This document shows positions 1 to 64,000 of a DNA stretch of 64,000 nt, piece after piece; the first letter of the stretch is position 1, and each line of letters opens with the position of its first letter. Origin of the DNA: Streptomyces coeruleorubidus. GTDB taxonomy: Bacteria > Actinomycetota > Actinomycetes > Streptomycetales > Streptomycetaceae. The stretch is taken from NCBI RefSeq assembly GCF_028885415.1, contig NZ_CP118527.1, positions 7,006,001 to 7,070,000 of the forward strand. The letters run 5' to 3'. The notes under the pieces are model-generated. The model saw only the letters and a program-made list of their open reading frames with translations, ran no database searches and was not told the DNA's origin. The position numbers were made by a program, and so were the translations under genes.

Positions 1-239
1 TGGGCGTGACCCTCGTGGTGGCGGGCCCCGTCGACACGGCCTTCTTCGCCCGCCGCGGCAGGCCCTACGACCGCTCCCACCCCCGGAAGATCTCGCCCGG
101 CTGCGTCGCCGGCGCCGTCTGGAAGGCCGTACGCGAGGACCGCGACCAGGTCTACGTCCCCGCCTGGCTGGCCCTCCCGGACCGCTTCCGCGCCCTGGCA
201 CCGAGGGTGTTCAGACGCCTGCTGAACCGCTTCGGCTGA
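1..239 (+). CDS. SDR-family oxidoreductase, C-terminal fragment
   Basis: Only the last ~79 codons lie in the window; the frame is open to the left edge. The visible tail contains AGPVDTAFF followed by a basic stretch with PRKISP. This resembles the segment after the catalytic Tyr-x-x-x-Lys of classical short-chain dehydrogenases, where a Pro-Gly-x-x-x-Thr motif closes over the nicotinamide and leads to a substrate-binding helix. The catalytic Ser-Tyr-Lys and the N-terminal dinucleotide-binding glycines are outside the window, so the family call rests on this tail alone. It is on the same strand as the lyase that follows, 86 bp downstream. Confidence 0.55.
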   Translation, partial: GVTLVVAGPVDTAFFARRGRPYDRSHPRKISPGCVAGAVWKAVREDRDQVYVPAWLALPDRFRALAPRVFRRLLNRFG

Positions 240-325
240 CCCACTCTCCCCGCCGGACACCTTCCGCCGTTGCGGTCACTGAGGCCGGATCCTCCGTTCA
301 GGTGACCGCCTCCCCGTGGTAGGGC

Positions 326-2686
326 ATGGGCATGACTCCCCAGCGTCGCGTCTTCTCCCGCCGCACGGCCAAGGCGTCCGCCCCCCGCCCCAGCCGCCGT
401 GCCCTCCTGCTCGCCGCCGCGGCCCTGGCGGCGACCGGCGGCGCGACGCCCAGGCCCCGCGGCGCCGACCCGTACGAGACCCTCCGCCGGCGCTGGCTCG
501 GCATCGCCCTCGGCACCGGCTACGACCCGGCCGCGCAGCCGTACGCCTCCCGCCTCGCGGAGACCGGCGAACTCGCCCGCGGCCTGCACTCCGCCATGGC
601 CCCGGCGGCGGACTCCCTCTGGCCCGGTCACCCCTTCGACCCGCCGGCCGGCATCACCATGAGCTACGGCCGCCTGTGGACCATGACCCAGGCCTACGTC
701 CAGCAGGGCACCGGCTCGACCGCCGACCCGGACCTCCTCGCCGGCATCCTGCGCGGCCTCGACCACCTCTCCGCCACCGTCTACAACCCCTCCACCACCC
801 GCTACGGCAACTGGTGGGAATGGCAGATCGGCAGCCCGCGCCTGCTCACCGACATCACGGCCGCCCTGTACGACCAGCTGGGCGGCGCCCGCGTCCAGGC
901 CGCCTGCGCCGCCGTCGACCACTTCGTCCCCGACTCGGCCCTCGGCGACTACTCCGGCACGTCCACCGGCGCCAACCGCGTCGACCTGTGCCGCTCCGTC
1001 GCCCTGCGCGGCATCCTCGGCCGCGACCCGGCCAGGATCGCCCTCGCCCGCGACGCGCTCTCCCCGGTCTTCCCGTACGTCACCCGGGGCGACGGCCTCT
1101 ACGCCGACGGCTCCTTCGTCCAGCACACCTGGGTCGCCTACTCCGGCACGTACGGCCAGGTCATGCTCGACGGCCTCGGCCGCCTCTTCGCCCTGCTCGC
1201 CGGATCCGACTGGGCGGTCACCGACCCCGACCGGCAGATCGTCCTCGACAGCGTCGAGCACGCCTACGCACCGCTCATCCACGACGGCCTGGTCATGGAC
1301 AGCGTCAACGGCCGGGCCATCAGCCGCGGTCACCGCACCGCCGACGACCGCAAGGTCATGCGCGGCGATCACTTCCACGGCGGGCAGCTCATCGCGGCGA
1401 TCGCGCTCCTCGCGGCCGGCGCGAGCCCGGCGGAACGCGACCGCTGGCACGCCCGGATCAAGGGCTGGATCGAACGGGACACGGTCACCCCGATCCTGAC
1501 GGCACGCCAGTTCGGCGTCGCCGACCTGGCCCGCCTGCACGCGATCGCCGCCTCGCCCGTCCCGGCCGCACCCGAGCCCACCGGTCACCGCCTCTTCGCC
1601 GCCATGGACCGCGCCGTCCACCGCCGTCCCGGCTTCACCGTGAACATCGCCATGGCCAGCAACCGCATCGCCCACTACGAGTGCGGCAACGGCGAGAACC
1701 CACGCGGCTGGCACACGGGCGCCGGGATGGTCTATTGGTGGGCCGGCGCGAGCGACCAGTACACGGACTGGTTCTGGCCGACCGTCGACTGGTACCGCCT
1801 GCCCGGCACCACCGTCTCCACCAAGCGCCTCGCCGACCGGGAAGGCGGTGAGTGGGGCACGGCCCGCCCGGACGCGCGCTGGGTCGGCGGCACCACCGAC
1901 GGCGAGTACGCGGCGCTCGGCCAGCACCTCAAGGGCCTCGGCTCCACCCTCCAGGCCCGCAAGTCCTGGTTCTGCGTCGCGGACGCGGTGATCTGCCTGG
2001 GCGCCGGGATCACCTGCGCCGACGGCGTCCCGGTGGAGACGATCGTCGACAACCGCAACCTCGGCGCGTCCGGCACCCAGACCTTCGTACAGGGCCCGGG
2101 CTGGGCCCACCTGGAGGACCACGGCGGCTGGGTCCTGCTCGACGGCGAGCCGAAGGTGCTGCGCGAGGACCGCACCGGCGCCTGGTCCGACATCAACACC
2201 GGCAGCACACCTCAGCGGCGCACCCGCCGCTGGCAGACCCTCTGGCTGGACCACGGAACCGACCCGCGGGACGCCACTTACGCCTACGTCCTCATGCCCG
2301 GAGCGTCTCGCCGCACGGTCGCGCGCCGCGCCGCCGACCGCCATTGGATGGCGGTCCTCGCCAACGACACCGGCCGCCAGGCGGTCAGCGTGCCCTCCCT
2401 CGGCCTCACGGCCGCCAACTTCTGGCAGGCCGGCACGGCGGGCCCGCTCACCGCCTCCGCCGGAGCGAGCGTGCTGACCGTCCGCCGAGGCCGTACCGCC
2501 ACCCTCTGGCTGAGCGAACCGCCCCGCACGGGTGAACCACTGGAGATCACTTGGAACCGCCCGGTGCGCCGGGTCGGCCACGCGGACGAGACGGTCGAAG
2601 TACTCTCCACAGGCCGCCGTCTGCGCCTGCGCGTCACCCCGGGGAAGGCATGCGCCACACACGTCTGTGAGATGACTCTCGGCTGA
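326..2686 (+). CDS. secreted polysaccharide lyase family 8 (hyaluronate/chondroitin/xanthan lyase type)
   Basis: A 786-residue secreted enzyme that should cleave an acidic polysaccharide by beta-elimination. The N-terminus has paired arginines at 23-24 followed by a hydrophobic stretch (residues 25-37), which looks like a Tat-type signal peptide. The next ~330 residues form the alpha/alpha-toroid catalytic domain. An aromatic patch NWWEW lies at 162-166. The likely catalytic residues are Asn217 (in TGANRVD), His267 (in DGSFVQH) and Tyr276, with the arginine cluster NGRAISR at 328-334. Length and layout fit PL8 enzymes (about 750-800 residues). The substrate cannot be told from the sequence. 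The start could also be the second Met at 332; neither has a strong ribosome-binding site. There is no sugar-uptake gene beside it. Confidence 0.85.
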   Translation: MGMTPQRRVFSRRTAKASAPRPSRRALLLAAAALAATGGATPRPRGADPYETLRRRWLGIALGTGYDPAAQPYASRLAETGELARGLHSAMAPAADSLWPGHPFDPPAGITMSYGRLWTMTQAYVQQGTGSTADPDLLAGILRGLDHLSATVYNPSTTRYGNWWEWQIGSPRLLTDITAALYDQLGGARVQAACAAVDHFVPDSALGDYSGTSTGANRVDLCRSVALRGILGRDPARIALARDALSPVFPYVTRGDGLYADGSFVQHTWVAYSGTYGQVMLDGLGRLFALLAGSDWAVTDPDRQIVLDSVEHAYAPLIHDGLVMDSVNGRAISRGHRTADDRKVMRGDHFHGGQLIAAIALLAAGASPAERDRWHARIKGWIERDTVTPILTARQFGVADLARLHAIAASPVPAAPEPTGHRLFAAMDRAVHRRPGFTVNIAMASNRIAHYECGNGENPRGWHTGAGMVYWWAGASDQYTDWFWPTVDWYRLPGTTVSTKRLADREGGEWGTARPDARWVGGTTDGEYAALGQHLKGLGSTLQARKSWFCVADAVICLGAGITCADGVPVETIVDNRNLGASGTQTFVQGPGWAHLEDHGGWVLLDGEPKVLREDRTGAWSDINTGSTPQRRTRRWQTLWLDHGTDPRDATYAYVLMPGASRRTVARRAADRHWMAVLANDTGRQAVSVPSLGLTAANFWQAGTAGPLTASAGASVLTVRRGRTATLWLSEPPRTGEPLEITWNRPVRRVGHADETVEVLSTGRRLRLRVTPGKACATHVCEMTLG

Positions 2687-2840
2687 CGGCTTTGTTCGAC
2701 CCCTCCAAGCCACACGCCCCCTGAGCAGTCAGAAGGGCTGCACTCCGCCATGGTTCTGTTCAGGGGTACCAGGAAAACACGCCGGAGACTGTGAGGAGTC
2801 GACGGCTCGCATTCCTTGCTTGTGTTCGTAAGGTCGCTAC

Positions 2841-4424
2841 ATGACCGTTTTGGATGAGGCGCCGGGTGAGCCGACCGACGCGCGCGGACGCGTGGCCGAA
2901 CTGCACGAGATCCGTGCGCAGGCGGTGGCCGGACCGAGCGAGAAGGCGACCAAGGCGCAGCACGCCAAGGGCAAGCTGACCGCGCGGGAGCGCATCGAAC
3001 TTCTCCTCGACCCGGATTCCTTCCGCGAGGTCGAGCAGCTGCGCCGGCACCGGGCCACGGGTTTCGGCCTGGAGGCCAAGAAGCCGTACACCGACGGTGT
3101 GATCACCGGCTGGGGCACGGTGGAGGGCCGGACGGTCTTCGTCTACGCCCATGACTTCCGCATCTTCGGCGGCGCCCTGGGCGAGGCCCACGCCACGAAG
3201 ATCCACAAGATCATGGACATGGCCATCGCGGCCGGTGCCCCGCTGGTGTCGCTGAACGACGGTGCGGGCGCCCGCATCCAGGAGGGCGTCTCGGCGCTCG
3301 CGGGCTACGGCGGCATCTTCCAGCGCAACACCAAGGCGAGCGGGGTCATCCCGCAGATCTCGGTGATGCTGGGCCCGTGCGCGGGCGGCGCCGCCTACAG
3401 CCCGGCCCTCACCGACTTCGTGTTCATGGTCCGCGACACCTCGCAGATGTTCATCACCGGCCCGGACGTCGTCAAGGCGGTCACCGGTGAGGAGATCACG
3501 CAGAACGGCCTGGGCGGCGCGGACGTGCACGCCGAGACGTCCGGCGTCTGCCACTTCGCCTACGACGACGAAGAGACCTGCATCGCGGAGGTCCGCTACC
3601 TCCTGTCCCTGCTGCCGCAGAACAACCGCGAGAACCCGCCCCGCTCCGAGTCGACGGACCCCGCCGACCGCCGCAGCGACGTCCTCCTGGACCTGGTCCC
3701 GGCGGACGGCAACCGGCCGTACGACATGGCCAAGGTCATCGAGGAGATCGTCGACGACGGCGACTACCTGGAGGTCCACGAGCGCTGGGCGCGGAACATC
3801 ATCTGCGCGCTGGGCCGGATGGACGGCCAGGTCGTCGGCATCATCGCCAACCAGCCCCAGGTGCTCGCCGGTGTCCTGGACATCGAGGCCTCCGAGAAGG
3901 CGGCCCGCTTCGTCCAGATGTGCGACGCCTTCAACATCCCGATCGTCACTCTTCTGGACGTCCCCGGCTTCCTGCCGGGCGTCGACCAGGAGCACGGTGG
4001 CATCATCCGGCACGGCGCGAAGCTCCTCTACGCCTACTGCAACGCGACCGTGCCGAGGATCTCGCTGATCCTGCGGAAGGCCTACGGAGGTGCGTACATC
4101 GTCATGGACAGCCAGTCCATCGGCGCCGACCTCACCTACGCCTGGCCGACCAACGAGATCGCCGTCATGGGCGCGGAAGGCGCGGCCAACGTCATCTTCC
4201 GCCGCCAGATCGCCGACGCCGAGGACCCCGAGGCCATGCGGGCCCGCATGGTCAAGGAGTACAAGTCCGAGCTGATGCACCCCTACTACGCGGCCGAGCG
4301 CGGCCTGGTCGACGACGTCATCGACCCCGCGGAAACCCGCGAGGTGCTGATCAAGTCCCTCGCGATGCTCCAGACCAAGCACGCCGACCTGCCCTCCCGC
4401 AAACACGGCAACCCTCCGCAGTAA
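2841..4424 (+). CDS. accB: acyl-CoA carboxylase carboxyltransferase (beta) subunit
   Basis: The 527-residue carboxyltransferase transfers CO2 from biotin to acetyl-, propionyl- or butyryl-CoA, making malonyl-CoA-type extender units for fatty acids and polyketides. Two crotonase-like halves are visible: the N-half has NDGAGARIQEGV and GPCAGGAAYSPAL, and the C-half has VPGFLPGVDQEHGG and RKAYGGAYIVM. The residue at the known specificity position (420 here, 422 in S. coelicolor numbering) is Ile, as in the broad-specificity AccB. The propionyl-specific PccB has Asp there. The small epsilon subunit gene follows 35 bp downstream, which supports accB over pccB. The biotin-carrying alpha subunit is encoded elsewhere, as is usual in Streptomyces. 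Confidence 0.93.
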   Translation: MTVLDEAPGEPTDARGRVAELHEIRAQAVAGPSEKATKAQHAKGKLTARERIELLLDPDSFREVEQLRRHRATGFGLEAKKPYTDGVITGWGTVEGRTVFVYAHDFRIFGGALGEAHATKIHKIMDMAIAAGAPLVSLNDGAGARIQEGVSALAGYGGIFQRNTKASGVIPQISVMLGPCAGGAAYSPALTDFVFMVRDTSQMFITGPDVVKAVTGEEITQNGLGGADVHAETSGVCHFAYDDEETCIAEVRYLLSLLPQNNRENPPRSESTDPADRRSDVLLDLVPADGNRPYDMAKVIEEIVDDGDYLEVHERWARNIICALGRMDGQVVGIIANQPQVLAGVLDIEASEKAARFVQMCDAFNIPIVTLLDVPGFLPGVDQEHGGIIRHGAKLLYAYCNATVPRISLILRKAYGGAYIVMDSQSIGADLTYAWPTNEIAVMGAEGAANVIFRRQIADAEDPEAMRARMVKEYKSELMHPYYAAERGLVDDVIDPAETREVLIKSLAMLQTKHADLPSRKHGNPPQ

Positions 4425-4459
4425 CCCGGCGGACATCTCATCCACGGAGACTGACACCC

Positions 4460-4654
4460 ATGGACATTCCTGATATCCGCGTCGAGAAGGGCCACGCCGA
4501 GCCCGAGGAAGTCGCCGCCATCACAGCGATCCTCCTGGCCCGCGCCGCCGCCCGCCCCACGGACCCGACCCCGACCCACCGCGGCCGCGTGAAGGCCGGA
4601 TGGCGCCGCCTGGAGCGCGAGCCGGGCTTCCGCGCCCCGCACAGCTGGCGCTGA
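4460..4654 (+). CDS. accE: acyl-CoA carboxylase epsilon subunit
   Basis: A 64-residue protein that is probably the epsilon subunit of the acyl-CoA carboxylase complex. In S. coelicolor this small subunit binds and stimulates the AccA-AccB complex. The sequence fits: an acidic N-terminal segment (VEKGHAEPEEVAAITAILLARAAA) that should form a helix, then a basic tail ending GFRAPHSWR. An ATG start is used, 35 bp after accB, and a strong terminator follows directly, so accB-accE looks like a complete two-gene operon. The ORF is too short for function to be argued without its context. Confidence 0.9.
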   Translation: MDIPDIRVEKGHAEPEEVAAITAILLARAAARPTDPTPTHRGRVKAGWRRLEREPGFRAPHSWR

Positions 4655-4668
4655 CCCCAGAACCAGAA

Positions 4669-4700
4669 AGAAGGCCCCTCATGGAGGGGCCTTCTTTTTT
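4669..4700 (+). terminator. intrinsic terminator of accB-accE
   Basis: A perfect 12-bp stem, AGAAGGCCCCTC pairing with GAGGGGCCTTCT around a 3-nt ATG loop, is followed by TTTTT. It starts 14 bp after the accE stop. Confidence 0.93.
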
Positions 4701-4740
4701 GGGGGCGCGAGAAGCCACACACGACCCGCACCCGGCATAC

Positions 4741-4778
4741 GACAGCCCCTGGCGGCCCTGAGGCCGCCAGGGGCTGTC
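4741..4778 (-). terminator. terminator of the first conservon (bidirectional hairpin)
   Basis: A perfect 17-bp inverted repeat (GACAGCCCCTGGCGGCC, loop CTGA, then its complement) lies 13 bp beyond the stop of the minus-strand GTPase gene. It lacks a clear T-run, which is usual for actinobacterial terminators. Together with the accE terminator it insulates two convergent operons. Confidence 0.85.
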
Positions 4779-4791
4779 CACAGCAAGAGAA

Positions 4792-5373
4792 CTAACGCAG
4801 CCGTGCCATCAGGGCGTGCTCGACCAGCGTGATCAGCGCCGACTTCGCGTCGGCCCGGTGGCGGGCGTCCGTCGTGATGATCGGGGTGTCAGGACCGATC
4901 TGGAGTGCTTCCCGGACCTCGTCGGGCGTGTACGGCTGCTGGCCGTCGAAGCCGTTGAGGGCGATGACGAAGGGCAGGCCGCTGTTCTCGAAGTAGTCGA
5001 CCGCGGGGAAGCAGTCGGCGAGCCGCCTCGTGTCGACCAGCACGATCGCGCCGATGGCGCCGCGCACCAGGTCGTCCCACATGAACCAGAAGCGGTCCTG
5101 GCCCGGCGTACCGAAGAGGTACAGGATCAGGTCCTGGTCCAGGGTGATACGGCCGAAGTCCATGGCGACCGTCGTGGTCGTCTTGTCCCCGGGGTGGGTG
5201 AGGTCGTCGATGCCCGCCGAAGCGGACGTCATGACGGCCTCTGTGCGCAGCGGATTGATCTCCGAGACGGCGCCGACGAACGTGGTCTTGCCCACGCCGA
5301 AGCCGCCAGCCACCACGATCTTCGCGGACGTGGTGGAGCGGGAAGGCCCTCCGCTAGAGCTTGCGAAGTCCAC
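4792..5373 (-). CDS. cvnD: CvnD-type Ras-like GTPase (first conservon)
   Basis: A 193-residue small GTP-binding protein, the output member of a conservon. The P-loop GGFGVGKTT is clear. The switch II region reads FGTPGQDRF where eukaryotic Ras has DTAGQ, and the base-recognition loop is ALNGFDG instead of NKxD; both are typical of this bacterial family. The GTG start lies inside the end of the DUF742 gene (20-bp overlap), implying translational coupling. From residue 16 on it differs at only two positions from the GTPase of the neighbouring conservon (Pro/Thr and Ile/Val). By my memory of gene order this corresponds to S. coelicolor Cvn2. Confidence 0.93.
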   Translation of the reverse strand: MDFASSSGGPSRSTTSAKIVVAGGFGVGKTTFVGAVSEINPLRTEAVMTSASAGIDDLTHPGDKTTTTVAMDFGRITLDQDLILYLFGTPGQDRFWFMWDDLVRGAIGAIVLVDTRRLADCFPAVDYFENSGLPFVIALNGFDGQQPYTPDEVREALQIGPDTPIITTDARHRADAKSALITLVEHALMARLR

Positions 5374-5938
5374 TGAGCACCCTTTCGAGCAGTGTCACGT
5401 CTGGCTGGCCGCCGGCGTTCTCGTCGCCGCCGGGCTGATGGATGGCGACCAGTCCCGCCTCCGCCAAGTCGGCGACGAGGATCCTGGCCACGCCGAGAGG
5501 GATCGTGAGGAGCGCCGAGATCTCGGCGACCGACTTGATTTCCCGGCAGAGGTTGCAGATCCGCTGATGCTCGGGCAACTGGCCCTGCATCTGGTGCGGC
5601 TGCGCGGTGGTGTGCACCAGCGCCTCGATGGCGAGCTGGTAACGCGGGCGGGTCCGGCCACCGGTCATGGCGTACGGACGCACCAACGGGTTGTGATTGT
5701 TCGACGCCCCGCCGGGCGCCGGCTCGGGGGTGCGGCGCTGCGGCTGCACGGGCTGGATGCGCGGGGCCGGTGGCTGGTCGTACGGCGACGGGCCGGGGCC
5801 CTGTGGCGCGTACGGCTGCCGGTGGCTCGGTGCGGAGGGGAAGTTGTAACGGTTCGGGTTCTGCCCACCGTCGCCCTGGCTCTGGGCAGGGCCGTACGAC
5901 CAGTTGCCCGAAGACGAACCGCCTGGGGGTGTTGCCAC
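5354..5938 (-). CDS. cvnC: CvnC-type DUF742 protein (first conservon)
   Basis: A 194-residue protein with a Pro/Gln/Tyr-rich disordered N-terminal ~85 residues and a C-terminal DUF742 domain starting at PLVRPYAMTGGRTRP. That domain resembles a winged helix. It contains the paired cysteines CNLC and ends in LLERVLSGLRKL. In conservons DUF742 proteins are thought to bridge the sensor complex and the GTPase. The GTG start has a good GGAGGAG ribosome-binding site. The N-terminal extension is about 63 residues longer than in the second conservon's copy, the main difference between the two. Confidence 0.92.
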   Translation of the reverse strand: MATPPGGSSSGNWSYGPAQSQGDGGQNPNRYNFPSAPSHRQPYAPQGPGPSPYDQPPAPRIQPVQPQRRTPEPAPGGASNNHNPLVRPYAMTGGRTRPRYQLAIEALVHTTAQPHQMQGQLPEHQRICNLCREIKSVAEISALLTIPLGVARILVADLAEAGLVAIHQPGGDENAGGQPDVTLLERVLSGLRKL

Positions 5939-6032
5939 TTTCTCCTCCTCCGACTGTGCCTGGCACCCATCGCTGTGGAGCCGCGTCCCGAAACCTTACG
6001 GCCACGGGACGCCAAAACGCACCGTCCGTCCG

Positions 6033-6446
6033 TTAGTTGAGCAGGCTCCCCTGGAGCTCTGCACGAAGGTCCGGTGTCAGGACCGTACCGGCTCGGTCAA
6101 CCAGCAGCGCCATCTCGTATCCGATGAGGCCGATGTCCGCCTCCGGATGTGCGAGAACTGCGAGCGACGAGCCGTCGGAGATGGACATGATGAAGAGGAA
6201 TCCCCGCTCCATCTCCACAACCGTCTGATTGACGCTTCCACCCTCGAAGATCCGGGAGGCGCCTGCCGTCAGAGACGTCAGACCGGAGGCGACGGCCGCG
6301 AGCTGGTCGGCGCGGTCGCGGGGGAAGCCTTCGGACATCGCCAGAAGGAGTCCGTCGGCGGAGACCACCACCGTGTGGGACACCCCCGGGGTGTTGTCCA
6401 CGAAGTTGGTGATCAACCAGTTCAGGTTCTGTGCCGCCTGGCTCAT
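6033..6446 (-). CDS. cvnB: CvnB-type roadblock/LC7 protein (first conservon)
   Basis: A 137-residue roadblock/LC7-domain protein. Members of this family dimerise and regulate small GTPases as MglB does, so it probably acts on the CvnD GTPase. The whole protein is the single domain, from MSQAAQNLNWLITNF to the C-terminus AELQGSLLN. The start at 6446 is chosen because the second conservon's copy begins at the same residue; a reading frame extends 66 bp further upstream but runs into the 5' neighbour. It differs from its paralogue at about nine positions. The gap to cvnA is 10 bp. Confidence 0.93.
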   Translation of the reverse strand: MSQAAQNLNWLITNFVDNTPGVSHTVVVSADGLLLAMSEGFPRDRADQLAAVASGLTSLTAGASRIFEGGSVNQTVVEMERGFLFIMSISDGSSLAVLAHPEADIGLIGYEMALLVDRAGTVLTPDLRAELQGSLLN

Positions 6447-6456
6447 CGGGCTCACA

Positions 6457-9400
6457 CTAACGCTCCTGGTTGTAGGTGCTGTCAGGACCGAAGCCCTGGC
6501 CGTTCGTTTCACTGCCTGCGTTGCGGCCGCGCTGTACGCCGCGACGCAGGTTGCTCAGCCTGCCCCGGACGTCCTCCGGGGCGCGGGAGACCTGTGGGCC
6601 CCCCTGGGGAGTGCTCTCGGCGGAACCCTCGATCAGGTTGGCCTTGGGCACCCGCCTCGGCAGGCCGGAGGAGGTGACCCCGCCCGCCTTGGGCTTCCGG
6701 AGCTGCGAGGCCTGCTGCCACCGCTCGTCGTTCGCCGAGCGCCAGTCGCTGTCGCCGTTGCTCTCCGGGGTGGAGGCCGGAGGCTCCTGGCTCGCGTGCC
6801 GGGCGCCGCCCGCACCGTTCGCACCGCTCGCGGCGGACCCGCGGCGGGGAAGCCCGGCGTCGGTCAGCGAGGGTGCGGCGGAGTGGGCCGGTCCCGGACG
6901 GTCGAAGCCTACGCGGTCCTGCTCACTCGCGTCAGCGGCCTGCGCAGATTCCGTTTCCTGGGCCTGAGAAGGGTACTGGCTCGGGTAGCCGTTCTGGTAA
7001 CCGTCCTGCTGGGGCCAGTCGTCCTGGTAGCGCCGCTGCTCGAAGGCGGCGAAGCCGCCGGACCCGCCCGCACCCGGCGCCGAGGGCTCCTCCTGGGCCG
7101 GCTCCGCATAGGAGGAGGGCTCCGGGTAGCCGCCGTTCGGCGAGAAGGTGTCGTTCTGCGGCAGACCGCCGTTCGGCGCGTAGTACTGCTCGTCGTACGC
7201 GGCCCGCTGCGGCTCCTCGTACGCCGTCTGCCGCTGCTCCTCGTACGGTGCCTGCTGCTCCTCGTACGTCGCCTGACGGTCGTACGCGCCGGGCTGCTCC
7301 GGGTAGCCGGTCTGCCCGGTGTCGTAGGCCTGGCCGGTGTCGTAGCCCTGCTGCCCGTGGAACTCCTCGGCGTAGCCGGAGGTCTCGCCCTGCTCCTGGG
7401 CGTTCTGGCCGGGCAGGGCGGGCTGCTGGTGCGACTGGGCCTCCAGGGCCGCCCGGCGCTCCTCGCGCATCAGGGAGCGGCCGACGGGGTCCAGCTCGCG
7501 TATGTCGTCGGGGACGTCGGAGTAGCGGCTGTCGTCGAAGCCGAGCTCCGCCGCCGTGCGCATGGGCTGCTGGTTGAAGTTCTCGCCGCCGCCGAAGTTC
7601 TGCTCCGGGATGATCTGCGAGACGGTGAACTCGTCGCGGTCCACGTGTTGCTCGCCGCCACCGCCGTGGGTGATCGCGTCGGGCAGCATGACCAGTGAGG
7701 TCGTGCCGGCCTGCTCGCCCGAGGGGCGCAGCTGGACGCGGATGCCGTGCCGGTCGGACAGCCGGCCGACCACGAACAGGCCCATGCGCTGCGAGATCGC
7801 GGCGTCCACGGTCGGCGGGTTGGCCAGCTTGTGGTTGATGTCCGCGAAGTCCTCGGCGGTCAGGCCGATGCCCTTGTCGTGGATCTCGATCATCACGCGG
7901 CCGTCGGGGAGACGGGTCGCGGTGACGCGGACCTTGGTCTGCGGGGAGGAGAACGTCGTCGCGTTCTCCAGCAGCTCGGCCAGCAGGTGCACGAGGTCGG
8001 TCACGGCCCGGCCGTGGATCTCGGCCTCGGGGACACCGGACAGCTCGATGCGCTCGTACTGCTCCACCTCGGAGGAGGCGGCGCGCAGCACGTCGACCAG
8101 CGGCACCGGCTGGTCCCAGCGACGGCCGGGCTCCTCGCCGGCGAGGACGAGGAGGTTCTCGCCGTTGCGGCGCATACGGGTCGCGAGGTGGTCCAGCTTG
8201 AAGAGGTTCTCCAGCTGGTCCGGGTCGGCCTCGTTGTTCTCCAGGTCGGTGATCAGGGTCAGCTGGCCCTCGATCAGCGACTGGTTGCGGCGCGAGAGGT
8301 TGGTGAAGATCGCGTTGATGTTGCCCCGCAGCAGGGCCTGCTCGGCGGCCAGCCGGACGGCCTCGCGGTGCACCTGGTCGAAGGCGCGGGCGACCTCGCC
8401 GATCTCGTCGGTGGTGGTGATCGGGATGGCCTGGACACGGGTGTCGACGCGGCCGGGGTCGGTGCGCGAGAGCTGGTCGACCAGCATCGGCAGGCGCTGC
8501 TCGGCGATGCCGAAGGCGGCGTTGCGCAGCTGGCGCATCGAGCGGCTCATCTGGCGAGCCACCGCGCCGGCCAGGATGAAGGCGAGGAGCAGGGCGACGA
8601 CGACGGCGGCACCGGTGATGTAGGCGTCGCGCTGGGCGCCGTCGGCGATGTCGGAGGCTTCGCTCACGGCCTTGTCGGCCAGGTCGGTCTCGATCTTCTC
8701 GTACGCGTTGAACTTGAGCGTGTTGACCGCCCACCAGTTCTCGGCGGTGATGCCCTTCTCGGCGAGGGCGGCGCGGGCGCTCGGGTCCGTGGTCTGGAGC
8801 GTCGCGACGGCCGAGACCATCGTCTCCGGCTTGGACGGCGGGGCGACGTAGTCCGGGTTCTTGGCCTTGGCCTCCCGGGCCATCGCGGCACCGTCGGTCT
8901 TGAGCTTGGCCTCGGCCGCCTCGAGCTTGGCCGCGTCCTGTTCGGTGCCGCCGCCGATGTACTCCTGCACGGCGATGCGCTCGAGGTAGGCGTACGAGGA
9001 CAGGGCGATGCGCTGGCTGGCCAGGTTGCCGTCGTCCGGGCCCGGCTTGGTCAGGATGTGCATGCCGATGGAGCGCTGGAGCGACAGGGCCGCCTTGGTG
9101 AGCTCGATGGCGTACACGGTCCGGCCGTAGCTGGTGATGTTGCCGGTGCCGAGGCCCAGTTCGTTGGCGAACTCCGTCAGCGGGTGGGCGATCTCGACGT
9201 AGCCCTCTTCGGTCTGTACGCCCTTGAGCTTGGAGGTGTACGCGACCTGGCGGAGGGTCTGCAGCTTGGGCTCCGCCTTGCGGAACAGGTCCAGACGGCG
9301 CTCCAGGCCGGGCTTGTCCGGCATGCTCTGGGCCGCGGTGTCGAAGGCGTCGGCCGCCTCGTCGGTGGCCTTGCGGACCTGGGTGACGGTCGCCTTGTCC

Positions 9401-9771
9401 TGGGCGGTCTGGGCGCTGCCCTTCAGCAGGGGCGCCGCGGAGGTGTCGCGCTCGTTGTAGAGGGCGTTGGCGTACAGCAGGGAGGCCCGCACCAGACGCG
9501 CGGTGTTCTCCGCGTCCTCGGCCTCCTGCCAGGTGTCGATCGAGCTCTTGACCTGGAAGCCGCCCATGACGAGGCCGACCAGCACGGGTATGAGCAGGAT
9601 CGCGTTGAGTCTGGTCGCCACGCGCCAGTTGCGCGGGGAGAGACGGCCGCCGCTCTGGGCGGGCGCGGCCGATGGCTCCGAACCGGGCACGGGGGCGGGC
9701 GCCGCTGTGCGCGGCGGCGGGGTGAAGTTGCCCCGGGCCGACGGCTCGGGACTGTTCTTGCTTCGCCTCAC
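6457..9771 (-). CDS. cvnA: CvnA-type membrane sensor histidine-kinase-like ATPase (first conservon)
   Basis: A 1104-residue sensor with this order: short Pro-rich cytoplasmic N-terminus; a transmembrane helix (AILLIPVLVGLVMGGF); an extracytoplasmic nitrate-sensor-like (NIT) helical domain of ~270 residues; a second transmembrane helix (AAVVVALLLAFILAGAV); a HAMP domain; a helical dimerisation region (LLRGNINAIFTNLSRRNQ); a GHKL ATPase domain with IEIHDKGIGL; and a long Gln/Tyr/Pro-rich disordered tail. There is no convincing phospho-acceptor H-box, as in other CvnA proteins, so phosphotransfer may not be its mode of action. The GTG start at 9771 gives the basic opening RRSKNSPEP; upstream in-frame codons exist but have no ribosome-binding site support. 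Confidence 0.92.
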   Translation of the reverse strand: MRRSKNSPEPSARGNFTPPPRTAAPAPVPGSEPSAAPAQSGGRLSPRNWRVATRLNAILLIPVLVGLVMGGFQVKSSIDTWQEAEDAENTARLVRASLLYANALYNERDTSAAPLLKGSAQTAQDKATVTQVRKATDEAADAFDTAAQSMPDKPGLERRLDLFRKAEPKLQTLRQVAYTSKLKGVQTEEGYVEIAHPLTEFANELGLGTGNITSYGRTVYAIELTKAALSLQRSIGMHILTKPGPDDGNLASQRIALSSYAYLERIAVQEYIGGGTEQDAAKLEAAEAKLKTDGAAMAREAKAKNPDYVAPPSKPETMVSAVATLQTTDPSARAALAEKGITAENWWAVNTLKFNAYEKIETDLADKAVSEASDIADGAQRDAYITGAAVVVALLLAFILAGAVARQMSRSMRQLRNAAFGIAEQRLPMLVDQLSRTDPGRVDTRVQAIPITTTDEIGEVARAFDQVHREAVRLAAEQALLRGNINAIFTNLSRRNQSLIEGQLTLITDLENNEADPDQLENLFKLDHLATRMRRNGENLLVLAGEEPGRRWDQPVPLVDVLRAASSEVEQYERIELSGVPEAEIHGRAVTDLVHLLAELLENATTFSSPQTKVRVTATRLPDGRVMIEIHDKGIGLTAEDFADINHKLANPPTVDAAISQRMGLFVVGRLSDRHGIRVQLRPSGEQAGTTSLVMLPDAITHGGGGEQHVDRDEFTVSQIIPEQNFGGGENFNQQPMRTAAELGFDDSRYSDVPDDIRELDPVGRSLMREERRAALEAQSHQQPALPGQNAQEQGETSGYAEEFHGQQGYDTGQAYDTGQTGYPEQPGAYDRQATYEEQQAPYEEQRQTAYEEPQRAAYDEQYYAPNGGLPQNDTFSPNGGYPEPSSYAEPAQEEPSAPGAGGSGGFAAFEQRRYQDDWPQQDGYQNGYPSQYPSQAQETESAQAADASEQDRVGFDRPGPAHSAAPSLTDAGLPRRGSAASGANGAGGARHASQEPPASTPESNGDSDWRSANDERWQQASQLRKPKAGGVTSSGLPRRVPKANLIEGSAESTPQGGPQVSRAPEDVRGRLSNLRRGVQRGRNAGSETNGQGFGPDSTYNQER

Positions 9772-10148
9772 TCGACCAACAACCTCTCGGCGGTCGGCAC
9801 CAACGTTGTGCCGCAGTTTCTCAGAGCCCGGTACGCCATCGACTGACGAGTACGTCATTGACTATTGGGCAGTTCAGGCATTCCAGCACGACGACCTGCG
9901 CTCTTCCAAACAGTCCGGGGTGCGGATTCCGAGGGATGTAAGCCCCAGATAAAACGGTCATAAAGAGCGAGCCCCGCCAAAAGGCGGGGCGATTGTGCGC
10001 GCAGCGAGACCGGATGTGCGCGACGCGTGGCCGTACCACCAGATTCCTCTGCCGAAACGTTATGAACACCTTGGCCGACCGTGTCAAAGGACACAGTCGG
10101 CTCCAGGGCATCTACGACAACTGCCGTATGGCGCTTCAGAATTGGGTG
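9772..10148. other. intergenic region between the two conservons
   Basis: 377 bp without a coding region. It must hold the promoter of the first conservon (reading leftward) and the end of the second conservon's transcript. The GC-rich hairpin at 9971-9990 is the only strong structure. The rest is somewhat less GC-rich than the flanking genes, as expected for a promoter region, but I see no confident -35/-10 pair. Confidence 0.6.
9971..9990 (-). terminator. probable terminator hairpin of the second conservon
   Basis: GCCCCGCC, loop AAAA, GGCGGGGC: an 8-bp perfect stem. Read on the minus strand it is followed by a moderately T-rich stretch. It lies about 160 bp beyond the second conservon's GTPase stop. 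Confidence 0.6.
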
Positions 10149-10724
10149 CTACCTCAGCCGTGCCATCAGGGCGTGCTCGACCAGCGTGATGAGCGCGCTC
10201 TTCGCGTCGGCCCGGTGCCGGGCGTCCGTCGTGATGATCGGGGTGTCAGGACCGATCTGGAGAGCTTCCCGCACCTCGTCGGGGGTGTAGGGCTGCTGGC
10301 CGTCGAAGCCGTTGAGGGCGATGACGAACGGCAGGCCGCTGTTCTCGAAGTAGTCGACCGCGGGGAAGCAGTCGGCGAGACGACGGGTGTCCACCAGGAC
10401 GACGGCACCGATCGCGCCGCGCACCAGGTCGTCCCACATGAACCAGAAGCGGTCCTGGCCCGGCGTACCGAAGAGGTACAGGATCAGGTCCTGGTCCAGG
10501 GTGATACGGCCGAAGTCCATGGCCACCGTGGTGGTGGTCTTGTCCCCGGTGTGCGTGAGGTCGTCGATGCCCGCGCTGGCGGAGGTCATCACGGCCTCCG
10601 TGCGCAGCGGGTTGATCTCCGAGACGGCGCCGACGAACGTGGTCTTGCCCACGCCGAAGCCGCCCGCCACCACGATCTTCGCGGAGGTGGTGGAACGACC
10701 CGCGTCAGAGCTTGCGAAGTCCAC
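10149..10724 (-). CDS. cvnD: CvnD-type Ras-like GTPase (second conservon)
   Basis: A 191-residue small GTPase with the same motifs as its neighbour: P-loop GGFGVGKTT, switch FGTPGQDRF, base loop ALNGFDG. It is nearly identical to the first conservon's GTPase apart from the first ~15 residues and two conservative changes. The GTG start overlaps the end of cvnC by 20 bp, the same arrangement as in the first conservon. By gene order I believe this set is S. coelicolor Cvn1 (the one nearer gltX). It is the distal gene of a four-gene minus-strand operon. Confidence 0.93.
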   Translation of the reverse strand: MDFASSDAGRSTTSAKIVVAGGFGVGKTTFVGAVSEINPLRTEAVMTSASAGIDDLTHTGDKTTTTVAMDFGRITLDQDLILYLFGTPGQDRFWFMWDDLVRGAIGAVVLVDTRRLADCFPAVDYFENSGLPFVIALNGFDGQQPYTPDEVREALQIGPDTPIITTDARHRADAKSALITLVEHALMARLR

Positions 10725-11100
10725 TGAGCACCCTTTCGAGCAGTGTCACGTCCGGTGCGCCGGTGGCGTCGTCGCCGCCCGGCTGGTGGATCGCGACGAG
10801 ACCGGCCTCCGCGAGGTCCGCGACCAGGATCCGGGCCACACCGAGCGGCATGTTGAGCAGGGCCGAGACCTCGGCGACGGACTTCACCTCACGGCACAGG
10901 TGGCAGATGCGCTGGTGCTCCGGGAGCAGCCCCATGAGCGCCGCGGGATCGGCGGTCGTGCTGATCAGTGCCTCGATGGCCAGCTGATAACGCGGCCGGG
11001 TCCGGCCGCCGGTCATGGCGTACGGCCGTACCAGCGGCTGGTCGCCCTCGTCCTCGTACGGCTCCGCGTACGGATCATGAGAGGCGGGGGGCGGGGTCAT
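10705..11100 (-). CDS. cvnC: CvnC-type DUF742 protein (second conservon)
   Basis: A 131-residue DUF742 protein with a short acidic N-terminus (DPYAEPYEDEGDQ) before the conserved PLVRPYAMTGGRTRPRYQLA start of the domain. It keeps the CHLC cysteine pair and the C-terminal LLERVLSGLRKL, identical to its paralogue's. It lacks the long Pro/Gln-rich N-terminal arm of the first conservon's copy. The start is ATG. A 111-bp gap separates it from cvnB, larger than elsewhere in the operon; I see no clear promoter or terminator there. Confidence 0.92.
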   Translation of the reverse strand: MTPPPASHDPYAEPYEDEGDQPLVRPYAMTGGRTRPRYQLAIEALISTTADPAALMGLLPEHQRICHLCREVKSVAEVSALLNMPLGVARILVADLAEAGLVAIHQPGGDDATGAPDVTLLERVLSGLRKL

Positions 11101-11211
11101 GGGTCCTCCGGGCGGGACAGCAAGTCGGTCAGTCGAGCCGTCTGACGAGGCCTGTGTGGGGTGTGTGGCGGCCGGACGGTGATGTGGTGAGACGGGTGGT
11201 GCCGGGGCCGA

Positions 11212-11625
11212 TCAATGGAGCAGACTGCCTTGGAGCTCAGCTCGCAGGTCGGGGGTGAGGACCGCGCCCGCGCGGTCGACCAGGAGCGCCATCTCGTAGC
11301 CGACGAGGCCGATGTCGCATTCGGGATGAGCGAGGACCGCGAGCGACGAGCCGTCCGAGACGGACATGAGGAAGACGAATCCGCGCTCCATCTCCACGAC
11401 CGTCTGCGCCACGTCGCCGCCCTCGAAGATCCGGGAGGCGCCTGCCGTCAGGGACGTCAGTCCGGAGGCGACGGCCGCGAGCTGGTCCGCGCGGTCGCGC
11501 GGGAAGCCCTCGGACATCGCCAGGAGGAGTCCGTCGGCGGACACGACGACGGTGTGGGACACCCCTGGGGTGTTGTCCACGAAGTTGGTGATCAACCAGT
11601 TGAGATTCTGTGCCGCCTGGCTCAT
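11212..11625 (-). CDS. cvnB: CvnB-type roadblock/LC7 protein (second conservon)
   Basis: A 137-residue roadblock/LC7 protein, essentially one domain, very similar to the first conservon's copy (about nine substitutions, including Ala to Cys in HPECDIG). Expected role: dimeric regulator of the linked GTPase, recruited by the CvnA sensor. The start at 11625 (MSQAAQ) is taken by comparison with the paralogue; an ATG three codons earlier is equally possible. It follows cvnA by 9 bp. Confidence 0.93.
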   Translation of the reverse strand: MSQAAQNLNWLITNFVDNTPGVSHTVVVSADGLLLAMSEGFPRDRADQLAAVASGLTSLTAGASRIFEGGDVAQTVVEMERGFVFLMSVSDGSSLAVLAHPECDIGLVGYEMALLVDRAGAVLTPDLRAELQGSLLH

Positions 11626-11634
11626 CGGACTCAA

Positions 11635-14600
11635 CTAACGCTCCTGCTGGTGAGAGGGCCGAGGGAAGCTGCCGGTCTGGGTGGACCCGGCCTGACGACC
11701 CTGTGCAATACCGCGGCGGAGATTGGTCAGCCGACCGCGTACGTCATCGGGGGCACGCGAGATCTGCGGACCGCTCTGCTGTGGCTGCTGCTGAGCCGTG
11801 CCCGGAACGAGGTTCGCCCGGGGCACCCGGCGCGGCAGACCGGAGGTGGTGACACCGCCGGCGGCGGGCTGGCGGACGCGCTCGGCCTGGCGGACGAGGT
11901 CGTCGTTCGGCGAACTGCGCCAGCCGGCGGGGGCGGACCGCTGCGGACCGCCGGCTCCCTGCGGCTGCTGCGGGGCCGGAGCGGAGCCGTTGTTCTGCGG
12001 CTGCTGCTGCTCTTGCTGGCCGTGGAACCAGTTGGTCTCGAGCGTGTCGTACAGCGGCGTACGCCCGTCGCCCGGACCGGACGCCGGCGGCAGGGCCTCG
12101 GGCTCCTGCCGAGCGGGCCGTGCCTGCGGGGCGGGCGGACGCGGGGCGCCGAAGTCGTCCCCGCCCCGGGCGCCGTTGACCTGCGGCCGCTCGAACTGGC
12201 CCGTGCCCGCCGGGTCGGCCGGGGTGGCCGGACCGGGCAGGGTGGGCCGGCCGGAGCCGTTGTCCTGGCGCGGCGCGGGGTACTGGCCGGTGGAGCCGTT
12301 GTCGTAGGACTGCGGTGCCGGGTACTGGCCGGTCGAGCCGTTGTCGTAGGACTGCGGTGCCGGGTACTGGCCGGTCGAGCCGCTGTCCTGGCGAGGTGCC
12401 GGGTACTGGCCCGTGGAGCCGCCGTCGTGCCGCGGCGCGGGGTACTGGCCCGTGGAGCCGCTGTCCTGGCGCGGTGCCGGGTACTGGCCGGTCGAGCCGC
12501 TGTCGTAGGACTGCGGAGCCGGGTACTGGCCCGTCGTGGACGGGTCGCGGCGGCCGGCCGGGGCGCCGAAGACGTCCGGGCGGACGAACTGGCCCGAACC
12601 CTGCGAGCCGTCCGTGCCGGGAAGGCCGAACCGGTCCGAGTGCTGGGGGCCGCCCGAGCCGAAGTCGGCCGGAGAGCCGGGGCCCTGCCGGTCGTCGTCG
12701 CGCGGGACGGCGGGGATCTCCGCCGTCGAGCCCGGGCCCTGCCGGTCGTCGATCCGCGGCATCGCAGAGGTACGGGAGACGTCCGGCTCCTCGTGCCCGC
12801 GCGGGGTGTCCAGCGAGGCGCGCGGCACCGGCGGCTGGGCGTTCTCGTCGCTCCAGCTGGGCACGCGGGGCTGCGAGTCACCGCCGGGCAGCTCGGCCCG
12901 CGGACCGCCGCGCGGCGGCAGCTGCGGCCGACGGCCCTGGCCCTGACCCTGATCGGCGTTGCCCGGGCGCTGCCGGCCCTGGCCCTGCGGCCCGTTCGTA
13001 CCCGCGGCCTGCAAACCCTGCGGGGCACCCGGCGCCTGACCGAACCCGGCACCGGCCGCCGGACGGCCCTGCGGGGGCGCGGGCGGAGCGCTCTGCTCGA
13101 ACAACGACGGGGACATGTCGGGACCCTGCGGTCCGCGCCCTCCGCCCGGTCGGCCACCGTCCGCGTCCCGCCCGGGCAGCGCGGCCCGCGGACCCTGGCC
13201 GGCACCGAGCCGGCCACCGCCGGACGACGCACCGCCACCGGACGCACCGGCGCCGAGGGCGCCACCGCCCTGGCCGGCACCGGCGGCACGCCGGGCCGCG
13301 GCCGCACCGGCGGCGGCCTGCGCGGCGGCCGGACCGCCACCGCCGACAGACGGCTGACCGCCCTGCTTGGGCTGGGGCTTCCTGCCGCCCTGGGCGACGT
13401 CCACGGGCAGCATGACCAGCGCGGTCGTACCACCGGAGTCGGACGGGCGCAGCTGGATGCGGATGCCGTGCCGCTGCGACAGCCGGCCGACCACGAACAG
13501 ACCCATGCGGCGGGAGACGGAGACGTCCACCGTCGGAGGAGAGGCGAGCCGCTCGTTGATCGCGGCCAGGTCCTCCGGCGACAGACCGATACCGGTGTCG
13601 TGGATCTCGATCAGCACCCGGCCGTCGGGCAGGGCGTGACCGGTGACCTTGACCTTGGTCTGCGGCGAGGAGAACGAGGTCGCGTTCTCCAGCAGCTCGG
13701 CGAGCAGGTGCACGAGGTCGTTGACCACGCGGCCGGCGACCTCGGTCGTCGGCACGGAGGCCAGCTCGATGCGCTCGTACTGCTCCACCTCGGAGGCGGC
13801 GGCACGCAGCACGTCGACCAGCGGGACCGGGCGGGTCCACCGGCGGCCGGGCTCCTCACCCGCGAGAACCAGCAGGTTCTCACCGTTACGGCGCATGCGC
13901 GTGGCGAGGTGGTCGAGCTTGAACAGCGAGGACAGCTGGTCCGGGTCGGCCTCGCGGGACTCCAGTTCGGAGATCAGCGACAGCTGGCGCTGGATCAGAC
14001 CCTGGGAGCGGCGCGAGAGGTTGGTGAACATCGCGTTGACGTTGCCCCGTAGCAGGGCCTGCTCGGCGGCGAGGCGGACCGCCTCGCGGTGCACGTCGTC
14101 GAAGGCCGCGGCCACCCGGCCGATCTCGTCCCGGGAGTGCACACCGACCGACTCGACGGAGGTGTCGACGTCCTGCGGGTCGGACTCGGACAGCTGCTTG
14201 ACCAGCTCGGGCAGACGGTCGGAGGCGACCTTGGTCGCGGTCTCCTCCAGGCGGCGCAGCGAACGGATCATGGAGCGGGCCACGACGAAGGCGCCGACCA
14301 GCGACACACCGAGCACGATGAGGATCAGCGCACCGGAGATGATCGCGTCGCGCTCGGTGGCGCTGCGCAGCTCGCGGGCCTTCTGTTCCATCTCCTCGAG
14401 CAGCGTGTGCTCGATGTTCTTCATCTGCTGGATCTTGGTGGAGCTGTCGTCCAGCCAGTCGCGGTAGGAGCGCTTGTCCTGCTGCGCGAGTCCGCTCGCG
14501 GAGACCAGGGCCCGGCCCGCGTAGGTGTCGGTGGCCTTGATCGTGGAGTTGCCGCCGTCCTCGATCGGCTTGAGCAGCTCGGCGGCGGCGTCCTCGCCGT

Positions 14601-15531
14601 AGATGCTCTTGAAGCTGCGGATCTCGGACTTCTGGCTCTCCAGGGCCGACTCGGCGTAGAGCCGGTCGTTCGGCGAGAGCTTGCCGGTCGTGGTGTTGCT
14701 CGCGGGCAGTGCCGCCGCGAGGGCCGCGCGCTGGATCGAGGAGTACTCCTTGGCGGAGGAGAACGCCGCCAGGGCGCGGGTGCGCTGGATCATGTCCGGG
14801 TTGCTGGTCGCCTCGGCCATGTCCTGGGAGAGGTCGATCAGGTTCTCGATCAGACGGTGGTACGCCTCGATCGTCTGCGTGGAGTTGTCCTCGGAGGCGT
14901 AGGCGCCCTTGCGGATCTGCGCCAGGTCGCCCAGCTCGCCGGCGAGCTGGATGAGGTACTCGCGGACGCCCCTGAGGTTGCCTTCCTTGCTGGCGCTGTC
15001 GATCTCCTCGGAGCTGTCGAGGAAGTTCTTCATCGCCCGGTCGGTCTTCTCGCGCAGGCCCTTGACCGTGAAGTCGGTGGCCTTGCCGCCGTGCGCGAGC
15101 GGGCCGGCCGACTGGTCGCGCTCCTCCTGGAGGGCGGCGGACAGTTCGGTGGCCTGCTTGGTCATGTCCGTCAGCAGCTTCATGTTGTCGAGCTGCTGGA
15201 TGTCGTCCATGGACTGGTTGATACGCAGTGCGCCCAGCGAGGTGGCCGCGACCACCGGGAGGGCGAGCAGCGAGACCAGACGGGTGGAGATGCGCCAGTT
15301 GCGCAGGGCTATTCGCGGGCCGGGGCCTGCCGGGCCGGCCGGGGGCTTCAGGGCCGGAGCCGGGCTCGCGGACCCCGTGGGGGCCGACGCGCCGGGGCGC
15401 CCGGGGCGCTCCCCGCCGTCACCGGCCGGGCCCTGGTTCTGGGCGTGCTGGGGCGAGGGACCTCGGTCGGTCCCGCCGTGCGGCTCCGGCTCCGCCGAAG
15501 CGCTGCCATCCCTCTTGAAACGTCCCTGCAC
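11635..15531 (-). CDS. cvnA: CvnA-type membrane sensor ATPase (second conservon)
   Basis: A 1298-residue sensor with the same plan as the first CvnA: cytoplasmic Pro/Gly-rich N-terminus (~90 residues), transmembrane helix around LVSLLALPVVAATSLGAL, NIT-like helical sensor domain, second transmembrane helix (ALILIVLGVSLVGAFVVA), HAMP, helical region (LLRGNVNAMFTNLSRRSQ), GHKL ATPase domain (IEIHDTGIGL), then a disordered tail of ~450 residues. The tail is very rich in Pro, Gly, Gln and Arg and includes seven QYPAP repeats. The sensor domain is clearly diverged from the first conservon's, which suggests a different signal. The GTG at 15531 (QGRFKRDG) is preferred over a reading frame extending 255 bp further upstream. 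Confidence 0.9.
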   Translation of the reverse strand: MQGRFKRDGSASAEPEPHGGTDRGPSPQHAQNQGPAGDGGERPGRPGASAPTGSASPAPALKPPAGPAGPGPRIALRNWRISTRLVSLLALPVVAATSLGALRINQSMDDIQQLDNMKLLTDMTKQATELSAALQEERDQSAGPLAHGGKATDFTVKGLREKTDRAMKNFLDSSEEIDSASKEGNLRGVREYLIQLAGELGDLAQIRKGAYASEDNSTQTIEAYHRLIENLIDLSQDMAEATSNPDMIQRTRALAAFSSAKEYSSIQRAALAAALPASNTTTGKLSPNDRLYAESALESQKSEIRSFKSIYGEDAAAELLKPIEDGGNSTIKATDTYAGRALVSASGLAQQDKRSYRDWLDDSSTKIQQMKNIEHTLLEEMEQKARELRSATERDAIISGALILIVLGVSLVGAFVVARSMIRSLRRLEETATKVASDRLPELVKQLSESDPQDVDTSVESVGVHSRDEIGRVAAAFDDVHREAVRLAAEQALLRGNVNAMFTNLSRRSQGLIQRQLSLISELESREADPDQLSSLFKLDHLATRMRRNGENLLVLAGEEPGRRWTRPVPLVDVLRAAASEVEQYERIELASVPTTEVAGRVVNDLVHLLAELLENATSFSSPQTKVKVTGHALPDGRVLIEIHDTGIGLSPEDLAAINERLASPPTVDVSVSRRMGLFVVGRLSQRHGIRIQLRPSDSGGTTALVMLPVDVAQGGRKPQPKQGGQPSVGGGGPAAAQAAAGAAAARRAAGAGQGGGALGAGASGGGASSGGGRLGAGQGPRAALPGRDADGGRPGGGRGPQGPDMSPSLFEQSAPPAPPQGRPAAGAGFGQAPGAPQGLQAAGTNGPQGQGRQRPGNADQGQGQGRRPQLPPRGGPRAELPGGDSQPRVPSWSDENAQPPVPRASLDTPRGHEEPDVSRTSAMPRIDDRQGPGSTAEIPAVPRDDDRQGPGSPADFGSGGPQHSDRFGLPGTDGSQGSGQFVRPDVFGAPAGRRDPSTTGQYPAPQSYDSGSTGQYPAPRQDSGSTGQYPAPRHDGGSTGQYPAPRQDSGSTGQYPAPQSYDNGSTGQYPAPQSYDNGSTGQYPAPRQDNGSGRPTLPGPATPADPAGTGQFERPQVNGARGGDDFGAPRPPAPQARPARQEPEALPPASGPGDGRTPLYDTLETNWFHGQQEQQQPQNNGSAPAPQQPQGAGGPQRSAPAGWRSSPNDDLVRQAERVRQPAAGGVTTSGLPRRVPRANLVPGTAQQQPQQSGPQISRAPDDVRGRLTNLRRGIAQGRQAGSTQTGSFPRPSHQQER
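12251..12538 (-). repeat. tandem QYPAP-coding repeats in the cvnA tail
   Basis: Seven consecutive units of 13-14 codons, each coding for GSTGQYPAP followed by either QSYD(S/N) or (R)(Q/H)D(S/G/N). The nucleotide copies are nearly identical, so copy number is likely to vary between strains. Confidence 0.9.
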
Positions 15532-16133
15532 TAGCGTCGCAACCTCTGGACCAGGCGCCCCATCGCGTGAGCGGCGGAGCACGGTGTCGGCGTTCTGGGG
15601 ACGCCTTGAGTACGCCCCCGTGGTGGTCGTGAGTGACCGGCGCTGGCTCCCCCTTCTCGCCGCCGCTCGGCGCGTCTGTGCGCCCCCTGTGCGCCGGCTC
15701 GATCCTGCGGCGGTCCGTGGCATTCCAGCACAGCACAGGATCTCCAACAAGGCTCGTAGACCAGGCCGTGACATAGGTGACACCACGTGAGTGGCGAATC
15801 ACCGGACGTGGAAGGTGAGTTCGTCCATTTCGGACGTATGCCCGCGAGTCGTCGAGGCGTGACGGGTGTCCCAGTCGCCATGATCGGCAGCGGAATGGGG
15901 GCTTCAGGGGGCCAATGTCCGTTTCGGTGGGGTGGGGTGCAAGCCCGGATTGACCGATTCGCCCACTGATTCGTGAGGAAACTCACATGCTGATCCTGAT
16001 CTCCCCGCGGTTGCGCCGGGAATCCCCTGTCTAGCCTGACGCTTTACAGAGATGGCAGAACCGACAACCCGCGCCCGTGCGAGGGGCCTGCGCGCCCTCC
16101 CGGCGCCCGTCACAGAACAGGGTCAAGTAAACA
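15532..16133. other. intergenic region upstream of the second conservon
   Basis: About 600 bp without a convincing gene. It separates the leftward conservon operon from the rightward small protein gene and should hold both promoters. A rightward frame at 15787-15969 has no family resemblance or ribosome-binding site and is not called. I recognise no riboswitch or attenuator here. Confidence 0.5.
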
Positions 16134-16325
16134 GTGAAGACGACGACGATGTTCCACAAGATCGCCAACCCGCGACGCACGACGCTGGCGCACCTGGACG
16201 ACGCCGACGAACTGCAGACGCCGGAACAGCCGGAGCACCGCGTCGAACTCCCCACCCAGACTGCCAACCCCAAGCGCACCATCCTCACCGAGGTCCCCGT
16301 CGCGGCCGCCGCTGCCGCGGAGTGA
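16134..16325 (+). CDS. small conserved-looking protein of unknown function
   Basis: 63 residues from the GTG at 16134, or 58 from the ATG at 16149, which gives the opening MFHKIANPRRTTLAHLDD. The middle is acidic (DDADELQTPEQPEH). A second segment, TANPKRTIL, echoes the opening ANPRRTTL, and the end is an Ala run. There are no Cys, no membrane segment and no domain I recognise. A terminator-like hairpin follows 56 bp downstream, supporting a real monocistronic gene. I recall similar short ORFs in other Streptomyces at this place but cannot give a function. Confidence 0.6.
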   Translation: MKTTTMFHKIANPRRTTLAHLDDADELQTPEQPEHRVELPTQTANPKRTILTEVPVAAAAAAE

Positions 16326-16381
16326 CACCAGGTAGTACGCGCACCGGCCGCCGAATGCTCACGGCGGCGGGACACGGACAT

Positions 16382-16416
16382 CGAAGGGGCGCCCTGGCGG
16401 CGGAGGCGCCCCTTCG
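16382..16416 (+). terminator. terminator-like hairpin after the small protein gene
   Basis: CGAAGGGGCGCC pairs perfectly with GGCGCCCCTTCG (12 bp) around an 11-nt loop. There is no T-run. Confidence 0.7.
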
Positions 16417-16498
16417 TCATGCGCACGGCGCGGACCCTTCCCCGCGTTAGCCTGGAGCGTCAGACTCCAGCCGCTTCAGTCAAGGGGCCAAGCATCCC

Positions 16499-17275
16499 GT
16501 GCGCATCGCCAGATTCTCCATCGACGGGAACGTCGCCTTCGGCGCCATCGAGGGCGAGAAGCAGGACGAGCTCGTCCTGGACATCATCAAGGGCATCCCG
16601 TTCGCGGACTACGAGCTCTCCGGCACGAAGGTGCCGGTCGGCAAGGTCAGGCTGCTGCCACCGGTGCTCCCCAACAAGGTCGTGGCCTTCGGCCGCAACT
16701 ACGCCGAGCACGCGAAGGAACTGGGCAACGAGGTACCCGACGCCCCCTTCGCCTTCTTCAAGCCGTCCACCTCGGTGATCGGCCCCGGCGACGAGATCCA
16801 GTACCCCTCCTTCTCGGAGGAGGTGCACCACGAAGCCGAGCTGGCCGTGGTCATCGGCCGGATGTGCCGCGAGGTCCCGCGCGAGCGCGTCAAGGACGTG
16901 ATCTTCGGCTACACCTGCGCCAACGACATCACCGCCCGCGACGTGCAGAAGCGCGAGAAGCAGTGGGCGCGGGCCAAGGGCTTCGACACCTCCTGCCCGC
17001 TCGGCCCCTGGGTGGAGACGGAGCTGGACCCGAGCGACCTGACCATCCAGCTCACGGTCAACGGGCAGCAGCGTCAGCTGGGCCGCACCAGCGAGATGAT
17101 CCACTCCATCGAGGACCTGATCGTCAACATCTCCGAGGCCATGACGCTGCTCCCCGGCGACGTGATCCTCACGGGCACCCCGGCTGGGGTCGGCCCCCTC
17201 AACGTCGGCGACGAGGTCGCCGTCACCATCGAAGGCATCGGCACTCTCACCAACAAGGTTGTCAAGCGTGGCTAG
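16499..17275 (+). CDS. fumarylacetoacetate hydrolase (FAH) family protein
   Basis: A 258-residue member of the FAH superfamily, whose members hydrolyse or decarboxylate diketo acids using a divalent metal. The metal ligands are visible as the two Glu of [11 protein letters not shown] and the Asp of NDITARDVQ, with the closing motif [14 protein letters not shown]. Length fits the short bacterial type (acylpyruvase, 2-hydroxyhepta-2,4-diene isomerase or oxaloacetate decarboxylase); the substrate cannot be assigned. The GTG start lies just after CATCCC. The 3' end overlaps the gltX start by 8 bp, so the two are translationally coupled. Confidence 0.88.
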
Positions 17276-18752
17276 CGCACCCGGCTCTCCCGTACGCGTC
17301 CGATTCTGTCCGTCGCCCACCGGTAACCCCCACGTGGGCCTGGTGCGCACCGCCCTGTTCAACTGGGCGTTCGCCAAGCACCACCAGGGCACCCTGGTCT
17401 TCCGCATCGAGGACACCGACGCGGCCCGCGACTCGGAGGAGTCGTACACCCAGCTGCTCGACTCGATGCGCTGGCTGGGCTTCGACTGGGACGAGGGCCC
17501 CGAGGTCGGCGGCCCGCACGCGCCGTACCGCCAGTCGCAGCGCATGGACCTGTACAAGGACGTCGCGGCCAAGCTCCTGGACGCCGGCCACGCCTACCGC
17601 TGCTACTGCTCCCAGGAGGAGCTGGACACCCGCCGCGAGGCCGCCCGCGCCGCCGGCAAGCCCTCCGGCTACGACGGCCACTGCCGCGAGCTGACCGACG
17701 CCCAGGTCGCCGAGTACAAGGCCCAGGGCCGGGAGCCGATCGTCCGCTTCCGCATGCCGGACGAGACGATCACCTTCACCGACCTGGTCCGCGGCGAGCT
17801 GACCTTCACCCCGGAGAACGTCCCGGACTACGGCATCGTCCGCGCCAACGGCGCCCCGCTCTACACGCTGGTCAACCCGGTCGACGACGCCCTGATGGAG
17901 ATCACCCACGTCCTGCGCGGCGAGGACCTGCTCTCCTCCACCCCGCGCCAGATCGCCCTGTACAAGGCCCTGATCGAGCTGGGCATCGCCCAGCAGATCC
18001 CGTCCTTCGGGCACCTGCCGTACGTCATGGGCGAGGGCAACAAGAAGCTCTCCAAGCGCGACCCGCAGTCGTCGCTCAACCTCTACCGCGAGCGCGGCTT
18101 CCTCCCCGAGGGCCTACTCAACTACCTTTCGCTGCTCGGCTGGTCCCTCTCGGCCGACCAGGACGTCTTCACGATGGACGAGATGGTCGCGGCCTTCGAC
18201 ATCGCGGACGTCAACCCCAACCCGGCCCGCTTCGACCTGAAGAAGTGCGAGGCCATCAACGGCGACCACATCCGCATGCTGGACGTGAAGGACTTCACGG
18301 AGCGCTGCCGCCCATGGCTCCAGGCGCCGTTCGCCCCCTGGGCCCCGGAGGCCTTCGACGAGGCCAGGTGGCAGGCCATCGCCCCGCACGCCCAGACCCG
18401 CCTCAAGGTGCTCTCCGAGATCACCGACAACGTCGACTTCCTGTTCCTGCCGGAGCCGGTGGAGGACGAGGCCAGCTGGACGAAGGCCATGAAGGAAGGC
18501 TCGGACGCCCTCCTGCGCACCGCCCGCGAGAAGCTGGAGGCGGCCGACTGGACCTCCGCCGAGTCGCTGAAGGAGGCCGTCCTGGCCGCCGGCGAGGCCC
18601 ATGGCCTCAAGCTCGGCAAGGCCCAGGCCCCCGTCCGCGTCGCCGTCACCGGCCGCACGGTCGGCCTGCCGCTGTTCGAGTCGCTGGAGGTCCTGGGCAA
18701 GGAGAAGACCCTGGCCCGGATCGACGCGGCACTGGCGAAGCTGGCCGCGTAG
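17268..18752 (+). CDS. gltX: glutamyl-tRNA synthetase
   Basis: A 494-residue class I aminoacyl-tRNA synthetase that attaches Glu to tRNA-Glu. Bacteria without GlnRS, including Streptomyces, also use it to mischarge tRNA-Gln for later amidation by GatCAB. The HIGH-type signature is in [11 protein letters not shown], and the KMSKS loop appears as KLSKR. The C-terminal helical domain binds the anticodon. The start is GTG at 17268, inside the preceding FAH gene; a TTG three codons earlier is possible. A strong hairpin ends the operon. Genes for tRNA-Gln and tRNA-Glu lie 1.5 kb downstream. Confidence 0.96.
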
Positions 18753-18765
18753 CGCGTTCACAGCG

Positions 18766-18794
18766 GGGCGGCGTCCGGTTCGGACGCCGCCCTT
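18766..18794 (+). terminator. terminator of gltX
   Basis: GGGCGGCGTCCG, loop GTT, CGGACGCCGCCC, then TT: a perfect 12-bp stem beginning 14 bp after the gltX stop. Confidence 0.9.
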
Positions 18795-18806
18795 CGCGGC
18801 CGCTAG

Positions 18807-19400
18807 GTGCTCTACAACGGCGCCTCGGGCAAGCAGCGGCTCGTGGACTTCCCGCGCCCCGCGACCGGCGGCGAGACCACCCTCACCCGCGACCGCACCG
18901 CGGGCGTCTGCGACCGCGCCACCAACCGGAAGATCACGGCCCCGGCCGACACCGGCCCGGTCCGCCTCGCCGACGGCTTCCTGCTCCGCGAGAACCGCAC
19001 CACCCATGACCTGCTGCTCACCGACTTCCACACCGGCACGGCGACCACCCGCACCCTGGTGAAACTGCCGGCCACGGACCAGAACACCGGCGGCAGCAAC
19101 GGCCGCTGGGCCGTCGACCGCTTCGGCGGCCACATCGCCTACCTCAACGGCACGTACGGCGAGGTCTCGATCGTCCCCAGCGGCGTTCCCACCTCACCGC
19201 TCGCGCAGATGGAGGCCCAGGTCTACTCGCCGTCCGTGATCGGCTGGTCCATGCCCTGGTCGCCGGTCTGGCAGCTGAACAAGCCGTCGTTCGCACCCTG
19301 ACCGCGCACCGGTGACACCTACACCTGGAAGCTCACCGCCCACCCCCGCGACGACCAAGGCCCGGACCGCACGCTCTCCGGCAGGCTGACCGTGGGCTGA
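18807..19400 (+). pseudogene. decayed remnant of a large secreted repeat protein (C-terminal part)
   Basis: The frame codes for 164 residues (LYNGASGKQRLVDFPRPA ... QLNKPSFAP), ends at a TGA (19299-19301), then continues in the same frame with TGDTYTWKLTAHPRDDQG and a second stop at 19398. The last part matches the ending of FlgD-type Ig-like domains found at the C-terminus of large Streptomyces extracellular proteins. The first part resembles the beta-propeller or linker that would precede it. An in-frame stop directly precedes the fragment, no ribosome-binding site is visible, and the core of the Ig-like domain is missing. I read this as a 5'-truncated, internally deleted relic. Confidence 0.7.
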
Positions 19401-19429
19401 GAGCACCCGGCAGTGGGTACGGTCCGACC

Positions 19430-20161
19430 ATGAGCATCCGCGCCGTGGTCTGGGACGTCGACGACACCCTCTTCGACTACACCACCGCCGACCGCCTCGG
19501 CATGCGCGCCCACCTGACGGCCGAGGGCCTGCTCGACGACTACGACACCGTCGAGCAGGCCATCACCCGCTGGCGGCAGATCACCGACCTGCAATGGGCA
19601 CGCTTCGCGGCCGGTGAGGCCACCTTCGAGGACCAGCGGCGCGACCGCGTACGGGTGTTCCTCGGCCAGGACCTCACCGATGCCGAGGCCGACGCGTGGT
19701 TCCAGCGGTACATCACCCACTACGAGGCGGTCTGGGCCCTCTTCCCGGACGTCCTGCCCGTCCTCGACGCCCTCGCCGCCAGCCACCGGCACGCCGTGCT
19801 GTCCAACTCCAGCATCCACGTCCAGGACCGCAAGCTGCGCGCCCTCGGCGTCCACGACCGCTTCGAGAGCATCCTGTGCGCGGCCGAGCTCGGCGTCTCC
19901 AAACCCGAGGCCGGGGCGTTCCTCGCGGCCTGCGCCTCCCTCGGCCTGCCGCCGCACCAGGTCGCCTACGTCGGCGACCACCCGGAGATCGACGGACGGG
20001 GTGCCGCCGACGCCGGGCTGCTGTCCGTGTGGATCGACCGCGCGGGTGCGTACGCCACGATCGACCCGCCCGTCGGGCCGCACCGCATCGCCTCTCTCGC
20101 CGAACTGCCGTCCCTGCTGGGCGGGGATACTCGTTTTGGAGCCCCGTCCACCTTCGGGTAA
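19430..20161 (+). CDS. HAD-superfamily hydrolase
   Basis: A 243-residue HAD hydrolase. Motif I is WDVDDTLFD (nucleophile Asp and acid/base Asp), motif II is the Ser of LSNSS, motif III the Lys of SKPEAGAF, and motif IV the Asp pair in YVGDHPEIDGRGAADAG. The alpha-helical cap between motifs I and II makes it a subclass I phosphatase, like pyrophosphatase PpaX or phosphoglycolate phosphatase. The substrate is unknown. Its 3' end carries the promoter of the tRNA operon that follows. Confidence 0.88.
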   Translation: MSIRAVVWDVDDTLFDYTTADRLGMRAHLTAEGLLDDYDTVEQAITRWRQITDLQWARFAAGEATFEDQRRDRVRVFLGQDLTDAEADAWFQRYITHYEAVWALFPDVLPVLDALAASHRHAVLSNSSIHVQDRKLRALGVHDRFESILCAAELGVSKPEAGAFLAACASLGLPPHQVAYVGDHPEIDGRGAADAGLLSVWIDRAGAYATIDPPVGPHRIASLAELPSLLGGDTRFGAPSTFG

Positions 20162-20164
20162 TGT
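20136..20164 (+). promoter_or_regulatory. promoter of the tRNA-Gln/Glu operon
   Basis: TTGGAG and TAATGT are separated by exactly 17 bp, a good sigma-HrdB-type match. It overlaps the stop codon of the HAD gene and lies about 90 bp before the first tRNA. Confidence 0.7.
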
Positions 20165-20252
20165 TCTTCCTGCGCCGCGGGGAGCGGGCCGGAAGGCAGG
20201 AACCCCCAGGCGCACTACTAGAACAAGATCCCCCCAGGGGCTTGCGTTCCAG

Positions 20253-20324
20253 TGGCCTATGGTGTAATTGGCAGCACGACTGATTCTGGTTCAGTTAGTC
20301 TTGGTTCGAGTCCAGGTAGGCCAG
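20253..20324 (+). tRNA. tRNA-Gln (anticodon CTG)
   Basis: A 72-nt cloverleaf. The acceptor stem TGGCCTA pairs with TAGGCCA, discriminator G. The anticodon stem ACTGA/TCAGT encloses the loop TTCTGGT, with anticodon CTG. The T-arm has GGTTCGAGTCC. CCA is not encoded. Confidence 0.96.
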
Positions 20325-20364
20325 CTCGCAGAGCTCATCTGCACCAGCGGATTCCGATCCGCAA

Positions 20365-20437
20365 GCCCCCGTTGTGTAGCGGCCTAGCACGCTGCCCTCT
20401 CAAGGCAGTAGCGCCGGTTCGAATCCGGTCGGGGGTA
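20365..20437 (+). tRNA. tRNA-Glu (anticodon CTC), copy 1
   Basis: A 73-nt cloverleaf. The acceptor GCCCCCG pairs with CGGGGGT, discriminator A; the anticodon loop is CTCTCAA. It differs from copies 2 and 3 by a compensated T-A pair in place of C-G in the anticodon stem (CTGCC/GGCAG against CCGCC/GGCGG). Confidence 0.96.
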
Positions 20438-20477
20438 CTGGTTCCGACGGATCGACGATCAGCTCGGGACTGCTAGG

Positions 20478-20550
20478 GCCCCCGTTGTGTAGCGGCCTAG
20501 CACGCCGCCCTCTCAAGGCGGTAGCGCCGGTTCGAATCCGGTCGGGGGTA
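20478..20550 (+). tRNA. tRNA-Glu (anticodon CTC), copy 2
   Basis: 73 nt, identical to copy 3 over the tRNA body. The anticodon loop is CTCTCAA, the T-arm contains GGTTCGAATCC, and no CCA is encoded. Confidence 0.96.
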
Positions 20551-20570
20551 CTGACTGGTCTAAACCACAT

Positions 20571-20642
20571 TGGTCTATGGTGTAATTGGCAGCACGACTG
20601 ATTCTGGTTCAGTTAGTCTTGGTTCGAGTCCAGGTAGACCAG
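20571..20642 (+). tRNA. tRNA-Gln (anticodon CTG), copy 2
   Basis: 72 nt. It differs from copy 1 only in one acceptor-stem base pair (TGGTCTA/TAGACCA instead of TGGCCTA/TAGGCCA), again a compensated change. Confidence 0.96.
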
Positions 20643-20670
20643 CTCGGACCTGCGGAAACGCAGAGTCCAC

Positions 20671-20743
20671 GCCCCCGTTGTGTAGCGGCCTAGCACGCCG
20701 CCCTCTCAAGGCGGTAGCGCCGGTTCGAATCCGGTCGGGGGTA
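20671..20743 (+). tRNA. tRNA-Glu (anticodon CTC), copy 3
   Basis: 73 nt, with the same body as copy 2. It is the last gene of the tRNA operon and is followed after 11 bp by the terminator. Confidence 0.96.
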
Positions 20744-20754
20744 CGTACAGGGAA

Positions 20755-20778
20755 GGCCCTCCACTTCGGTGGGGGGCC
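20755..20778 (+). terminator. UUCG-tetraloop terminator of the tRNA operon
   Basis: A 10-bp stem, GGCCCTCCAC with GTGGGGGGCC (one G-T pair), is capped by the extra-stable tetraloop TTCG. Confidence 0.9.
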
Positions 20779-20875
20779 ATTCTCGTGCTTACCTCAGGGG
20801 CGCGGGGATGGCGCCTGGTCGGGGAAGGCCTGCCGCGGCGTTGAGGCCGACCCTCCCCGAACACACTCCGTCGGT

Positions 20876-21592
20876 TCAGCCGGTGCGCCGCAACGCCTCG
20901 GAGAGGCGCCCGGCCGCATCGATCACAGCCTGCGCGTGCATCCGGCCCGGATGACGCGTCAACCGCTCGATCGGCCCGGACACCGACACGGCGGCCACCA
21001 CACGGTTGGAAGGGCCGCGCACCGGCGCGGAGACGGACGCGACCCCCGGCTCCCGCTCGCCGATCGACTGGGCCCATCCCCGGCGCCGTACGCCCGACAG
21101 GGCCGTCGCCGTGAAGCGCGCGCCCTGGAGGCCGCGGTGCAGCCGCTCCGGCTCCTCCCAGGCCAGCAGGATCTGCGCCGAGGAGCCGGCCTTCATCGTG
21201 AGCGTCGAACCGACCGGGACGGTGTCCCGTAGTCCGGACAGACGCTCCGCCGCGGCGACGCAGATGCGCATGTCGCCCTGGCGGCGGTAGAGCTGCGCGC
21301 TCTCGCCCGTGACGTCGCGGAGGTGGGTGAGGACCGGGCCCGCGGTGGCGAGGAGACGGTCCTCACCCGCGGCCGCGGCCAGTTCTGCCAGGCGAGGGCC
21401 GAGAATGAAACGGCCCTGCATGTCGCGCGCCACCATGCGGTGGTGCTCCAGCGCCACGGCCAGGCGGTGGGCCGTGGGTCGTGCCAGTCCGGTGGCGCCG
21501 ACCAGGCCCGCGAGGGTGGCCGGACCGGACTCCAGAGCGCTCAGGACGAGGGCCGCCTTGTCCAGAACGCCGACGCCGCTACTGTTGTCCAT
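20876..21592 (-). CDS. ndgR: IclR-family regulator of leucine biosynthesis
   Basis: A 238-residue IclR-type regulator: an N-terminal winged helix (VLDKAALVLSALESGPATL ... RPTAHRLAVALEHH) and a C-terminal effector-binding domain. NdgR (AreB in some species) is a conserved actinobacterial regulator of leuCD and other amino-acid genes, usually divergent from leuC as here. The start MDNSSGVGVLDKAA at 21592 is chosen because the longer frame upstream would read through the operator. The inverted repeat 9 bp upstream of the start codon should give both autoregulation and control of leuCD. Confidence 0.95.
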   Translation of the reverse strand: MDNSSGVGVLDKAALVLSALESGPATLAGLVGATGLARPTAHRLAVALEHHRMVARDMQGRFILGPRLAELAAAAGEDRLLATAGPVLTHLRDVTGESAQLYRRQGDMRICVAAAERLSGLRDTVPVGSTLTMKAGSSAQILLAWEEPERLHRGLQGARFTATALSGVRRRGWAQSIGEREPGVASVSAPVRGPSNRVVAAVSVSGPIERLTRHPGRMHAQAVIDAAGRLSEALRRTG

Positions 21593-21600
21593 GAAACGAT

Positions 21601-21629
21601 ACTTGCGTCTCACTCTGTGAAACGCAAGT
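21601..21629. promoter_or_regulatory. probable NdgR operator
   Basis: ACTTGCGTCTCAC, spacer TCT, GTGAAACGCAAGT: 12 of 13 positions are symmetric. It lies between the divergent ndgR and leuC genes, next to the ndgR start, where the family's autoregulatory sites are known. Confidence 0.85.
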
Positions 21630-21789
21630 TCAAATTCTCGTGGAACCCGCCACTCTGGAAGACACGAAGTCACAGCGGCCCGTGACGTACGGGCCTGGCG
21701 GCGGTTGCCCGGAAACGCAGGGGCGCGGGCCCGCCTCTTCAAGATCTCTAGTTGGGTCGGCGGATCGTCGTCGGCCGGAGGGAACAGCG

Positions 21790-23220
21790 ATGGGTAGGAC
21801 ACTCGCGGAGAAAGTCTGGGACGACCATGTCGTCCGTCGCGCGGAGGGCGAGCCCGACCTTCTCTTCATCGATCTGCACCTGCTGCACGAGGTGACCAGC
21901 CCGCAGGCCTTCGACGGCCTGCGCAAGAGCGGCCGCAAGGTGCGGCGCCTCGACCTCACCATCGCGACCGAGGACCACAACACCCCCACCCTCGACATCG
22001 ACAAGCCGATCGCGGACCCGGTCTCCCGGATCCAGCTGGAGACGCTGCGCAAGAACGCCGCCGACTTCGGCGTGCGGCTGCACCCGCTGGGCGACGTCGA
22101 GCAGGGCGTCGTGCACGTCGTCGGCCCGCAGCTGGGCCTGACCCAGCCGGGCACCACCGTCGTCTGCGGCGACTCGCACACCTCCACGCACGGCGCCTTC
22201 GGCGCGCTGGCGTTCGGCATCGGCACCTCCCAGGTGGAGCACGTGCTGGCCACCCAGACGCTGCCGATGTCCCGCCCGAAGACCATGGCGATCACGGTCG
22301 ACGGCGAACTGCCCGAAGGCGTCACCGCCAAGGACCTGATCCTCGCGATCATCGCCAGGATCGGCACCGGCGGCGGCCAGGGCTACGTCCTGGAGTACCG
22401 CGGCGAGGCCATCGAGAAGCTCTCGATGGAAGCCCGGATGACCATCTGCAACATGTCGATCGAGGCCGGCGCCCGCGCGGGCATGATCGCCCCGGACGAG
22501 ACCACCTTCGCGTACCTGAAGGGCCGCCCGCACGCTCCCGAGGGCGCGGACTGGGACGCCGCGGTCGAGTACTGGAAGACGCTCAGGACGGACGACGACG
22601 CCGAGTTCGACGCCGAGGTCGTCATCGACGCCGCCGAACTGTCGCCGTTCGTCACCTGGGGCACCAACCCCGGCCAGGGCGCACCGCTTTCGGCGTCCGT
22701 CCCCGACCCTGCTTCGTACGAAGACGCATCGGAGCGCTACGCCGCCGAAAAGGCCCTGGAATACATGGGGTTGGAGGCCGGGCAGCCGCTGCGCTCCGTC
22801 AAGGTGGACACCGTCTTCGTAGGCTCCTGCACCAACGGCCGCATCGAGGACCTGCGCGCCGCCGCCGAGCTGCTCAAGGGCCGCAAAGTCGCCGACGGCG
22901 TACGGATGCTGGTCGTCCCGGGCTCCGCGCGGGTGGGTCTCCAGGCCGTCTCCGAGGGGCTGGACGTCGTCTTCAAGGACGCCGGCGCCGAGTGGCGGCA
23001 CGCGGGCTGCTCGATGTGTCTGGGCATGAACCCCGACCAGCTGGCCCCGGGGGAGCGCTCCGCGTCCACCTCCAACCGCAACTTCGAGGGCCGGCAGGGC
23101 AAGGGCGGTCGTACGCACCTGGTGTCGCCGCAGGTCGCGGCCGCCACCGCCGTCCTGGGCCACCTGGCCTCCCCGGCCGACCTGTCCGCCGCCGACACCC
23201 GTACGCCCGCTGGAGTCTGA
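21790..23220 (+). CDS. leuC: 3-isopropylmalate dehydratase large subunit
   Basis: The 476-residue catalytic large subunit of isopropylmalate isomerase, step two of leucine synthesis (2- to 3-isopropylmalate). It is an aconitase-fold protein holding a [4Fe-4S] cluster. The cluster cysteines are visible in [13 protein letters not shown] and in [10 protein letters not shown]. Other signatures are [16 protein letters not shown] and [10 protein letters not shown]. The ATG at 21790 has a strong GGAGGGA ribosome-binding site; the longer open frame upstream is not used. leuD follows after 5 bp. Confidence 0.97.
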
Positions 23221-23225
23221 GAACC

Positions 23226-23819
23226 ATGGAAGCCTTCACCACCCACACCGGCCGGGCCGTCCCGCTGCGCCGCAGCAACGTCGACACCGACCAGATCATC
23301 CCCGCCCACTGGCTCAAGAAGGTCACGCGGGACGGGTTCGAGGACGGGCTGTTCGAGGCCTGGCGCAAGGACGCGTCGTTCGTGCTCAACCAGGCCGAGC
23401 GCAAGGGCGCGACCGTCCTGGTCGCAGGTCCCGACTTCGGCACCGGCTCCTCCCGCGAGCACGCCGTCTGGGCGCTGCAGAACTACGGCTTCAAGGCCGT
23501 GATCTCCTCCCGCTTCGCCGACATCTTCCGCGGCAACTCGCTCAAGAACGGCCTGCTCACGGTCGTTCTGGAGCAGAAGATCGTGGACGCGCTGTGGGAG
23601 CTCACCGAGAAGGACCCGCAGGCCGAGATCACCGTCGACCTGGTCGCCCGCGAGGTGCGCGCCGAGGGCATCACCGCCTCCTTCGAGCTGGACGAGAACG
23701 CCCGCTGGCGGCTGCTGAACGGCCTCGACGACATCTCGATCACCCTCCAGAACGAGGCGGACATCGCCGCGTACGAGGCCAAGCGCCCGGCGTTCAAGCC
23801 GCGGACGCTCCCGGTCTGA
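23226..23819 (+). CDS. leuD: 3-isopropylmalate dehydratase small subunit
   Basis: The 197-residue swivelling small subunit that completes isopropylmalate isomerase with LeuC. The family signatures are clear: [16 protein letters not shown] near the N-terminus, and [17 protein letters not shown] with the substrate-binding Ser-Ser-Arg, followed by [17 protein letters not shown]. It is translationally close-coupled to leuC (5-bp gap), and a strong terminator ends the operon. Confidence 0.97.
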
Positions 23820-23879
23820 TCCGGAGCACGATCCGCCGCCCCTGAACAAGGCGACTTTCGGCCACCACAACCCCCCTCT

Positions 23880-23908
23880 GTACCCCCGATCAGCCCGATC
23901 GGGGGTAC
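23880..23908 (+). terminator. terminator of leuCD
   Basis: GTACCCCCGATC, loop AGCCC, GATCGGGGGTAC: a perfect 12-bp stem followed by AGCCTTTTCT. Confidence 0.92.
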
Positions 23909-24046
23909 AGCCTTTTCTGCACTCGAACGGCCCTGCCGGCCCTGAGCCGGTCACTCAACTTCCCACGTTATGCCGGTGGTTGTTGGGGTACGCGAGATGT
24001 ACAGCCGTGACGTCCGCGTGCGCCCGGAAGACCGTTTGAGGCGGCA

Positions 24047-24070
24047 GTTGTCCCCTGCGCAGGCGACAAC
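24047..24070. promoter_or_regulatory. 24-bp palindrome upstream of a small gene
   Basis: GTTGTC-C-CCTGCGCAGG-C-GACAAC is symmetric over its whole length except one base pair. It ends 25 bp before the ATG of the 76-residue protein. Its continuous dyad with no loop fits a protein-binding DNA operator better than a terminator. Confidence 0.6.
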
Positions 24071-24095
24071 TCGCCCCAGATGGCACAATCTGTGC

Positions 24096-24326
24096 ATGGA
24101 ACACGACGGCCAACTCGAGCTCTATGCGGCAGTCGCGGGCCAACTCAAGGAAGCGCACTCAAGGGTGCGCGCACTGCAAGTCCCGGAGGGCGTACGGATG
24201 GCGCTGACCCGGAAGCTGCTGGTCATTACGGCCGCGGCCAAGCACGATCTCGCCGACGCGGCAAGGCGGCTTGAGCGGTTCACCACGGATCTCGACGAGG
24301 GACGTCTCCCCGACGAGGAACGCTGA
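24096..24326 (+). CDS. small helical protein of unknown function
   Basis: 76 residues, MEHDGQLELYAAVAGQLKEA onward, predicted to be almost entirely helical and charged (runs such as AAKHDLADAARRLERF). No cysteine, signal or membrane segment is seen. The ATG at 24096 is preferred; the frame extends 126 bp further upstream, but that part crosses the palindrome and has random composition. It lies between leuCD and hupS on the same strand. I do not recognise a domain. Confidence 0.7.
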   Translation: MEHDGQLELYAAVAGQLKEAHSRVRALQVPEGVRMALTRKLLVITAAAKHDLADAARRLERFTTDLDEGRLPDEER

Positions 24327-24462
24327 ACCGCACGACACCGTCGAGTTCGTTGCGGCACAAGGGTGATAAGCCCGTTTCGTGTTTGATTTGCGGTATATAT
24401 CTGCCTAACGTGCGAAAAAGCTTGAACACTTTCGTTCTGGCGATGTCTCCGAAGGGGAAGAC
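24327..24462 (+). promoter_or_regulatory. AT-richer hupS upstream region
   Basis: 136 bp with a locally low GC content, including GGTATATATCTGCC around 24392. It is the only place for the hupS promoter; the exact -35/-10 assignment is not clear. Confidence 0.4.
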
Positions 24463-25101
24463 GTGAACAAGGCGCAGCTCGTAGAAGCGATTGCCGACAA
24501 GATGGGCGGCCGACAGCAGGCCGCCGACGCTGTCGACCATGTACTGGACGCCATCGTCCGCGCGGTCGTCGCAGGTGAGAGGGTCTCCGTCACCGGCTTC
24601 GGCTCCTTCGAGAAGGTCGACCGTCCGGCCCGCTACGCCCGTAACCCCCAGACGGGCGAGCGGGTTCGGGTCAAGAAGACCTCCGTTCCGCGCTTCCGCG
24701 CGGGCCAGGGCTTCAAGGACCTGGTCAGCGGCTCGAAGAAGCTGCCGCGTGGCGGCGAGGTCTCCGTCAAGAAGGCCCCGAAGGGCAGCCTGACCGGCGG
24801 CGCCGGGGCGACGGTCAAGAAGGCCGCCGCGAAGAAGGCGACCGCCAAGACGGCGGCCGCGAAGAAGACCACGGCGAAGAAGGCTCCGGCGAAGAAGGCG
24901 ACCGCCAAGACGGCGGCCGCGAAGAAGACCACGGCGAAGAAGGCCCCGGCCAAGAAGACCACGACGGCCAAGACCACCGCCGCGAAGAAGACCACCGCCA
25001 AGAAGGCTCCGGCGAAGAAGGCGACCGCCAAGAAGGCGCCCGCCAAGAAGTCGACGGCGCGCAAGACCACCGCGAAGAAGACCACCGCCCGCAAGAAGTA
25101 G
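24463..25101 (+). CDS. hupS: HU-type nucleoid protein with lysine-rich tail
   Basis: A 212-residue two-domain HU. Residues 1-92 are a typical HU fold ([16 protein letters not shown] ... TGFGSFEKV ... [14 protein letters not shown]). From ~93 on the tail is a histone-H1-like chain of [12 protein letters not shown] repeats, about 40% Lys. This architecture is HupS (Hup2) of Streptomyces, which compacts the spore nucleoid; the other Streptomyces HU lacks the tail. The start is GTG with an AAGGGGAAG ribosome-binding site. It is monocistronic, closed by a bidirectional hairpin. Confidence 0.95.
24829..24944 (+). repeat. 60-bp-period repeat within hupS
   Basis: Positions 24829-24884 and 24889-24944 are identical over 56 bp and code for repeated [19 protein letters not shown] units. 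Copy number is likely to vary by slippage or recombination. Confidence 0.9.
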
Positions 25102-25123
25102 GGGCGCTGGGGCACTCACGCGC

Positions 25124-25153
25124 CGGGCCGGACTCCGTGCGGAGTCCGGCCCG
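25124..25153. terminator. bidirectional terminator between hupS and the convergent gene
   Basis: CGGGCCGGACTCC, loop GTGC, GGAGTCCGGCCCG: a perfect 13-bp stem between two convergent stops. Confidence 0.9.
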
Positions 25154-25172
25154 CGGTGTGTTCATGGAGTGG

Positions 25173-25376
25173 TCAGAGGGTCTGGAGGGTCACCAGAGTG
25201 ATCCTCAGGTCCTCCTTCGCGCCCTCCACCTCGATCCGCACCCGCTGCCCCGGGCGCAGCAACCTGAGACCCCCCGCGTCGAACGCCGCCGCGTCGAAGG
25301 GCACCGGGGTGCCGTCGTCCAGGAGCACCTGCCCGCTGCGGCTTTCGGGGTCGTACGTGTACGCGGTCGCCTGCAT
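25173..25376 (-). CDS. small OB-fold/cold-shock-like protein
   Basis: 67 residues: MQATAYTYDPESRSGQVLLDDGTPVPFDAAAFDAGGL then RLLRPGQRVRIEVEG. The pattern (Y-x-P-x-x-x-x-G-x-V-L-L-D-D-G, then a central helix, then RPGQRVRIE) resembles a minimal OB-fold related to cold-shock domains, but without the aromatic RNA-binding motifs. Some actinobacterial homologues are annotated as cold-shock proteins; I regard that as uncertain. It is the distal gene after cofC (9-bp gap), so the two are probably cotranscribed. Confidence 0.65.
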   Translation of the reverse strand: MQATAYTYDPESRSGQVLLDDGTPVPFDAAAFDAGGLRLLRPGQRVRIEVEGAKEDLRITLVTLQTL

Positions 25377-25385
25377 GGCCGCAGC

Positions 25386-26024
25386 CTACTGCCCGGGTAT
25401 CAGCAACCGCGCGGCGGCCGCGGCCGTATGAGGGCCGACCCCCAGGGCCAGCGCGGTGCGCAGGTCGTCGCCGGTGTCCACGTCCTGGCGTACGGAATCC
25501 ACGGCGGCGAGCGACAGTTCCACGGCCCCGGACGCGCGGTGCCGGGCCCGGGAATCGATGCCGAAAGCCGGGAACAATTGCCGTCCCGGGGCGGCGGCCA
25601 GCAGAGTCGTGCCGATTGCGGCCGCGTCCGGGAGAAATGCGCGCGGGAATTCAGCGGCGGCGTCGAGTACCCGGGCCAATTCCGGCGGGCGCAGCGCCGG
25701 CAGGTCGGCGTTCAGTGCGGCCACCGGACTTTCGGGACGTGCCGACCGGACGGCCCCCGCCGCGTGTGCGAGGGCGGCGTTGAGGCCGCTTCCCGGCTCG
25801 TCGGGGATGATCGCCGCGCCCAGTGCGGCCAGCTCGCGGCCGGCTCGGGTGTCGTCCGTGACCACTGCCACATCACGCACTGCCGGGCAGGCCAGCGCGG
25901 CCGCCACCGTGTCCTGGGCGAAGGCGAGCGCCAGGTCCGGCCGCAGCCCGTCGTCCGCGGTGTCCGCAAGCCTGCTCTTGGCCTGGGCCAGGGGCTTCAG
26001 GGGTACGACCAAGGTCCACTGCAC
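25386..26024 (-). CDS. cofC: phosphoenolpyruvate/2-phospholactate guanylyltransferase (coenzyme F420 synthesis)
   Basis: A 212-residue nucleotidyltransferase of the CofC/FbiD family, which joins GMP to phosphoenolpyruvate (actinobacteria) or 2-phospho-L-lactate (archaea) to start the F420 side chain. The N-terminal WTLVVPLKPLAQAKSRL is the family's GTP-binding signature, followed by VAVVTDD, LNADLPAL and DVDTGDDLRTAL. The start is GTG. In actinobacteria the substrate is expected to be phosphoenolpyruvate, so the name fbiD would also be correct. The acyltransferase gene is divergent. Confidence 0.9.
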   Translation of the reverse strand: MQWTLVVPLKPLAQAKSRLADTADDGLRPDLALAFAQDTVAAALACPAVRDVAVVTDDTRAGRELAALGAAIIPDEPGSGLNAALAHAAGAVRSARPESPVAALNADLPALRPPELARVLDAAAEFPRAFLPDAAAIGTTLLAAAPGRQLFPAFGIDSRARHRASGAVELSLAAVDSVRQDVDTGDDLRTALALGVGPHTAAAAARLLIPGQ

Positions 26025-26183
26025 AGATGTTCCGTCCCTCTCTTGTCGCGGTCATTGTCACCCGGGCCCACCGGCGCCAGGCGTGTCGGGGCGTACGGTG
26101 TTCTCGACAGACCGGCGGCCGGGGGCGACACTTGTGCGGCCCCCCGGTGGCCCCCGCTTCAGGCCTTAGAGGAAGGTGTCCGC

Positions 26184-27005
26184 GTGCCCCGCCGCAGAAT
26201 CGGCTTCTGGTACCGCTTCGCCGCGGTGATCTGCAAACCGCCGCTGGTGGTTCTGCTCAGGCGGGACTGGCGCGGAATGGAGCACATTCCGGCCGAGGGT
26301 GGATTTATCACCGCGGTGAACCACAATTCGCACATCGACCCCTTCGCTTACGCGCACTTTCAGTACAACACCGGGCGCGTCCCGCGATTCCTCGCGAAGA
26401 GCGGGCTTTTCAAGAAGGGATTCGTCGGCGCCGCGATGCGAGGCACCGGGCAGATCCCCGTCTACCGCGAGAGCACGGACGCGCTGAGCGCCTTCCGGGC
26501 CGCGATCGACGCCGTGGACCGCGGGGAATGCGTCGCCTTCTATCCCGAGGGCACCCTCACCCGCGACCCGGCCGGCTGGCCCATGACCGGCAAGACCGGG
26601 GCCGCCCGCGTCGCCCTCCAGACCAAGTGCCCGGTGATCCCCGTCGCCCAGTGGGGCTGCAACGAACTGCTGCCGCCGTACGCGAAGAAGCCGCACCTTC
26701 TGCCGCGCAAGACGCACCACGTGCTCGCCGGACCGCCGGTGGACCTCACGCGGTTCTACGACCGGGAGATGACCGCGGAGGTCCTCAAGGAGGCCACGGA
26801 GGTCATCATGGCCGCGATCACCCGCCAGCTGGAGGAGATCCGCGGCGAGAAGGCGCCCGAGACGCCCTACGATCCGCGCCGGGAGCGGATCGAACAGCGG
26901 CGCCGCACCCGGGCGCAGACACAGCGGGGCGGGCAGCAGGCGGCATCGCCGGTGCAGTCGGCACCATCGGCACAGTCGGCACAGGAAGAGGGGCTGGGCA
27001 AGTGA
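26184..27005 (+). CDS. plsC: 1-acyl-sn-glycerol-3-phosphate acyltransferase family protein
   Basis: A 273-residue PlsC-like acyltransferase, probably for phosphatidic acid synthesis. The catalytic block is VNHNSHIDPF (a variant of NHxxxxD), with FYPEGTLTRDP as the glycerol-phosphate-binding motif and VPVAQWG further on. The N-terminal stretch FWYRFAAVICKPPLVVLL may dip into the membrane. The last ~40 residues are a disordered tail rich in Arg, then Gln/Ser/Ala. The GTG at 26184 follows GGAAGGTG. Its stop overlaps the gpsA start by 4 bp (GTGA), which links it to glycerol-3-phosphate supply. Confidence 0.88.
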   Translation: MPRRRIGFWYRFAAVICKPPLVVLLRRDWRGMEHIPAEGGFITAVNHNSHIDPFAYAHFQYNTGRVPRFLAKSGLFKKGFVGAAMRGTGQIPVYRESTDALSAFRAAIDAVDRGECVAFYPEGTLTRDPAGWPMTGKTGAARVALQTKCPVIPVAQWGCNELLPPYAKKPHLLPRKTHHVLAGPPVDLTRFYDREMTAEVLKEATEVIMAAITRQLEEIRGEKAPETPYDPRRERIEQRRRTRAQTQRGGQQAASPVQSAPSAQSAQEEGLGK

Positions 27006-28012
27006 GCAAGCCGGTCAAGGCGGCGGTCCTGAGCGCCGGTTCGTGGGGCACGGCCTTCGGCATGGTGCTCGCCGACGCCGGGTGCGAGGTCACCCTGTGG
27101 GGACGCCGCCCGGAAGTCGTGGAGGCGATCAACTCCACCCGCACCAATCCCGACTACTTCCCGGGCGTCGAACTCCCGGAGAACGTGCGGGCCACCACGG
27201 ATCCCGCACAAGCCGCCGCGGACGCCGACTTCACGGTCCTGTCGGTCCCCTCGCAGACCCTGCGCGGCAACCTCGCCGACTGGGCGCCGCTGCTCGCCCC
27301 CGGCACGGTCCTGGTGTCGCTGATGAAGGGCGTCGAACTCGGCTCCGCGATGCGGATGAGCGAGGTCATCGACGACGTCGCCAAGGTCGGCCCGGACCGC
27401 ATCGCCGTGGTCACCGGCCCCAACCTGGCCCGCGAGATCGCCGCGCGGATGCCGGCCGCCGCCGTGGTCGCCTGCACCGACGAGGCCGTCGCCCAGCGGC
27501 TCCAGGCCGCCTGCCACACGCCGTACTTCCGCCCGTACACCAACACCGATGTCGTCGGCTGTGAACTCGGCGGCGCGGTCAAGAACGTCATCGGCCTGGC
27601 CGTCGGCATCGCGGACGGCATGGGCCTCGGCGACAACGCCAAGGGCTCGCTCATCACCCGCGGTCTCGCCGAGACCACCCGGCTCGGCATCGCGCTCGGC
27701 GCCGACCCGCTGACCTTCTCCGGACTCGCGGGCCTGGGTGACCTGGTGGCCACCTGCTCCTCGCCGCTGTCCCGCAACCACACCTTCGGCACCAACCTCG
27801 GCAAGGGCATGACCCTCCAGGAGACCATCGCGGTCACCAAGCAGACCGCCGAGGGCGTCAAGTCCTGCGAATCGGTGCTGGATCTGGCCCGCAGGCACGG
27901 CGTCGACATGCCCATCACGGAGACGGTCGTCGGCATCGTGCACGAGGGCAAGCCTCCGGTGGTGGCCCTCAAGGAGCTGATGTCGCGCAGCGCGAAGCCG
28001 GAACGACGCTGA
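27002..28012 (+). CDS. gpsA: NAD(P)-dependent glycerol-3-phosphate dehydrogenase
   Basis: A 336-residue enzyme reducing dihydroxyacetone phosphate to sn-glycerol-3-phosphate for phospholipid synthesis. The N-terminal Rossmann motif reads LSAGSWGTAFG, with Ser in place of the usual first Gly of GxGxWG. The catalytic Lys block GGAVKNVIGLAVGIADG and the substrate motif SRNHTFG are intact. The GTG start overlaps the acyltransferase stop, so the two consecutive steps of phosphatidic acid formation are encoded as a coupled pair. Confidence 0.96.
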   Translation: MSKPVKAAVLSAGSWGTAFGMVLADAGCEVTLWGRRPEVVEAINSTRTNPDYFPGVELPENVRATTDPAQAAADADFTVLSVPSQTLRGNLADWAPLLAPGTVLVSLMKGVELGSAMRMSEVIDDVAKVGPDRIAVVTGPNLAREIAARMPAAAVVACTDEAVAQRLQAACHTPYFRPYTNTDVVGCELGGAVKNVIGLAVGIADGMGLGDNAKGSLITRGLAETTRLGIALGADPLTFSGLAGLGDLVATCSSPLSRNHTFGTNLGKGMTLQETIAVTKQTAEGVKSCESVLDLARRHGVDMPITETVVGIVHEGKPPVVALKELMSRSAKPERR

Positions 28013-28071
28013 GCGACGCGGGTTCGCGGGCGCTGTATCCCGGCCCTACCAACGGGTACTCTCAACGCGAT

Positions 28072-29229
28072 ATGAGCACCGAGAACCTCCCCCAGAGCCC
28101 CGAGCAGCCGTCTCGTAAGCCGCGTGTGGCCGTCGTGTTCGGGGGGCGCAGCTCCGAACACGGGATCTCCATGGTCACCGCCGGAGCCGTCCTCAAGGCC
28201 ATCGACCGGACGAAGTACGACGTCCTGCCGATCGGCATCACCCGAGAAGGCCGCTGGGTGCTCACCGCCGACGAACCGGAACGCATGGCGATCACCGAAC
28301 GCCGCACACCCAGCGTCGAGGAACTCGCCGAGTCGGCCGAGGGCGGCGTGGTGCTCCCCGTCGACCCCGCCAACCGCGAAGTCGTCTACAGCGAGCCGGG
28401 ATCCGTCCCCAAGGCGCTCGGCGAGGTCGACGTGGTCTTCCCGGTGCTGCACGGCCCCTACGGCGAGGACGGCACCCTCCAGGGCCTTCTGGAGCTCTCC
28501 GGCGTCCCGTACGTCGGTTCGGGCGTGCTCGCCTCGGCCGTGGGCCAGGACAAGGAGTACATGAAGCGGGTGTTCACCTCCTTCGGGCTCCGGGTCGGCC
28601 CGTACGTGGTCATCCGCCCGCGCGAGTGGGAGCGGGACGAGTCCGCCGCCCGCAAGAAGATCGTCGACTTCGCCGGCGAGCACGGCTGGCCGCTGTTCGT
28701 GAAGCCCGCGCGCGCCGGTTCGTCGATCGGCATCACCAAGGTCGATGACCTCTCCGGCCTCGACGAGGCGATCGCCGAGGCCCAGCGGCACGACCCGAAG
28801 ATCCTCGTGGAGGCCGCGCTGCGCGGCCGCGAGATCGAGTGCGGCGTCCTGGAGTTCGAGGACGGCCCCCGGGCCTCCGTCCCCGCCGAGATCCCCTCAC
28901 CCGAGGCCCACGCGTACTACGACTTCGAGGCCAAGTACATCGACTCGACGCCGGGGATCGTGCCGGCGCCTCTGACGCAGGAGGAGACGGCCGAGGTGCA
29001 GCGCCTGGCGGTCGACGCCTTCGAGGCGGCGTCCTGCGAGGGCCTGGTCCGCGCGGACTTCTTCCTCGCCGAGGACGGCGAGTTCGTGATCAACGAGATC
29101 AACACGATGCCCGGCTTCACGCCCATCTCGATGTATCCGCAGATGTGGCAGGCGAGCGGGGTGAGCTACCCGGAGCTGGTGGACCGCCTGGTGCAGGCGG
29201 CACTTCGCAGGTCGACAGGACTGCGCTGA
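28072..29229 (+). CDS. ddl: D-alanine-D-alanine ligase
   Basis: A 385-residue ATP-grasp ligase making D-Ala-D-Ala for peptidoglycan. Visible blocks: VVFGGRSSEHGISM at the N-terminus, PVLHGPYGEDGTLQG, YVGSGVLASAVGQDKEYMK, VKPARAGSSIGITKV and the metal-binding INEINTMPGFTPISMYP. The Tyr in EAHAYYDFEAKYID is typical of D-Ala ligases rather than D-lactate ligases. It starts 59 bp after gpsA with TACTCT just upstream, so it may have its own promoter. Its terminator lies within the 3' end of the convergent lipoprotein gene. Confidence 0.95.
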   Translation: MSTENLPQSPEQPSRKPRVAVVFGGRSSEHGISMVTAGAVLKAIDRTKYDVLPIGITREGRWVLTADEPERMAITERRTPSVEELAESAEGGVVLPVDPANREVVYSEPGSVPKALGEVDVVFPVLHGPYGEDGTLQGLLELSGVPYVGSGVLASAVGQDKEYMKRVFTSFGLRVGPYVVIRPREWERDESAARKKIVDFAGEHGWPLFVKPARAGSSIGITKVDDLSGLDEAIAEAQRHDPKILVEAALRGREIECGVLEFEDGPRASVPAEIPSPEAHAYYDFEAKYIDSTPGIVPAPLTQEETAEVQRLAVDAFEAASCEGLVRADFFLAEDGEFVINEINTMPGFTPISMYPQMWQASGVSYPELVDRLVQAALRRSTGLR

Positions 29230-29257
29230 CTCAGGGGCCGCGGGCAAAGCGCGGCGC

Positions 29258-29785
29258 TCAGGAGGCGATCCCTTCGGGGATCGCCTTTTTCACAGCCGAA
29301 GCCAGATCGATCAGAACCCCCGAGCTGTCCACACCCTCCGGCACGGCCACCTCGACATAGACCTCACGGTTCGCCGAGGTGAACCGGTACCCCCCGTCGT
29401 CCTGCTTCTCCATCAGCCAGTCGACCCCGTTCACACCGCCGGCGACCGCGTCCGGATCATGCCCGTCGGCCACCTTCGGATCGACCATCTTCGGCGGCTG
29501 CGGCACACCGCAGCGAAGTATGATCGCCGGGCTGCCCCAGCCCGCCGTCAGCGCCGACGCGGGCTCGGGATCCTCGCGACGCTCTCCGTCCACCTTCGCG
29601 GGCAGTACCTTGTCCAGGTTCCGGCACAGTTCCGCGACCTTCGCGTCCGGACTGGGAACCGCCGCCGACGCGCTGTCGTCTGCTGAGGAGCAGCCCGCGG
29701 CAGTGATCAACAGCGCGAGAGCGGGCAGGCGGAAGAAAACGCGGGACACACAGTGGTGCCGGTGACGGAAAGAGTTCACCGGCAC
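29258..29785 (-). CDS. DUF3515 lipoprotein
   Basis: A 175-residue putative lipoprotein. The N-terminus has a basic stretch, a hydrophobic core (FFRLPALALLITAA) and a lipobox ending at Cys32 (ITAAGC), followed by a Ser/Asp/Ala linker. The remaining ~130 residues match the actinobacterial DUF3515 pattern: AELCRNLDKVLPAKVDG, a central ILRCGVPQPP, and a WLMEKQDDGGYRFTSANREVYVEV segment. The two cysteines in the mature part may pair. Function is unknown. Two GTG starts are possible (29785 or 29779). Its last codons form the ddl terminator. Confidence 0.85.
   Translation of the reverse strand: MPVNSFRHRHHCVSRVFFRLPALALLITAAGCSSADDSASAAVPSPDAKVAELCRNLDKVLPAKVDGERREDPEPASALTAGWGSPAIILRCGVPQPPKMVDPKVADGHDPDAVAGGVNGVDWLMEKQDDGGYRFTSANREVYVEVAVPEGVDSSGVLIDLASAVKKAIPEGIAS
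29264..29290 (+). terminator. ddl terminator inside the convergent gene's coding end
   Basis: GGCGATCCC, loop TTCG, GGGATCGCC, then TTTTT. On the other strand the same bases code for AIPEGIA near the C-terminus of the DUF3515 protein. Confidence 0.93.
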
Positions 29786-29799
29786 AGGGTAGACGGGGG

Positions 29800-30033
29800 C
29801 TACAGATGGACGACCGGGCAGGTCAGGGTGCGGGTGATGCCGTCCACTTGCTGGACCTTGGCGACCACCATGCGGCCGAGGTCGTCGACGGTGTCGGCCT
29901 GGGCCCGCACGATCACGTCGTACGGTCCTGTGACGTCCTCGGCCTGGATGACTCCAGGAATCTTGCTGATCGTCTCGGCGACGGTCGACGCCTTGCCGAC
30001 CTCCGTCTGGATCAGGATGTACGCCTGTACCAC
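29800..30033 (-). CDS. stand-alone Lrp/AsnC ligand-binding (RAM) domain protein
   Basis: 77 residues making up just the effector-binding domain of Lrp/AsnC regulators, with no DNA-binding domain. MVQAYILIQTEVGKAST and PGVIQAEDVTGPYDVIVRAQADT show the ferredoxin-like beta-alpha-beta pattern. Such proteins form oligomers that bind amino acids; partners are unknown. The GTG at 30033 with GGAGG just upstream is the clear start; the long frame upstream of it is not coding. It sits 14 bp after the DUF3515 gene start region on the same strand, divergent from thiL. Confidence 0.88.
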   Translation of the reverse strand: MVQAYILIQTEVGKASTVAETISKIPGVIQAEDVTGPYDVIVRAQADTVDDLGRMVVAKVQQVDGITRTLTCPVVHL

Positions 30034-30239
30034 GGAACCTCCAGGGCGGCCACGAGGATCATGTGGGGAAAAGGAACGCCACGGTATCGCGTCGCCGCTC
30101 GCCGCGGGGAGACCTGCGGGGACCGGGTCTTGCGCGCCGGGGTGCAGGTCCGGCAGAACTTGACGGTCACTTCGACCGTAACGAGGACCGAAAGGCCTCG
30201 CGACCGGGCACGGACAGGGACAGAAGGGGAGAAAGGGCA

Positions 30240-31205
30240 ATGAAGGGCACTGTTGGTGAGCTCGGTGAGTTCGGGCTCATCAGGGAGCTCACCTCCCGTC
30301 TGACCACCACCCCGGCGGTCCGGGTCGGCCCCGGCGACGACGCCGCCGTGGTGGCCGCGCCCGACCGCAGGGTCGTGGCCAGTACGGACATCCTGGTCGA
30401 GGGCCGGCACTTCCGCCGGGACTGGTCGACGGCCTACGACGTGGGCCGCAAGGCGGCGGCGCAGAACCTCGCCGACATCGCCGCCATGGGCGCCGTGCCG
30501 ACCGCGCTGCTGCTCGGTCTGGTCGTTCCGGCCGAGCTGCCGGTGACATGGGCGAGCGAGCTGATGGACGGCCTGCGCGACGAGTGCCAGGTGGCCGGTG
30601 CCGCCGTGGTCGGCGGTGACGTCGTACGCGGCGACTCGATCATGGTGTCCATCACCGCGCTCGGCGACCTGCGCAACCAGGAGCCGGTGACGCGGGCGGG
30701 CGCACAGCCCGGTGACCTCGTCGCGGTGACGGGCTGGCTGGGCTGGTCGGCGGCCGGGTACGCGGTGCTGTCGCGCGGGTTCCGCTCGCCGCGCGCCTTC
30801 GTGGAGGCCCACAGGCGGCCCGAGCCGCCGTACCACGCGGGTCCGGCGGCCGCCGGGCTCGGGGCGACCGCGATGTGCGACGTGAGCGACGGGCTGATCG
30901 CCGACCTCGGGCACATCGCCGAGGCCAGCAAGGTCCGCATCGACATCCGCTCCGGTGCGATCGACATCCCCTCCCAGATGAACGACATCGGGCAGGCCGT
31001 CGGCGTCGACCCCATGCAGTGGGTGCTGACCGGGGGAGAGGACCACGCGATCGTGGCGACCTTCCCGCCGGACGTGAAGCTGCCCGCCCGCTGGAAGGTC
31101 ATCGGCGAGGTCCTCAACCCGTCGGCGCTGCCCCAGGTGACGGTCGACGGGGCGCCGTGGACCAGCAAGGGCGGCTGGGACCACTTCGGGGACATGGACT
31201 CATGA
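30240..31205 (+). CDS. thiL: thiamine-monophosphate kinase
   Basis: A 321-residue kinase converting thiamine monophosphate to the active cofactor thiamine diphosphate. PurM/SelD-like motifs: [51 protein letters not shown], and [15 protein letters not shown] in the C-half, with [11 protein letters not shown]. The ATG start at 30240 follows GGGGAGAAAGGGC. The stop overlaps the thiD start as ATGA. Confidence 0.95.
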
Positions 31206-31993
31206 TTCCCAACGTCCTCACGGTGGCGGGCTCCGACTCGGGCGGCGGCGCCGGCATCCAGGCCGACCTGAAGACGATGCTCGCGCTCGGCGTGCACGGC
31301 ATGAGCGTCCTCACGGCGGTGACCGCGCAGAACTCCCTCGGCGTGCAGGGGGCTTGGGAACTGCCGGTGGAGGCGGTGCGGGCGCAGTACCGCAGTGTCG
31401 TCGACGACATCGGCGTCCAGGCGGTCAAGACCGGGATGCTGGCCTCCGCCGAACTCGTGGAGACGGTGGCCGAGTTGATCGCGGGCACGCACGCCCCGGC
31501 GGTCGTCGACCCGGTGGGCGTCTCCAAGCACGGCGACTCCCTGCTCGCCGCCTCGGCCCTGGACTCGGTCCGCACGAAGCTGCTGCCGGTGGCGACGGTC
31601 GCCACCCCGAACCTCGACGAGGTGGCCCAGCTGACGGGCGTGCGCGTGGAGTCGGAGGAGCAGCTGCGGCGGGCCGCGACGGCCGTGCTCGGGTGCGGGC
31701 CGCGGTGGGTGCTGATCAAGGGCGGTCACCTGTCCGGGGACGCCGTCGATCTGCTCACGGACGGCTCCGAGGAGCACTGGCTGCGGGCACCGAGACTCGA
31801 CAACCGGCACACCCACGGCACGGGCTGCACCCTCGCCTCCGCGATCGCGTCACAGCTCGCCAAGGGGCACTCGGTGCCGGAGGCGGTCACGGCGGCCAAG
31901 GAGTACGTCACCGGGGCGATCGCGGCCGGATTCGCCCTCGGCGGGGGGATCGGGCCGGTGGATCATGGCTGGCGGTTCCGGGCCGGTTCCTGA
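31202..31993 (+). CDS. thiD: hydroxymethylpyrimidine/phosphomethylpyrimidine kinase
   Basis: A 263-residue ribokinase-fold enzyme that phosphorylates the pyrimidine precursor of thiamine twice. Signatures: [21 protein letters not shown] at the N-terminus, [27 protein letters not shown] and the anion-hole motif [12 protein letters not shown]. It is coupled to thiL by a 4-bp ATGA overlap. No TPP riboswitch is seen upstream of the pair. Confidence 0.95.
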
Positions 31994-32012
31994 GCATCCG
32001 GGCATGGCAAAA

Positions 32013-32039
32013 AGCCGGTCCACCAGAGGTGGACCGGCT
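32013..32039. terminator. bidirectional terminator between thiD and rpmB
   Basis: AGCCGGTCCACC, loop AGA, GGTGGACCGGCT: a perfect 12-bp stem. It has a T-run on the minus-strand reading, so it serves rpmB best and thiD as well. Confidence 0.93.
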
Positions 32040-32079
32040 CTCTACAGCGAACCAGCAGTGGCCGCGCGCTAGCTGAGCG

Positions 32080-32265
32080 TCAGCGCGAGACCTTGCCGGC
32101 CTTGATGCACGAGGTGCAAGCGTTCACGCGCTTCGGCGTCCCGCCCACCACGGTACGCACACGCTGGATGTTCGGGTTCCAGCGGCGGGACGTACGGCGG
32201 TGCGAGTGCGAGATGTTGTTGCCGAAGCCCGGCCCCTTGCCGCAGACGTCGCAGTTGGCAGCCAC
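32080..32265 (-). CDS. rpmB: 50S ribosomal protein L28, zinc-binding type
   Basis: A 61-residue L28 of the large subunit. It has two CxxC pairs (CDVC near the N-terminus, CTSC near the C-terminus) that mark the zinc-binding form; Streptomyces often have a second, zinc-free paralogue under Zur control. The basic middle ([16 protein letters not shown]) is the rRNA-binding part. It is monocistronic and divergent from the DAK2 gene, which starts about 250 bp away. Confidence 0.95.
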
Positions 32266-32512
32266 GGGTCACTCCAAAGACTTCAGATGCACTTACGGTT
32301 GATCCCGGCATGCCGGGATCAGGTCGTAGGATCTGAGTGGCGCTGCCAGGGGAATGGCCCGATTTGGATCGGGCAACCGGAGCAGCATACAACGGCTGCG
32401 CCCGTAGAACGAAACTACCATGGTCGGCCCGGGACCTCTCCCGGCCCACTTCCGGTGGACACCGTCCCGGGGTCTACGCTGCCTGCCACGTCCAGCAGCT
32501 CAGGGAGGCGCA

Positions 32513-34390
32513 GTGGCGCAGGTGCCGCAGACATTCTTCGATGCTCTCGCGGTGCGCACCTGGTGCGGTCTCGCACTCGAGACGCTGGGGCGGGCGCGTG
32601 AGGAGATCGACGCGATCAACGTCTACCCCGTGGCGGACGGGGACACCGGCACGAATCTGTATCTGACCGTGGAGTCCGCCGTCGCGGCGGTCGAGGCCGT
32701 GTTCGCGGGGCATGCGGCGCGGTCGGGCCCTGAGGGGCCGACGCTGGCCGACGCCGCCCGGGCGATGGCCCACGGAGCGCTCATCGGTGCCCGGGGGAAC
32801 TCGGGGACGATCCTCGCCCAGCTGCTGCGCGGCATGTCCCAGGTGCTGGCCGACGCCGGGACCGCGCACGCCGATGGCGAGAGAGAGCCTGCCGACGGCC
32901 AGGGACTGCGGCTGGCCCTGCGGCACGCGGCCGATTCCGCCCGGCAGGCCGTGGCCCACCCCGTCGAGGGCACGGTCCTCACGGTCGCCTCGGCCGCCGC
33001 CGATGCCGCCGACGCCGCCTGTGGTGCCGAGGGCGACTGCGGAACGGTGGCCCGGGCGGCCTATGAGGGAGCGCGCGCGGCCCTGGCGGCGACCCCGGGC
33101 CAGCTGCCCGTCCTGGAACGCGCCGGGGTGGTCGACGCCGGTGGGCGGGGGCTGGTGGCGGTGCTCGGGGCGCTGGTTGAGACGTTCACGGGGGAGAGGC
33201 CGCGGGCCGTGGCGGCGACGGTGACCGCGGGGGCCCTGCGGGTGGGCGCGGGAGCGGCGAGTGCGGTGGTCTCCGAGGCCGGGGTGCCCGGTCAGGCGGA
33301 CGGTTCGGCATCGAGTGTGCTCGCAGGGCCGGCCGAGGACTCCAAGGACTGGTACGCGGACTCGTGGGGCCCGCACGCGCGCGTGGAAGCCGCCGAAGGG
33401 CTCGCCCCGGCCGTCGGCGCCCCGCGCGGTGAGTGTGCCGACAGTGCCGCCGCGGGCGACCGGGACGGCCCCGCCTTCGAGGTGATCTACCTCCTGGAGG
33501 CCGAGGACGCGGCCGTGGCGCGGTTGCGGGAGCGGCTCGACGAGCTCGGGGACTCCCTCGTCGTGGTCGGCGGCGACGGGCTGTGGAACGTCCATGTCCA
33601 TGTCGACGACGCGGGCGCCGCCGTCGAGGCCGGTATCGAGGCCGGGCGGCCCTACCGGATCCGCGTCACGCACTTCGGCGCCGGCGACGTGCACACCACC
33701 GGCGCCGAGCGGCCTGCCCGCGAGCGCGCCCAGCGTGCCGTCGTGGCCGTGGTGCCCGGCGAGGGCCTGGCCGGGCTGTACACCGAGGCAGGAGCGACCA
33801 CCGTGCTCGCACGCCCCGGGGAGCCGCCCGCGAGCGGCGAGCTCGTACAGGCCGTACGGCGGGCCCACGCGCGCGAGGTCGTGCTGCTGCCCAACGACGC
33901 CGAGCTGCGCCACACCGCCGCCGCGGCGGCCGAGCAAGCTCGCACCGAGGGTATCCGCGTGGCCCTCATCCCGACCCGCTCGGCGGTCCAGGGCATCGCG
34001 GCGCTGGCCGTGCACGAGCCGGAGCGCCGCTTCGACGAGGACGTGGTGTCGATGACCTCGGCGGCCGGCGCGACCCGCTACGCCGAGGTCACCGTCGCCG
34101 AACGCCAGGCCTGGACGATGGCCGGCATCTGCCAGGCCGGCGACGTACTCGGCCTGATCGACGGCGACGTGGCCGTGATCGGCTCGGACGTCACGGCCAC
34201 CGCCGAGACCGTCCTGGACCGCATGCTCGCGGCCGGGGGCGAGATGGTCACCCTGGTGCTCGGCGACGAGGCTCCCGGCACCATCGCCGAGCACCTGGAG
34301 GGCCGGGTCCGCGAGGGGTACCTCGCCGTCGACACGGTCGTGTACCGGGGCGGACGGCAGGGGGCCCTGCTGCTCATCGGCGTCGAGTAG
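32513..34390 (+). CDS. DAK2-domain protein, FakA/YloV-like (fatty-acid kinase type)
   Basis: 625 residues with an N-terminal DAK2 domain (residues 1-~200: INVYPVADGDTGTNL for ATP/metal binding, RGNSGTILAQLLRGM, VEGTVLTV, DAGGRGL) and a C-terminal DegV-like/FakA middle domain (VYLLEAED..., HVHVDDAGAAVEAG, MTSAAGATRYAEVTVAERQAW). FakA-type proteins phosphorylate fatty acids bound to FakB partners, but no FakB gene is nearby. Homologues commonly precede recG, as here allowing for the inserted pair. A Pro/Asp/Ala-rich linker joins the two domains. The GTG at 32513 has an AGGGAGG ribosome-binding site. Confidence 0.88.
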   Translation: MAQVPQTFFDALAVRTWCGLALETLGRAREEIDAINVYPVADGDTGTNLYLTVESAVAAVEAVFAGHAARSGPEGPTLADAARAMAHGALIGARGNSGTILAQLLRGMSQVLADAGTAHADGEREPADGQGLRLALRHAADSARQAVAHPVEGTVLTVASAAADAADAACGAEGDCGTVARAAYEGARAALAATPGQLPVLERAGVVDAGGRGLVAVLGALVETFTGERPRAVAATVTAGALRVGAGAASAVVSEAGVPGQADGSASSVLAGPAEDSKDWYADSWGPHARVEAAEGLAPAVGAPRGECADSAAAGDRDGPAFEVIYLLEAEDAAVARLRERLDELGDSLVVVGGDGLWNVHVHVDDAGAAVEAGIEAGRPYRIRVTHFGAGDVHTTGAERPARERAQRAVVAVVPGEGLAGLYTEAGATTVLARPGEPPASGELVQAVRRAHAREVVLLPNDAELRHTAAAAAEQARTEGIRVALIPTRSAVQGIAALAVHEPERRFDEDVVSMTSAAGATRYAEVTVAERQAWTMAGICQAGDVLGLIDGDVAVIGSDVTATAETVLDRMLAAGGEMVTLVLGDEAPGTIAEHLEGRVREGYLAVDTVVYRGGRQGALLLIGVE

Positions 34391-34400
34391 GCGGAGCCGA

Positions 34401-37400
34401 TCAGTCCGGCTGCTCCTCCTCCGCGAGTCGAAGTATCTGCTCCGCCTCCGCCCGCCGGGCCCGCACCGCCTCGCCGTCGGCGTCCCCGTCGTCGGTCTCG
34501 GTGCCGCCGTAGCCGCCGTAGCCGTCGTACGTCGCCAGCACCGCACTCGCGCGTGCCGCCGCGTCGGCCGGGCGGCCCAGGTCCGCCTCCAGCCGGCCCG
34601 CGGCGAGCTCGGCGCCGGTGCGGCTGTGCAGGGCGGCGTCCCCGAGGGAGGCGAACACCTCGGCCGAGCGCAGCACTTGGGACAGTGCCTCCTCGAACAC
34701 GGCCCCGGCCGAGGCGTCGTCGGCGCCGTCGGAGACGGACCGGGCCAGCAGATCGCCGAACTGCCGGTGGGTGTGCCCGAGTTCGGCGACGAGCTGCTGC
34801 CGGGACTCGGCGTCGGCCGCCGTGTCCCGTGCCGCCTCGCACTCCCGGACCGCCTCCGCCATCAGGGCGCGTGCCTCCTCGACCCCCTCCTGCGCGCGCA
34901 ACGCCAGCCAGGCGCGGGCCCGCACGGACCGGATCAGCCCTTGGACGTTGCCGAGTTCGCGCCACAGGTCGCCCGCGCGCGCGTAGGCCCGGTCCGCCTC
35001 GTCGGCCAGCCCGGCCTGTCCGAGGGACTCACCGGCCAGGTGGGCGAGGGTCGCGTGGTCGTGCTGTTCGGGCCAGTGCCGGGCGATCTCGGCGGCCTGG
35101 AGACGCCGTTCGGCGGCAGCGCGGTGCTCGCCGAGTTCGCTCAGGCAGTCGCCGAGCCACCACTGCGTCTGCACGATCGCCCCGTCGCCGTGCGTCTCGG
35201 CGGTCAGGTCGGGCAGCGCCGACTCCAGGACCTCCGCGGCCTCGGCCCACCGTCCCTGCCGCAGCAGGAACCCGCCGAGCTGCTGCCGGGCCCAGGCGCC
35301 CAACGTCGCGCCCTCGCCCGCCTCGTCGGCCCAGTGCGAGGCCTCCAGGGCGTGCTGGGCGGCCTCCACGGCATCGCCCCGGTCGCCGGTCAACTCGGCG
35401 AGCTGGAGGTGCAGCTGGGCCCGTCCGGTCGCCTCCAGTTGGGCCCCGCCGTGCTCCAGGGCCGCCCGCAGCGCCCGTTCCGCCTCCGCCATGTCGCCGA
35501 GGTGGTGGGCCAGGGAGGCCAGCCGGGCCTCGTACTCCACCGCGAACCACGGCAGCCCCGCCGCGACGAACGCCGCCGCGCCCCGCGCGAACAGTCCCGC
35601 GGCCGCCTTCAGATCCCCGCGCAGTCCGGCCAGCTCGGCGAGCATCGCCTGTGCCTCGGCGGCCCGCGCGGCCAGCCGTACGTCCTCCCCGTCCCGCCCG
35701 CCGACGAGCGCGAGCACCTCGCGGACAGCGGCTTCGGCCTCGGTGAGGACTGCTTCCGACCCGGAACCCATGCTTTCGCCGAGAACCGTGTCCGGCCCGG
35801 CGGCACCCTCTGCGGGACCCTCCCCGGCCCCCGGGCCCCCGGCCTCGTGCGCACGGCGCATCTGGATCCGGGCCCGTCCCATCAGGACGGACGCCGTCTG
35901 CCTTATTCCGGTGTCGCCGGCGGCGTACAGCGCGAGGATCTCGTCGTAGGGGCCGGACACGGCCGCGAGCGCCGCGTCCACGTCACCCCCGAGAGCACGT
36001 ACGTACGCCGCACGCGCGCGTGCGGCCAGGGCCTCTCCGGGGTCGCCGGCCGCCGCGTACAGCTCCGCGGCCCGCTCGAAGAGCGCGGCGCCCTCCGGGC
36101 CGAGGCCCATCGCCTCGTGGTCGGCGATCTCGGCCCGGTCGCGCGGGTCCAGATCCACCCCGGCCACGCCCTCCGCGGCTTCGGCGACCGCCGCCCACGC
36201 CTCCACGGCGCCCGGCCGCAGGTTGTCCGACAGCCGCCGTGCCGCGGCCAGCAGGGCGGGCAGATCCGGCTGCCCGGTGGCCGCGGCCGTGACCACCTCG
36301 GGAGCGGGCGGCGGCACCGGCCGTACCGACCGCACCCCCAGCGGCAGCCGCTCCACCAGCGGGCGCTGCTCCATACGCGCGCGTGCCCGCTCGCTGACGT
36401 ACGTCGTGCCGTTGCGCTCGTCGAAGCGGGCCGCCAGGGCGAGGGCCTCCGCACGCGCGTGCGTGGCCAGTTCCCCGGCGGTCCACTCGCGGCCGGCCGG
36501 ACCGGGCACCTGCCGGTCACCCAGCCCCAGCCCGGTCAGGCGGTCCATGAGCAGGGCCACCACGCTCATGAAGCCCAGCCTGCTCTGCGGCTGCCCGTCG
36601 TCGGTGAAGTACGCCGGCCGCTCCGCGAGCAGTTCCAGACCGCGCGCCTCGTTGCCGGTCAGCGCGCAGAACTCCACGTGCTCCGCGTAGGCGCCGCGCA
36701 TGCTCTCCATGGCCCGCACCAGCCGCAAGCCCCGCAGGTGGTTCGCGCGTGCCTCGTCCAAGCGGCCCAGCCGCAGCAGCGGCATCAGGGAGGAGGCGAG
36801 CGCCGCGTGCGGCTCGTGGGCGCAGGCGTACTCGCCCTCCAGCACCGGCCGCCACAGCTCCAGCGCCTCCGCGTCCCGGCCCCGCTCCGCATGCCACCAG
36901 CCCTGCCCGTGCAGTTCGCAGGCGTGGCAGTCGGCCATGCCGTCCCGGTCGGCGGCCAGCCACGCGGCGTACGCCCGCTCGGCCCGCGCCAGGTCCCCCA
37001 CATGCGCGGCCACGCTGTGCTCGGCGCTGCGCACGGCCCGTTCGGAGTGCCCGGCGAGCCGGTAGCGGTGCTCCATCTCGCCGAGCCACTTCTCGATCGA
37101 CGCGAGCGGGATGTGCGGCTGGTCGAGCATGCCGGACGACACCCACTTGAAGACCCAGTGCAGCGTGTGGGTCTCGTACTCGTCGAAATCATCGGGCCGT
37201 TCGTCCCACATGCGCAGCAGGCGCGCGAAGGGGACGAACATCCTGGCCTTCTCGGAGCTGTAGTTGTAGACCTTCAGCTGGTGTCCGAGCGCCTCGATCA
37301 CGGCGAGCGGGATGTTCAGCTTCTCGGCGGCGGCCAGCAGTTCCTCGGCGCGCGCGTTGCGGGCCGGGCCCTCCGGCTGTTCGGAGTTCTCCGCCATCGC

Positions 37401-37436
37401 CCGGCGCAGGGCGTCGAAGTCCGTGATCTCGCTCAT
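34401..37436 (-). CDS. large TPR-like helical-repeat protein paired with HSP90
   Basis: A 1011-residue soluble protein made almost wholly of helical repeats of the TPR type (for example WAAVAEAAEGVAGVDLD, ALFERAAELYAAAGDPGEAL, LWRELGNVQGLIRSVRARAWLAL). The N-terminal ~130 residues are different: MSEITDFDALRRAMAENSE, then a segment rich in Trp and Tyr (HTLHWVFKWVSSGMLDQP). There is no signal or membrane helix. The ATG overlaps the HSP90 stop (ATGA), so the two are made together. In eukaryotes TPR co-chaperones bind HSP90; a physical complex here is inference. A frame extends 693 bp upstream over the HSP90 gene but is only a shadow. Confidence 0.88.
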   Translation of the reverse strand: MSEITDFDALRRAMAENSEQPEGPARNARAEELLAAAEKLNIPLAVIEALGHQLKVYNYSSEKARMFVPFARLLRMWDERPDDFDEYETHTLHWVFKWVSSGMLDQPHIPLASIEKWLGEMEHRYRLAGHSERAVRSAEHSVAAHVGDLARAERAYAAWLAADRDGMADCHACELHGQGWWHAERGRDAEALELWRPVLEGEYACAHEPHAALASSLMPLLRLGRLDEARANHLRGLRLVRAMESMRGAYAEHVEFCALTGNEARGLELLAERPAYFTDDGQPQSRLGFMSVVALLMDRLTGLGLGDRQVPGPAGREWTAGELATHARAEALALAARFDERNGTTYVSERARARMEQRPLVERLPLGVRSVRPVPPPAPEVVTAAATGQPDLPALLAAARRLSDNLRPGAVEAWAAVAEAAEGVAGVDLDPRDRAEIADHEAMGLGPEGAALFERAAELYAAAGDPGEALAARARAAYVRALGGDVDAALAAVSGPYDEILALYAAGDTGIRQTASVLMGRARIQMRRAHEAGGPGAGEGPAEGAAGPDTVLGESMGSGSEAVLTEAEAAVREVLALVGGRDGEDVRLAARAAEAQAMLAELAGLRGDLKAAAGLFARGAAAFVAAGLPWFAVEYEARLASLAHHLGDMAEAERALRAALEHGGAQLEATGRAQLHLQLAELTGDRGDAVEAAQHALEASHWADEAGEGATLGAWARQQLGGFLLRQGRWAEAAEVLESALPDLTAETHGDGAIVQTQWWLGDCLSELGEHRAAAERRLQAAEIARHWPEQHDHATLAHLAGESLGQAGLADEADRAYARAGDLWRELGNVQGLIRSVRARAWLALRAQEGVEEARALMAEAVRECEAARDTAADAESRQQLVAELGHTHRQFGDLLARSVSDGADDASAGAVFEEALSQVLRSAEVFASLGDAALHSRTGAELAAGRLEADLGRPADAAARASAVLATYDGYGGYGGTETDDGDADGEAVRARRAEAEQILRLAEEEQPD

Positions 37437-39277
37437 GCCTGACCGTCCTCGCTGTGCGTGGCCCACTCCAGGAGGCCGAGGAACGCGCGGTTGAGCAGCG
37501 CCGAGTCCGCGGGCCTGAGCGGCCGCTGCGCCATCAGCAGCGCCTGCCCGTACAGCGACTCCGTGGCGGTGCCGATCAGCTCCGGGTCGTGCAGCGAGCT
37601 GATCCGCCGGACCAGCGGGTTGAGGTGGTTGAGCACCAGACGCGCGCGTGGGGCGCTGCCGCGCAGGGAGCCGAGGATGCCCGCCCACAGGTCGTCGGCC
37701 TGCGCCTCGGCGTCGGCGCGGGCCTGTTCGTGCCGGGCGTCCCGGTCGTCGAGGTGCAGCGCGGGCAGGGAGAGCGGGTGGAAGGCCCTCAGCACCACAT
37801 CGCAGCCCAGCGGGTCGAGCCGTGCCCGCGCCGCCGCCAGGAAGCCGGACAGGGCCAGCTCCTCGGCCGGGTCGACGGCATCCAGATGCGCGGTCACCGT
37901 GTCGGCGTCCAACTCGGCGACCACGGTGCCCGGCCGCACCGACGGCAGCGCCTGAACCAGCTCGCTGTCGTACGTGTAGCCGCCGTTGATCACGCCGATG
38001 CCCTGCGCGGACGCGATCGGCGCGACCTGCCGGTACTCCTCGACGGTCCGCGTGAAGTGCACCACCGGGTGCCGCTGCGCGAACTCCTCCAGGGACAGCC
38101 GCCCGTCGGTCGTCTCGAAGGGCAGCCACGGCAGCATCGTGCGCAGCATCTCCCGGTCGTGCCGGGCCAGGGACTTCACGCCCAGGTGGTGCACCGACAG
38201 GAACGCGGCCAGCCGCTCCGGATCACCGGCGGCCAGACCGGTCAGCCAGGCCCGGATCCGCTCGCCCAGTGCCTCCCGTACGGCGGCCAGCGTCTCGTCC
38301 TCGTACAGCGCCTCGCGCGATGCCGTCGGCCGCAGACTGTCCGTGTCCAGGACACAGCGCACGAAGAACGCCCAGTCGGGCAGCAGCTGTTCGGCCCGCT
38401 CGGTCAGCAACATGCCCTTGAGATGCACACGGTGCCCCGCGCGCTGCGCCGGGCTGACCGCCGACGGCAGCACGTACGCCACCCCGCGGACGCCGGCCAG
38501 CGGCACGGACAGGTCGATCGTGTCCAGTGGGGTGAAGCCGAACAGGTCGTGGCAGTGCCGGGCGAGGGCGACACGGCGGGTGGCCGGGCTCGGATACGAC
38601 CGGTCCCAGGGCGCCGGGAGGTCGGTGACCGGCTCGTCGCCCACCCGGACGTCGTACGGCAGCAGCGATCCGAAGTCCCGGGCCAGCGCCTCGACCCGCT
38701 CGGGCGTGAGCCACTGAGCGGCGCCGGCCCGCGCCACCAGATGCACGGTGGTGCCCGGTTCGGGGCGCTCGGCGTCCGGCAGCGTCCGCACGGTGTACGA
38801 GCCGTCGTCGGACGCCGTCCACTCCACCGGCGGCGCCCCGGGCGCAGCGGCGCTGCGGCTGACCACCCGGATCCGCTCGGCGACGACGAAACAGGCCAGC
38901 AGGCCGATGCCGAACTGCCCGAGAAAGTCGGAACGCGCCTCCTGCAGGCCATCGGCGCGCTTGGAACTGCGCCCGATCGTGGCGAGCAGGTCGTGCACGT
39001 CCGCCTCGGTGAGCCCGATCCCGGTGTCCTCGACGCGCAGGGCGCCGCCGTCCGCGGACAACCGCACCAGGGCCGGAGCGTCGGGTTCCGCCGCGCGTCT
39101 GGCGGTGATGGCGTCCACGGCGTTCTGCAACAGCTCGCGCAGATACACCTTGGGACTGGAGTAGAGGTGGTGGGAGAGCAGGTCCACCAGACCACGCAGG
39201 TCGACCTGGAAAGTATGAGGTGGACGGGGTGGACGGGGTGCCTGGGATGCCTGTGAGGTCTGGGAGTCCATCATCAC
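37433..39277 (-). CDS. HSP90-family (HtpG-like) GHKL ATPase
   Basis: A 614-residue HSP90-type protein. The N-terminal ATPase domain has YLRELLQNAVDAI (catalytic Glu48, Mg-binding Asn52), VEDTGIGLT (Asp84) and GQFGIGLLACF. The middle domain follows with DLPAPWDRSYPS, GVAYVLPSA and SLRPTASREALYED, where the Arg is the expected gamma-phosphate contact. The C-terminal dimerisation domain appears shorter or diverged, and the protein ends SEDGQA without an MEEVD motif. It is the first gene of a two-gene operon with the TPR protein and divergent from recG. Three consecutive ATG codons leave the exact start open. It is diverged enough from housekeeping HtpG to suggest a specialised role. Confidence 0.9.
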   Translation of the reverse strand: MMMDSQTSQASQAPRPPRPPHTFQVDLRGLVDLLSHHLYSSPKVYLRELLQNAVDAITARRAAEPDAPALVRLSADGGALRVEDTGIGLTEADVHDLLATIGRSSKRADGLQEARSDFLGQFGIGLLACFVVAERIRVVSRSAAAPGAPPVEWTASDDGSYTVRTLPDAERPEPGTTVHLVARAGAAQWLTPERVEALARDFGSLLPYDVRVGDEPVTDLPAPWDRSYPSPATRRVALARHCHDLFGFTPLDTIDLSVPLAGVRGVAYVLPSAVSPAQRAGHRVHLKGMLLTERAEQLLPDWAFFVRCVLDTDSLRPTASREALYEDETLAAVREALGERIRAWLTGLAAGDPERLAAFLSVHHLGVKSLARHDREMLRTMLPWLPFETTDGRLSLEEFAQRHPVVHFTRTVEEYRQVAPIASAQGIGVINGGYTYDSELVQALPSVRPGTVVAELDADTVTAHLDAVDPAEELALSGFLAAARARLDPLGCDVVLRAFHPLSLPALHLDDRDARHEQARADAEAQADDLWAGILGSLRGSAPRARLVLNHLNPLVRRISSLHDPELIGTATESLYGQALLMAQRPLRPADSALLNRAFLGLLEWATHSEDGQA

Positions 39278-39459
39278 GGCGCCGGTGGGGGACTCGCGAC
39301 GGCGCGGGGTCGGGCGGTCCCGGTGAGGCGGTGACCGCGAAGGAGGGCCGGGAGCGCGTCATCCTAAGGCCCGAACCAGCTGCCTGACCAGGGCTTTCCG
39401 GGACGTATACGGCGACGTGCGCCGCGGCCTCTACGGCATTGTCAGTGGTGTGGTGTGCA
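39278..39459. promoter_or_regulatory. divergent promoter region of the HSP90-TPR operon and recG
   Basis: 182 bp between two divergent starts. It should hold both promoters; I cannot place -35/-10 boxes with confidence, and I see no CIRCE- or HAIR-type heat-shock operator. Confidence 0.45.
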
Positions 39460-42400
39460 ATGGATCTCGTGCCCGCACTTCACGAACCGCTGCAACAACC
39501 ACTGAAGTCGGTGCTCGGCCCCGCCACCGCGAAGGTGATGGCCGAGCACCTCGGCCTGCTCACCGTCGGCGACCTCCTCCACCACTACCCGCGCAGATAC
39601 GAGGAGCGCGGCCAGCTCACACACCTCGCCGACCTCCCCATGGACGAGCACGTCACGGTGGTCGCCCAGGTCGCCGACGCCCGCCTGCACACCTTCGCCT
39701 CCGCCAGGGCCCCGCGCGGCAAGGGCCAGCGCCTGGAGGTCACGATCACGGACGGCAGCGGCCGCCTCCAACTGGTCTTCTTCGGCAAGGGCGTTCACAA
39801 GCCCCACAAGGAGCTCCTGCCGGGCACACGCGCGATGTTCGCGGGCAAGGTCTCCGTCTTCAACCGCCGCCTCCAACTCGCCCACCCGGCCTACGAGTTG
39901 CTGCGCGGTGACGCCGAAGACCCTGGCGAGTCCGTCGAGACGTGGGCCGGCGCCCTCATCCCGATCTACCCGGCCACCGCCAAGCTGGAGTCCTGGAAGA
40001 TCGGCAAAGCGATCCAGACGGTCCTGCCCACCGCCCAGGAGGCCGTCGACCCGCTGCCGGACTCCCTGCGCCAGGGCCGCGGCCTGGTCCCCCTCCCCGA
40101 GGCACTCCTGAAGATCCACCGCCCGCACACCAAGGCGGACATCGAGGATGCCCGCGCCCGCCTCAAATGGGACGAGGCCTTCGTCCTCCAGGTCGCCCTG
40201 GCCCGCCGCCGCCACGCGGACGCCCAGCTCCCGGCGGCCCCCCGCAAACCCAGCCCCGACGGCCTCCTCACGGCCTTCGACGCCCGCCTCCCGTTCACCC
40301 TCACCGAGGGCCAGCAGCGGGTCTCCAAGGAGATCTTCGACGACCTGGCGACCGAGCATCCGATGCACCGGCTGTTGCAGGGGGAGGTCGGATCGGGCAA
40401 GGCCCAGCCCCTCGACTCGCTGGTGCTCACACCCATGGGCTTCCGCCCCATGGGGGATCTGCGGGTGGGCGACGAGGTGGTGGTGCCGGACGGGGACACC
40501 GCGCTGATCGATGGCGTCTTTCCTCAGGGAGAGCGCGATGTGTGGCGCTTGGTCCTGTCCGACGGGAGTTCCGTCGAGTGCGACGACGAGCATCTCTGGA
40601 TCGTCGGCACGAGCTGTGGTGGGCACCGTGGCCAGGCTCCCAAGGTCATGACGACCCGGGAGATCCGTCTCGACACGTTCAAGGCCGACGGGTCGTCGAA
40701 GTGGTACATCCCGCCGGCGAAGCCGGTCGATCTCGGCGGCGACGCCGGGCTGCCCCTGGACCCGTACCTGATCGGACTGCTGCTGGGGGACGGTTCGTTC
40801 CGGCACAATCTCCGTCTCTCCACCATCGACGACGAGATCCGTGACGCGGTAACGGCGGCAGTAGCGCCCGAATGCCGGCTGGTACCGGTGAAGGGATCGC
40901 ACCGTGACTACACGATCCAGCTCAAGCAGCGTGCCGGAGGAGCGCGCAACCCAGTGATCCAGGTCCTGCGCGAGTTGGGCCTCTGGGGAACGACGTCCCA
41001 CGACAAGTTCGTCCCTGAGGATTTCAAGAACGCTCCGATCAAGGACCGTCTTGCCGTGTTGCAGGGACTGCTGGACACGGACGGCACTGTCCAAGCCGAC
41101 GGCATGAGTATCTCCCTCTGCGCGGCTTCGCGCCGGCTCGCGGAGGACGTCGCATGGCTCGTACGTTCTCTGGGCGGCCGGGCGCGAGTGCTGCCGAAGA
41201 AGGCCGCGTACAACGTGCAGGTGTCCCTGCCGGACGCTTACGCCCCGTTCCGGCTCACCCGCAAAGCAGAACGCGTGCGTCCGGGGCCGAAGTACAGCAC
41301 GTTCCGACGCGGCATCCGGGCGGTCGAGTACGTGGGGCGGAAGCCCGTCCAGTGCATCAGCGTCGCCCACCCGAGCCATGCATACGTCACCGACAACTTC
41401 ACCGTCACCCACAACACCATGGTTGCCCTGCGCGCCATGCTCGCCGTGGTCGACGCCGGCGGCCAGGCCGCCATGCTCGCGCCCACCGAAGTGCTCGCGC
41501 AGCAGCACCACCGCTCGATCGTCGAGATGATGGGCGAGCTGGCCGAGGGCGGCATGCTGGGCGGGGCCGAGCAGGCCACCAAGGTGGTGCTGCTCACCGG
41601 ATCCATGGGCGCGGCCGCCCGCCGCCAGGCCCTGCTCGACCTCACCACCGGCGAGGCCGGCATCGTCATCGGCACGCATGCGCTGATCGAGGACAAGGTG
41701 CAGTTCCACGACCTGGGCCTGGTCGTGGTCGACGAACAGCACCGCTTCGGCGTCGAGCAGCGCGACGCCCTGCGCGGCAAGGGCAAACAGCCCTCACACC
41801 TCCTGGTCATGACGGCCACGCCGATTCCGCGCACGGTCGCCATGACGGTCTTCGGCGACCTGGAGACCTCCGTCCTCGACCAGCTCCCGGCCGGCCGCTC
41901 GCCGATCGCCAGCCATGTCGTCCCGGCCGCCGACAAGCCCCACTTCCTGTCCCGCGCCTGGGAACGGGTCCGCGAGGAAGTGGGCAACGGCCATCAGGCG
42001 TACGTGGTCTGCCCCCGCATCGGCGATGAGGAGGACGACCCGAAGAAGACCGGCAAGAAGAAGTCCCCGGAGGCCGCGGCGTCCCCCGAGGACGCCGCCG
42101 AGAAGCGCCCGCCTCTCGCCGTCCTCGACGTCGCCGAACAGCTCTCCAAGGGCCCCCTGAAGGGCCTCCGCGTCGAGGTGCTGCACGGCCGTATGCACCC
42201 CGACGACAAGGACGCGGTCATGCGCCGCTTCGCCGCCGGGGAGACGGACGTGCTGGTCGCCACGACGGTCATCGAGGTCGGCGTCAACGTCCCCAACGCC
42301 ACGGTGATGGTGATCATGGACGCCGACCGCTTCGGCGTCTCCCAGCTTCACCAGTTGCGCGGCCGCGTCGGCCGTGGCTCGGCCCCCGGCCTGTGCCTCC

Positions 42401-42720
42401 TGGTCAGCGAGATGCCCGAGGCGAGCCCCGCCCGCCAGCGCCTGAACGCGGTCGCCTCCACCCTCGACGGCTTCGAACTCTCCCGCATCGACCTCGAACA
42501 ACGCCGGGAGGGCGACGTCCTCGGCCAGGCCCAGTCGGGCGCCCGCACCAGCCTGCGGATGCTCGCGGTCATCGAGGACGAGGAGATCATCGCGGAGGCG
42601 AGGGAAGAGGCAGCAGCGGTGGTGGCCAAGGACCCGGAGCTGACCCGCCTCCCGGCGCTGCGGACGGCGCTGGACGCCCTTCTGGACGAGGAGAGGGAGC
42701 AGTACCTGGAAAAGGGATGA
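39460..42720 (+). CDS. recG: ATP-dependent DNA helicase RecG, interrupted by an intein
   Basis: The 1086-codon precursor would yield a 748-residue RecG after removal of the intein (residues 315-652), the usual length for Streptomyces. RecG unwinds and reverses stalled replication forks. The wedge/OB domain occupies the first ~200 residues (LGLLTVGDLLHHYPRRYEERG). The Walker A reads GEVGSGK, then the intein, then TMVALRAML. Later motifs are DEQHRFGVEQRDALRGKG (II), TATPIPRTVAM (III), VEVLHGRMHPDDK (IV), VATTVIEVGVNVPNA (V) and QLRGRVGRG (VI). Because the intein splits Walker A, the helicase is inactive until splicing. The ATG at 39460 (MDLVPALHEPL) is chosen by comparison with the family. Confidence 0.95.
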   Translation: MDLVPALHEPLQQPLKSVLGPATAKVMAEHLGLLTVGDLLHHYPRRYEERGQLTHLADLPMDEHVTVVAQVADARLHTFASARAPRGKGQRLEVTITDGSGRLQLVFFGKGVHKPHKELLPGTRAMFAGKVSVFNRRLQLAHPAYELLRGDAEDPGESVETWAGALIPIYPATAKLESWKIGKAIQTVLPTAQEAVDPLPDSLRQGRGLVPLPEALLKIHRPHTKADIEDARARLKWDEAFVLQVALARRRHADAQLPAAPRKPSPDGLLTAFDARLPFTLTEGQQRVSKEIFDDLATEHPMHRLLQGEVGSGKAQPLDSLVLTPMGFRPMGDLRVGDEVVVPDGDTALIDGVFPQGERDVWRLVLSDGSSVECDDEHLWIVGTSCGGHRGQAPKVMTTREIRLDTFKADGSSKWYIPPAKPVDLGGDAGLPLDPYLIGLLLGDGSFRHNLRLSTIDDEIRDAVTAAVAPECRLVPVKGSHRDYTIQLKQRAGGARNPVIQVLRELGLWGTTSHDKFVPEDFKNAPIKDRLAVLQGLLDTDGTVQADGMSISLCAASRRLAEDVAWLVRSLGGRARVLPKKAAYNVQVSLPDAYAPFRLTRKAERVRPGPKYSTFRRGIRAVEYVGRKPVQCISVAHPSHAYVTDNFTVTHNTMVALRAMLAVVDAGGQAAMLAPTEVLAQQHHRSIVEMMGELAEGGMLGGAEQATKVVLLTGSMGAAARRQALLDLTTGEAGIVIGTHALIEDKVQFHDLGLVVVDEQHRFGVEQRDALRGKGKQPSHLLVMTATPIPRTVAMTVFGDLETSVLDQLPAGRSPIASHVVPAADKPHFLSRAWERVREEVGNGHQAYVVCPRIGDEEDDPKKTGKKKSPEAAASPEDAAEKRPPLAVLDVAEQLSKGPLKGLRVEVLHGRMHPDDKDAVMRRFAAGETDVLVATTVIEVGVNVPNATVMVIMDADRFGVSQLHQLRGRVGRGSAPGLCLLVSEMPEASPARQRLNAVASTLDGFELSRIDLEQRREGDVLGQAQSGARTSLRMLAVIEDEEIIAEAREEAAAVVAKDPELTRLPALRTALDALLDEEREQYLEKG
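40402..41415 (+). other. class 3 intein with LAGLIDADG homing endonuclease, inside recG
   Basis: 338 in-frame codons inserted between the Lys and Thr of Walker A (GSGK/T). Block A starts AQPLDSLVLTPMGF with Ala at position 1, so there is no Cys/Ser nucleophile there. Block B is ECDDEHLW with His64 and Trp66. Block F has Cys318 in PVQCIS, and block G ends TVTHN with Thr336, His337 and terminal Asn338; the +1 residue is Thr. The Trp/Cys/Thr set is the signature of class 3 inteins, which start splicing from the block F Cys. Two dodecapeptide motifs, LIGLLLGDGSF (about 123-133) and LQGLLDTDGTV (220-230), mark a homing endonuclease that looks intact. Codons are more often A/T-ending than in the flanking exteins. 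Confidence 0.95.
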
Positions 42721-42725
42721 GTGAT

Positions 42726-42794
42726 GCCGGCCCGAGGGGCGCGGGGCTGTAGTCCATATGCGGCTACCGCCGCGCGGGCGCGACCAGCCACACT
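42726..42794 (+). repeat. dispersed Streptomyces intergenic repeat after recG
   Basis: It begins CCGGCCCGAGGGGCGCGGGG directly after the recG stop, passes through CATATGCGGCT, and ends GGGCGCGACCAGCCAC. I recognise this as a variant of a short GC-rich repeat scattered in Streptomyces genomes. A second variant lies inside smc (52446-52502). Confidence 0.7.
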
Positions 42795-42828
42795 GATACC
42801 TGAAGCCGCCCACAACCAAGGACCACAG

Positions 42829-43416
42829 ATGACCCGCGTGATCGCCGGCACGGCCGGCGGACGCCGCCTGGCCGTCCCGCCAGGTACAGGAACCCGCCCC
42901 ACATCGGACCGCGCCCGGGAGGGCCTCTTCTCCACCTGGCAGTCCCTCCTCGGCGGCCCCCTGGAAGGCGAACGCGTACTCGACCTCTACGCGGGATCAG
43001 GAGCCGTAGGCCTGGAGGCCCTCTCCCGAGGCGCGGGCCACGCCCTCCTCGTCGAGGCCGACGCGCGAGCGGCCCGCACGGTCCGCGACAACGTGAAGTC
43101 CCTCGGACTCCCCGGCGCCGAGGTCAGATCCGGCAAAGCGGAACAGATCATCCGCACGACACCCCCCGGCGACCCGTACGACCTCGTCTTCCTCGACCCG
43201 CCCTACGCCGTCACGGACGACGATCTTCGCGAGATCCTGCTCACACTCCTCTCGGAAGGCTGGCTCGCCGAAGAAGCCCTCGTCACCGTGGAGCGCAGCA
43301 CCAGAGGCGGTGAATTCCGGTGGCCCGAGGGTTTCGAAGCCCTCCGGGCCCGCCGGTACGGCGAGGGAACGTTTTGGTACGGTCGCGCCGCCTCTACGTG
43401 CGAAGACGCACGATGA
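42829..43416 (+). CDS. rsmD: 16S rRNA (guanine-966-N2)-methyltransferase
   Basis: A 195-residue SAM-dependent methyltransferase modifying G966 of 16S rRNA. MTRVIAGTAGGRRLAVPPGTGTRPT is the typical opening. Motif I is VLDLYAGSGAVGLEALSRG and the catalytic motif IV is FLDPPYA. The start ATG at 42829 lies after the dispersed repeat. The last codons overlap an ATG that could serve coaD, so the two are probably cotranscribed. Confidence 0.93.
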   Translation: MTRVIAGTAGGRRLAVPPGTGTRPTSDRAREGLFSTWQSLLGGPLEGERVLDLYAGSGAVGLEALSRGAGHALLVEADARAARTVRDNVKSLGLPGAEVRSGKAEQIIRTTPPGDPYDLVFLDPPYAVTDDDLREILLTLLSEGWLAEEALVTVERSTRGGEFRWPEGFEALRARRYGEGTFWYGRAASTCEDAR

Positions 43417-43442
43417 CCGGACCGGAGAGCGAGGGATCACAA

Positions 43443-43922
43443 GTGCGCCGCGCCGTATGTCCCGGGTCGTTCGACCCCATCCACAACGGACACCTGGACA
43501 TCATTTCCCGCGCCTCCCGCCTGTATGACGAGGTCTACGTCGCGGTGATGATCAACAAATCCAAGAAGAGTCTCTTCGAGATCGACGAGCGGATCGACCT
43601 GATCCGCCAGGTCACCGCCGAGTACGGCAATGTCCGGGTCGAGGCCTTCCACGGTCTCCTCGTCGACTTCTGCAAGTTGCGGGACATCCCCGCCATCGTC
43701 AAGGGCCTGCGCGCGGTCAGCGACTTCGACTACGAGCTGCAGATGGCTCAGATGAACAACGGCCTCTCGGGCGTGGAGACCCTCTTCGTGCCCACCAACC
43801 CCACCTACAGCTTCATGTCGTCCTCCCTGGTCAAGGAGGTTGCGACCTGGGGCGGCGATGTCTCCCACCTGGTCCCGCCGCTGGTCCTGGAGGCCCTCAC
43901 CCGGCGCCTGACGAAGAACTGA
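43443..43922 (+). CDS. coaD: phosphopantetheine adenylyltransferase
   Basis: A 159-residue nucleotidyltransferase, the penultimate step of coenzyme A synthesis. The (T/H)xGH-type motif is in RRAVCPGSFDPIHNGHLDI; the second signature is PTYSFMSSSLVKEVA (family form ISSSxxKE). The GTG at 43443 gives the standard N-terminus and has GAGGGA upstream. An ATG at 43413 overlapping the rsmD stop would add ten residues with no match to the family, so it is less likely. Confidence 0.95.
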   Translation: MRRAVCPGSFDPIHNGHLDIISRASRLYDEVYVAVMINKSKKSLFEIDERIDLIRQVTAEYGNVRVEAFHGLLVDFCKLRDIPAIVKGLRAVSDFDYELQMAQMNNGLSGVETLFVPTNPTYSFMSSSLVKEVATWGGDVSHLVPPLVLEALTRRLTKN

Positions 43923-44021
43923 GCTGCTGACGGCCCGTCACCCGGTGTCCGGCCGCTACTTCATGGCCGTACAGTCGTCCCGTCCGTCTCCAACGCATCT
44001 GTAGAGAGTGGCGAGCACACG

Positions 44022-45122
44022 GTGGACGTGCAGAAGAAGCTCGACGAGATCGTGGCAGCGGTCTCCGGCGCCCGGTCCATGCCCATGTCGGCCTCGTGCG
44101 TGGTCAACCGCGCCGAACTGCTCTCCATGCTGGAAGAGCTGCGCGCGGCGCTGCCCGGCTCCCTCGCCCAGGCGCAGGAGCTGATCGGCGACCGCGAGCA
44201 GATGGTCGAACAGGCCCGCCAGGAGGCCGAGCGGATCATCCAGAGCGCGCACGCCGAGCGCGGCTCACTGATCTCCGACACGGAGGTCGCCCGCCGCTCC
44301 CAGGCCGAGGCCGACCGGATCCTCACCGAGGCCCGCCGGGAGGCCGAGGAGATCCGCGCCGAGGCCGACGACTACGTCGACTCCAAGCTCGCCAACTTCG
44401 AGGTCGTCCTCACCAAGACCCTGGGCTCGGTCGGCCGCGGCCGCGAGAAGCTCCTCGGCACCGGTCCCGGCACCGACGAGCAGGGTTACGAGGACGAGGA
44501 CGCCCCCGAGCGCAGCCACGACCCGCAGATCCAGCGCCGTAGCGCCGACGAGTACGTCGACGTCAAGCTCGGCGCCTTCGAGGCGGTCCTCGCCAAGACC
44601 CTGGAGGCCGTCGGCCGCGGCCGGCAGAAGCTGCACGGCCGGATCGCCACCGACGACCTCGGCGCCCTCGCCGACGACACCAGCACCATCCAGCACTCCA
44701 GCGACGCCGACTACCTCGCCGACCTGGCGGAGCAGAAGCCCCCGGCCGAGCAGCCCGCCCAGCAGCAGGACTACGGCCGGCCGCAGCCTGCCTACTCCCC
44801 CACCTCCGGCTACGCTCCGGCGGGAGGTGCCCCCATCCAGCAGCAGCCCGACCCCTACGGCGGCTACCCGCAGCAGGCGTACGCCGCCCAGCAGGACCCG
44901 TACGGCTACCAGCAGGCCGATCCCTACGCCTACCAGGGCTACGACCCCCAGCAGGCCGCGTACGACCCGAACCAGGCCCAGCAGCCCCAGCACGGGCACC
45001 AGAGCGAACAGATTCATCAGAGCCAGCAGGGATACGCCCTGGACGAGACCAGCCTCTTCGATACCGGCATGATCAGCGCCGAGCAGCTGCGGGCCTACGA
45101 GCAGGGCCGGGGCAACGGCTGA
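44022..45122 (+). CDS. DivIVA-like coiled-coil protein with Gln/Tyr/Pro-rich tail
   Basis: 366 residues. The N-terminus MDVQKKLDEIVAAVSGARSMPM is followed by a long charged coiled coil (about 35-125) rich in EARREAEEIRAEADDYVDSK. Two similar segments, DDYVDSKLANFEVVLTKTLGSVGRGREKLLG and DEYVDVKLGAFEAVLAKTLEAVGRGRQKL, form an internal duplication. From ~240 to the end it is a disordered tail of Gln, Tyr, Pro, Ala and Asp (for example YGYQQADPYAYQGYDPQQ). Homologues are annotated as DivIVA- or ATP-synthase-B-like; a structural role in the cell envelope or cytoskeleton is inference. The start is GTG. Confidence 0.85.
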   Translation: MDVQKKLDEIVAAVSGARSMPMSASCVVNRAELLSMLEELRAALPGSLAQAQELIGDREQMVEQARQEAERIIQSAHAERGSLISDTEVARRSQAEADRILTEARREAEEIRAEADDYVDSKLANFEVVLTKTLGSVGRGREKLLGTGPGTDEQGYEDEDAPERSHDPQIQRRSADEYVDVKLGAFEAVLAKTLEAVGRGRQKLHGRIATDDLGALADDTSTIQHSSDADYLADLAEQKPPAEQPAQQQDYGRPQPAYSPTSGYAPAGGAPIQQQPDPYGGYPQQAYAAQQDPYGYQQADPYAYQGYDPQQAAYDPNQAQQPQHGHQSEQIHQSQQGYALDETSLFDTGMISAEQLRAYEQGRGNG

Positions 45123-45130
45123 GCACCGGA

Positions 45131-45160
45131 TTGGGCCGACAGGCAAAGGTCCAGTATCCT
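45131..45160 (+). promoter_or_regulatory. promoter of the DUF177-rpmF-rnc operon
   Basis: TTGGGC and TATCCT are separated by 18 bp, about 90 bp upstream of the first gene. Confidence 0.6.
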
Positions 45161-45251
45161 GGCTCTTCGGTCGCGCGTACGTCCGCGATCAACGCTGCCC
45201 GGGAACACCGAAGGGTGGCGTCTCCCCCAGCTCAGCAGATCGAAAGCAGGA

Positions 45252-45896
45252 ATGGCCCTGAACGCCCGCCTCGACCACCGCAACCCCCTCGTGTTCGACA
45301 CACACGAGCTGGGCCGGCGGCCCGGTGCGCTACAGCGCCTGACCCGCACGGTCGACGCTCCCAAGGACTTCGGTATCAAGGAAGTCATCGGAGTGCCGGA
45401 AGGCGCCCCGGTGGAGCTCGAACTCCGCCTGGAGTCGGTCATGGAAGGGGTGCTCGTCACAGGCACCGCCCGTGCCGCTGCCGAGGGGGAGTGCGTAAGG
45501 TGTCTGGAGCCGCTTCAGCTCGACGTCGAAGCGGATTTCCAGGAGATGTTCTCGTACCCTGACGCCGACGACCGGGGCCGCGTGATCGCGGAGCCGGGCG
45601 ACGACGCCGAGGACGACGAGGACAGGCTCTTCCTCGAGGACGGCCTGTTCGACCTCGAGCCCGTGCTGCGTGATGCGGTGGTGCTCGCACTGCCGATGCA
45701 GCCGGTGTGCCAGGAAGACTGCCCTGGTCTGTGTGCCGAGTGCGGCGCACGGCTGGCGGACGACCCGGACCACCACCACGACGCCGTCGACATCCGTTGG
45801 GCGGCATTGCAGGGACTCGCCGGCACCATGAAGGACGGCGAGAAGGACGAGATGAGCGGCGCCGAACCTGGCGTCGACGAGAAGCAGGAGAAGTAG
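45252..45896 (+). CDS. DUF177 (YceD-family) protein
   Basis: A 214-residue DUF177 protein. The family is encoded next to rpmF in most bacteria and is linked to 23S rRNA accumulation (called YceD in E. coli). Here it carries two Cys pairs: CVRCLEPL in the middle, and [16 protein letters not shown] near the C-terminus, likely to bind zinc. The last ~30 residues are an acidic tail. An ATG start is used. rpmF starts 2 bp after the stop. Confidence 0.92.
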
Positions 45897-45898
45897 CC

Positions 45899-46072
45899 GT
45901 GGCTGTTCCGAAGCGGAAGATGTCGCGCAGCAACACGCGCCACCGCCGGTCGCAGTGGAAGGCTGCGGTCCCCACCCTGGTTGCGTGCGAGCGCTGCCAC
46001 GAGCCCAAGCTGCAGCACATCGCGTGCCCCTCGTGCGGCACTTACAACAAGCGCCAGGTCCTCGAGGTCTGA
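45899..46072 (+). CDS. rpmF: 50S ribosomal protein L32, zinc-binding type
   Basis: 57 residues: the conserved [20 protein letters not shown] opening, then a zinc ribbon with CERC and CPSC pairs. The start is GTG, 2 bp after the DUF177 stop, so translation is coupled. The zinc-binding form is the housekeeping type in Streptomyces. Confidence 0.96.
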
Positions 46073-46091
46073 GCGGCTGGTGAGAGGCACT

Positions 46092-46931
46092 GTGTCCACG
46101 CCTAAGAACAAGTCTCCCCGTGTGAGCGGGAGCGCAACGGCGGACAACCAGGCCTCGTCCCACACGCTTCTGGAAGGGCGGCTCGGCTACAAGGTCGAGT
46201 CCGCCCTTCTGGTGCGAGCACTGACCCACCGGTCGTACGCATACGAGAACGGCGGTCTGCCGACCAACGAGCGCCTGGAGTTCCTCGGGGACTCCGTGCT
46301 CGGCCTGGTCGTCACGGACACGCTGTACCGCACCCACCCCGACCTGCCCGAAGGCCAGCTGGCCAAACTGCGGGCCGCGGTGGTGAACTCGCGTGCGCTC
46401 GCGGAAGTGGGGCGCGGGCTCGACCTGGGCTCCTTCATCCGGCTCGGCCGCGGTGAAGAGGGCACGGGCGGCCGGGACAAGGCGTCCATCCTCGCCGACA
46501 CCCTCGAAGCGGTGATCGGCGCCGTCTATCTCGACCAGGGCCTGGACTCGGCGGCGGAGCTGGTGCACCGCCTGTTCGACCCCCTGATCGAGAAATCCTC
46601 GAACCTCGGAGCCGGCCTGGACTGGAAGACCAGCCTCCAGGAGCTCACCGCGACCGAGGGGCTCGGCGTGCCCGAGTACCTGGTCACGGAGACCGGCCCC
46701 GACCACGAGAAGACCTTCACTGCTGCCGCCCGCGTCGGAGGCGTCTCGTACGGCACCGGCACCGGCCGCAGCAAGAAGGAAGCGGAGCAGCAGGCCGCCG
46801 AGTCCGCGTGGCGGTCCATCCGGGCCGCGGCGGACGAGCGCGCCAAGGCGGCGAAGGCCGCCGAGGCGACGCAGACGGCGGCGGCTCAGGCCGCCCATAC
46901 GGCCGTCGACGGCAGCAGCGTCGACGGCTGA
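46092..46931 (+). CDS. rnc: ribonuclease III (AbsB)
   Basis: A 279-residue double-strand-specific endoribonuclease. The catalytic signature [14 protein letters not shown] and the second acidic site ([13 protein letters not shown]) are intact. The C-terminal dsRNA-binding domain ([16 protein letters not shown] ... [18 protein letters not shown]) is followed by an Ala-rich tail. In S. coelicolor this gene is absB, a global regulator of antibiotic production. The GTG at 46092 has GAGAGG upstream; another GTG four codons earlier is possible. Confidence 0.95.
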
Positions 46932-46934
46932 CGA

Positions 46935-47010
46935 GCCGGCCGCCCTCACCGGCGGCCGGCACAGCACAGCGCACCCGAGCGCCCGCCCCTGCCCGGGGGC
47001 GGGCGCTCGG
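46935..47010 (+). terminator. double hairpin after rnc
   Basis: The first hairpin is GCCGGCCGCC/GGCGGCCGGC (10 bp, 6-nt loop, 46935-46960). The second is CCGAGCGCCCGCCCC with its complement (perfect 15 bp, 46975-47010). The pair should end the DUF177-rpmF-rnc transcript before fpg. Confidence 0.88.
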
Positions 47011-47040
47011 TCATCCACAGGTTTGTGACGGGGGTACCCC

Positions 47041-47901
47041 ATGCCCGAGTTGCCCGAGGTCGAGGTCGTACGGCGCGGACTTCAGCGGTGGGTCGCCCAC
47101 CGGACCGTCGCCGAGGCCGAGGTGCTGCACCCGCGCGCGGTGCGCCGCCACCTCGCGGGCGCTGACGACTTCGCGCACCGCCTCAAGGGCCACCGCATCG
47201 GCACCCCGAGCCGCCGCGGCAAGTACCTGTGGCTGCCCGTGGAGGACACGGACCAGTCGATCCTGGCGCACCTCGGCATGAGCGGCCAGCTGCTGGTCCA
47301 GCCGCACACGGCCCCGGACGAGAAACACCTGCGGATCCGCGTCCGCTTCAGCGACGCCCTGGACACCGAACTCCGCTTCGTCGACCAGCGCACCTTCGGC
47401 GGGCTGTCGCTGCACGACAACACCCCCGACGGCCTGCCCGACGTCATCGCGCACATCGCCCGCGACCCGCTCGACCCGCTCTTCGACGACGAGGCCTTCC
47501 ACCGGGCGCTGCGCCGCAAGCGGTCCACGATCAAGCGGGCCCTGCTCGACCAGTCGCTGATCAGCGGCGTCGGCAACATCTACGCGGACGAGGCCCTGTG
47601 GCGCGCCCGCATCCACTACGAGCGCCCGACCGCGACCTTCACCCGCCCGCGCACCCTGCTGCTCCTGGGTCATGTGCGGGACGTGATGAACGCGGCCCTC
47701 GCGGTGGGCGGCACCAGCTTCGACAGCCTGTACGTCAACGTCAACGGCGAGTCCGGCTATTTCGACCGGTCCCTCGACTCGTACGGCCGCGAGGGCCTGC
47801 CCTGCCGGCGCTGCGGCACCCCGATACGCCGACGGCCCTGGATGAACCGGTCGAGCTACTACTGCCCCAAGTGCCAGCGGCCGCCGCGGATCACGCCCTA
47901 G
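47041..47901 (+). CDS. mutM: formamidopyrimidine-DNA glycosylase
   Basis: A 286-residue bifunctional base-excision glycosylase/lyase removing oxidised purines such as 8-oxoguanine. The catalytic N-terminal Pro is in [14 protein letters not shown]. The helix-two-turn-helix contains [15 protein letters not shown], and the C-terminal zinc finger has [11 protein letters not shown] ... [11 protein letters not shown]. The start is ATG. Its end overlaps by 11 bp with the convergent HxlR regulator. Confidence 0.95.
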
Positions 47902-48289
47902 CGGAGTCGTACCGCTCGCGCGCGGCCAGCACCTCGTCCATGCTGCCCTCCACGAAGTGGATCAGGGCGAGCAGTCGCTCGGCCACGCCGCGTCCCAGCG
48001 GCGTCAGTTCGTAGTCCACGCGGGGCGGGTTGGTCGGCTGGGCCTCGCGGTGCACCAGGCCGTCGCGCTCCAGCGCGTGCAGCGTCTGGGAGAGCATCTT
48101 CTCGCTGACGCCGTCGACGCGGCGACGCAGCTCGTTGAAGCGGAGCGAGCCCTCGTACAGGGCGCCCAGCGTCAGTGCGCCCCAGCGGCCCGTGACGTGC
48201 TCCAGCGTGCCGCGCGAGGGGCAGGCCTTGGCGAACACGTTGTACGGGAGGTCGTCCAGCCCCGCCGTGAGCTCCTGGGTGGTGGTCAT
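47891..48289 (-). CDS. HxlR-family transcriptional regulator
   Basis: A 132-residue winged-helix protein. [25 protein letters not shown] is the HxlR signature, including the N-terminal Cys (Cys23) that in redox or quinone sensors such as QorR and YodB is the switch residue. The recognition helix region follows: [20 protein letters not shown]. The C-terminus should dimerise. The start ATG is at 48289. The only nearby candidate target is its own promoter, where three GCGCTAAC half-sites lie 23-60 bp upstream. No divergent oxidoreductase gene is adjacent, which is unusual for this family. Confidence 0.9.
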
Positions 48290-48311
48290 ATGCCCAGCCT
48301 ACGCCAGCGCA

Positions 48312-48349
48312 GCGCTAACCAACAGGTTGCGCTAACTGATGGTTAGCGC
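48312..48349. promoter_or_regulatory. three-half-site operator of the HxlR gene
   Basis: GCGCTAAC at 48312-48319 and 48329-48336 (direct, 17-bp period) and the inverted GTTAGCGC at 48342-48349. The last two form a compact dyad around TGATG. Confidence 0.75.
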
Positions 48350-48362
48350 CACGCGGAGCGGC

Positions 48363-49484
48363 TCAGTAGCCGAAGTTCTGGGTCCACCACGGGCCGCCCG
48401 ACCCGAACTCGACTCCGACGCCCAGCGTCTTGAAGTCGCAGTTCAGGATGTTGGCGCGGTGGCCGGGGCTGTTCATCCAGGCATCCATCACGGCCGCGGC
48501 GTCCGCCTGGCCGCGGGCTATGTTCTCCCCGCCGAGGTTGGATATCCCGGCCTTCTCGGCCCGGTCCCACGGCGTCTGGCCGTCCGGGTTGGTGTGGTCG
48601 AAGAAGCCCCGCGCGGCCATGTCCTCGCTGTAGTCCTGCGCCAGCCCGGTCAGCGCGCTGTTCGCGGCGACCGCGCTGCATCCCACCTTCGCCCGCTCCT
48701 CGTTCACCAGCTTGAGCACCTGGGCCGCGGCGGCGGACTCCTCGGAGAGGGCGGCGGGCGCGCTGGGCTTCTGCGGCGCCTTCGTGGCCGTGCGGGAGGG
48801 GGTGCTGTCCGGCTTCTCGCTGGGGATGGTGACCGTCGGCTTCTTCTTCTCCGGGGTCTTCTCCTGCGTCTTCTCCGGCTTCTCGGGCGTCTTGGTCGGC
48901 GCGGCCGACGACTTCGAGGCGGACGGCGAGGGTGAGAGGGAGCGCTCGGCGCCCCGGCTCGTGGGTGCCCCCTCCCGGCCGTCGGCGCTGCCGGTGGTGC
49001 CGCCCTGCTCGGTCGGGCTGTTCGTCGGCGTGTCCCCGGCCTGCACCTTGTCGGTGCCGCCGTTGCCGCCACCGAGCTTGTAGTTCTCGAGGCCGGGCAC
49101 CGCGCCCGTGGCGACCGCGACCGTGCCGAGGGCGACCGCCGCGGACACGCCGAGCAGCCCGGTGCGCATCGGCCGCGCGGCCTTCTTCCGGCGGCGGTGC
49201 GAGCCCGCACGCCGGGCGCCGCCGTCGGGCGTGAAGCCGTCGCTCGCGAAGACGGCCGTGTCCTCGAAGCGGTCACCCGCCGCGGACGCCTCCGTATCGA
49301 ACAGGTAGGCCTCGCTCTTGGCGTAGGTGTCGGCGTACGCCTCGGGGTTCAGGTAGGGCGCGGTGCCCATCGTCGGGCCGTCCCCCGCGGGGGAGTGCAG
49401 CGGGTCGTGGTCTGTCACGGAGCCGTCGGCCTGCGTGATCCCCGTGGCGGCGCGGCCGGCGGCGGAGCGTCGGTGGCGTCCCAT
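48363..49484 (-). CDS. membrane-anchored CAP/SCP-domain surface protein
   Basis: 373 residues. A ~105-residue cytoplasmic N-terminus ends in a basic patch (RRRKKAARPMR), followed by one transmembrane or uncleaved signal segment (TGLLGVSAAVALGTVAVATGAV). A ~110-residue Ser/Thr/Pro/Lys-rich linker (EKPEKTQEKTPEKKKPT) comes next. The C-terminal ~125 residues are a CAP domain: VLKLVNEERAKVGCSAV, GFFDHTNPDGQTPWDRA, GENIARGQ and MNSPGHRANIL. The Cys pair (VGCSAV, ILNCDF) probably forms a disulfide. Function of bacterial CAP proteins is mostly unknown. It sits behind the strong palindrome at 49535. Confidence 0.88.
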   Translation of the reverse strand: MGRHRRSAAGRAATGITQADGSVTDHDPLHSPAGDGPTMGTAPYLNPEAYADTYAKSEAYLFDTEASAAGDRFEDTAVFASDGFTPDGGARRAGSHRRRKKAARPMRTGLLGVSAAVALGTVAVATGAVPGLENYKLGGGNGGTDKVQAGDTPTNSPTEQGGTTGSADGREGAPTSRGAERSLSPSPSASKSSAAPTKTPEKPEKTQEKTPEKKKPTVTIPSEKPDSTPSRTATKAPQKPSAPAALSEESAAAAQVLKLVNEERAKVGCSAVAANSALTGLAQDYSEDMAARGFFDHTNPDGQTPWDRAEKAGISNLGGENIARGQADAAAVMDAWMNSPGHRANILNCDFKTLGVGVEFGSGGPWWTQNFGY

Positions 49485-49534
49485 GTCCTGGCCTTCCTCG
49501 TCCTGGCGGTCGACTCGTCCTCGAGATCAACACC

Positions 49535-49558
49535 AAACTCACTCGATCGTGTGAGTTT
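49535..49558. promoter_or_regulatory. 24-bp palindrome upstream of the CAP-domain gene
   Basis: AAACTCAC, centre TCGATCGT, GTGAGTTT: 22 of 24 positions are symmetric. It lies 51 bp upstream of the CAP gene start and about 90 bp upstream of acyP, so it could control either. Confidence 0.7.
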
Positions 49559-49645
49559 CATATGAGATTCGTTGGGTGGGGACGGTACCGCATGGCGCAA
49601 GTGGAGGAAGTGCCCGGAGAGAGATCAGGCGGTTAGGTTGCAGTC

Positions 49646-49927
49646 ATGAGTGAGGATGTGCGACTGGTCGCCTGGGTGCGTGGACGCGTCCAAGGTGTGG
49701 GTTTCCGCTGGTTCACGCGGGCCAAGGCCCTGGAGATCGGCGGCCTGAGTGGTTTTGCTCTCAATTTGGGCGACGGGCGCGTCCAAGTGGTCGCGGAGGG
49801 CGCGCGAGACGGCTGTGAAGGTCTGCTGGAGTGGCTCCGCAGTGACGACACGCCCGGGCGCGTGGACGGCGTCACCGAGATCTGGGACACACCACGCGGC
49901 GGCTACGAGGGCTTCGCCATCCGCTGA
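49646..49927 (+). CDS. acyP: acylphosphatase
   Basis: A 93-residue acylphosphatase hydrolysing acyl-phosphate bonds. The two signatures are present: [13 protein letters not shown], with the phosphate-binding Arg, and [17 protein letters not shown], with the catalytic Asn. TTAGGTT lies 7 bp before the ATG, which suggests a very short leader. smc follows downstream, as in other actinobacteria. Confidence 0.93.
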
Positions 49928-49938
49928 TCACATCCCGC

Positions 49939-49961
49939 CGGGCGGCCCCCGGGGCCGCCCG
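49939..49961 (+). terminator. hairpin after acyP
   Basis: CGGGCGGCCCC and GGGGCCGCCCG flank one central C (11-bp complementary arms), 12 bp after the acyP stop. Confidence 0.75.
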
Positions 49962-50311
49962 CGGACCGGTCTCCGACGGCCGTCTCGGACGGAAACTTGC
50001 TGGTGATTGCCAAGAATCACTTGCCTTGGCGGGCCGCACACGCAAGGATGATCGTCACGCCCCGAGGGCCCCGCAGAAGCCGCAGCACCGCCGTTCCAGG
50101 CCGTGTGCGCCCGGGTCGCCCGCCAATACGGGGCGTGATCGTGTTGACCGTCAAACTTTTTGGTGAGACGCTGAAAGCACCCCGCGCACCTTAGCTGTTT
50201 GGCATGGCTGAACGGCAGCACAACTCCAGGCCCTGCCAAGACTGCGGGTGCGGAAATCCCTCACGACCCACACCGCATCGGTCGGTCACTCATTGTGGAG
50301 GACCATCCATC
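49962..50311 (+). other. non-coding region before the small coiled-coil gene
   Basis: About 350 bp. TTGACC at 50144-50149 is a plausible -35 element, with GACGCT 17 bp downstream. If used, the following gene has a leader of ~230 nt. A frame from ATG 50204 adds 36 residues rich in Cys/Pro/His (RPCQDCGCGNPSRP) to the small protein, but I do not believe it is used. Confidence 0.45.
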
Positions 50312-50515
50312 ATGGCAAAGGCGCTTCTCGGTTACGTCGGCGGCTCCGACCCTCGACTCCTCGCCGAGATGCGACGGCTCCAGCAGCGCGTCCAGGACCT
50401 GGAATCCGAGCTCGTACGGATCCAGGCGGAGAACGAAGCGCTGACGGCTGCCGCTTCTCACGACAGGATCATGGAGAGCGTTGACGCACACCAGGCGGAG
50501 CCTGCGCTCACCTGA
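50312..50515 (+). CDS. small coiled-coil protein of unknown function
   Basis: 67 residues: MAKALLGYVGGSDPRLLAEM, then a heptad-patterned helix RRLQQRVQDLESELVRIQAENEALTAAA that should form a short parallel coiled coil, and an acidic end. No DNA-binding domain, signal or cysteine. The ATG at 50312 has a good TGGAGGA ribosome-binding site, and the gene has its own terminator. I recall similar proteins conserved between acyP and smc in Streptomyces, but no function. Confidence 0.8.
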   Translation: MAKALLGYVGGSDPRLLAEMRRLQQRVQDLESELVRIQAENEALTAAASHDRIMESVDAHQAEPALT

Positions 50516-50587
50516 TCACTGCACCGCTCCACAACAGCACCGCAGTGGTTGGGCCGCCCGTCACAACCGCTGAGTTGTCAGAAGTGC

Positions 50588-50617
50588 AAGGGACGCCGCT
50601 GGCGTCCCTTCTTTCTT
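50588..50617 (+). terminator. terminator of the coiled-coil gene
   Basis: AAGGGACGCC, loop GCT, GGCGTCCCTT, then CTTTCTT: a perfect 10-bp stem with a pyrimidine-rich tail. Confidence 0.92.
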
Positions 50618-50689
50618 GCCCCGCGCATCCTTTCACCGTCTTTAACGTCTGGTGTGCCCTGCGCGTTCAGCGGCGAAACCGTGGGTTCA

Positions 50690-50718
50690 TGGAGTGAGAC
50701 GAACCCGAGCGGTAGAGT
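50690..50718 (+). promoter_or_regulatory. possible smc promoter
   Basis: TGGAGT, 17-bp spacer, TAGAGT. The -10 box ends 8 bp before the GTG start, which implies an almost leaderless mRNA. Confidence 0.45.
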
Positions 50719-50726
50719 CCAGCGGC

Positions 50727-53700
50727 GTGCACCTCAAGGCCCTGACCCTCCGCGGGTTCAAGTCGTTCGCCTCGGCGACCACACTCCGGTTCGAGCCGGG
50801 GATCACGTGCGTCGTCGGACCGAACGGCTCGGGCAAGTCCAACGTCGTCGACGCGCTCAGCTGGGTCATGGGCGAGCAGGGCGCCAAGTCGCTGCGCGGC
50901 GGCAAGATGGAGGACGTCATCTTCGCCGGCACCACCGGCCGTCCGCCGCTGGGCCGGGCCGAGGTGTCCCTGACCATCGACAACTCCGACGGGGCCCTGC
51001 CCATCGAGTACGCCGAGGTCACCATCACGCGGATCATGTTCCGCAACGGCGGCAGCGAGTACCAGATCAACGGCGACGCCTGCCGCCTCCTCGACATCCA
51101 GGAACTGCTCTCCGACTCCGGCATCGGCCGCGAGATGCACGTCATCGTCGGACAGGGCCAGCTCGACTCCGTCCTGCACGCCGACCCCATGGGCCGCCGC
51201 GCCTTCATCGAGGAGGCCGCCGGCGTCCTCAAGCACCGCAAGCGCAAGGAGAAGGCGCTGCGCAAGCTGGACGCGATGCAGGCCAACCTCGCGCGCGTGC
51301 AGGACCTCACCGACGAACTCAGACGGCAGCTCAAGCCCCTCGGCCGCCAGGCCGCCGTCGCGCGCCGGGCCGCCGTCATCCAGGCCGACCTGCGCGACGC
51401 CCGGCTGCGGCTGCTGGCCGACGACCTCGTACGGCTCCGGGAAGCCCTCAAGGCCGAGGTCGCCGACGAGGCCGCGCTGAAGCAGCGCAAGGAGGCCGCC
51501 GAGCAGGAACTGCGCAAGGCGCTTCAGCGCGAGGCGCTTCTGGAGGACGAGGTACGGCAGCTCACACCGCGCCTCCAGCGCGCCCAGCAGACCTGGTACG
51601 AGCTCTCCCAGCTCGCCGAGCGGGTGCGCGGCACGATCTCGCTGGCCGACGCCCGAGTGAAGAGCACCACCTCCGCGCCCCCCGAGGAACGGCGCGGCCG
51701 TGACCCGGAGGACATGGAGCGCGAGGCCGCCCGCATCCGCGAGCAGGAGGCCGAGCTGGAAGCGGCCCTTGAGGCGGCCGAACGCGCCCTGGAGGACACG
51801 GTCGCCCACCGCGCCGAGCTGGAGCGCGCCCTGACCCAGGAGGAACGGCGCCTGAAGGACGCCGCCCGCGCCATCGCCGACCGGCGCGAGGGTCTGGCCC
51901 GGCTCAGCGGCCAGGTGAACGCGGCCCGCTCCCGCGCCGCCTCCGCCCAGGCCGAGATCGAACGCCTGGCCGCCGCCCGCGACGAGGCGCAGGAACGTGC
52001 CGTCGCCGCCCAGGAGGAGTACGAGGCCCTCAAGGCGGAGGTCGACGGCCTCGACGCCGGCGACGCCGAACTCGCCGAGCAGCACGAGGCGGCGAAGCAG
52101 CAGCTCGCCGAGGCCGAGGCCGCCCTCACGGCAGCCCGCGAGGCGGTCACGGCGGCGGAACGCAAGCGCGCCGCGACCCAGGCCCGTCACGAGGCCCTGG
52201 CGCTCGGCCTCCGCCGCAAGGACGGCACCGGGATACTGCTCGCGGCGAAGGACCGTCTCTCCGGCCTCCTCGGCCCGGCGGCGGAACTCCTGACGGTGAC
52301 TCCGGGCTACGAAGTCGCCCTGGCAGCGGCGTTCGGCGTCGCTGCTGACGCGCTGGCCGTCACCAGCCCTTCGGCAGCCGCCGACGCCATCCGCCTGCTG
52401 CGCAAGCAGGATGGAGGCCGGGCAACTCTGCTCCTGGCGGGAGATCCTCGCCCCAGGGGCGCGGGGAACTGCGCGACCGGCCACAACGACCCCGCAGACG
52501 CACGACACACCTTTGCCGCAGACCTGATCCGCGGCCCTTCCGACCTCATGCCGGCCGTCCGCCGCCTCCTTCACGGCATCGTCGTCGTCAGCACGCTCGA
52601 AGAGGCCGAAGACCTCGTCTACAGCCACCCCGACCTCACCGCCGTCACCGCCGAAGGCGACCTCCTCGGCGCCCACTTCGCCCACGGCGGCTCCGCGGGC
52701 GCGCCCAGCCTCCTCGAGGTACAGGCCTCCGTCGACGAGGCCGCCGCCGAGCTGGAAGAGCTGGCCGTCCGCTGCGAGGGACTCACCGAGGCCCAGGCCT
52801 CGGCCGTGGCGCGGCGCAAGGAGTGTGCCGCGCTGGTCGAGGAGCTGGGGGAGCGGCGCCGGGCCGCCGACCGGGAGAAGTCGGCCGTCGCCCAGCAGCT
52901 CGGCCGGCTCGCCGGGCAGGCACGGGGAGCCGCGGGGGAGGCCGAGCGGTCCACCGCCGCCGCGGCCCGGGCACAGGAGGCCCTCGACAAGGCACTCGCG
53001 GAGGTCGAGGAACTCGCCGAGCGGCTCGCCGTCGCCGAGGAGATGCCGATCGAGGAGGAGCCCGACACCTCCGTACGGGACCGGCTCGCCGCCGACGGCG
53101 CCAATGCGCGCCAGACCGAGATGGAGGCCCGCCTGCAGGTCCGTACGCACGAGGAACGGGTCAAGGGCCTGGCCGGACGGGCCGACTCCCTGGACCGGGC
53201 CGCCCGCGCGGAACGCGAGGCACGCGCGCGTGCCGAGCAGCGGCGGGCCCGGCTGCGGCACGAGGCGGCCGTCGCCGAGGCCGTCGGCTCGGGCGCCCGG
53301 CAGCTGCTCGCGCACGTCGAGGTCTCCCTCGCCCGCGCCGACGAGGAGCGCACCGCCGCCGAGGCGGCCAAGGCCCGTCGCGAACAGGAACTCGCCCGCG
53401 CCCGCACCGAGGGACGCGATCTCAAGGCCGAACTCGACAAGTTGACGGATTCGGTCCACCGCGGCGAGGTACTCGGCGCCGAGAAGCGGCTGCGGATCGA
53501 GCAGCTGGAGACCAAGGCGCTGGAGGAGCTGGGTGTCGAACCGGCGGGGCTGGTGGCGGAGTACGGACCGCATCAGCTCGTGCCGCCCTCGCCCCCCGCC
53601 GAGGGCGAGGAGCTCCCGGAGGATCCGGAGCATCCGCGCAACCGGCCCAGGCCGTTCGTCCGGGCCGAGCAGGAGAAGCGCCTGAAGGCCGCCGAGCGCG

Positions 53701-54305
53701 CCTACCAGCAGCTCGGCAAGGTGAACCCGCTCGCCCTGGAGGAGTTCGCGGCGCTGGAGGAGCGCCACCAGTTCCTCAGCGAGCAGCTCGAGGACCTGAA
53801 GAAGACGCGGGCCGATCTCCTGCAGGTGGTGAAGGAGGTCGACGAGCGCGTCGAGCAGGTCTTCACCGAGGCCTACCGGGACACGGCCCGGGAGTTCGAG
53901 GGCGTCTTCAGCCGGCTGTTCCCGGGTGGTGAGGGGCGGCTGATCCTGACCGACCCCGACAACATGCTCACCACCGGCGTGGACGTCGAGGCCCGGCCGC
54001 CGGGCAAGAAGGTCAAGCGGCTGTCGCTGCTCTCCGGCGGGGAGAGGTCGCTGACCGCCGTGGCGCTGCTCGTGTCGATCTTCAAGGCGCGGCCCAGCCC
54101 GTTCTACGTCATGGACGAGGTCGAGGCCGCCCTCGACGACACCAACCTCCAGCGGCTCATCCGGATCATGCAGGAGCTCCAGGAAGCCTCCCAGCTGATC
54201 GTGATCACCCACCAGAAGCGCACCATGGAGGTCGCCGACGCGCTCTACGGCGTCTCCATGCAGGGCGACGGTGTGTCGAAGGTCATCAGCCAGCGCCTCC
54301 GCTAG
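50727..54305 (+). CDS. smc: chromosome segregation protein SMC
   Basis: A 1192-residue SMC ATPase, the core of the condensin complex with ScpA and ScpB. The N-terminal Walker A is GPNGSGKSN (residues 31-39); the Q-loop lies in VIVGQGQLDSVL. Two long coiled-coil arms flank the hinge (about 500-660). The C-terminal head has the signature LLSGGERSLTAVALL and Walker B FYVMDEVEAALDD. GTG start at 50727 (MHLKALTLRGFKSFAS). Unusual: residues 574-592 in the hinge region are translated from a dispersed intergenic-type repeat. ftsY lies downstream, with glcP and an oxidoreductase between. Confidence 0.96.
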   Translation: MHLKALTLRGFKSFASATTLRFEPGITCVVGPNGSGKSNVVDALSWVMGEQGAKSLRGGKMEDVIFAGTTGRPPLGRAEVSLTIDNSDGALPIEYAEVTITRIMFRNGGSEYQINGDACRLLDIQELLSDSGIGREMHVIVGQGQLDSVLHADPMGRRAFIEEAAGVLKHRKRKEKALRKLDAMQANLARVQDLTDELRRQLKPLGRQAAVARRAAVIQADLRDARLRLLADDLVRLREALKAEVADEAALKQRKEAAEQELRKALQREALLEDEVRQLTPRLQRAQQTWYELSQLAERVRGTISLADARVKSTTSAPPEERRGRDPEDMEREAARIREQEAELEAALEAAERALEDTVAHRAELERALTQEERRLKDAARAIADRREGLARLSGQVNAARSRAASAQAEIERLAAARDEAQERAVAAQEEYEALKAEVDGLDAGDAELAEQHEAAKQQLAEAEAALTAAREAVTAAERKRAATQARHEALALGLRRKDGTGILLAAKDRLSGLLGPAAELLTVTPGYEVALAAAFGVAADALAVTSPSAAADAIRLLRKQDGGRATLLLAGDPRPRGAGNCATGHNDPADARHTFAADLIRGPSDLMPAVRRLLHGIVVVSTLEEAEDLVYSHPDLTAVTAEGDLLGAHFAHGGSAGAPSLLEVQASVDEAAAELEELAVRCEGLTEAQASAVARRKECAALVEELGERRRAADREKSAVAQQLGRLAGQARGAAGEAERSTAAAARAQEALDKALAEVEELAERLAVAEEMPIEEEPDTSVRDRLAADGANARQTEMEARLQVRTHEERVKGLAGRADSLDRAARAEREARARAEQRRARLRHEAAVAEAVGSGARQLLAHVEVSLARADEERTAAEAAKARREQELARARTEGRDLKAELDKLTDSVHRGEVLGAEKRLRIEQLETKALEELGVEPAGLVAEYGPHQLVPPSPPAEGEELPEDPEHPRNRPRPFVRAEQEKRLKAAERAYQQLGKVNPLALEEFAALEERHQFLSEQLEDLKKTRADLLQVVKEVDERVEQVFTEAYRDTAREFEGVFSRLFPGGEGRLILTDPDNMLTTGVDVEARPPGKKVKRLSLLSGGERSLTAVALLVSIFKARPSPFYVMDEVEAALDDTNLQRLIRIMQELQEASQLIVITHQKRTMEVADALYGVSMQGDGVSKVISQRLR
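52446..52502 (+). repeat. dispersed GC-rich repeat inserted in frame within smc
   Basis: The segment containing CCCCAGGGGCGCGGGGAACT, then GCGCGACCGGCCAC and CGCAGACGCACG, matches the common short Streptomyces repeat recognised after recG. It is translated as PRPRGAGNCATGHNDPADA, which looks unlike hinge sequence but keeps the frame open. Confidence 0.75.
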
Positions 54306-54527
54306 ATGGGTGCGGTCTACACCGGTCTCACCTGCGACTCTCGGTGCCTTCAATACTTGAACACATTACGGGCACACTCCTGCCTCAGATTCACAGCTAC
54401 TGATCTATTGACTTCGAAACTTGAAGGCATAGTCTCGGCAACGTTCCTTTTACCTTCAGGTACCTTCAGGTGGCACCTCGAAGGCTGATTCGCTCCGGCA
54501 GCGTTGCCGGTGGCCCGAGGAGTACAC
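54306..54527 (+). promoter_or_regulatory. low-GC glcP control region
   Basis: 222 bp, clearly the most AT-rich non-coding stretch of the window. It holds CTTCAATACTTGAA and CTTCGAAACTTGAAGG (related dyads), a possible promoter TTGACT (54408-54413), 16-bp spacer, TAGTCT, and a perfect 10-bp tandem repeat TACCTTCAGG at 54451-54470. Probably the binding area for a sugar-responsive regulator. Confidence 0.55.
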
Positions 54528-55946
54528 GTGACCAGCACAGCGCAGGCACCCAAGTCAGGAGCCAGGGCGGCTCATCCCGAGCATCTCGGGCATGTCATCT
54601 TCATCGCGGCGGCGGCCGCGATGGGTGGTTTCCTCTTCGGCTACGACAGTTCCGTGATCAACGGCGCCGTCGAGGCCATCCGGGACCGCTACGACATCGG
54701 CTCCGCAGCCCTCGCCCAGGTCATCGCCATCGCCCTCATCGGCTGCGCCATCGGTGCCGCGACCGCCGGCCGCATAGCCGACCGCATCGGCCGCATCCGG
54801 TGCATGCAGATCGCCGCGATCCTCTTCACGATCAGCGCCGTCGGCTCGGCACTTCCCTTCGCGCTGTACGACCTCGCCTTCTGGCGCGTCGTCGGCGGCT
54901 TCGCCATCGGTATGGCCTCGGTGATCGGCCCGGCCTACATCGCCGAGGTCGCCCCGCCCGCCTACCGCGGCCGGCTCGGCTCCTTCCAGCAGGCCGCGAT
55001 CGTCATCGGCATCGCCGTGTCGCAGCTGGTCAACTGGGGTGTGCTGAACGCCGCCGACGGCGACCAGCGCGGCAAGCTGATGGGCCTGGAGGCCTGGCAG
55101 GTCATGCTCGGCGTCATGGTCATCCCGGCCGTCCTCTACGGGCTGCTCTCCTTCGTCATCCCCGAGTCCCCGCGCTTCCTCATCTCCGTCGGCAAGCACG
55201 AGCGCGCCCGGGAGATCCTCACCGAGGTCGAGGGCAAGGACGTCGACCTGGACGCCCGTGTCGCCGAGATCGAGGGCGCCATGAAGAGCGAGCACAAGTC
55301 CAGCTTCAAGGACCTGCTCGGCGGCAGCTTCTTCTTCAAGCCGATCGTCTGGATCGGCATCGGCCTGTCGGTCTTCCAGCAGTTCGTCGGCATCAACGTC
55401 GCGTTCTACTACTCCTCGACGCTGTGGCAGTCGGTCGGCGTCGACCCGACGGACTCGTTCTTCTACTCCTTCACCACGTCGATCATCAACATCGTCGGTA
55501 CCGTCATCGCGATGATCTTCGTCGACCGCATCGGCCGCCGGCCCCTCGCGATCATCGGCTCGGTCGGCATGGTCGTCGGCCTGGCGCTGGAGGCCTGGGC
55601 GTTCTCGCACCATCTGGTCGACGGCAAGCTGCCCGCCACGCAGGGCTGGATCGCCCTGGTCGCCGCGCACGTCTTCGTCCTCTTCTTCGCCCTGTCCTGG
55701 GGCGTGGTGGTCTGGGTCATGCTCGGCGAGATGTTCCCCAACCGGATCCGCGCCGCCGCCCTGGGTGTGGCCGCCGCCGCGCAGTGGATCGCCAACTGGG
55801 CCATCACCGCGAGCTTCCCGTCGCTGGCCGACTGGAACCTCTCCGTGACCTACGTGATCTACACGGCGTTCGCCGCGCTCTCCATCCCGTTCGTCCTGAA
55901 GTTCGTGAAGGAGACGAAGGGCAAGGCCCTGGAGGAGATGGGCTGA
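54528..55946 (+). CDS. glcP: glucose permease, MFS sugar porter
   Basis: A 472-residue proton-linked sugar transporter with 12 predicted membrane helices. Sugar-porter signatures: AAMGGFLFGYDSSVINGAV, GRIADRIGRIRCM, the PESPRFL motif after helix 6, QQFVGINVAFYYSS in helix 7, and a closing PETKGK-type motif as VKETKGKALEEMG. Its position and sequence fit GlcP (SCO5578), the main glucose uptake system of S. coelicolor, where glucose import is PTS-independent. The start is GTG at 54528 with GAGGAG upstream. Confidence 0.92.
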   Translation: MTSTAQAPKSGARAAHPEHLGHVIFIAAAAAMGGFLFGYDSSVINGAVEAIRDRYDIGSAALAQVIAIALIGCAIGAATAGRIADRIGRIRCMQIAAILFTISAVGSALPFALYDLAFWRVVGGFAIGMASVIGPAYIAEVAPPAYRGRLGSFQQAAIVIGIAVSQLVNWGVLNAADGDQRGKLMGLEAWQVMLGVMVIPAVLYGLLSFVIPESPRFLISVGKHERAREILTEVEGKDVDLDARVAEIEGAMKSEHKSSFKDLLGGSFFFKPIVWIGIGLSVFQQFVGINVAFYYSSTLWQSVGVDPTDSFFYSFTTSIINIVGTVIAMIFVDRIGRRPLAIIGSVGMVVGLALEAWAFSHHLVDGKLPATQGWIALVAAHVFVLFFALSWGVVVWVMLGEMFPNRIRAAALGVAAAAQWIANWAITASFPSLADWNLSVTYVIYTAFAALSIPFVLKFVKETKGKALEEMG

Positions 55947-56007
55947 GCCCGTCCCGCACACTCGGGGAGGAGGGCCAAAGTCCCCGCTGCCCCTCTCCCC
56001 GTAACCC

Positions 56008-56056
56008 GCCGTCGCCCCGGTTCGGCCACTGCCCGAGCCGGGGCGGCGGTCTCTTG
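56008..56056 (+). terminator. terminator of glcP
   Basis: CCGTCGCCCCGGTTCGG can pair with CCCGAGCCGGGGCGGCGG (one bulge), followed by TCTCTTGT. It is about 60 bp after the stop. Confidence 0.75.
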
Positions 56057-56189
56057 TGTCGCCAGACGCCGCCGCACCGGATCACCCGGGTGTGCAGGGC
56101 GGCCACCTCCAGGTTCCGCAGCCGCCTCGATCTCGAGGCAGTGGATCACCGAGCGGCGGCGACGGCGGGCCACCGCAGATCCGTGAGCG

Positions 56190-57161
56190 TCAGCTCCCCA
56201 GGCCCGGCAGCACCTGCTCGCAGAACAGCTGCAGACTCCGCCACCCCTCCTCCACCGGCATCCCGCCCGCCAGCGGATGCAGGACGTAGGAGCCCAGCCC
56301 CAGCCCCACACACTGCTCCGGCGTGAGGATCCGGTACACGCCCTCCGCGCGCAGGTCCTCGACCGTCGTCGCCGCCGACTTCACCGCCGAGCGCACGCCG
56401 CCCGACTGCCAGGAGGCGTACGTCCGCGCCTCGTGCAGGAAGTGCTCCCCGTACTCCGCCCAGGCCCGGTCCGGATCGTCGGCCACATGCAGCAGCGGAG
56501 TCTCGGCGGCGGGCATCATCACCCAGCCCTCGGTGCCGTACTCGACGAGCCGCTCCTTGTAGTACGCCTCCAGCTCCGGAAGATGCGCGCTGGGGAAGAA
56601 GGGCAGGCCGAGCCGGGCGGCCCGGCGGGCGGCGGCCTTGGAGGAGCCGCCGACCAGGAGCAGCGGGTGCGGGTCGGTGTACGGGCGCGGGGTGATGCGT
56701 ACCGTGCGGCCGCGGAAGGAGAAGGGCTCACCCGTCCAGGCCGCGAGCAGCGTCTCCAGCAGCTCGTCCTGGAGCCGCCCGCGCCGGGCGAAGTCCACGC
56801 CGAACAGGTCGTACTCCTCGGGCCGGTACCCGATCCCGGCGACCGTCACCAGCCGGCCGCCGCTCAGCAGGTCCAGCACGGCGATCTCCTCGGCGAGCCG
56901 CAGCGGGTCGTGCAACGGGCCGATGACCGCCGAGACGGTGACCGCGACACGCCGGGTCGCGCCGAAGACGGCCCCCGCGAAGGCGAACGGCGACGGCAGC
57001 CAGTTGTTGTCGGCCCCGTGGTGCTCCTCCGTCTGCACGGTGGTCACGCCCCGGTCGTCGGCGTACGAAGCCATCTCCAGGGTCGCCCGGTAACGGGCGC
57101 CGAGCTCGGCGGGGTCGGCCCCGGGAGCGACGAGGTTGAAGCGTACGACCGAGACGGGCAT
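56190..57161 (-). CDS. LLM-class (luciferase-like) flavin-dependent oxidoreductase
   Basis: A 323-residue TIM-barrel flavin enzyme of the bacterial luciferase-like superfamily, using FMN or F420. Features: VQTEEHHGADNNWLPSP near the N-terminus, VIGPLHDPLRLAEEIAVLDLLSGGRL, IGYRPEEYDLFGVDFARRG, and TDPHPLLLVGGSSKAAARRAARLG. The substrate is unknown. The genome makes F420 (see cofC), so an F420-dependent role is possible. The start is ATG at 57161; a long frame upstream over ftsY is a shadow. It is convergent with glcP and divergent from ftsY. Confidence 0.88.
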   Translation of the reverse strand: MPVSVVRFNLVAPGADPAELGARYRATLEMASYADDRGVTTVQTEEHHGADNNWLPSPFAFAGAVFGATRRVAVTVSAVIGPLHDPLRLAEEIAVLDLLSGGRLVTVAGIGYRPEEYDLFGVDFARRGRLQDELLETLLAAWTGEPFSFRGRTVRITPRPYTDPHPLLLVGGSSKAAARRAARLGLPFFPSAHLPELEAYYKERLVEYGTEGWVMMPAAETPLLHVADDPDRAWAEYGEHFLHEARTYASWQSGGVRSAVKSAATTVEDLRAEGVYRILTPEQCVGLGLGSYVLHPLAGGMPVEEGWRSLQLFCEQVLPGLGS

Positions 57162-57311
57162 GGGGCGTCTCCCTTCACCGGGCGGGTGTCCGGAGGACGT
57201 TAGCTGACGGGGCGTCAGACATCCAGGGGTGTGGAGATCCGGCGGCCCTTGTCCCGGGAGGGCGGCACAAGCAGGGTGACCCGGGGCCCCATGGCTGATA
57301 CTGGACGGGTT

Positions 57312-58511
57312 ATGGACATCGTCATCCTTGCTGTAGTCATCGCCGTGGTCGTGCTCGGCGCGCTCGGCGGGCTCATCGTCGGCAGCCGGCGCAAGAAGCA
57401 GCTGCCCCCGCCCCCGCCCGCAGCGCCCGACATCACCGCCCCACCGGCCGAGCCGCACGTCGGCGACGAGGCCGAGACGCCGCGGGAGGAACCGCGGCGC
57501 ACGATAGAGGAGGTGGATCTCCCGGACGGCTCGGCTCCGGTCGTCGTCGAGGAGCCGCCCACCGAGGCTCCCGAGATCGAGATCCCGGAGCCCACCGCGG
57601 GCCGCCTGGTCCGGCTGCGGGCCCGGCTCTCCCGCTCGCAGAGCGCTCTCGGCCAGGGCTTGCTGACCCTGCTGTCGCGCGAGCACCTCGACGAGGACAC
57701 CTGGGAGGAGATCGAGGACACCCTTCTCACCGCCGATGTCGGCGTGCAGCCCACCCAGGAACTGGTCGAGCGCCTGCGCGAGCGGGTGAAGGTGCTCGGC
57801 ACCCGCACCCCCGAGGAACTGCGCACCCTGCTGCGCGAGGAACTCATCACGCTGGTCGGCCGGGACATGGACCGCACGGTCAGGACCGAGCCGGAGGACC
57901 GCAAGCCGGGCATCGTGCTGGTCGTCGGCGTCAACGGCACCGGCAAGACCACCACCACCGGCAAGCTCGCCCGTGTCCTGGTGGCCGACGGCCAGAGTGT
58001 GGTCCTCGGCGCCGCCGACACCTTCCGGGCCGCCGCCGCCGACCAGCTCCAGACCTGGGGCGAGCGCGTCGGAGCCCACACCGTGCGAGGACCGGAGGGC
58101 GGCGACCCGGCCTCCGTCGCCTTCGACGCGGTCAAGGAGGGCAAGGAGATGGGCGCGAACGTCGTGCTCATCGACACGGCCGGCCGCCTGCACACCAAGA
58201 CCGGCCTCATGGACGAGCTCGGCAAGGTCAAGCGGGTCGTGGAGAAGCACGCCCCGGTGGACGAGGTGCTGCTCGTGCTCGACGCCACCACCGGCCAGAA
58301 CGGCCTGGTCCAGGCCCGGGTCTTCGCCGAGGTCGTCGACATCACCGGCATCGTCCTCACCAAGCTGGACGGTACGGCCAAGGGCGGCATCGTCGTCGCG
58401 GTCCAGCGCGAGCTGGGCGTCCCGGTCAAGCTGGTCGGACTCGGCGAGGGCGCGGACGACCTGGCGCCGTTCGAGCCGGAGGCGTTCGTTGACGCCCTTA
58501 TCGGAGAGTGA
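57312..58511 (+). CDS. ftsY: signal recognition particle receptor FtsY
   Basis: A 399-residue SRP receptor GTPase delivering ribosome-nascent chains to the translocon. One N-terminal transmembrane helix (DIVILAVVIAVVVLGALGGLIVG) anchors it, unlike the amphipathic anchor of E. coli. An acidic Pro/Glu-rich linker follows. The NG domain has G1 GVNGTGKTTTTGKLA, DTFRAAAADQL, G3 DTAGRLHTKTGLM, G4 TKLDGTAKGG and the closing GLGEGADDLAPFEPEAFV. The ATG at 57312 directly precedes the helix. A hairpin follows the gene. Confidence 0.96.
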   Translation: MDIVILAVVIAVVVLGALGGLIVGSRRKKQLPPPPPAAPDITAPPAEPHVGDEAETPREEPRRTIEEVDLPDGSAPVVVEEPPTEAPEIEIPEPTAGRLVRLRARLSRSQSALGQGLLTLLSREHLDEDTWEEIEDTLLTADVGVQPTQELVERLRERVKVLGTRTPEELRTLLREELITLVGRDMDRTVRTEPEDRKPGIVLVVGVNGTGKTTTTGKLARVLVADGQSVVLGAADTFRAAAADQLQTWGERVGAHTVRGPEGGDPASVAFDAVKEGKEMGANVVLIDTAGRLHTKTGLMDELGKVKRVVEKHAPVDEVLLVLDATTGQNGLVQARVFAEVVDITGIVLTKLDGTAKGGIVVAVQRELGVPVKLVGLGEGADDLAPFEPEAFVDALIGE

Positions 58512-58558
58512 GCTGCGGACAGGACCGGAGCGAGGGCTCCTGACATCTGTATACGGCA

Positions 58559-58595
58559 GGCGCCCGCCCCCGAAGTGCAGTCGGGGTCGGGCGCT
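58559..58595 (+). terminator. hairpin after ftsY
   Basis: GGCGCCCGCCCCCGA pairs with TCGGGGTCGGGCGCT with one mismatch, around a 7-nt loop. It lies between convergent genes and may serve both. Confidence 0.75.
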
Positions 58596-58610
58596 TCGCC
58601 GTGAGGACGC

Positions 58611-59276
58611 CTAGGCCCGTGACCGATGTGCCACGTACGCCAGCGTGCCCAGCACCAGGCGGGCCTCCGGTGGCCGGGACGCCGAGTCCAGGGCGGGGGA
58701 GCGCAGCCAGCGCACGGGGCCGAGACCGCCGCGGTCGGAGGGCGGTGCCGTGATGTGCGCGCCGGGGCCGAGGCCGCGCAGGTCGAGGGCGGCCGGGTCG
58801 TCCCAGCCCATGCGGTAGAGCAGGCCGGGCAGGTCGGCGGCGGCGCCCGGGGCGACGAAGAAGTGGGCGCGGCCGTCCGGGGTCGCGGCGACCGGGCCGA
58901 CGGGCAGGCCCATGCGCTCCAGCCGGGCCAGCGCGCGGCAGCCGGCGGGCTCGGCCACCTCGATGACGTCGAACGCCCTGCCCACCGGCAGCATCACCGA
59001 GGCGCCGGGGAACTCGCCCCAGGTCTCGGTCACCTCGTCCAGCGTCGCCCCGGCGGGGACCACCGGCGCGAAGTCCAGCGGATGCGCCCCCGGCGCCGGG
59101 CAGTCACGGCGGCCGCAGGAGCAGGCGCCCGCCGCGGCCCGGGCGCCGGGCACCACGTCCCAGCCCCACAGGCCGGTGTACTCGGCCACGGCGGTGCCGT
59201 CCGACGTGCGGCCGCGGCGGCGTGAGCCGGACCGGATGTCGCGCATGCCCCGGCTGATGCCGATCGTGAAGCCCAT
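58611..59276 (-). CDS. bifunctional DNA primase/polymerase (prim-pol) N-terminal domain protein
   Basis: 221 residues. The sequence WGWDVVPGARAAAGACSCGRRDCPAPGAHPLDF, with its Cys-x-Cys ... Cys pattern, matches the prim-pol N-terminal domain found in many Streptomyces chromosomal proteins. The expected catalytic acidic pair is weak (FDVIEVAEP in place of a clear DxD), so polymerase activity is doubtful. A basic N-terminus RRRGRTSDG precedes it. Homologues are conserved next to nsdA and ftsY. It is divergent from nsdA. Confidence 0.8.
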   Translation of the reverse strand: MGFTIGISRGMRDIRSGSRRRGRTSDGTAVAEYTGLWGWDVVPGARAAAGACSCGRRDCPAPGAHPLDFAPVVPAGATLDEVTETWGEFPGASVMLPVGRAFDVIEVAEPAGCRALARLERMGLPVGPVAATPDGRAHFFVAPGAAADLPGLLYRMGWDDPAALDLRGLGPGAHITAPPSDRGGLGPVRWLRSPALDSASRPPEARLVLGTLAYVAHRSRA

Positions 59277-59721
59277 GCCCCCTCCAACGGGTCCGACGTA
59301 CCGGTAGTTACGCAGCGGACGCGAGATGTGACTCTCTGTTCCCGCCTTCCCGGCGGTGACCGGCTCACTCGGCGCCCGGAAGTGCCCAGGGTGGTGTGTT
59401 CGGCGACACGCGCCCCTGAGTGCGTCGCTGCACCCGCTCCTGGTTGTCCTGTGTCAAGTGAATCGCGGTGACGCGTACATGAGTTCATTCGTTGGGGTGG
59501 CGAATGGTGGCGTTTCCGTGTGAGCCGTGGCTGGACGGGTGATCGTAGGATTACTTTGTGTGCACGAGTCCTGGGGGCACATGCACTCGTGGGTATGCCG
59601 GAGGCAAGTCGGCATTCCGTTCGAAGGGTGACAAGGATCGGACGGACGACGGTACGAACCGGCATGCTGATAGGGCTTGGCGCACTCGGCGACAAGTGGT
59701 CTCAGGGATGGGGGCGTTCCA
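59277..59721. promoter_or_regulatory. upstream region of nsdA
   Basis: 445 bp between divergent genes with no supported coding sequence. Such a long upstream region fits a developmentally controlled gene. It is moderately AT-richer near 59470-59570 (around GTAGGATTACTTTGTG). I cannot assign a specific operator. Confidence 0.5.
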
Positions 59722-61221
59722 GTGAGCGGCAACGGCGGAAGCGGGACGAACGCTGCAAACGCGACGCACGCTGACAAGCGCCCGAACGAGCTGCTCACCT
59801 CCTGGTTCGTGCGCAGCGGCTGGTCCAAGGGCGAGCTCGCCCGCCAGGTCAACCGCCGGGCGCGCCAGCTGGGCGCCAACCACATCTCCACGGACACCTC
59901 ACGCGTGCGCCGCTGGCTCGACGGCGAGAACCCCCGCGAGCCGATCCCCAAGATCCTGTCCGAGCTGTTCTCGGAGCGCTTCGGCGTCGTCGTCTCCGTC
60001 GAGGACCTGGGGCTGCGCACCGCGCGCCAGTCCCCCTCCGCGACCGGCGTCGACCTGCCCTGGACGGGTCCGCAGACCGTGGCCCTGCTCAGCGAGTTCT
60101 CGCGCAGCGACCTGATGCTGGCGCGGCGCGGCTTCCTCGGGAGCTCGCTGGTCCTGTCTGCGGGCCCGGCCCTCATCGAGCCCATGCAGCGCTGGCTCGT
60201 GCCCCCGCCCCCGGCCCCGCGGTCGGAGCCCGAGCCCGCGGCCGGCCCCTCCGGGCGGGCCCGCGGCCGGCTCTCCAAGCCGGAGCTGGACCTGCTGGAG
60301 TCCACGACCGTGATGTTCCGGCAGTGGGACGCCCAGTGCGGCGGCGGCCTGCGCCGCAAGGCGGTCGTCGGACAGCTGCACGAGGTGACGGACCTGCTCC
60401 AGGAGCCTCAGCCCGAGGCCACCACCCGGCGCCTGTTCAAGGTCGCCGCCGAGCTCGCTCAGCTGGCCGGCTGGATGTCGTACGACATCGGGCTCCAGCC
60501 GACCGCCCAGAAGTACTTCGTCCTCGCGCTGCACGCCGCGAAGGAGGCCGGTGACCGGCCCCTCGGTTCGTACGTGCTGTCCAGTATGAGCCGGCAGATG
60601 ATCCACCTGGGCCGGCCCGACGACGCGCTGGAACTGATCCACCTCGCGCAGTACGGCAGCCGGGACTGCGCGAGCCCGCGGACCCAGTCGATGCTGTATG
60701 CGATGGAGGCCCGCGCCTACGCCAACATGGGCCAGCCCGGCAAGTGCAAGCGGGCGGTCCGGATGGCCGAGGACACCTTCGCCGAGGCCGACGAGTGGGA
60801 CGAGCCCGACCCCGACTGGATCCGCTTCTTCTCCGAGGCCGAGCTGTACGGCGAGAACTCCCACTCGTACCGCGACCTGGCCTATGTCGCCGGCCGCAGC
60901 CCGACGTACGCCTCGTTGGCCGAGCCCCTGATGAAGCGGGCCGTGGAGCTCTTCGCCGAGGACGGCGAGCACCAGCGGTCCTACGCGCTGAACCTGATCG
61001 GGATGGCCACGGTGAACCTCCTCCAGCGCGAGCCCGAGCAGTGCACGGTCTTCGCCTCCCAGGCCATGCAGGTCGCCAAGAAGGTCCGCTCCGAGCGGGT
61101 CAACACTCGTATCCGAAAGACGGTCGACACGGCCGCGCGCGACTTCGGTGACCTCGGCGAGGTCGTCGACCTCACCGAACGGCTGGCCGCCGAGCTGCCC
61201 GAGACGGCCGAGGCGGTCTGA
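59722..61221 (+). CDS. nsdA: NsdA, negative regulator of differentiation and antibiotic production
   Basis: A 499-residue regulator with an N-terminal helix-turn-helix-like region (ELLTSWFVRSGWSKGELARQVN ... RVRRWLDGENPREP) followed by a long helical TPR-like array (TAQKYFVLALHAAKEAGD, YAMEARAYANMGQPGKCKRAVRM). In S. coelicolor deletion of nsdA (SCO5582) increases sporulation and actinorhodin. The position directly before amtB and after ftsY matches. The GTG at 59722 follows GGGATGGGGG. A short Pro/Ser-rich linker (about 173-200) separates the two parts. Confidence 0.92.
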   Translation: MSGNGGSGTNAANATHADKRPNELLTSWFVRSGWSKGELARQVNRRARQLGANHISTDTSRVRRWLDGENPREPIPKILSELFSERFGVVVSVEDLGLRTARQSPSATGVDLPWTGPQTVALLSEFSRSDLMLARRGFLGSSLVLSAGPALIEPMQRWLVPPPPAPRSEPEPAAGPSGRARGRLSKPELDLLESTTVMFRQWDAQCGGGLRRKAVVGQLHEVTDLLQEPQPEATTRRLFKVAAELAQLAGWMSYDIGLQPTAQKYFVLALHAAKEAGDRPLGSYVLSSMSRQMIHLGRPDDALELIHLAQYGSRDCASPRTQSMLYAMEARAYANMGQPGKCKRAVRMAEDTFAEADEWDEPDPDWIRFFSEAELYGENSHSYRDLAYVAGRSPTYASLAEPLMKRAVELFAEDGEHQRSYALNLIGMATVNLLQREPEQCTVFASQAMQVAKKVRSERVNTRIRKTVDTAARDFGDLGEVVDLTERLAAELPETAEAV

Positions 61222-61427
61222 GCCACCACCCGCTGAGACCTGCCCGCACCCCCTGAACCCCGGCCGCGGCCGGCCCTCCCGAACTGCCCGACTCGGCTCC
61301 CCCATGCCAGGTCATCGGAAGGCCGACCGCGGCCGGACCCACTTCCGCGCGGAAGATTGCGTCACGATAACGATCGACGCGCCCACAATCCGGCAGTTCA
61401 TCGAGGCGTAACACACAGAGCGCCTTC

Positions 61428-61465
61428 GTCACGGCGGCGAAACAACGAGGGGCTTCCACCGAAAC
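61428..61465 (+). promoter_or_regulatory. GlnR box upstream of amtB
   Basis: GTCAC-N6-GAAAC-N6-GGGCT-N6-GAAAC, the exact four-element 22-bp-period layout of the actinobacterial GlnR consensus (gTnAC-n6-GaAAc repeated); only the third element is weak. It lies ~98 bp before the amtB start. Confidence 0.92.
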
Positions 61466-61549
61466 CGCGCTGCGCCAATCTCGTGGCGCATAACCGGCCC
61501 ACCCCTCATTCCGCTCAAGGCTTCCGCCCGCACGGGGCCGTACCAATGA

Positions 61550-63244
<1,695 letters not shown>

Positions 63245-63272
63245 GGCAGGCAAACAGAACAGGAGTCGCTGG

Positions 63273-64000
63273 GTGACGGGTGTGGACGTGCAGAAAGAAG
63301 CAGAGGACTCGGGACCCAGCGGCTATGCGGCGGCCCGGCTGCGTCTCCTCACCGAGGAGGCGCGGTCCGGGCCGCCGCGCCGTGCGGCCCTGGCCGAACT
63401 GACGGACGACTGGCTGACCGGCCTGTTCGCCGCGGGCGCGGAAGGGCTGCGCGGGGCCTCCCTGGTCGCCGTCGGCGGCTACGGACGCGGCGAACTCTCC
63501 CCGCGCAGCGACCTCGACCTGCTCCTGCTGCACGACGGCAGCGACCCCAAGGCGGTCGCCGCCCTCGCCGACCGGCTCTGGTACCCGGTGTGGGACCTGG
63601 GCCTGGCCCTCGACCACTCCGTCCGGACGCCCGCCGAGGCCCGCAAGACGGCCGGCGAGGACCTCAAGGTGCAGCTCGGCCTGCTGGACGCCCGGCACAT
63701 CGCCGGTGACCTCGGCCTCACCGCGGGACTGCGCACGGCCGTGCTGGCCGACTGGCGCAACCAGGCGCCCAAACGCCTCCCCGAACTACAGGAACTGTGC
63801 GCCGAACGCGCCGAGCGCCAGGGCGAGTTGCAGTACCTCCTGGAACCCGACCTGAAGGAGGCCCGCGGCGGGCTGCGCGACGCCACCGCCCTGCGCGCCG
63901 TCGCCGCCTCCTGGCTCGCCGACGCCCCGCGCGAGGGCCTCGCCGACGCCCGGCGCCGGCTCCTCGACGTACGCGACGCACTGCACCTGACCACCGGGCG
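63273..64000 (+). CDS. glnD: GlnD PII-modifying nucleotidyltransferase (5' part)
   Basis: The first 242 codons lie in the window; the reading frame is open at the right edge. The nucleotidyltransferase motif is GGYGRGELSPRSDLDLLLLHDG (residues 68-89), with the metal-binding Asp80 and Asp82. The following region (RLWYPVWDLGLALDHSVRT) is typical of the GlnD family. In Streptomyces GlnD adenylylates GlnK instead of uridylylating it. The HD and ACT domains lie beyond the window. The GTG at 63273 is 28 bp after the glnK stop. Confidence 0.93.
   Translation, partial: MTGVDVQKEAEDSGPSGYAAARLRLLTEEARSGPPRRAALAELTDDWLTGLFAAGAEGLRGASLVAVGGYGRGELSPRSDLDLLLLHDGSDPKAVAALADRLWYPVWDLGLALDHSVRTPAEARKTAGEDLKVQLGLLDARHIAGDLGLTAGLRTAVLADWRNQAPKRLPELQELCAERAERQGELQYLLEPDLKEARGGLRDATALRAVAASWLADAPREGLADARRRLLDVRDALHLTTG

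Follow-up and report, generated by a model that had tools for sequence, protein, structure and literature searches.

The window (the whole stretch of 64,000 nucleotides that was analysed) contains on its plus strand the open reading frame of recG, running from an ATG at 39460 to a stop codon ending at 42720. Translation of the window bears out the insertion described in an earlier, sequence-only reading of this DNA: 338 codons, stop-free and in frame, split the Walker A motif GSGKT of RecG between K and T, so that the insert follows GSGK and ends in THN immediately before T (Table 1). The host protein was recognized by the NCBIfam equivalog model NF008167 in two stretches with a score of 1128.7 bits (cut-off 995), the C-terminal stretch beginning at residue 650 and the C-extein at residue 653. 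A search of the whole genome to which the window belongs found a single copy of the intein, and its best named match, in a search that may omit the window's nearest records, was a Streptomyces coeruleorubidus intein with 95% identity. Chance is excluded as the origin of the observed insert, because 318 of 392 Streptomyces genomes match the pattern of the empty site and 70 others have an insert there, none of the 70 matching that pattern. The gene divergent from recG (37433-39277, minus strand) encodes an HSP90-like ATPase domain (HATPase_c_3, 33.3 bits; cut-off 25).

Table 1. Features of the interrupted recG gene, in window coordinates.
Feature	Position	Strand	Basis
RecG N-extein, ending GEVGSGK (first half of Walker A)	39460..40401	+	NF008167, reading
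P-loop serine codon TCG; TCN is the type of occupied genes	40393..40395	+	TCN in 114/118 occupied vs 69/109 empty
Class 3 intein with homing endonuclease, 338 codons (well-supported assignment)	40402..41415	+	Reading, Pfam, PDB matches, conservation
Block B His64-Leu65-Trp66, part of DDEHLW	40591..40599	+	His64 and Trp66 invariant, 118/118
LAGLIDADG motif 1, residues 122-131, acid Asp130 (40789-40791)	40765..40794	+	By eye; Asp130 in 80/115 distinct intein DNAs
LAGLIDADG motif 2, residues 220-229, acid Asp227 (41080-41082)	41059..41088	+	Pfam LAGLIDADG_3, residues 217-263; Asp227 in 88/115
Block F Cys318, expected first nucleophile	41353..41355	+	118/118
Block G Thr336-His337-Asn338	41407..41415	+	118/118; His337 demanded by extraction pattern
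RecG C-extein from +1 Thr, including stop codon	41416..42720	+	NF008167, reading
ATG, second C-extein codon; type of occupied genes	41419..41421	+	ATG in 117/118 occupied vs 70/109 empty

As a type the insert is ordinary, being of a kind already known and common in the genus Streptomyces. Class 3 inteins are defined by Trp at B:12, Cys at F:4 and Thr at G:5 with no nucleophile at position 1 (PMC3196547, PMC5222942), and a DxxH form has been described (PMC6195587). The residues read in the insert are Ala1, Asp61-x-x-His64, Trp66, Cys318, Thr336-His337-Asn338 and a +1 Thr, and all of those listed by the sequence-only reading (that is, all but Asp61) were found where it had placed them. Positions 1, 61, 64, 66, 318, 336, 337 and 338 are invariant in 118 of 118 distinct recG intein loci, as well as in 115 distinct intein DNAs, and the +1 Thr occurs in 138 of 138 loci, the pattern used for extraction having demanded His337 and a +1 Ser/Thr and left the other signature positions free. 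Position 1 is therefore Ala, and not Cys, Ser or Thr, in all 118 loci; Trp66, Cys318 and Thr336 occupy B:12, F:4 and G:5, likewise in all 118, and the B:10 His, the penultimate His, the terminal Asn and the +1 Ser/Thr/Cys of the class are represented by His64, His337, Asn338 and the +1 Thr. The same signature is borne by a RecG intein from another genus of the family (L307), which lies beyond the 118 pattern-found loci, having been missed by the extraction pattern because of its C-extein.

In a tree of 48 rows, in which class 1 was represented by one family (DnaB) and several long branches were flagged, 42 rows of class 3 type stood apart from six class 1 DnaB inteins (100/100). The 16 RecG intein rows formed one clade (99/97), the sister of which (98/93) was the intein of L182, whose host is helicase-like (Pfam Helicase_C). 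Comparison of the family profile with the PDB gave matches to class 3 DnaB inteins (6bs8, 6rix) and gp41-1 over residues 3-71, and to PI-SceI over residues 120-266 (E 0.0007); Pfam intein splicing-domain models gave no match to the insert at E up to 0.001. The earlier assignment, a class 3 intein with an intact-looking endonuclease in the Walker A motif of RecG, holds on every sequence test that was run, and the splitting of this motif by a class 3 intein can be regarded as well supported.

Several known systems share part of this arrangement. The mycobacterial class 3 P-loop inteins of DnaB (Msm DnaBi1, Mch DnaB1, Mle DnaB) resemble the RecG intein in WCT, Ala1, DxxH, P-loop site and THN end (PMC6195587, PMC5222942), but they are mini-inteins in a DnaB host with a +1 Ser, whereas the RecG intein has a +1 Thr and a full endonuclease. 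The class 3 PhoH inteins of Actinobacteria have in common with it the class 3 signature, a LAGLIDADG domain and the +1 Thr, but differ in their site (RGR^T of PhoH), are about 40% identical to it and form a separate clade. Both DnaB class 3 inteins and the PhoH class 3 inteins of M. fortuitum and M. xenopi have been published (PMC6195587). Mycobacteriophage TerL1-a inteins also lie at a P-loop Lys^Thr site, called classic (PMC5050341), but in a phage terminase, and they are likened here by published description, not by sequence.

In many Actinobacteria, PhoH carries class 3 inteins with about 40% identity at RGR^T (e.g., L167, L185, L193, L215), the host being Pfam-confirmed for L185 and the other PhoH hosts named by flanking motif; in some Streptomyces (e.g., G017, G138) PhoH and RecG inteins occur together. 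Others were found at VEGN^T, a non-P-loop site, in CHAP-domain proteins (L308 and L309, also L208 and L209), with Pfam CHAP scores of 33.6 bits for L308 (cut-off 26) and 22.3 bits, below the cut-off, for L309, the host proteins of these two being probable peptidoglycan hydrolases. The host of two further class 3 inteins (L172, L177), inserted at VQGN^T, is a coupling-type protein of conjugation, with a Pfam T4SS-DNA_transf match in L172, and G-K/R/N^T is an insertion-site form common to unrelated hosts of class 3 inteins.

With regard to the endonuclease, Pfam LAGLIDADG_3 matches the insert with 36.2 bits (cut-off 22.5) and, besides this domain, both motif acids of a LAGLIDADG endonuclease, Asp130 and Asp227, are present in the window. 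D or E is found at both of these positions in 72 of 90 full-length copies as opposed to 8 of 28 shortened copies, the latter making up 28 of the 118 distinct occupied recG loci. Median Ka/Ks was taken from non-independent pairs with extein Ks of 0.1-1.0 only and with intein Ks near 1, which is close to saturation. For splicing part, endonuclease part and extein it amounted to 0.090, 0.149 and 0.139, respectively, among full-length copies (86 rows, 3,620 pairs) and to 0.270, 0.495 and 0.219 among shortened ones (28 rows, 376 pairs). The presence of the splicing residues in 118 of 118 loci, the decay of the endonuclease acids and this Ka/Ks pattern together indicate that splicing is kept where the endonuclease decays. 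Mean GC at third positions was 0.811 for full-length inteins (0.950 for their exteins) and 0.894 for shortened ones (exteins 0.942), which fits a newcomer that would be adjusting after loss of mobility. In two shortened inteins, L155 (327 residues) and L156 (314 residues), low-complexity Gly- and Gln-rich stretches are found in place of the endonuclease.

Read jointly, these features make it very probable that the insert is a class 3 intein with a LAGLIDADG homing endonuclease at K^T of RecG, one that would splice through Cys318 and spread by cutting empty recG. By analogy with established class 3 work, Cys318 would attack the Lys-Ala1 junction to give the block F branched intermediate, the N-extein would be transferred to the +1 Thr, and Asn338 would then cyclise, restoring a seamless GSGKT P-loop; with the ATP-binding loop split by the insert, a working helicase is expected to depend on splicing. 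The endonuclease, in turn, would cut empty recG across the GSGKT codons, repair from an occupied copy would spread the intein, and copies with a dead endonuclease would persist since only precise removal spares the P-loop.

That splicing has been lost and RecG is inactive in the window strain is highly improbable: one class 3 intein pseudogene has been published, but it lacks the F:4 Cys and the B:10 His (PMC3196547), both of which are present in 118 of 118 recG inteins, and carriers show constraint on their exteins (Ka/Ks 0.139 where the intein is full-length). We also consider it unlikely that the intein is kept as a post-translational switch, with splicing delayed or blocked under stress and RecG activity following conditions. 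A precedent exists in the class 3 DnaBi1 intein of M. smegmatis, which is inhibited by H2O2 via a disulfide of the catalytic Cys (PMC6195587), and a switch would be in line with the splicing residues retained in copies with a decayed endonuclease and with a second Cys, Cys60 beside block B, found in 113 of 115 recG inteins; this residue, however, may be structural, the patchy occupancy and tree conflict described below fit a mobile element, and any switch must be dispensable, as 318 of 392 Streptomyces genomes are without the intein. By analogy with DnaBi1, where another Cys plays this part (PMC6195587), the non-catalytic Cys60 (40579-40581) could pair with Cys318 on oxidation.

When the empty site was called by a degenerate pattern with up to 2 mismatches, the 392 Streptomyces genomes divided into 70 with an intein at the recG site, 318 with an uninterrupted site and 4 assigned to neither class (G001, G049, G098, G118), three of these four lacking an N-extein match too. 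Among the 70 carriers, 44 have a full-length match and 26 a match with a gap in the endonuclease region. In 150 genomes of the family (Streptomyces included), RecG inteins were found in two other genera, one full-length (L207) and one shortened (L307), and an intein occupies the same GSGK^T site in a Rhodococcus plasmid protein annotated as 'helicase-related', the best score of which against RecG models was 647.7 bits, below that model's cut-off of 718; this 47.2% match occurs in three Rhodococcus plasmid records, one of which was inspected in detail. According to the tree, the RecG inteins of the two other genera and that of the Rhodococcus plasmid belong to the same clade. The description of RecG as an uncommon host has to be abandoned, given an intein in 70 of 392 Streptomyces genomes and the listing of RecG as a host in a 2018 review (PMC5874633), Table 1 of which names it as a bacterial intein-containing protein; that entry gives the organism only as 'Eubacteria', without class or site. 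Beyond this review, no other mention of RecG as a host was found in the literature examined, relative to which RecG joins the hosts of class 3 inteins, in Streptomyces, in two other genera of the family and on a Rhodococcus plasmid.

Intein occupancy requires 45 changes on the recG extein tree, whereas 200 shuffles averaged 75.7 and never needed fewer than 63; the tree holds 227 distinct rows (109 empty, 90 full-length and 28 shortened), with an excess of occupied genes, since it was through their intein that named loci had been located. Comparison of intein and extein trees, as proposed in the sequence-only reading, gave a conflict far above that of the control: of 59 supported splits in the intein tree of the 118 occupied rows, 40 contradict supported splits of the extein tree and 15 recur in it, while between the N-half and C-half of the extein 10 of 51 supported N-half splits are in conflict and 30 recur. 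Under a stricter support cut the conflicts were 26 of 45 against 3 of 29 in the control. Since the intein and extein trees conflict far more than do the two extein halves, the intein appears to move, and the earlier suggestion that the element may still be mobile is strengthened by this conflict and by the target-site association presented below, cutting itself being predicted.

Intein and extein distances correlate nonetheless (r 0.77), and Ks in full-length copies is about 1.05 for the intein vs 0.44 for the extein, so that much of the history is vertical and not recent spread. Recent transfer was also sought through low intein divergence and rejected: in only 5 of all pairs of the 118 occupied rows was intein divergence less than 0.6 times extein divergence, and intein Ks was higher, so the case for movement rests on the tree conflict. 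A recent phage donor found no support: tblastn matches in 621 of 50,697 phage records were all below 60% identity; one scan of viral contigs, with a single protein query reaching close relatives only, confirmed no donor, and among plasmids matches were obtained in 37 of 72,556 records, the best being 47.2%. The resulting picture is one of movement plus long vertical stretches.

The interesting part, we infer, is a polymorphism of the putative target, the evidence for which is statistical. TCN encodes the P-loop Ser in 114 of 118 occupied vs 69 of 109 empty recG genes, and ATG stands as second C-extein codon in 117 of 118 vs 70 of 109, the window alleles being TCG and ATG. As a combined trait, which was defined post hoc after the data had been seen, TCN and ATG occur together in 113 of 118 occupied vs 48 of 109 empty genes (Fisher p 5e-19). 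In a second set of 40 empty genes, previously unused and picked among those most like the window RecG, the combination was found in 15; these genes come from the same 392 genomes, since a further draw from the genus held only genomes of the first 392. For independent pairs differing in occupancy (30 pairs, means of 200 pairings), taken from a tree that leaves out 12 codons to each side of the junction, the combined trait went the same way in 14.0, the opposite way in 0.3 and was undecided in 15.7 (median p 0.00012, range 7.6e-6 to 0.0074), and the single traits gave 10.1 vs 1.4 for TCN (median p 0.021) and 10.0 vs 1.0 for ATG (median p 0.012). Ten other conserved Ser codons, only two of which vary appreciably, showed no difference with occupancy (smallest p 0.3), and among 132 variable first- or second-position columns of recG both measures put the two flanking columns in first and second place.

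This association suggests an endonuclease footprint and naturally resistant alleles. Protein splicing cannot explain the Ser-codon half, as TCN and AGC both encode serine; the Met/Leu half could act through splicing. On balance we think it likely that the endonuclease reads RecG P-loop DNA from at least -9 (TCN) to +4 (ATG), and that Streptomyces recG genes with AGC-Ser or with Leu for Met would be naturally resistant. Five occupied genes are without the TCN and ATG type (L055, L087, L101, L146, L150), and exceptions elsewhere are AGC in L307 of another genus and AAG in place of ATG in the Rhodococcus plasmid gene. Against the resistance reading stand these exceptions, the post hoc definition of the combined trait, the possible splicing route for the Met/Leu half and the 48 of 109 empty genes that are permissive (TCN and ATG) yet empty.

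The same link between these codons and occupancy may possibly reflect, in place of endonuclease specificity, shared ancestry or flanking DNA copied together with the intein, an explanation to which we give real but lesser weight. The Ser codon class is slow to change, so lineages keep it, the tree-aware tests of single traits are modest (median p 0.021 and 0.012), and the combined trait was chosen post hoc; weak partial correlations between flank and intein distances were also obtained, ranging over five distance bins from 0.07 to 0.27 and reaching p 0.005 in three bins. This flank signal, however, is not highest at the junction (0.079 for the 8 codons next to it vs 0.273 for codons 40-59), and co-copying of the flank with the intein was rejected for being weak and off-centre in this way. 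Shared ancestry and co-copying are further opposed by neighbouring third positions, which are free to vary in occupied genes, by the independent pairs for the combined trait (14.0 vs 0.3), by the rank of the two columns (first and second of 132 in recG) and by the second set of 40 empty genes, in which the prediction held.

That homing endonucleases can meet resistant target alleles is not a new idea in yeast. In the literature examined, in which subscription papers are thinly covered, nothing was found on the class, site, Streptomyces distribution or target alleles of RecG inteins. At one recG site within one genus, a class 3 intein is live in some genomes, decaying in others and absent from still others, which provides a natural experiment on the homing cycle, and the predicted resistance letters turn the question of patchy occupancy into a simple cleavage assay. 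If the proposed specificity is true, silent codon choice in the P-loop of a housekeeping gene would help to decide which species can be invaded.
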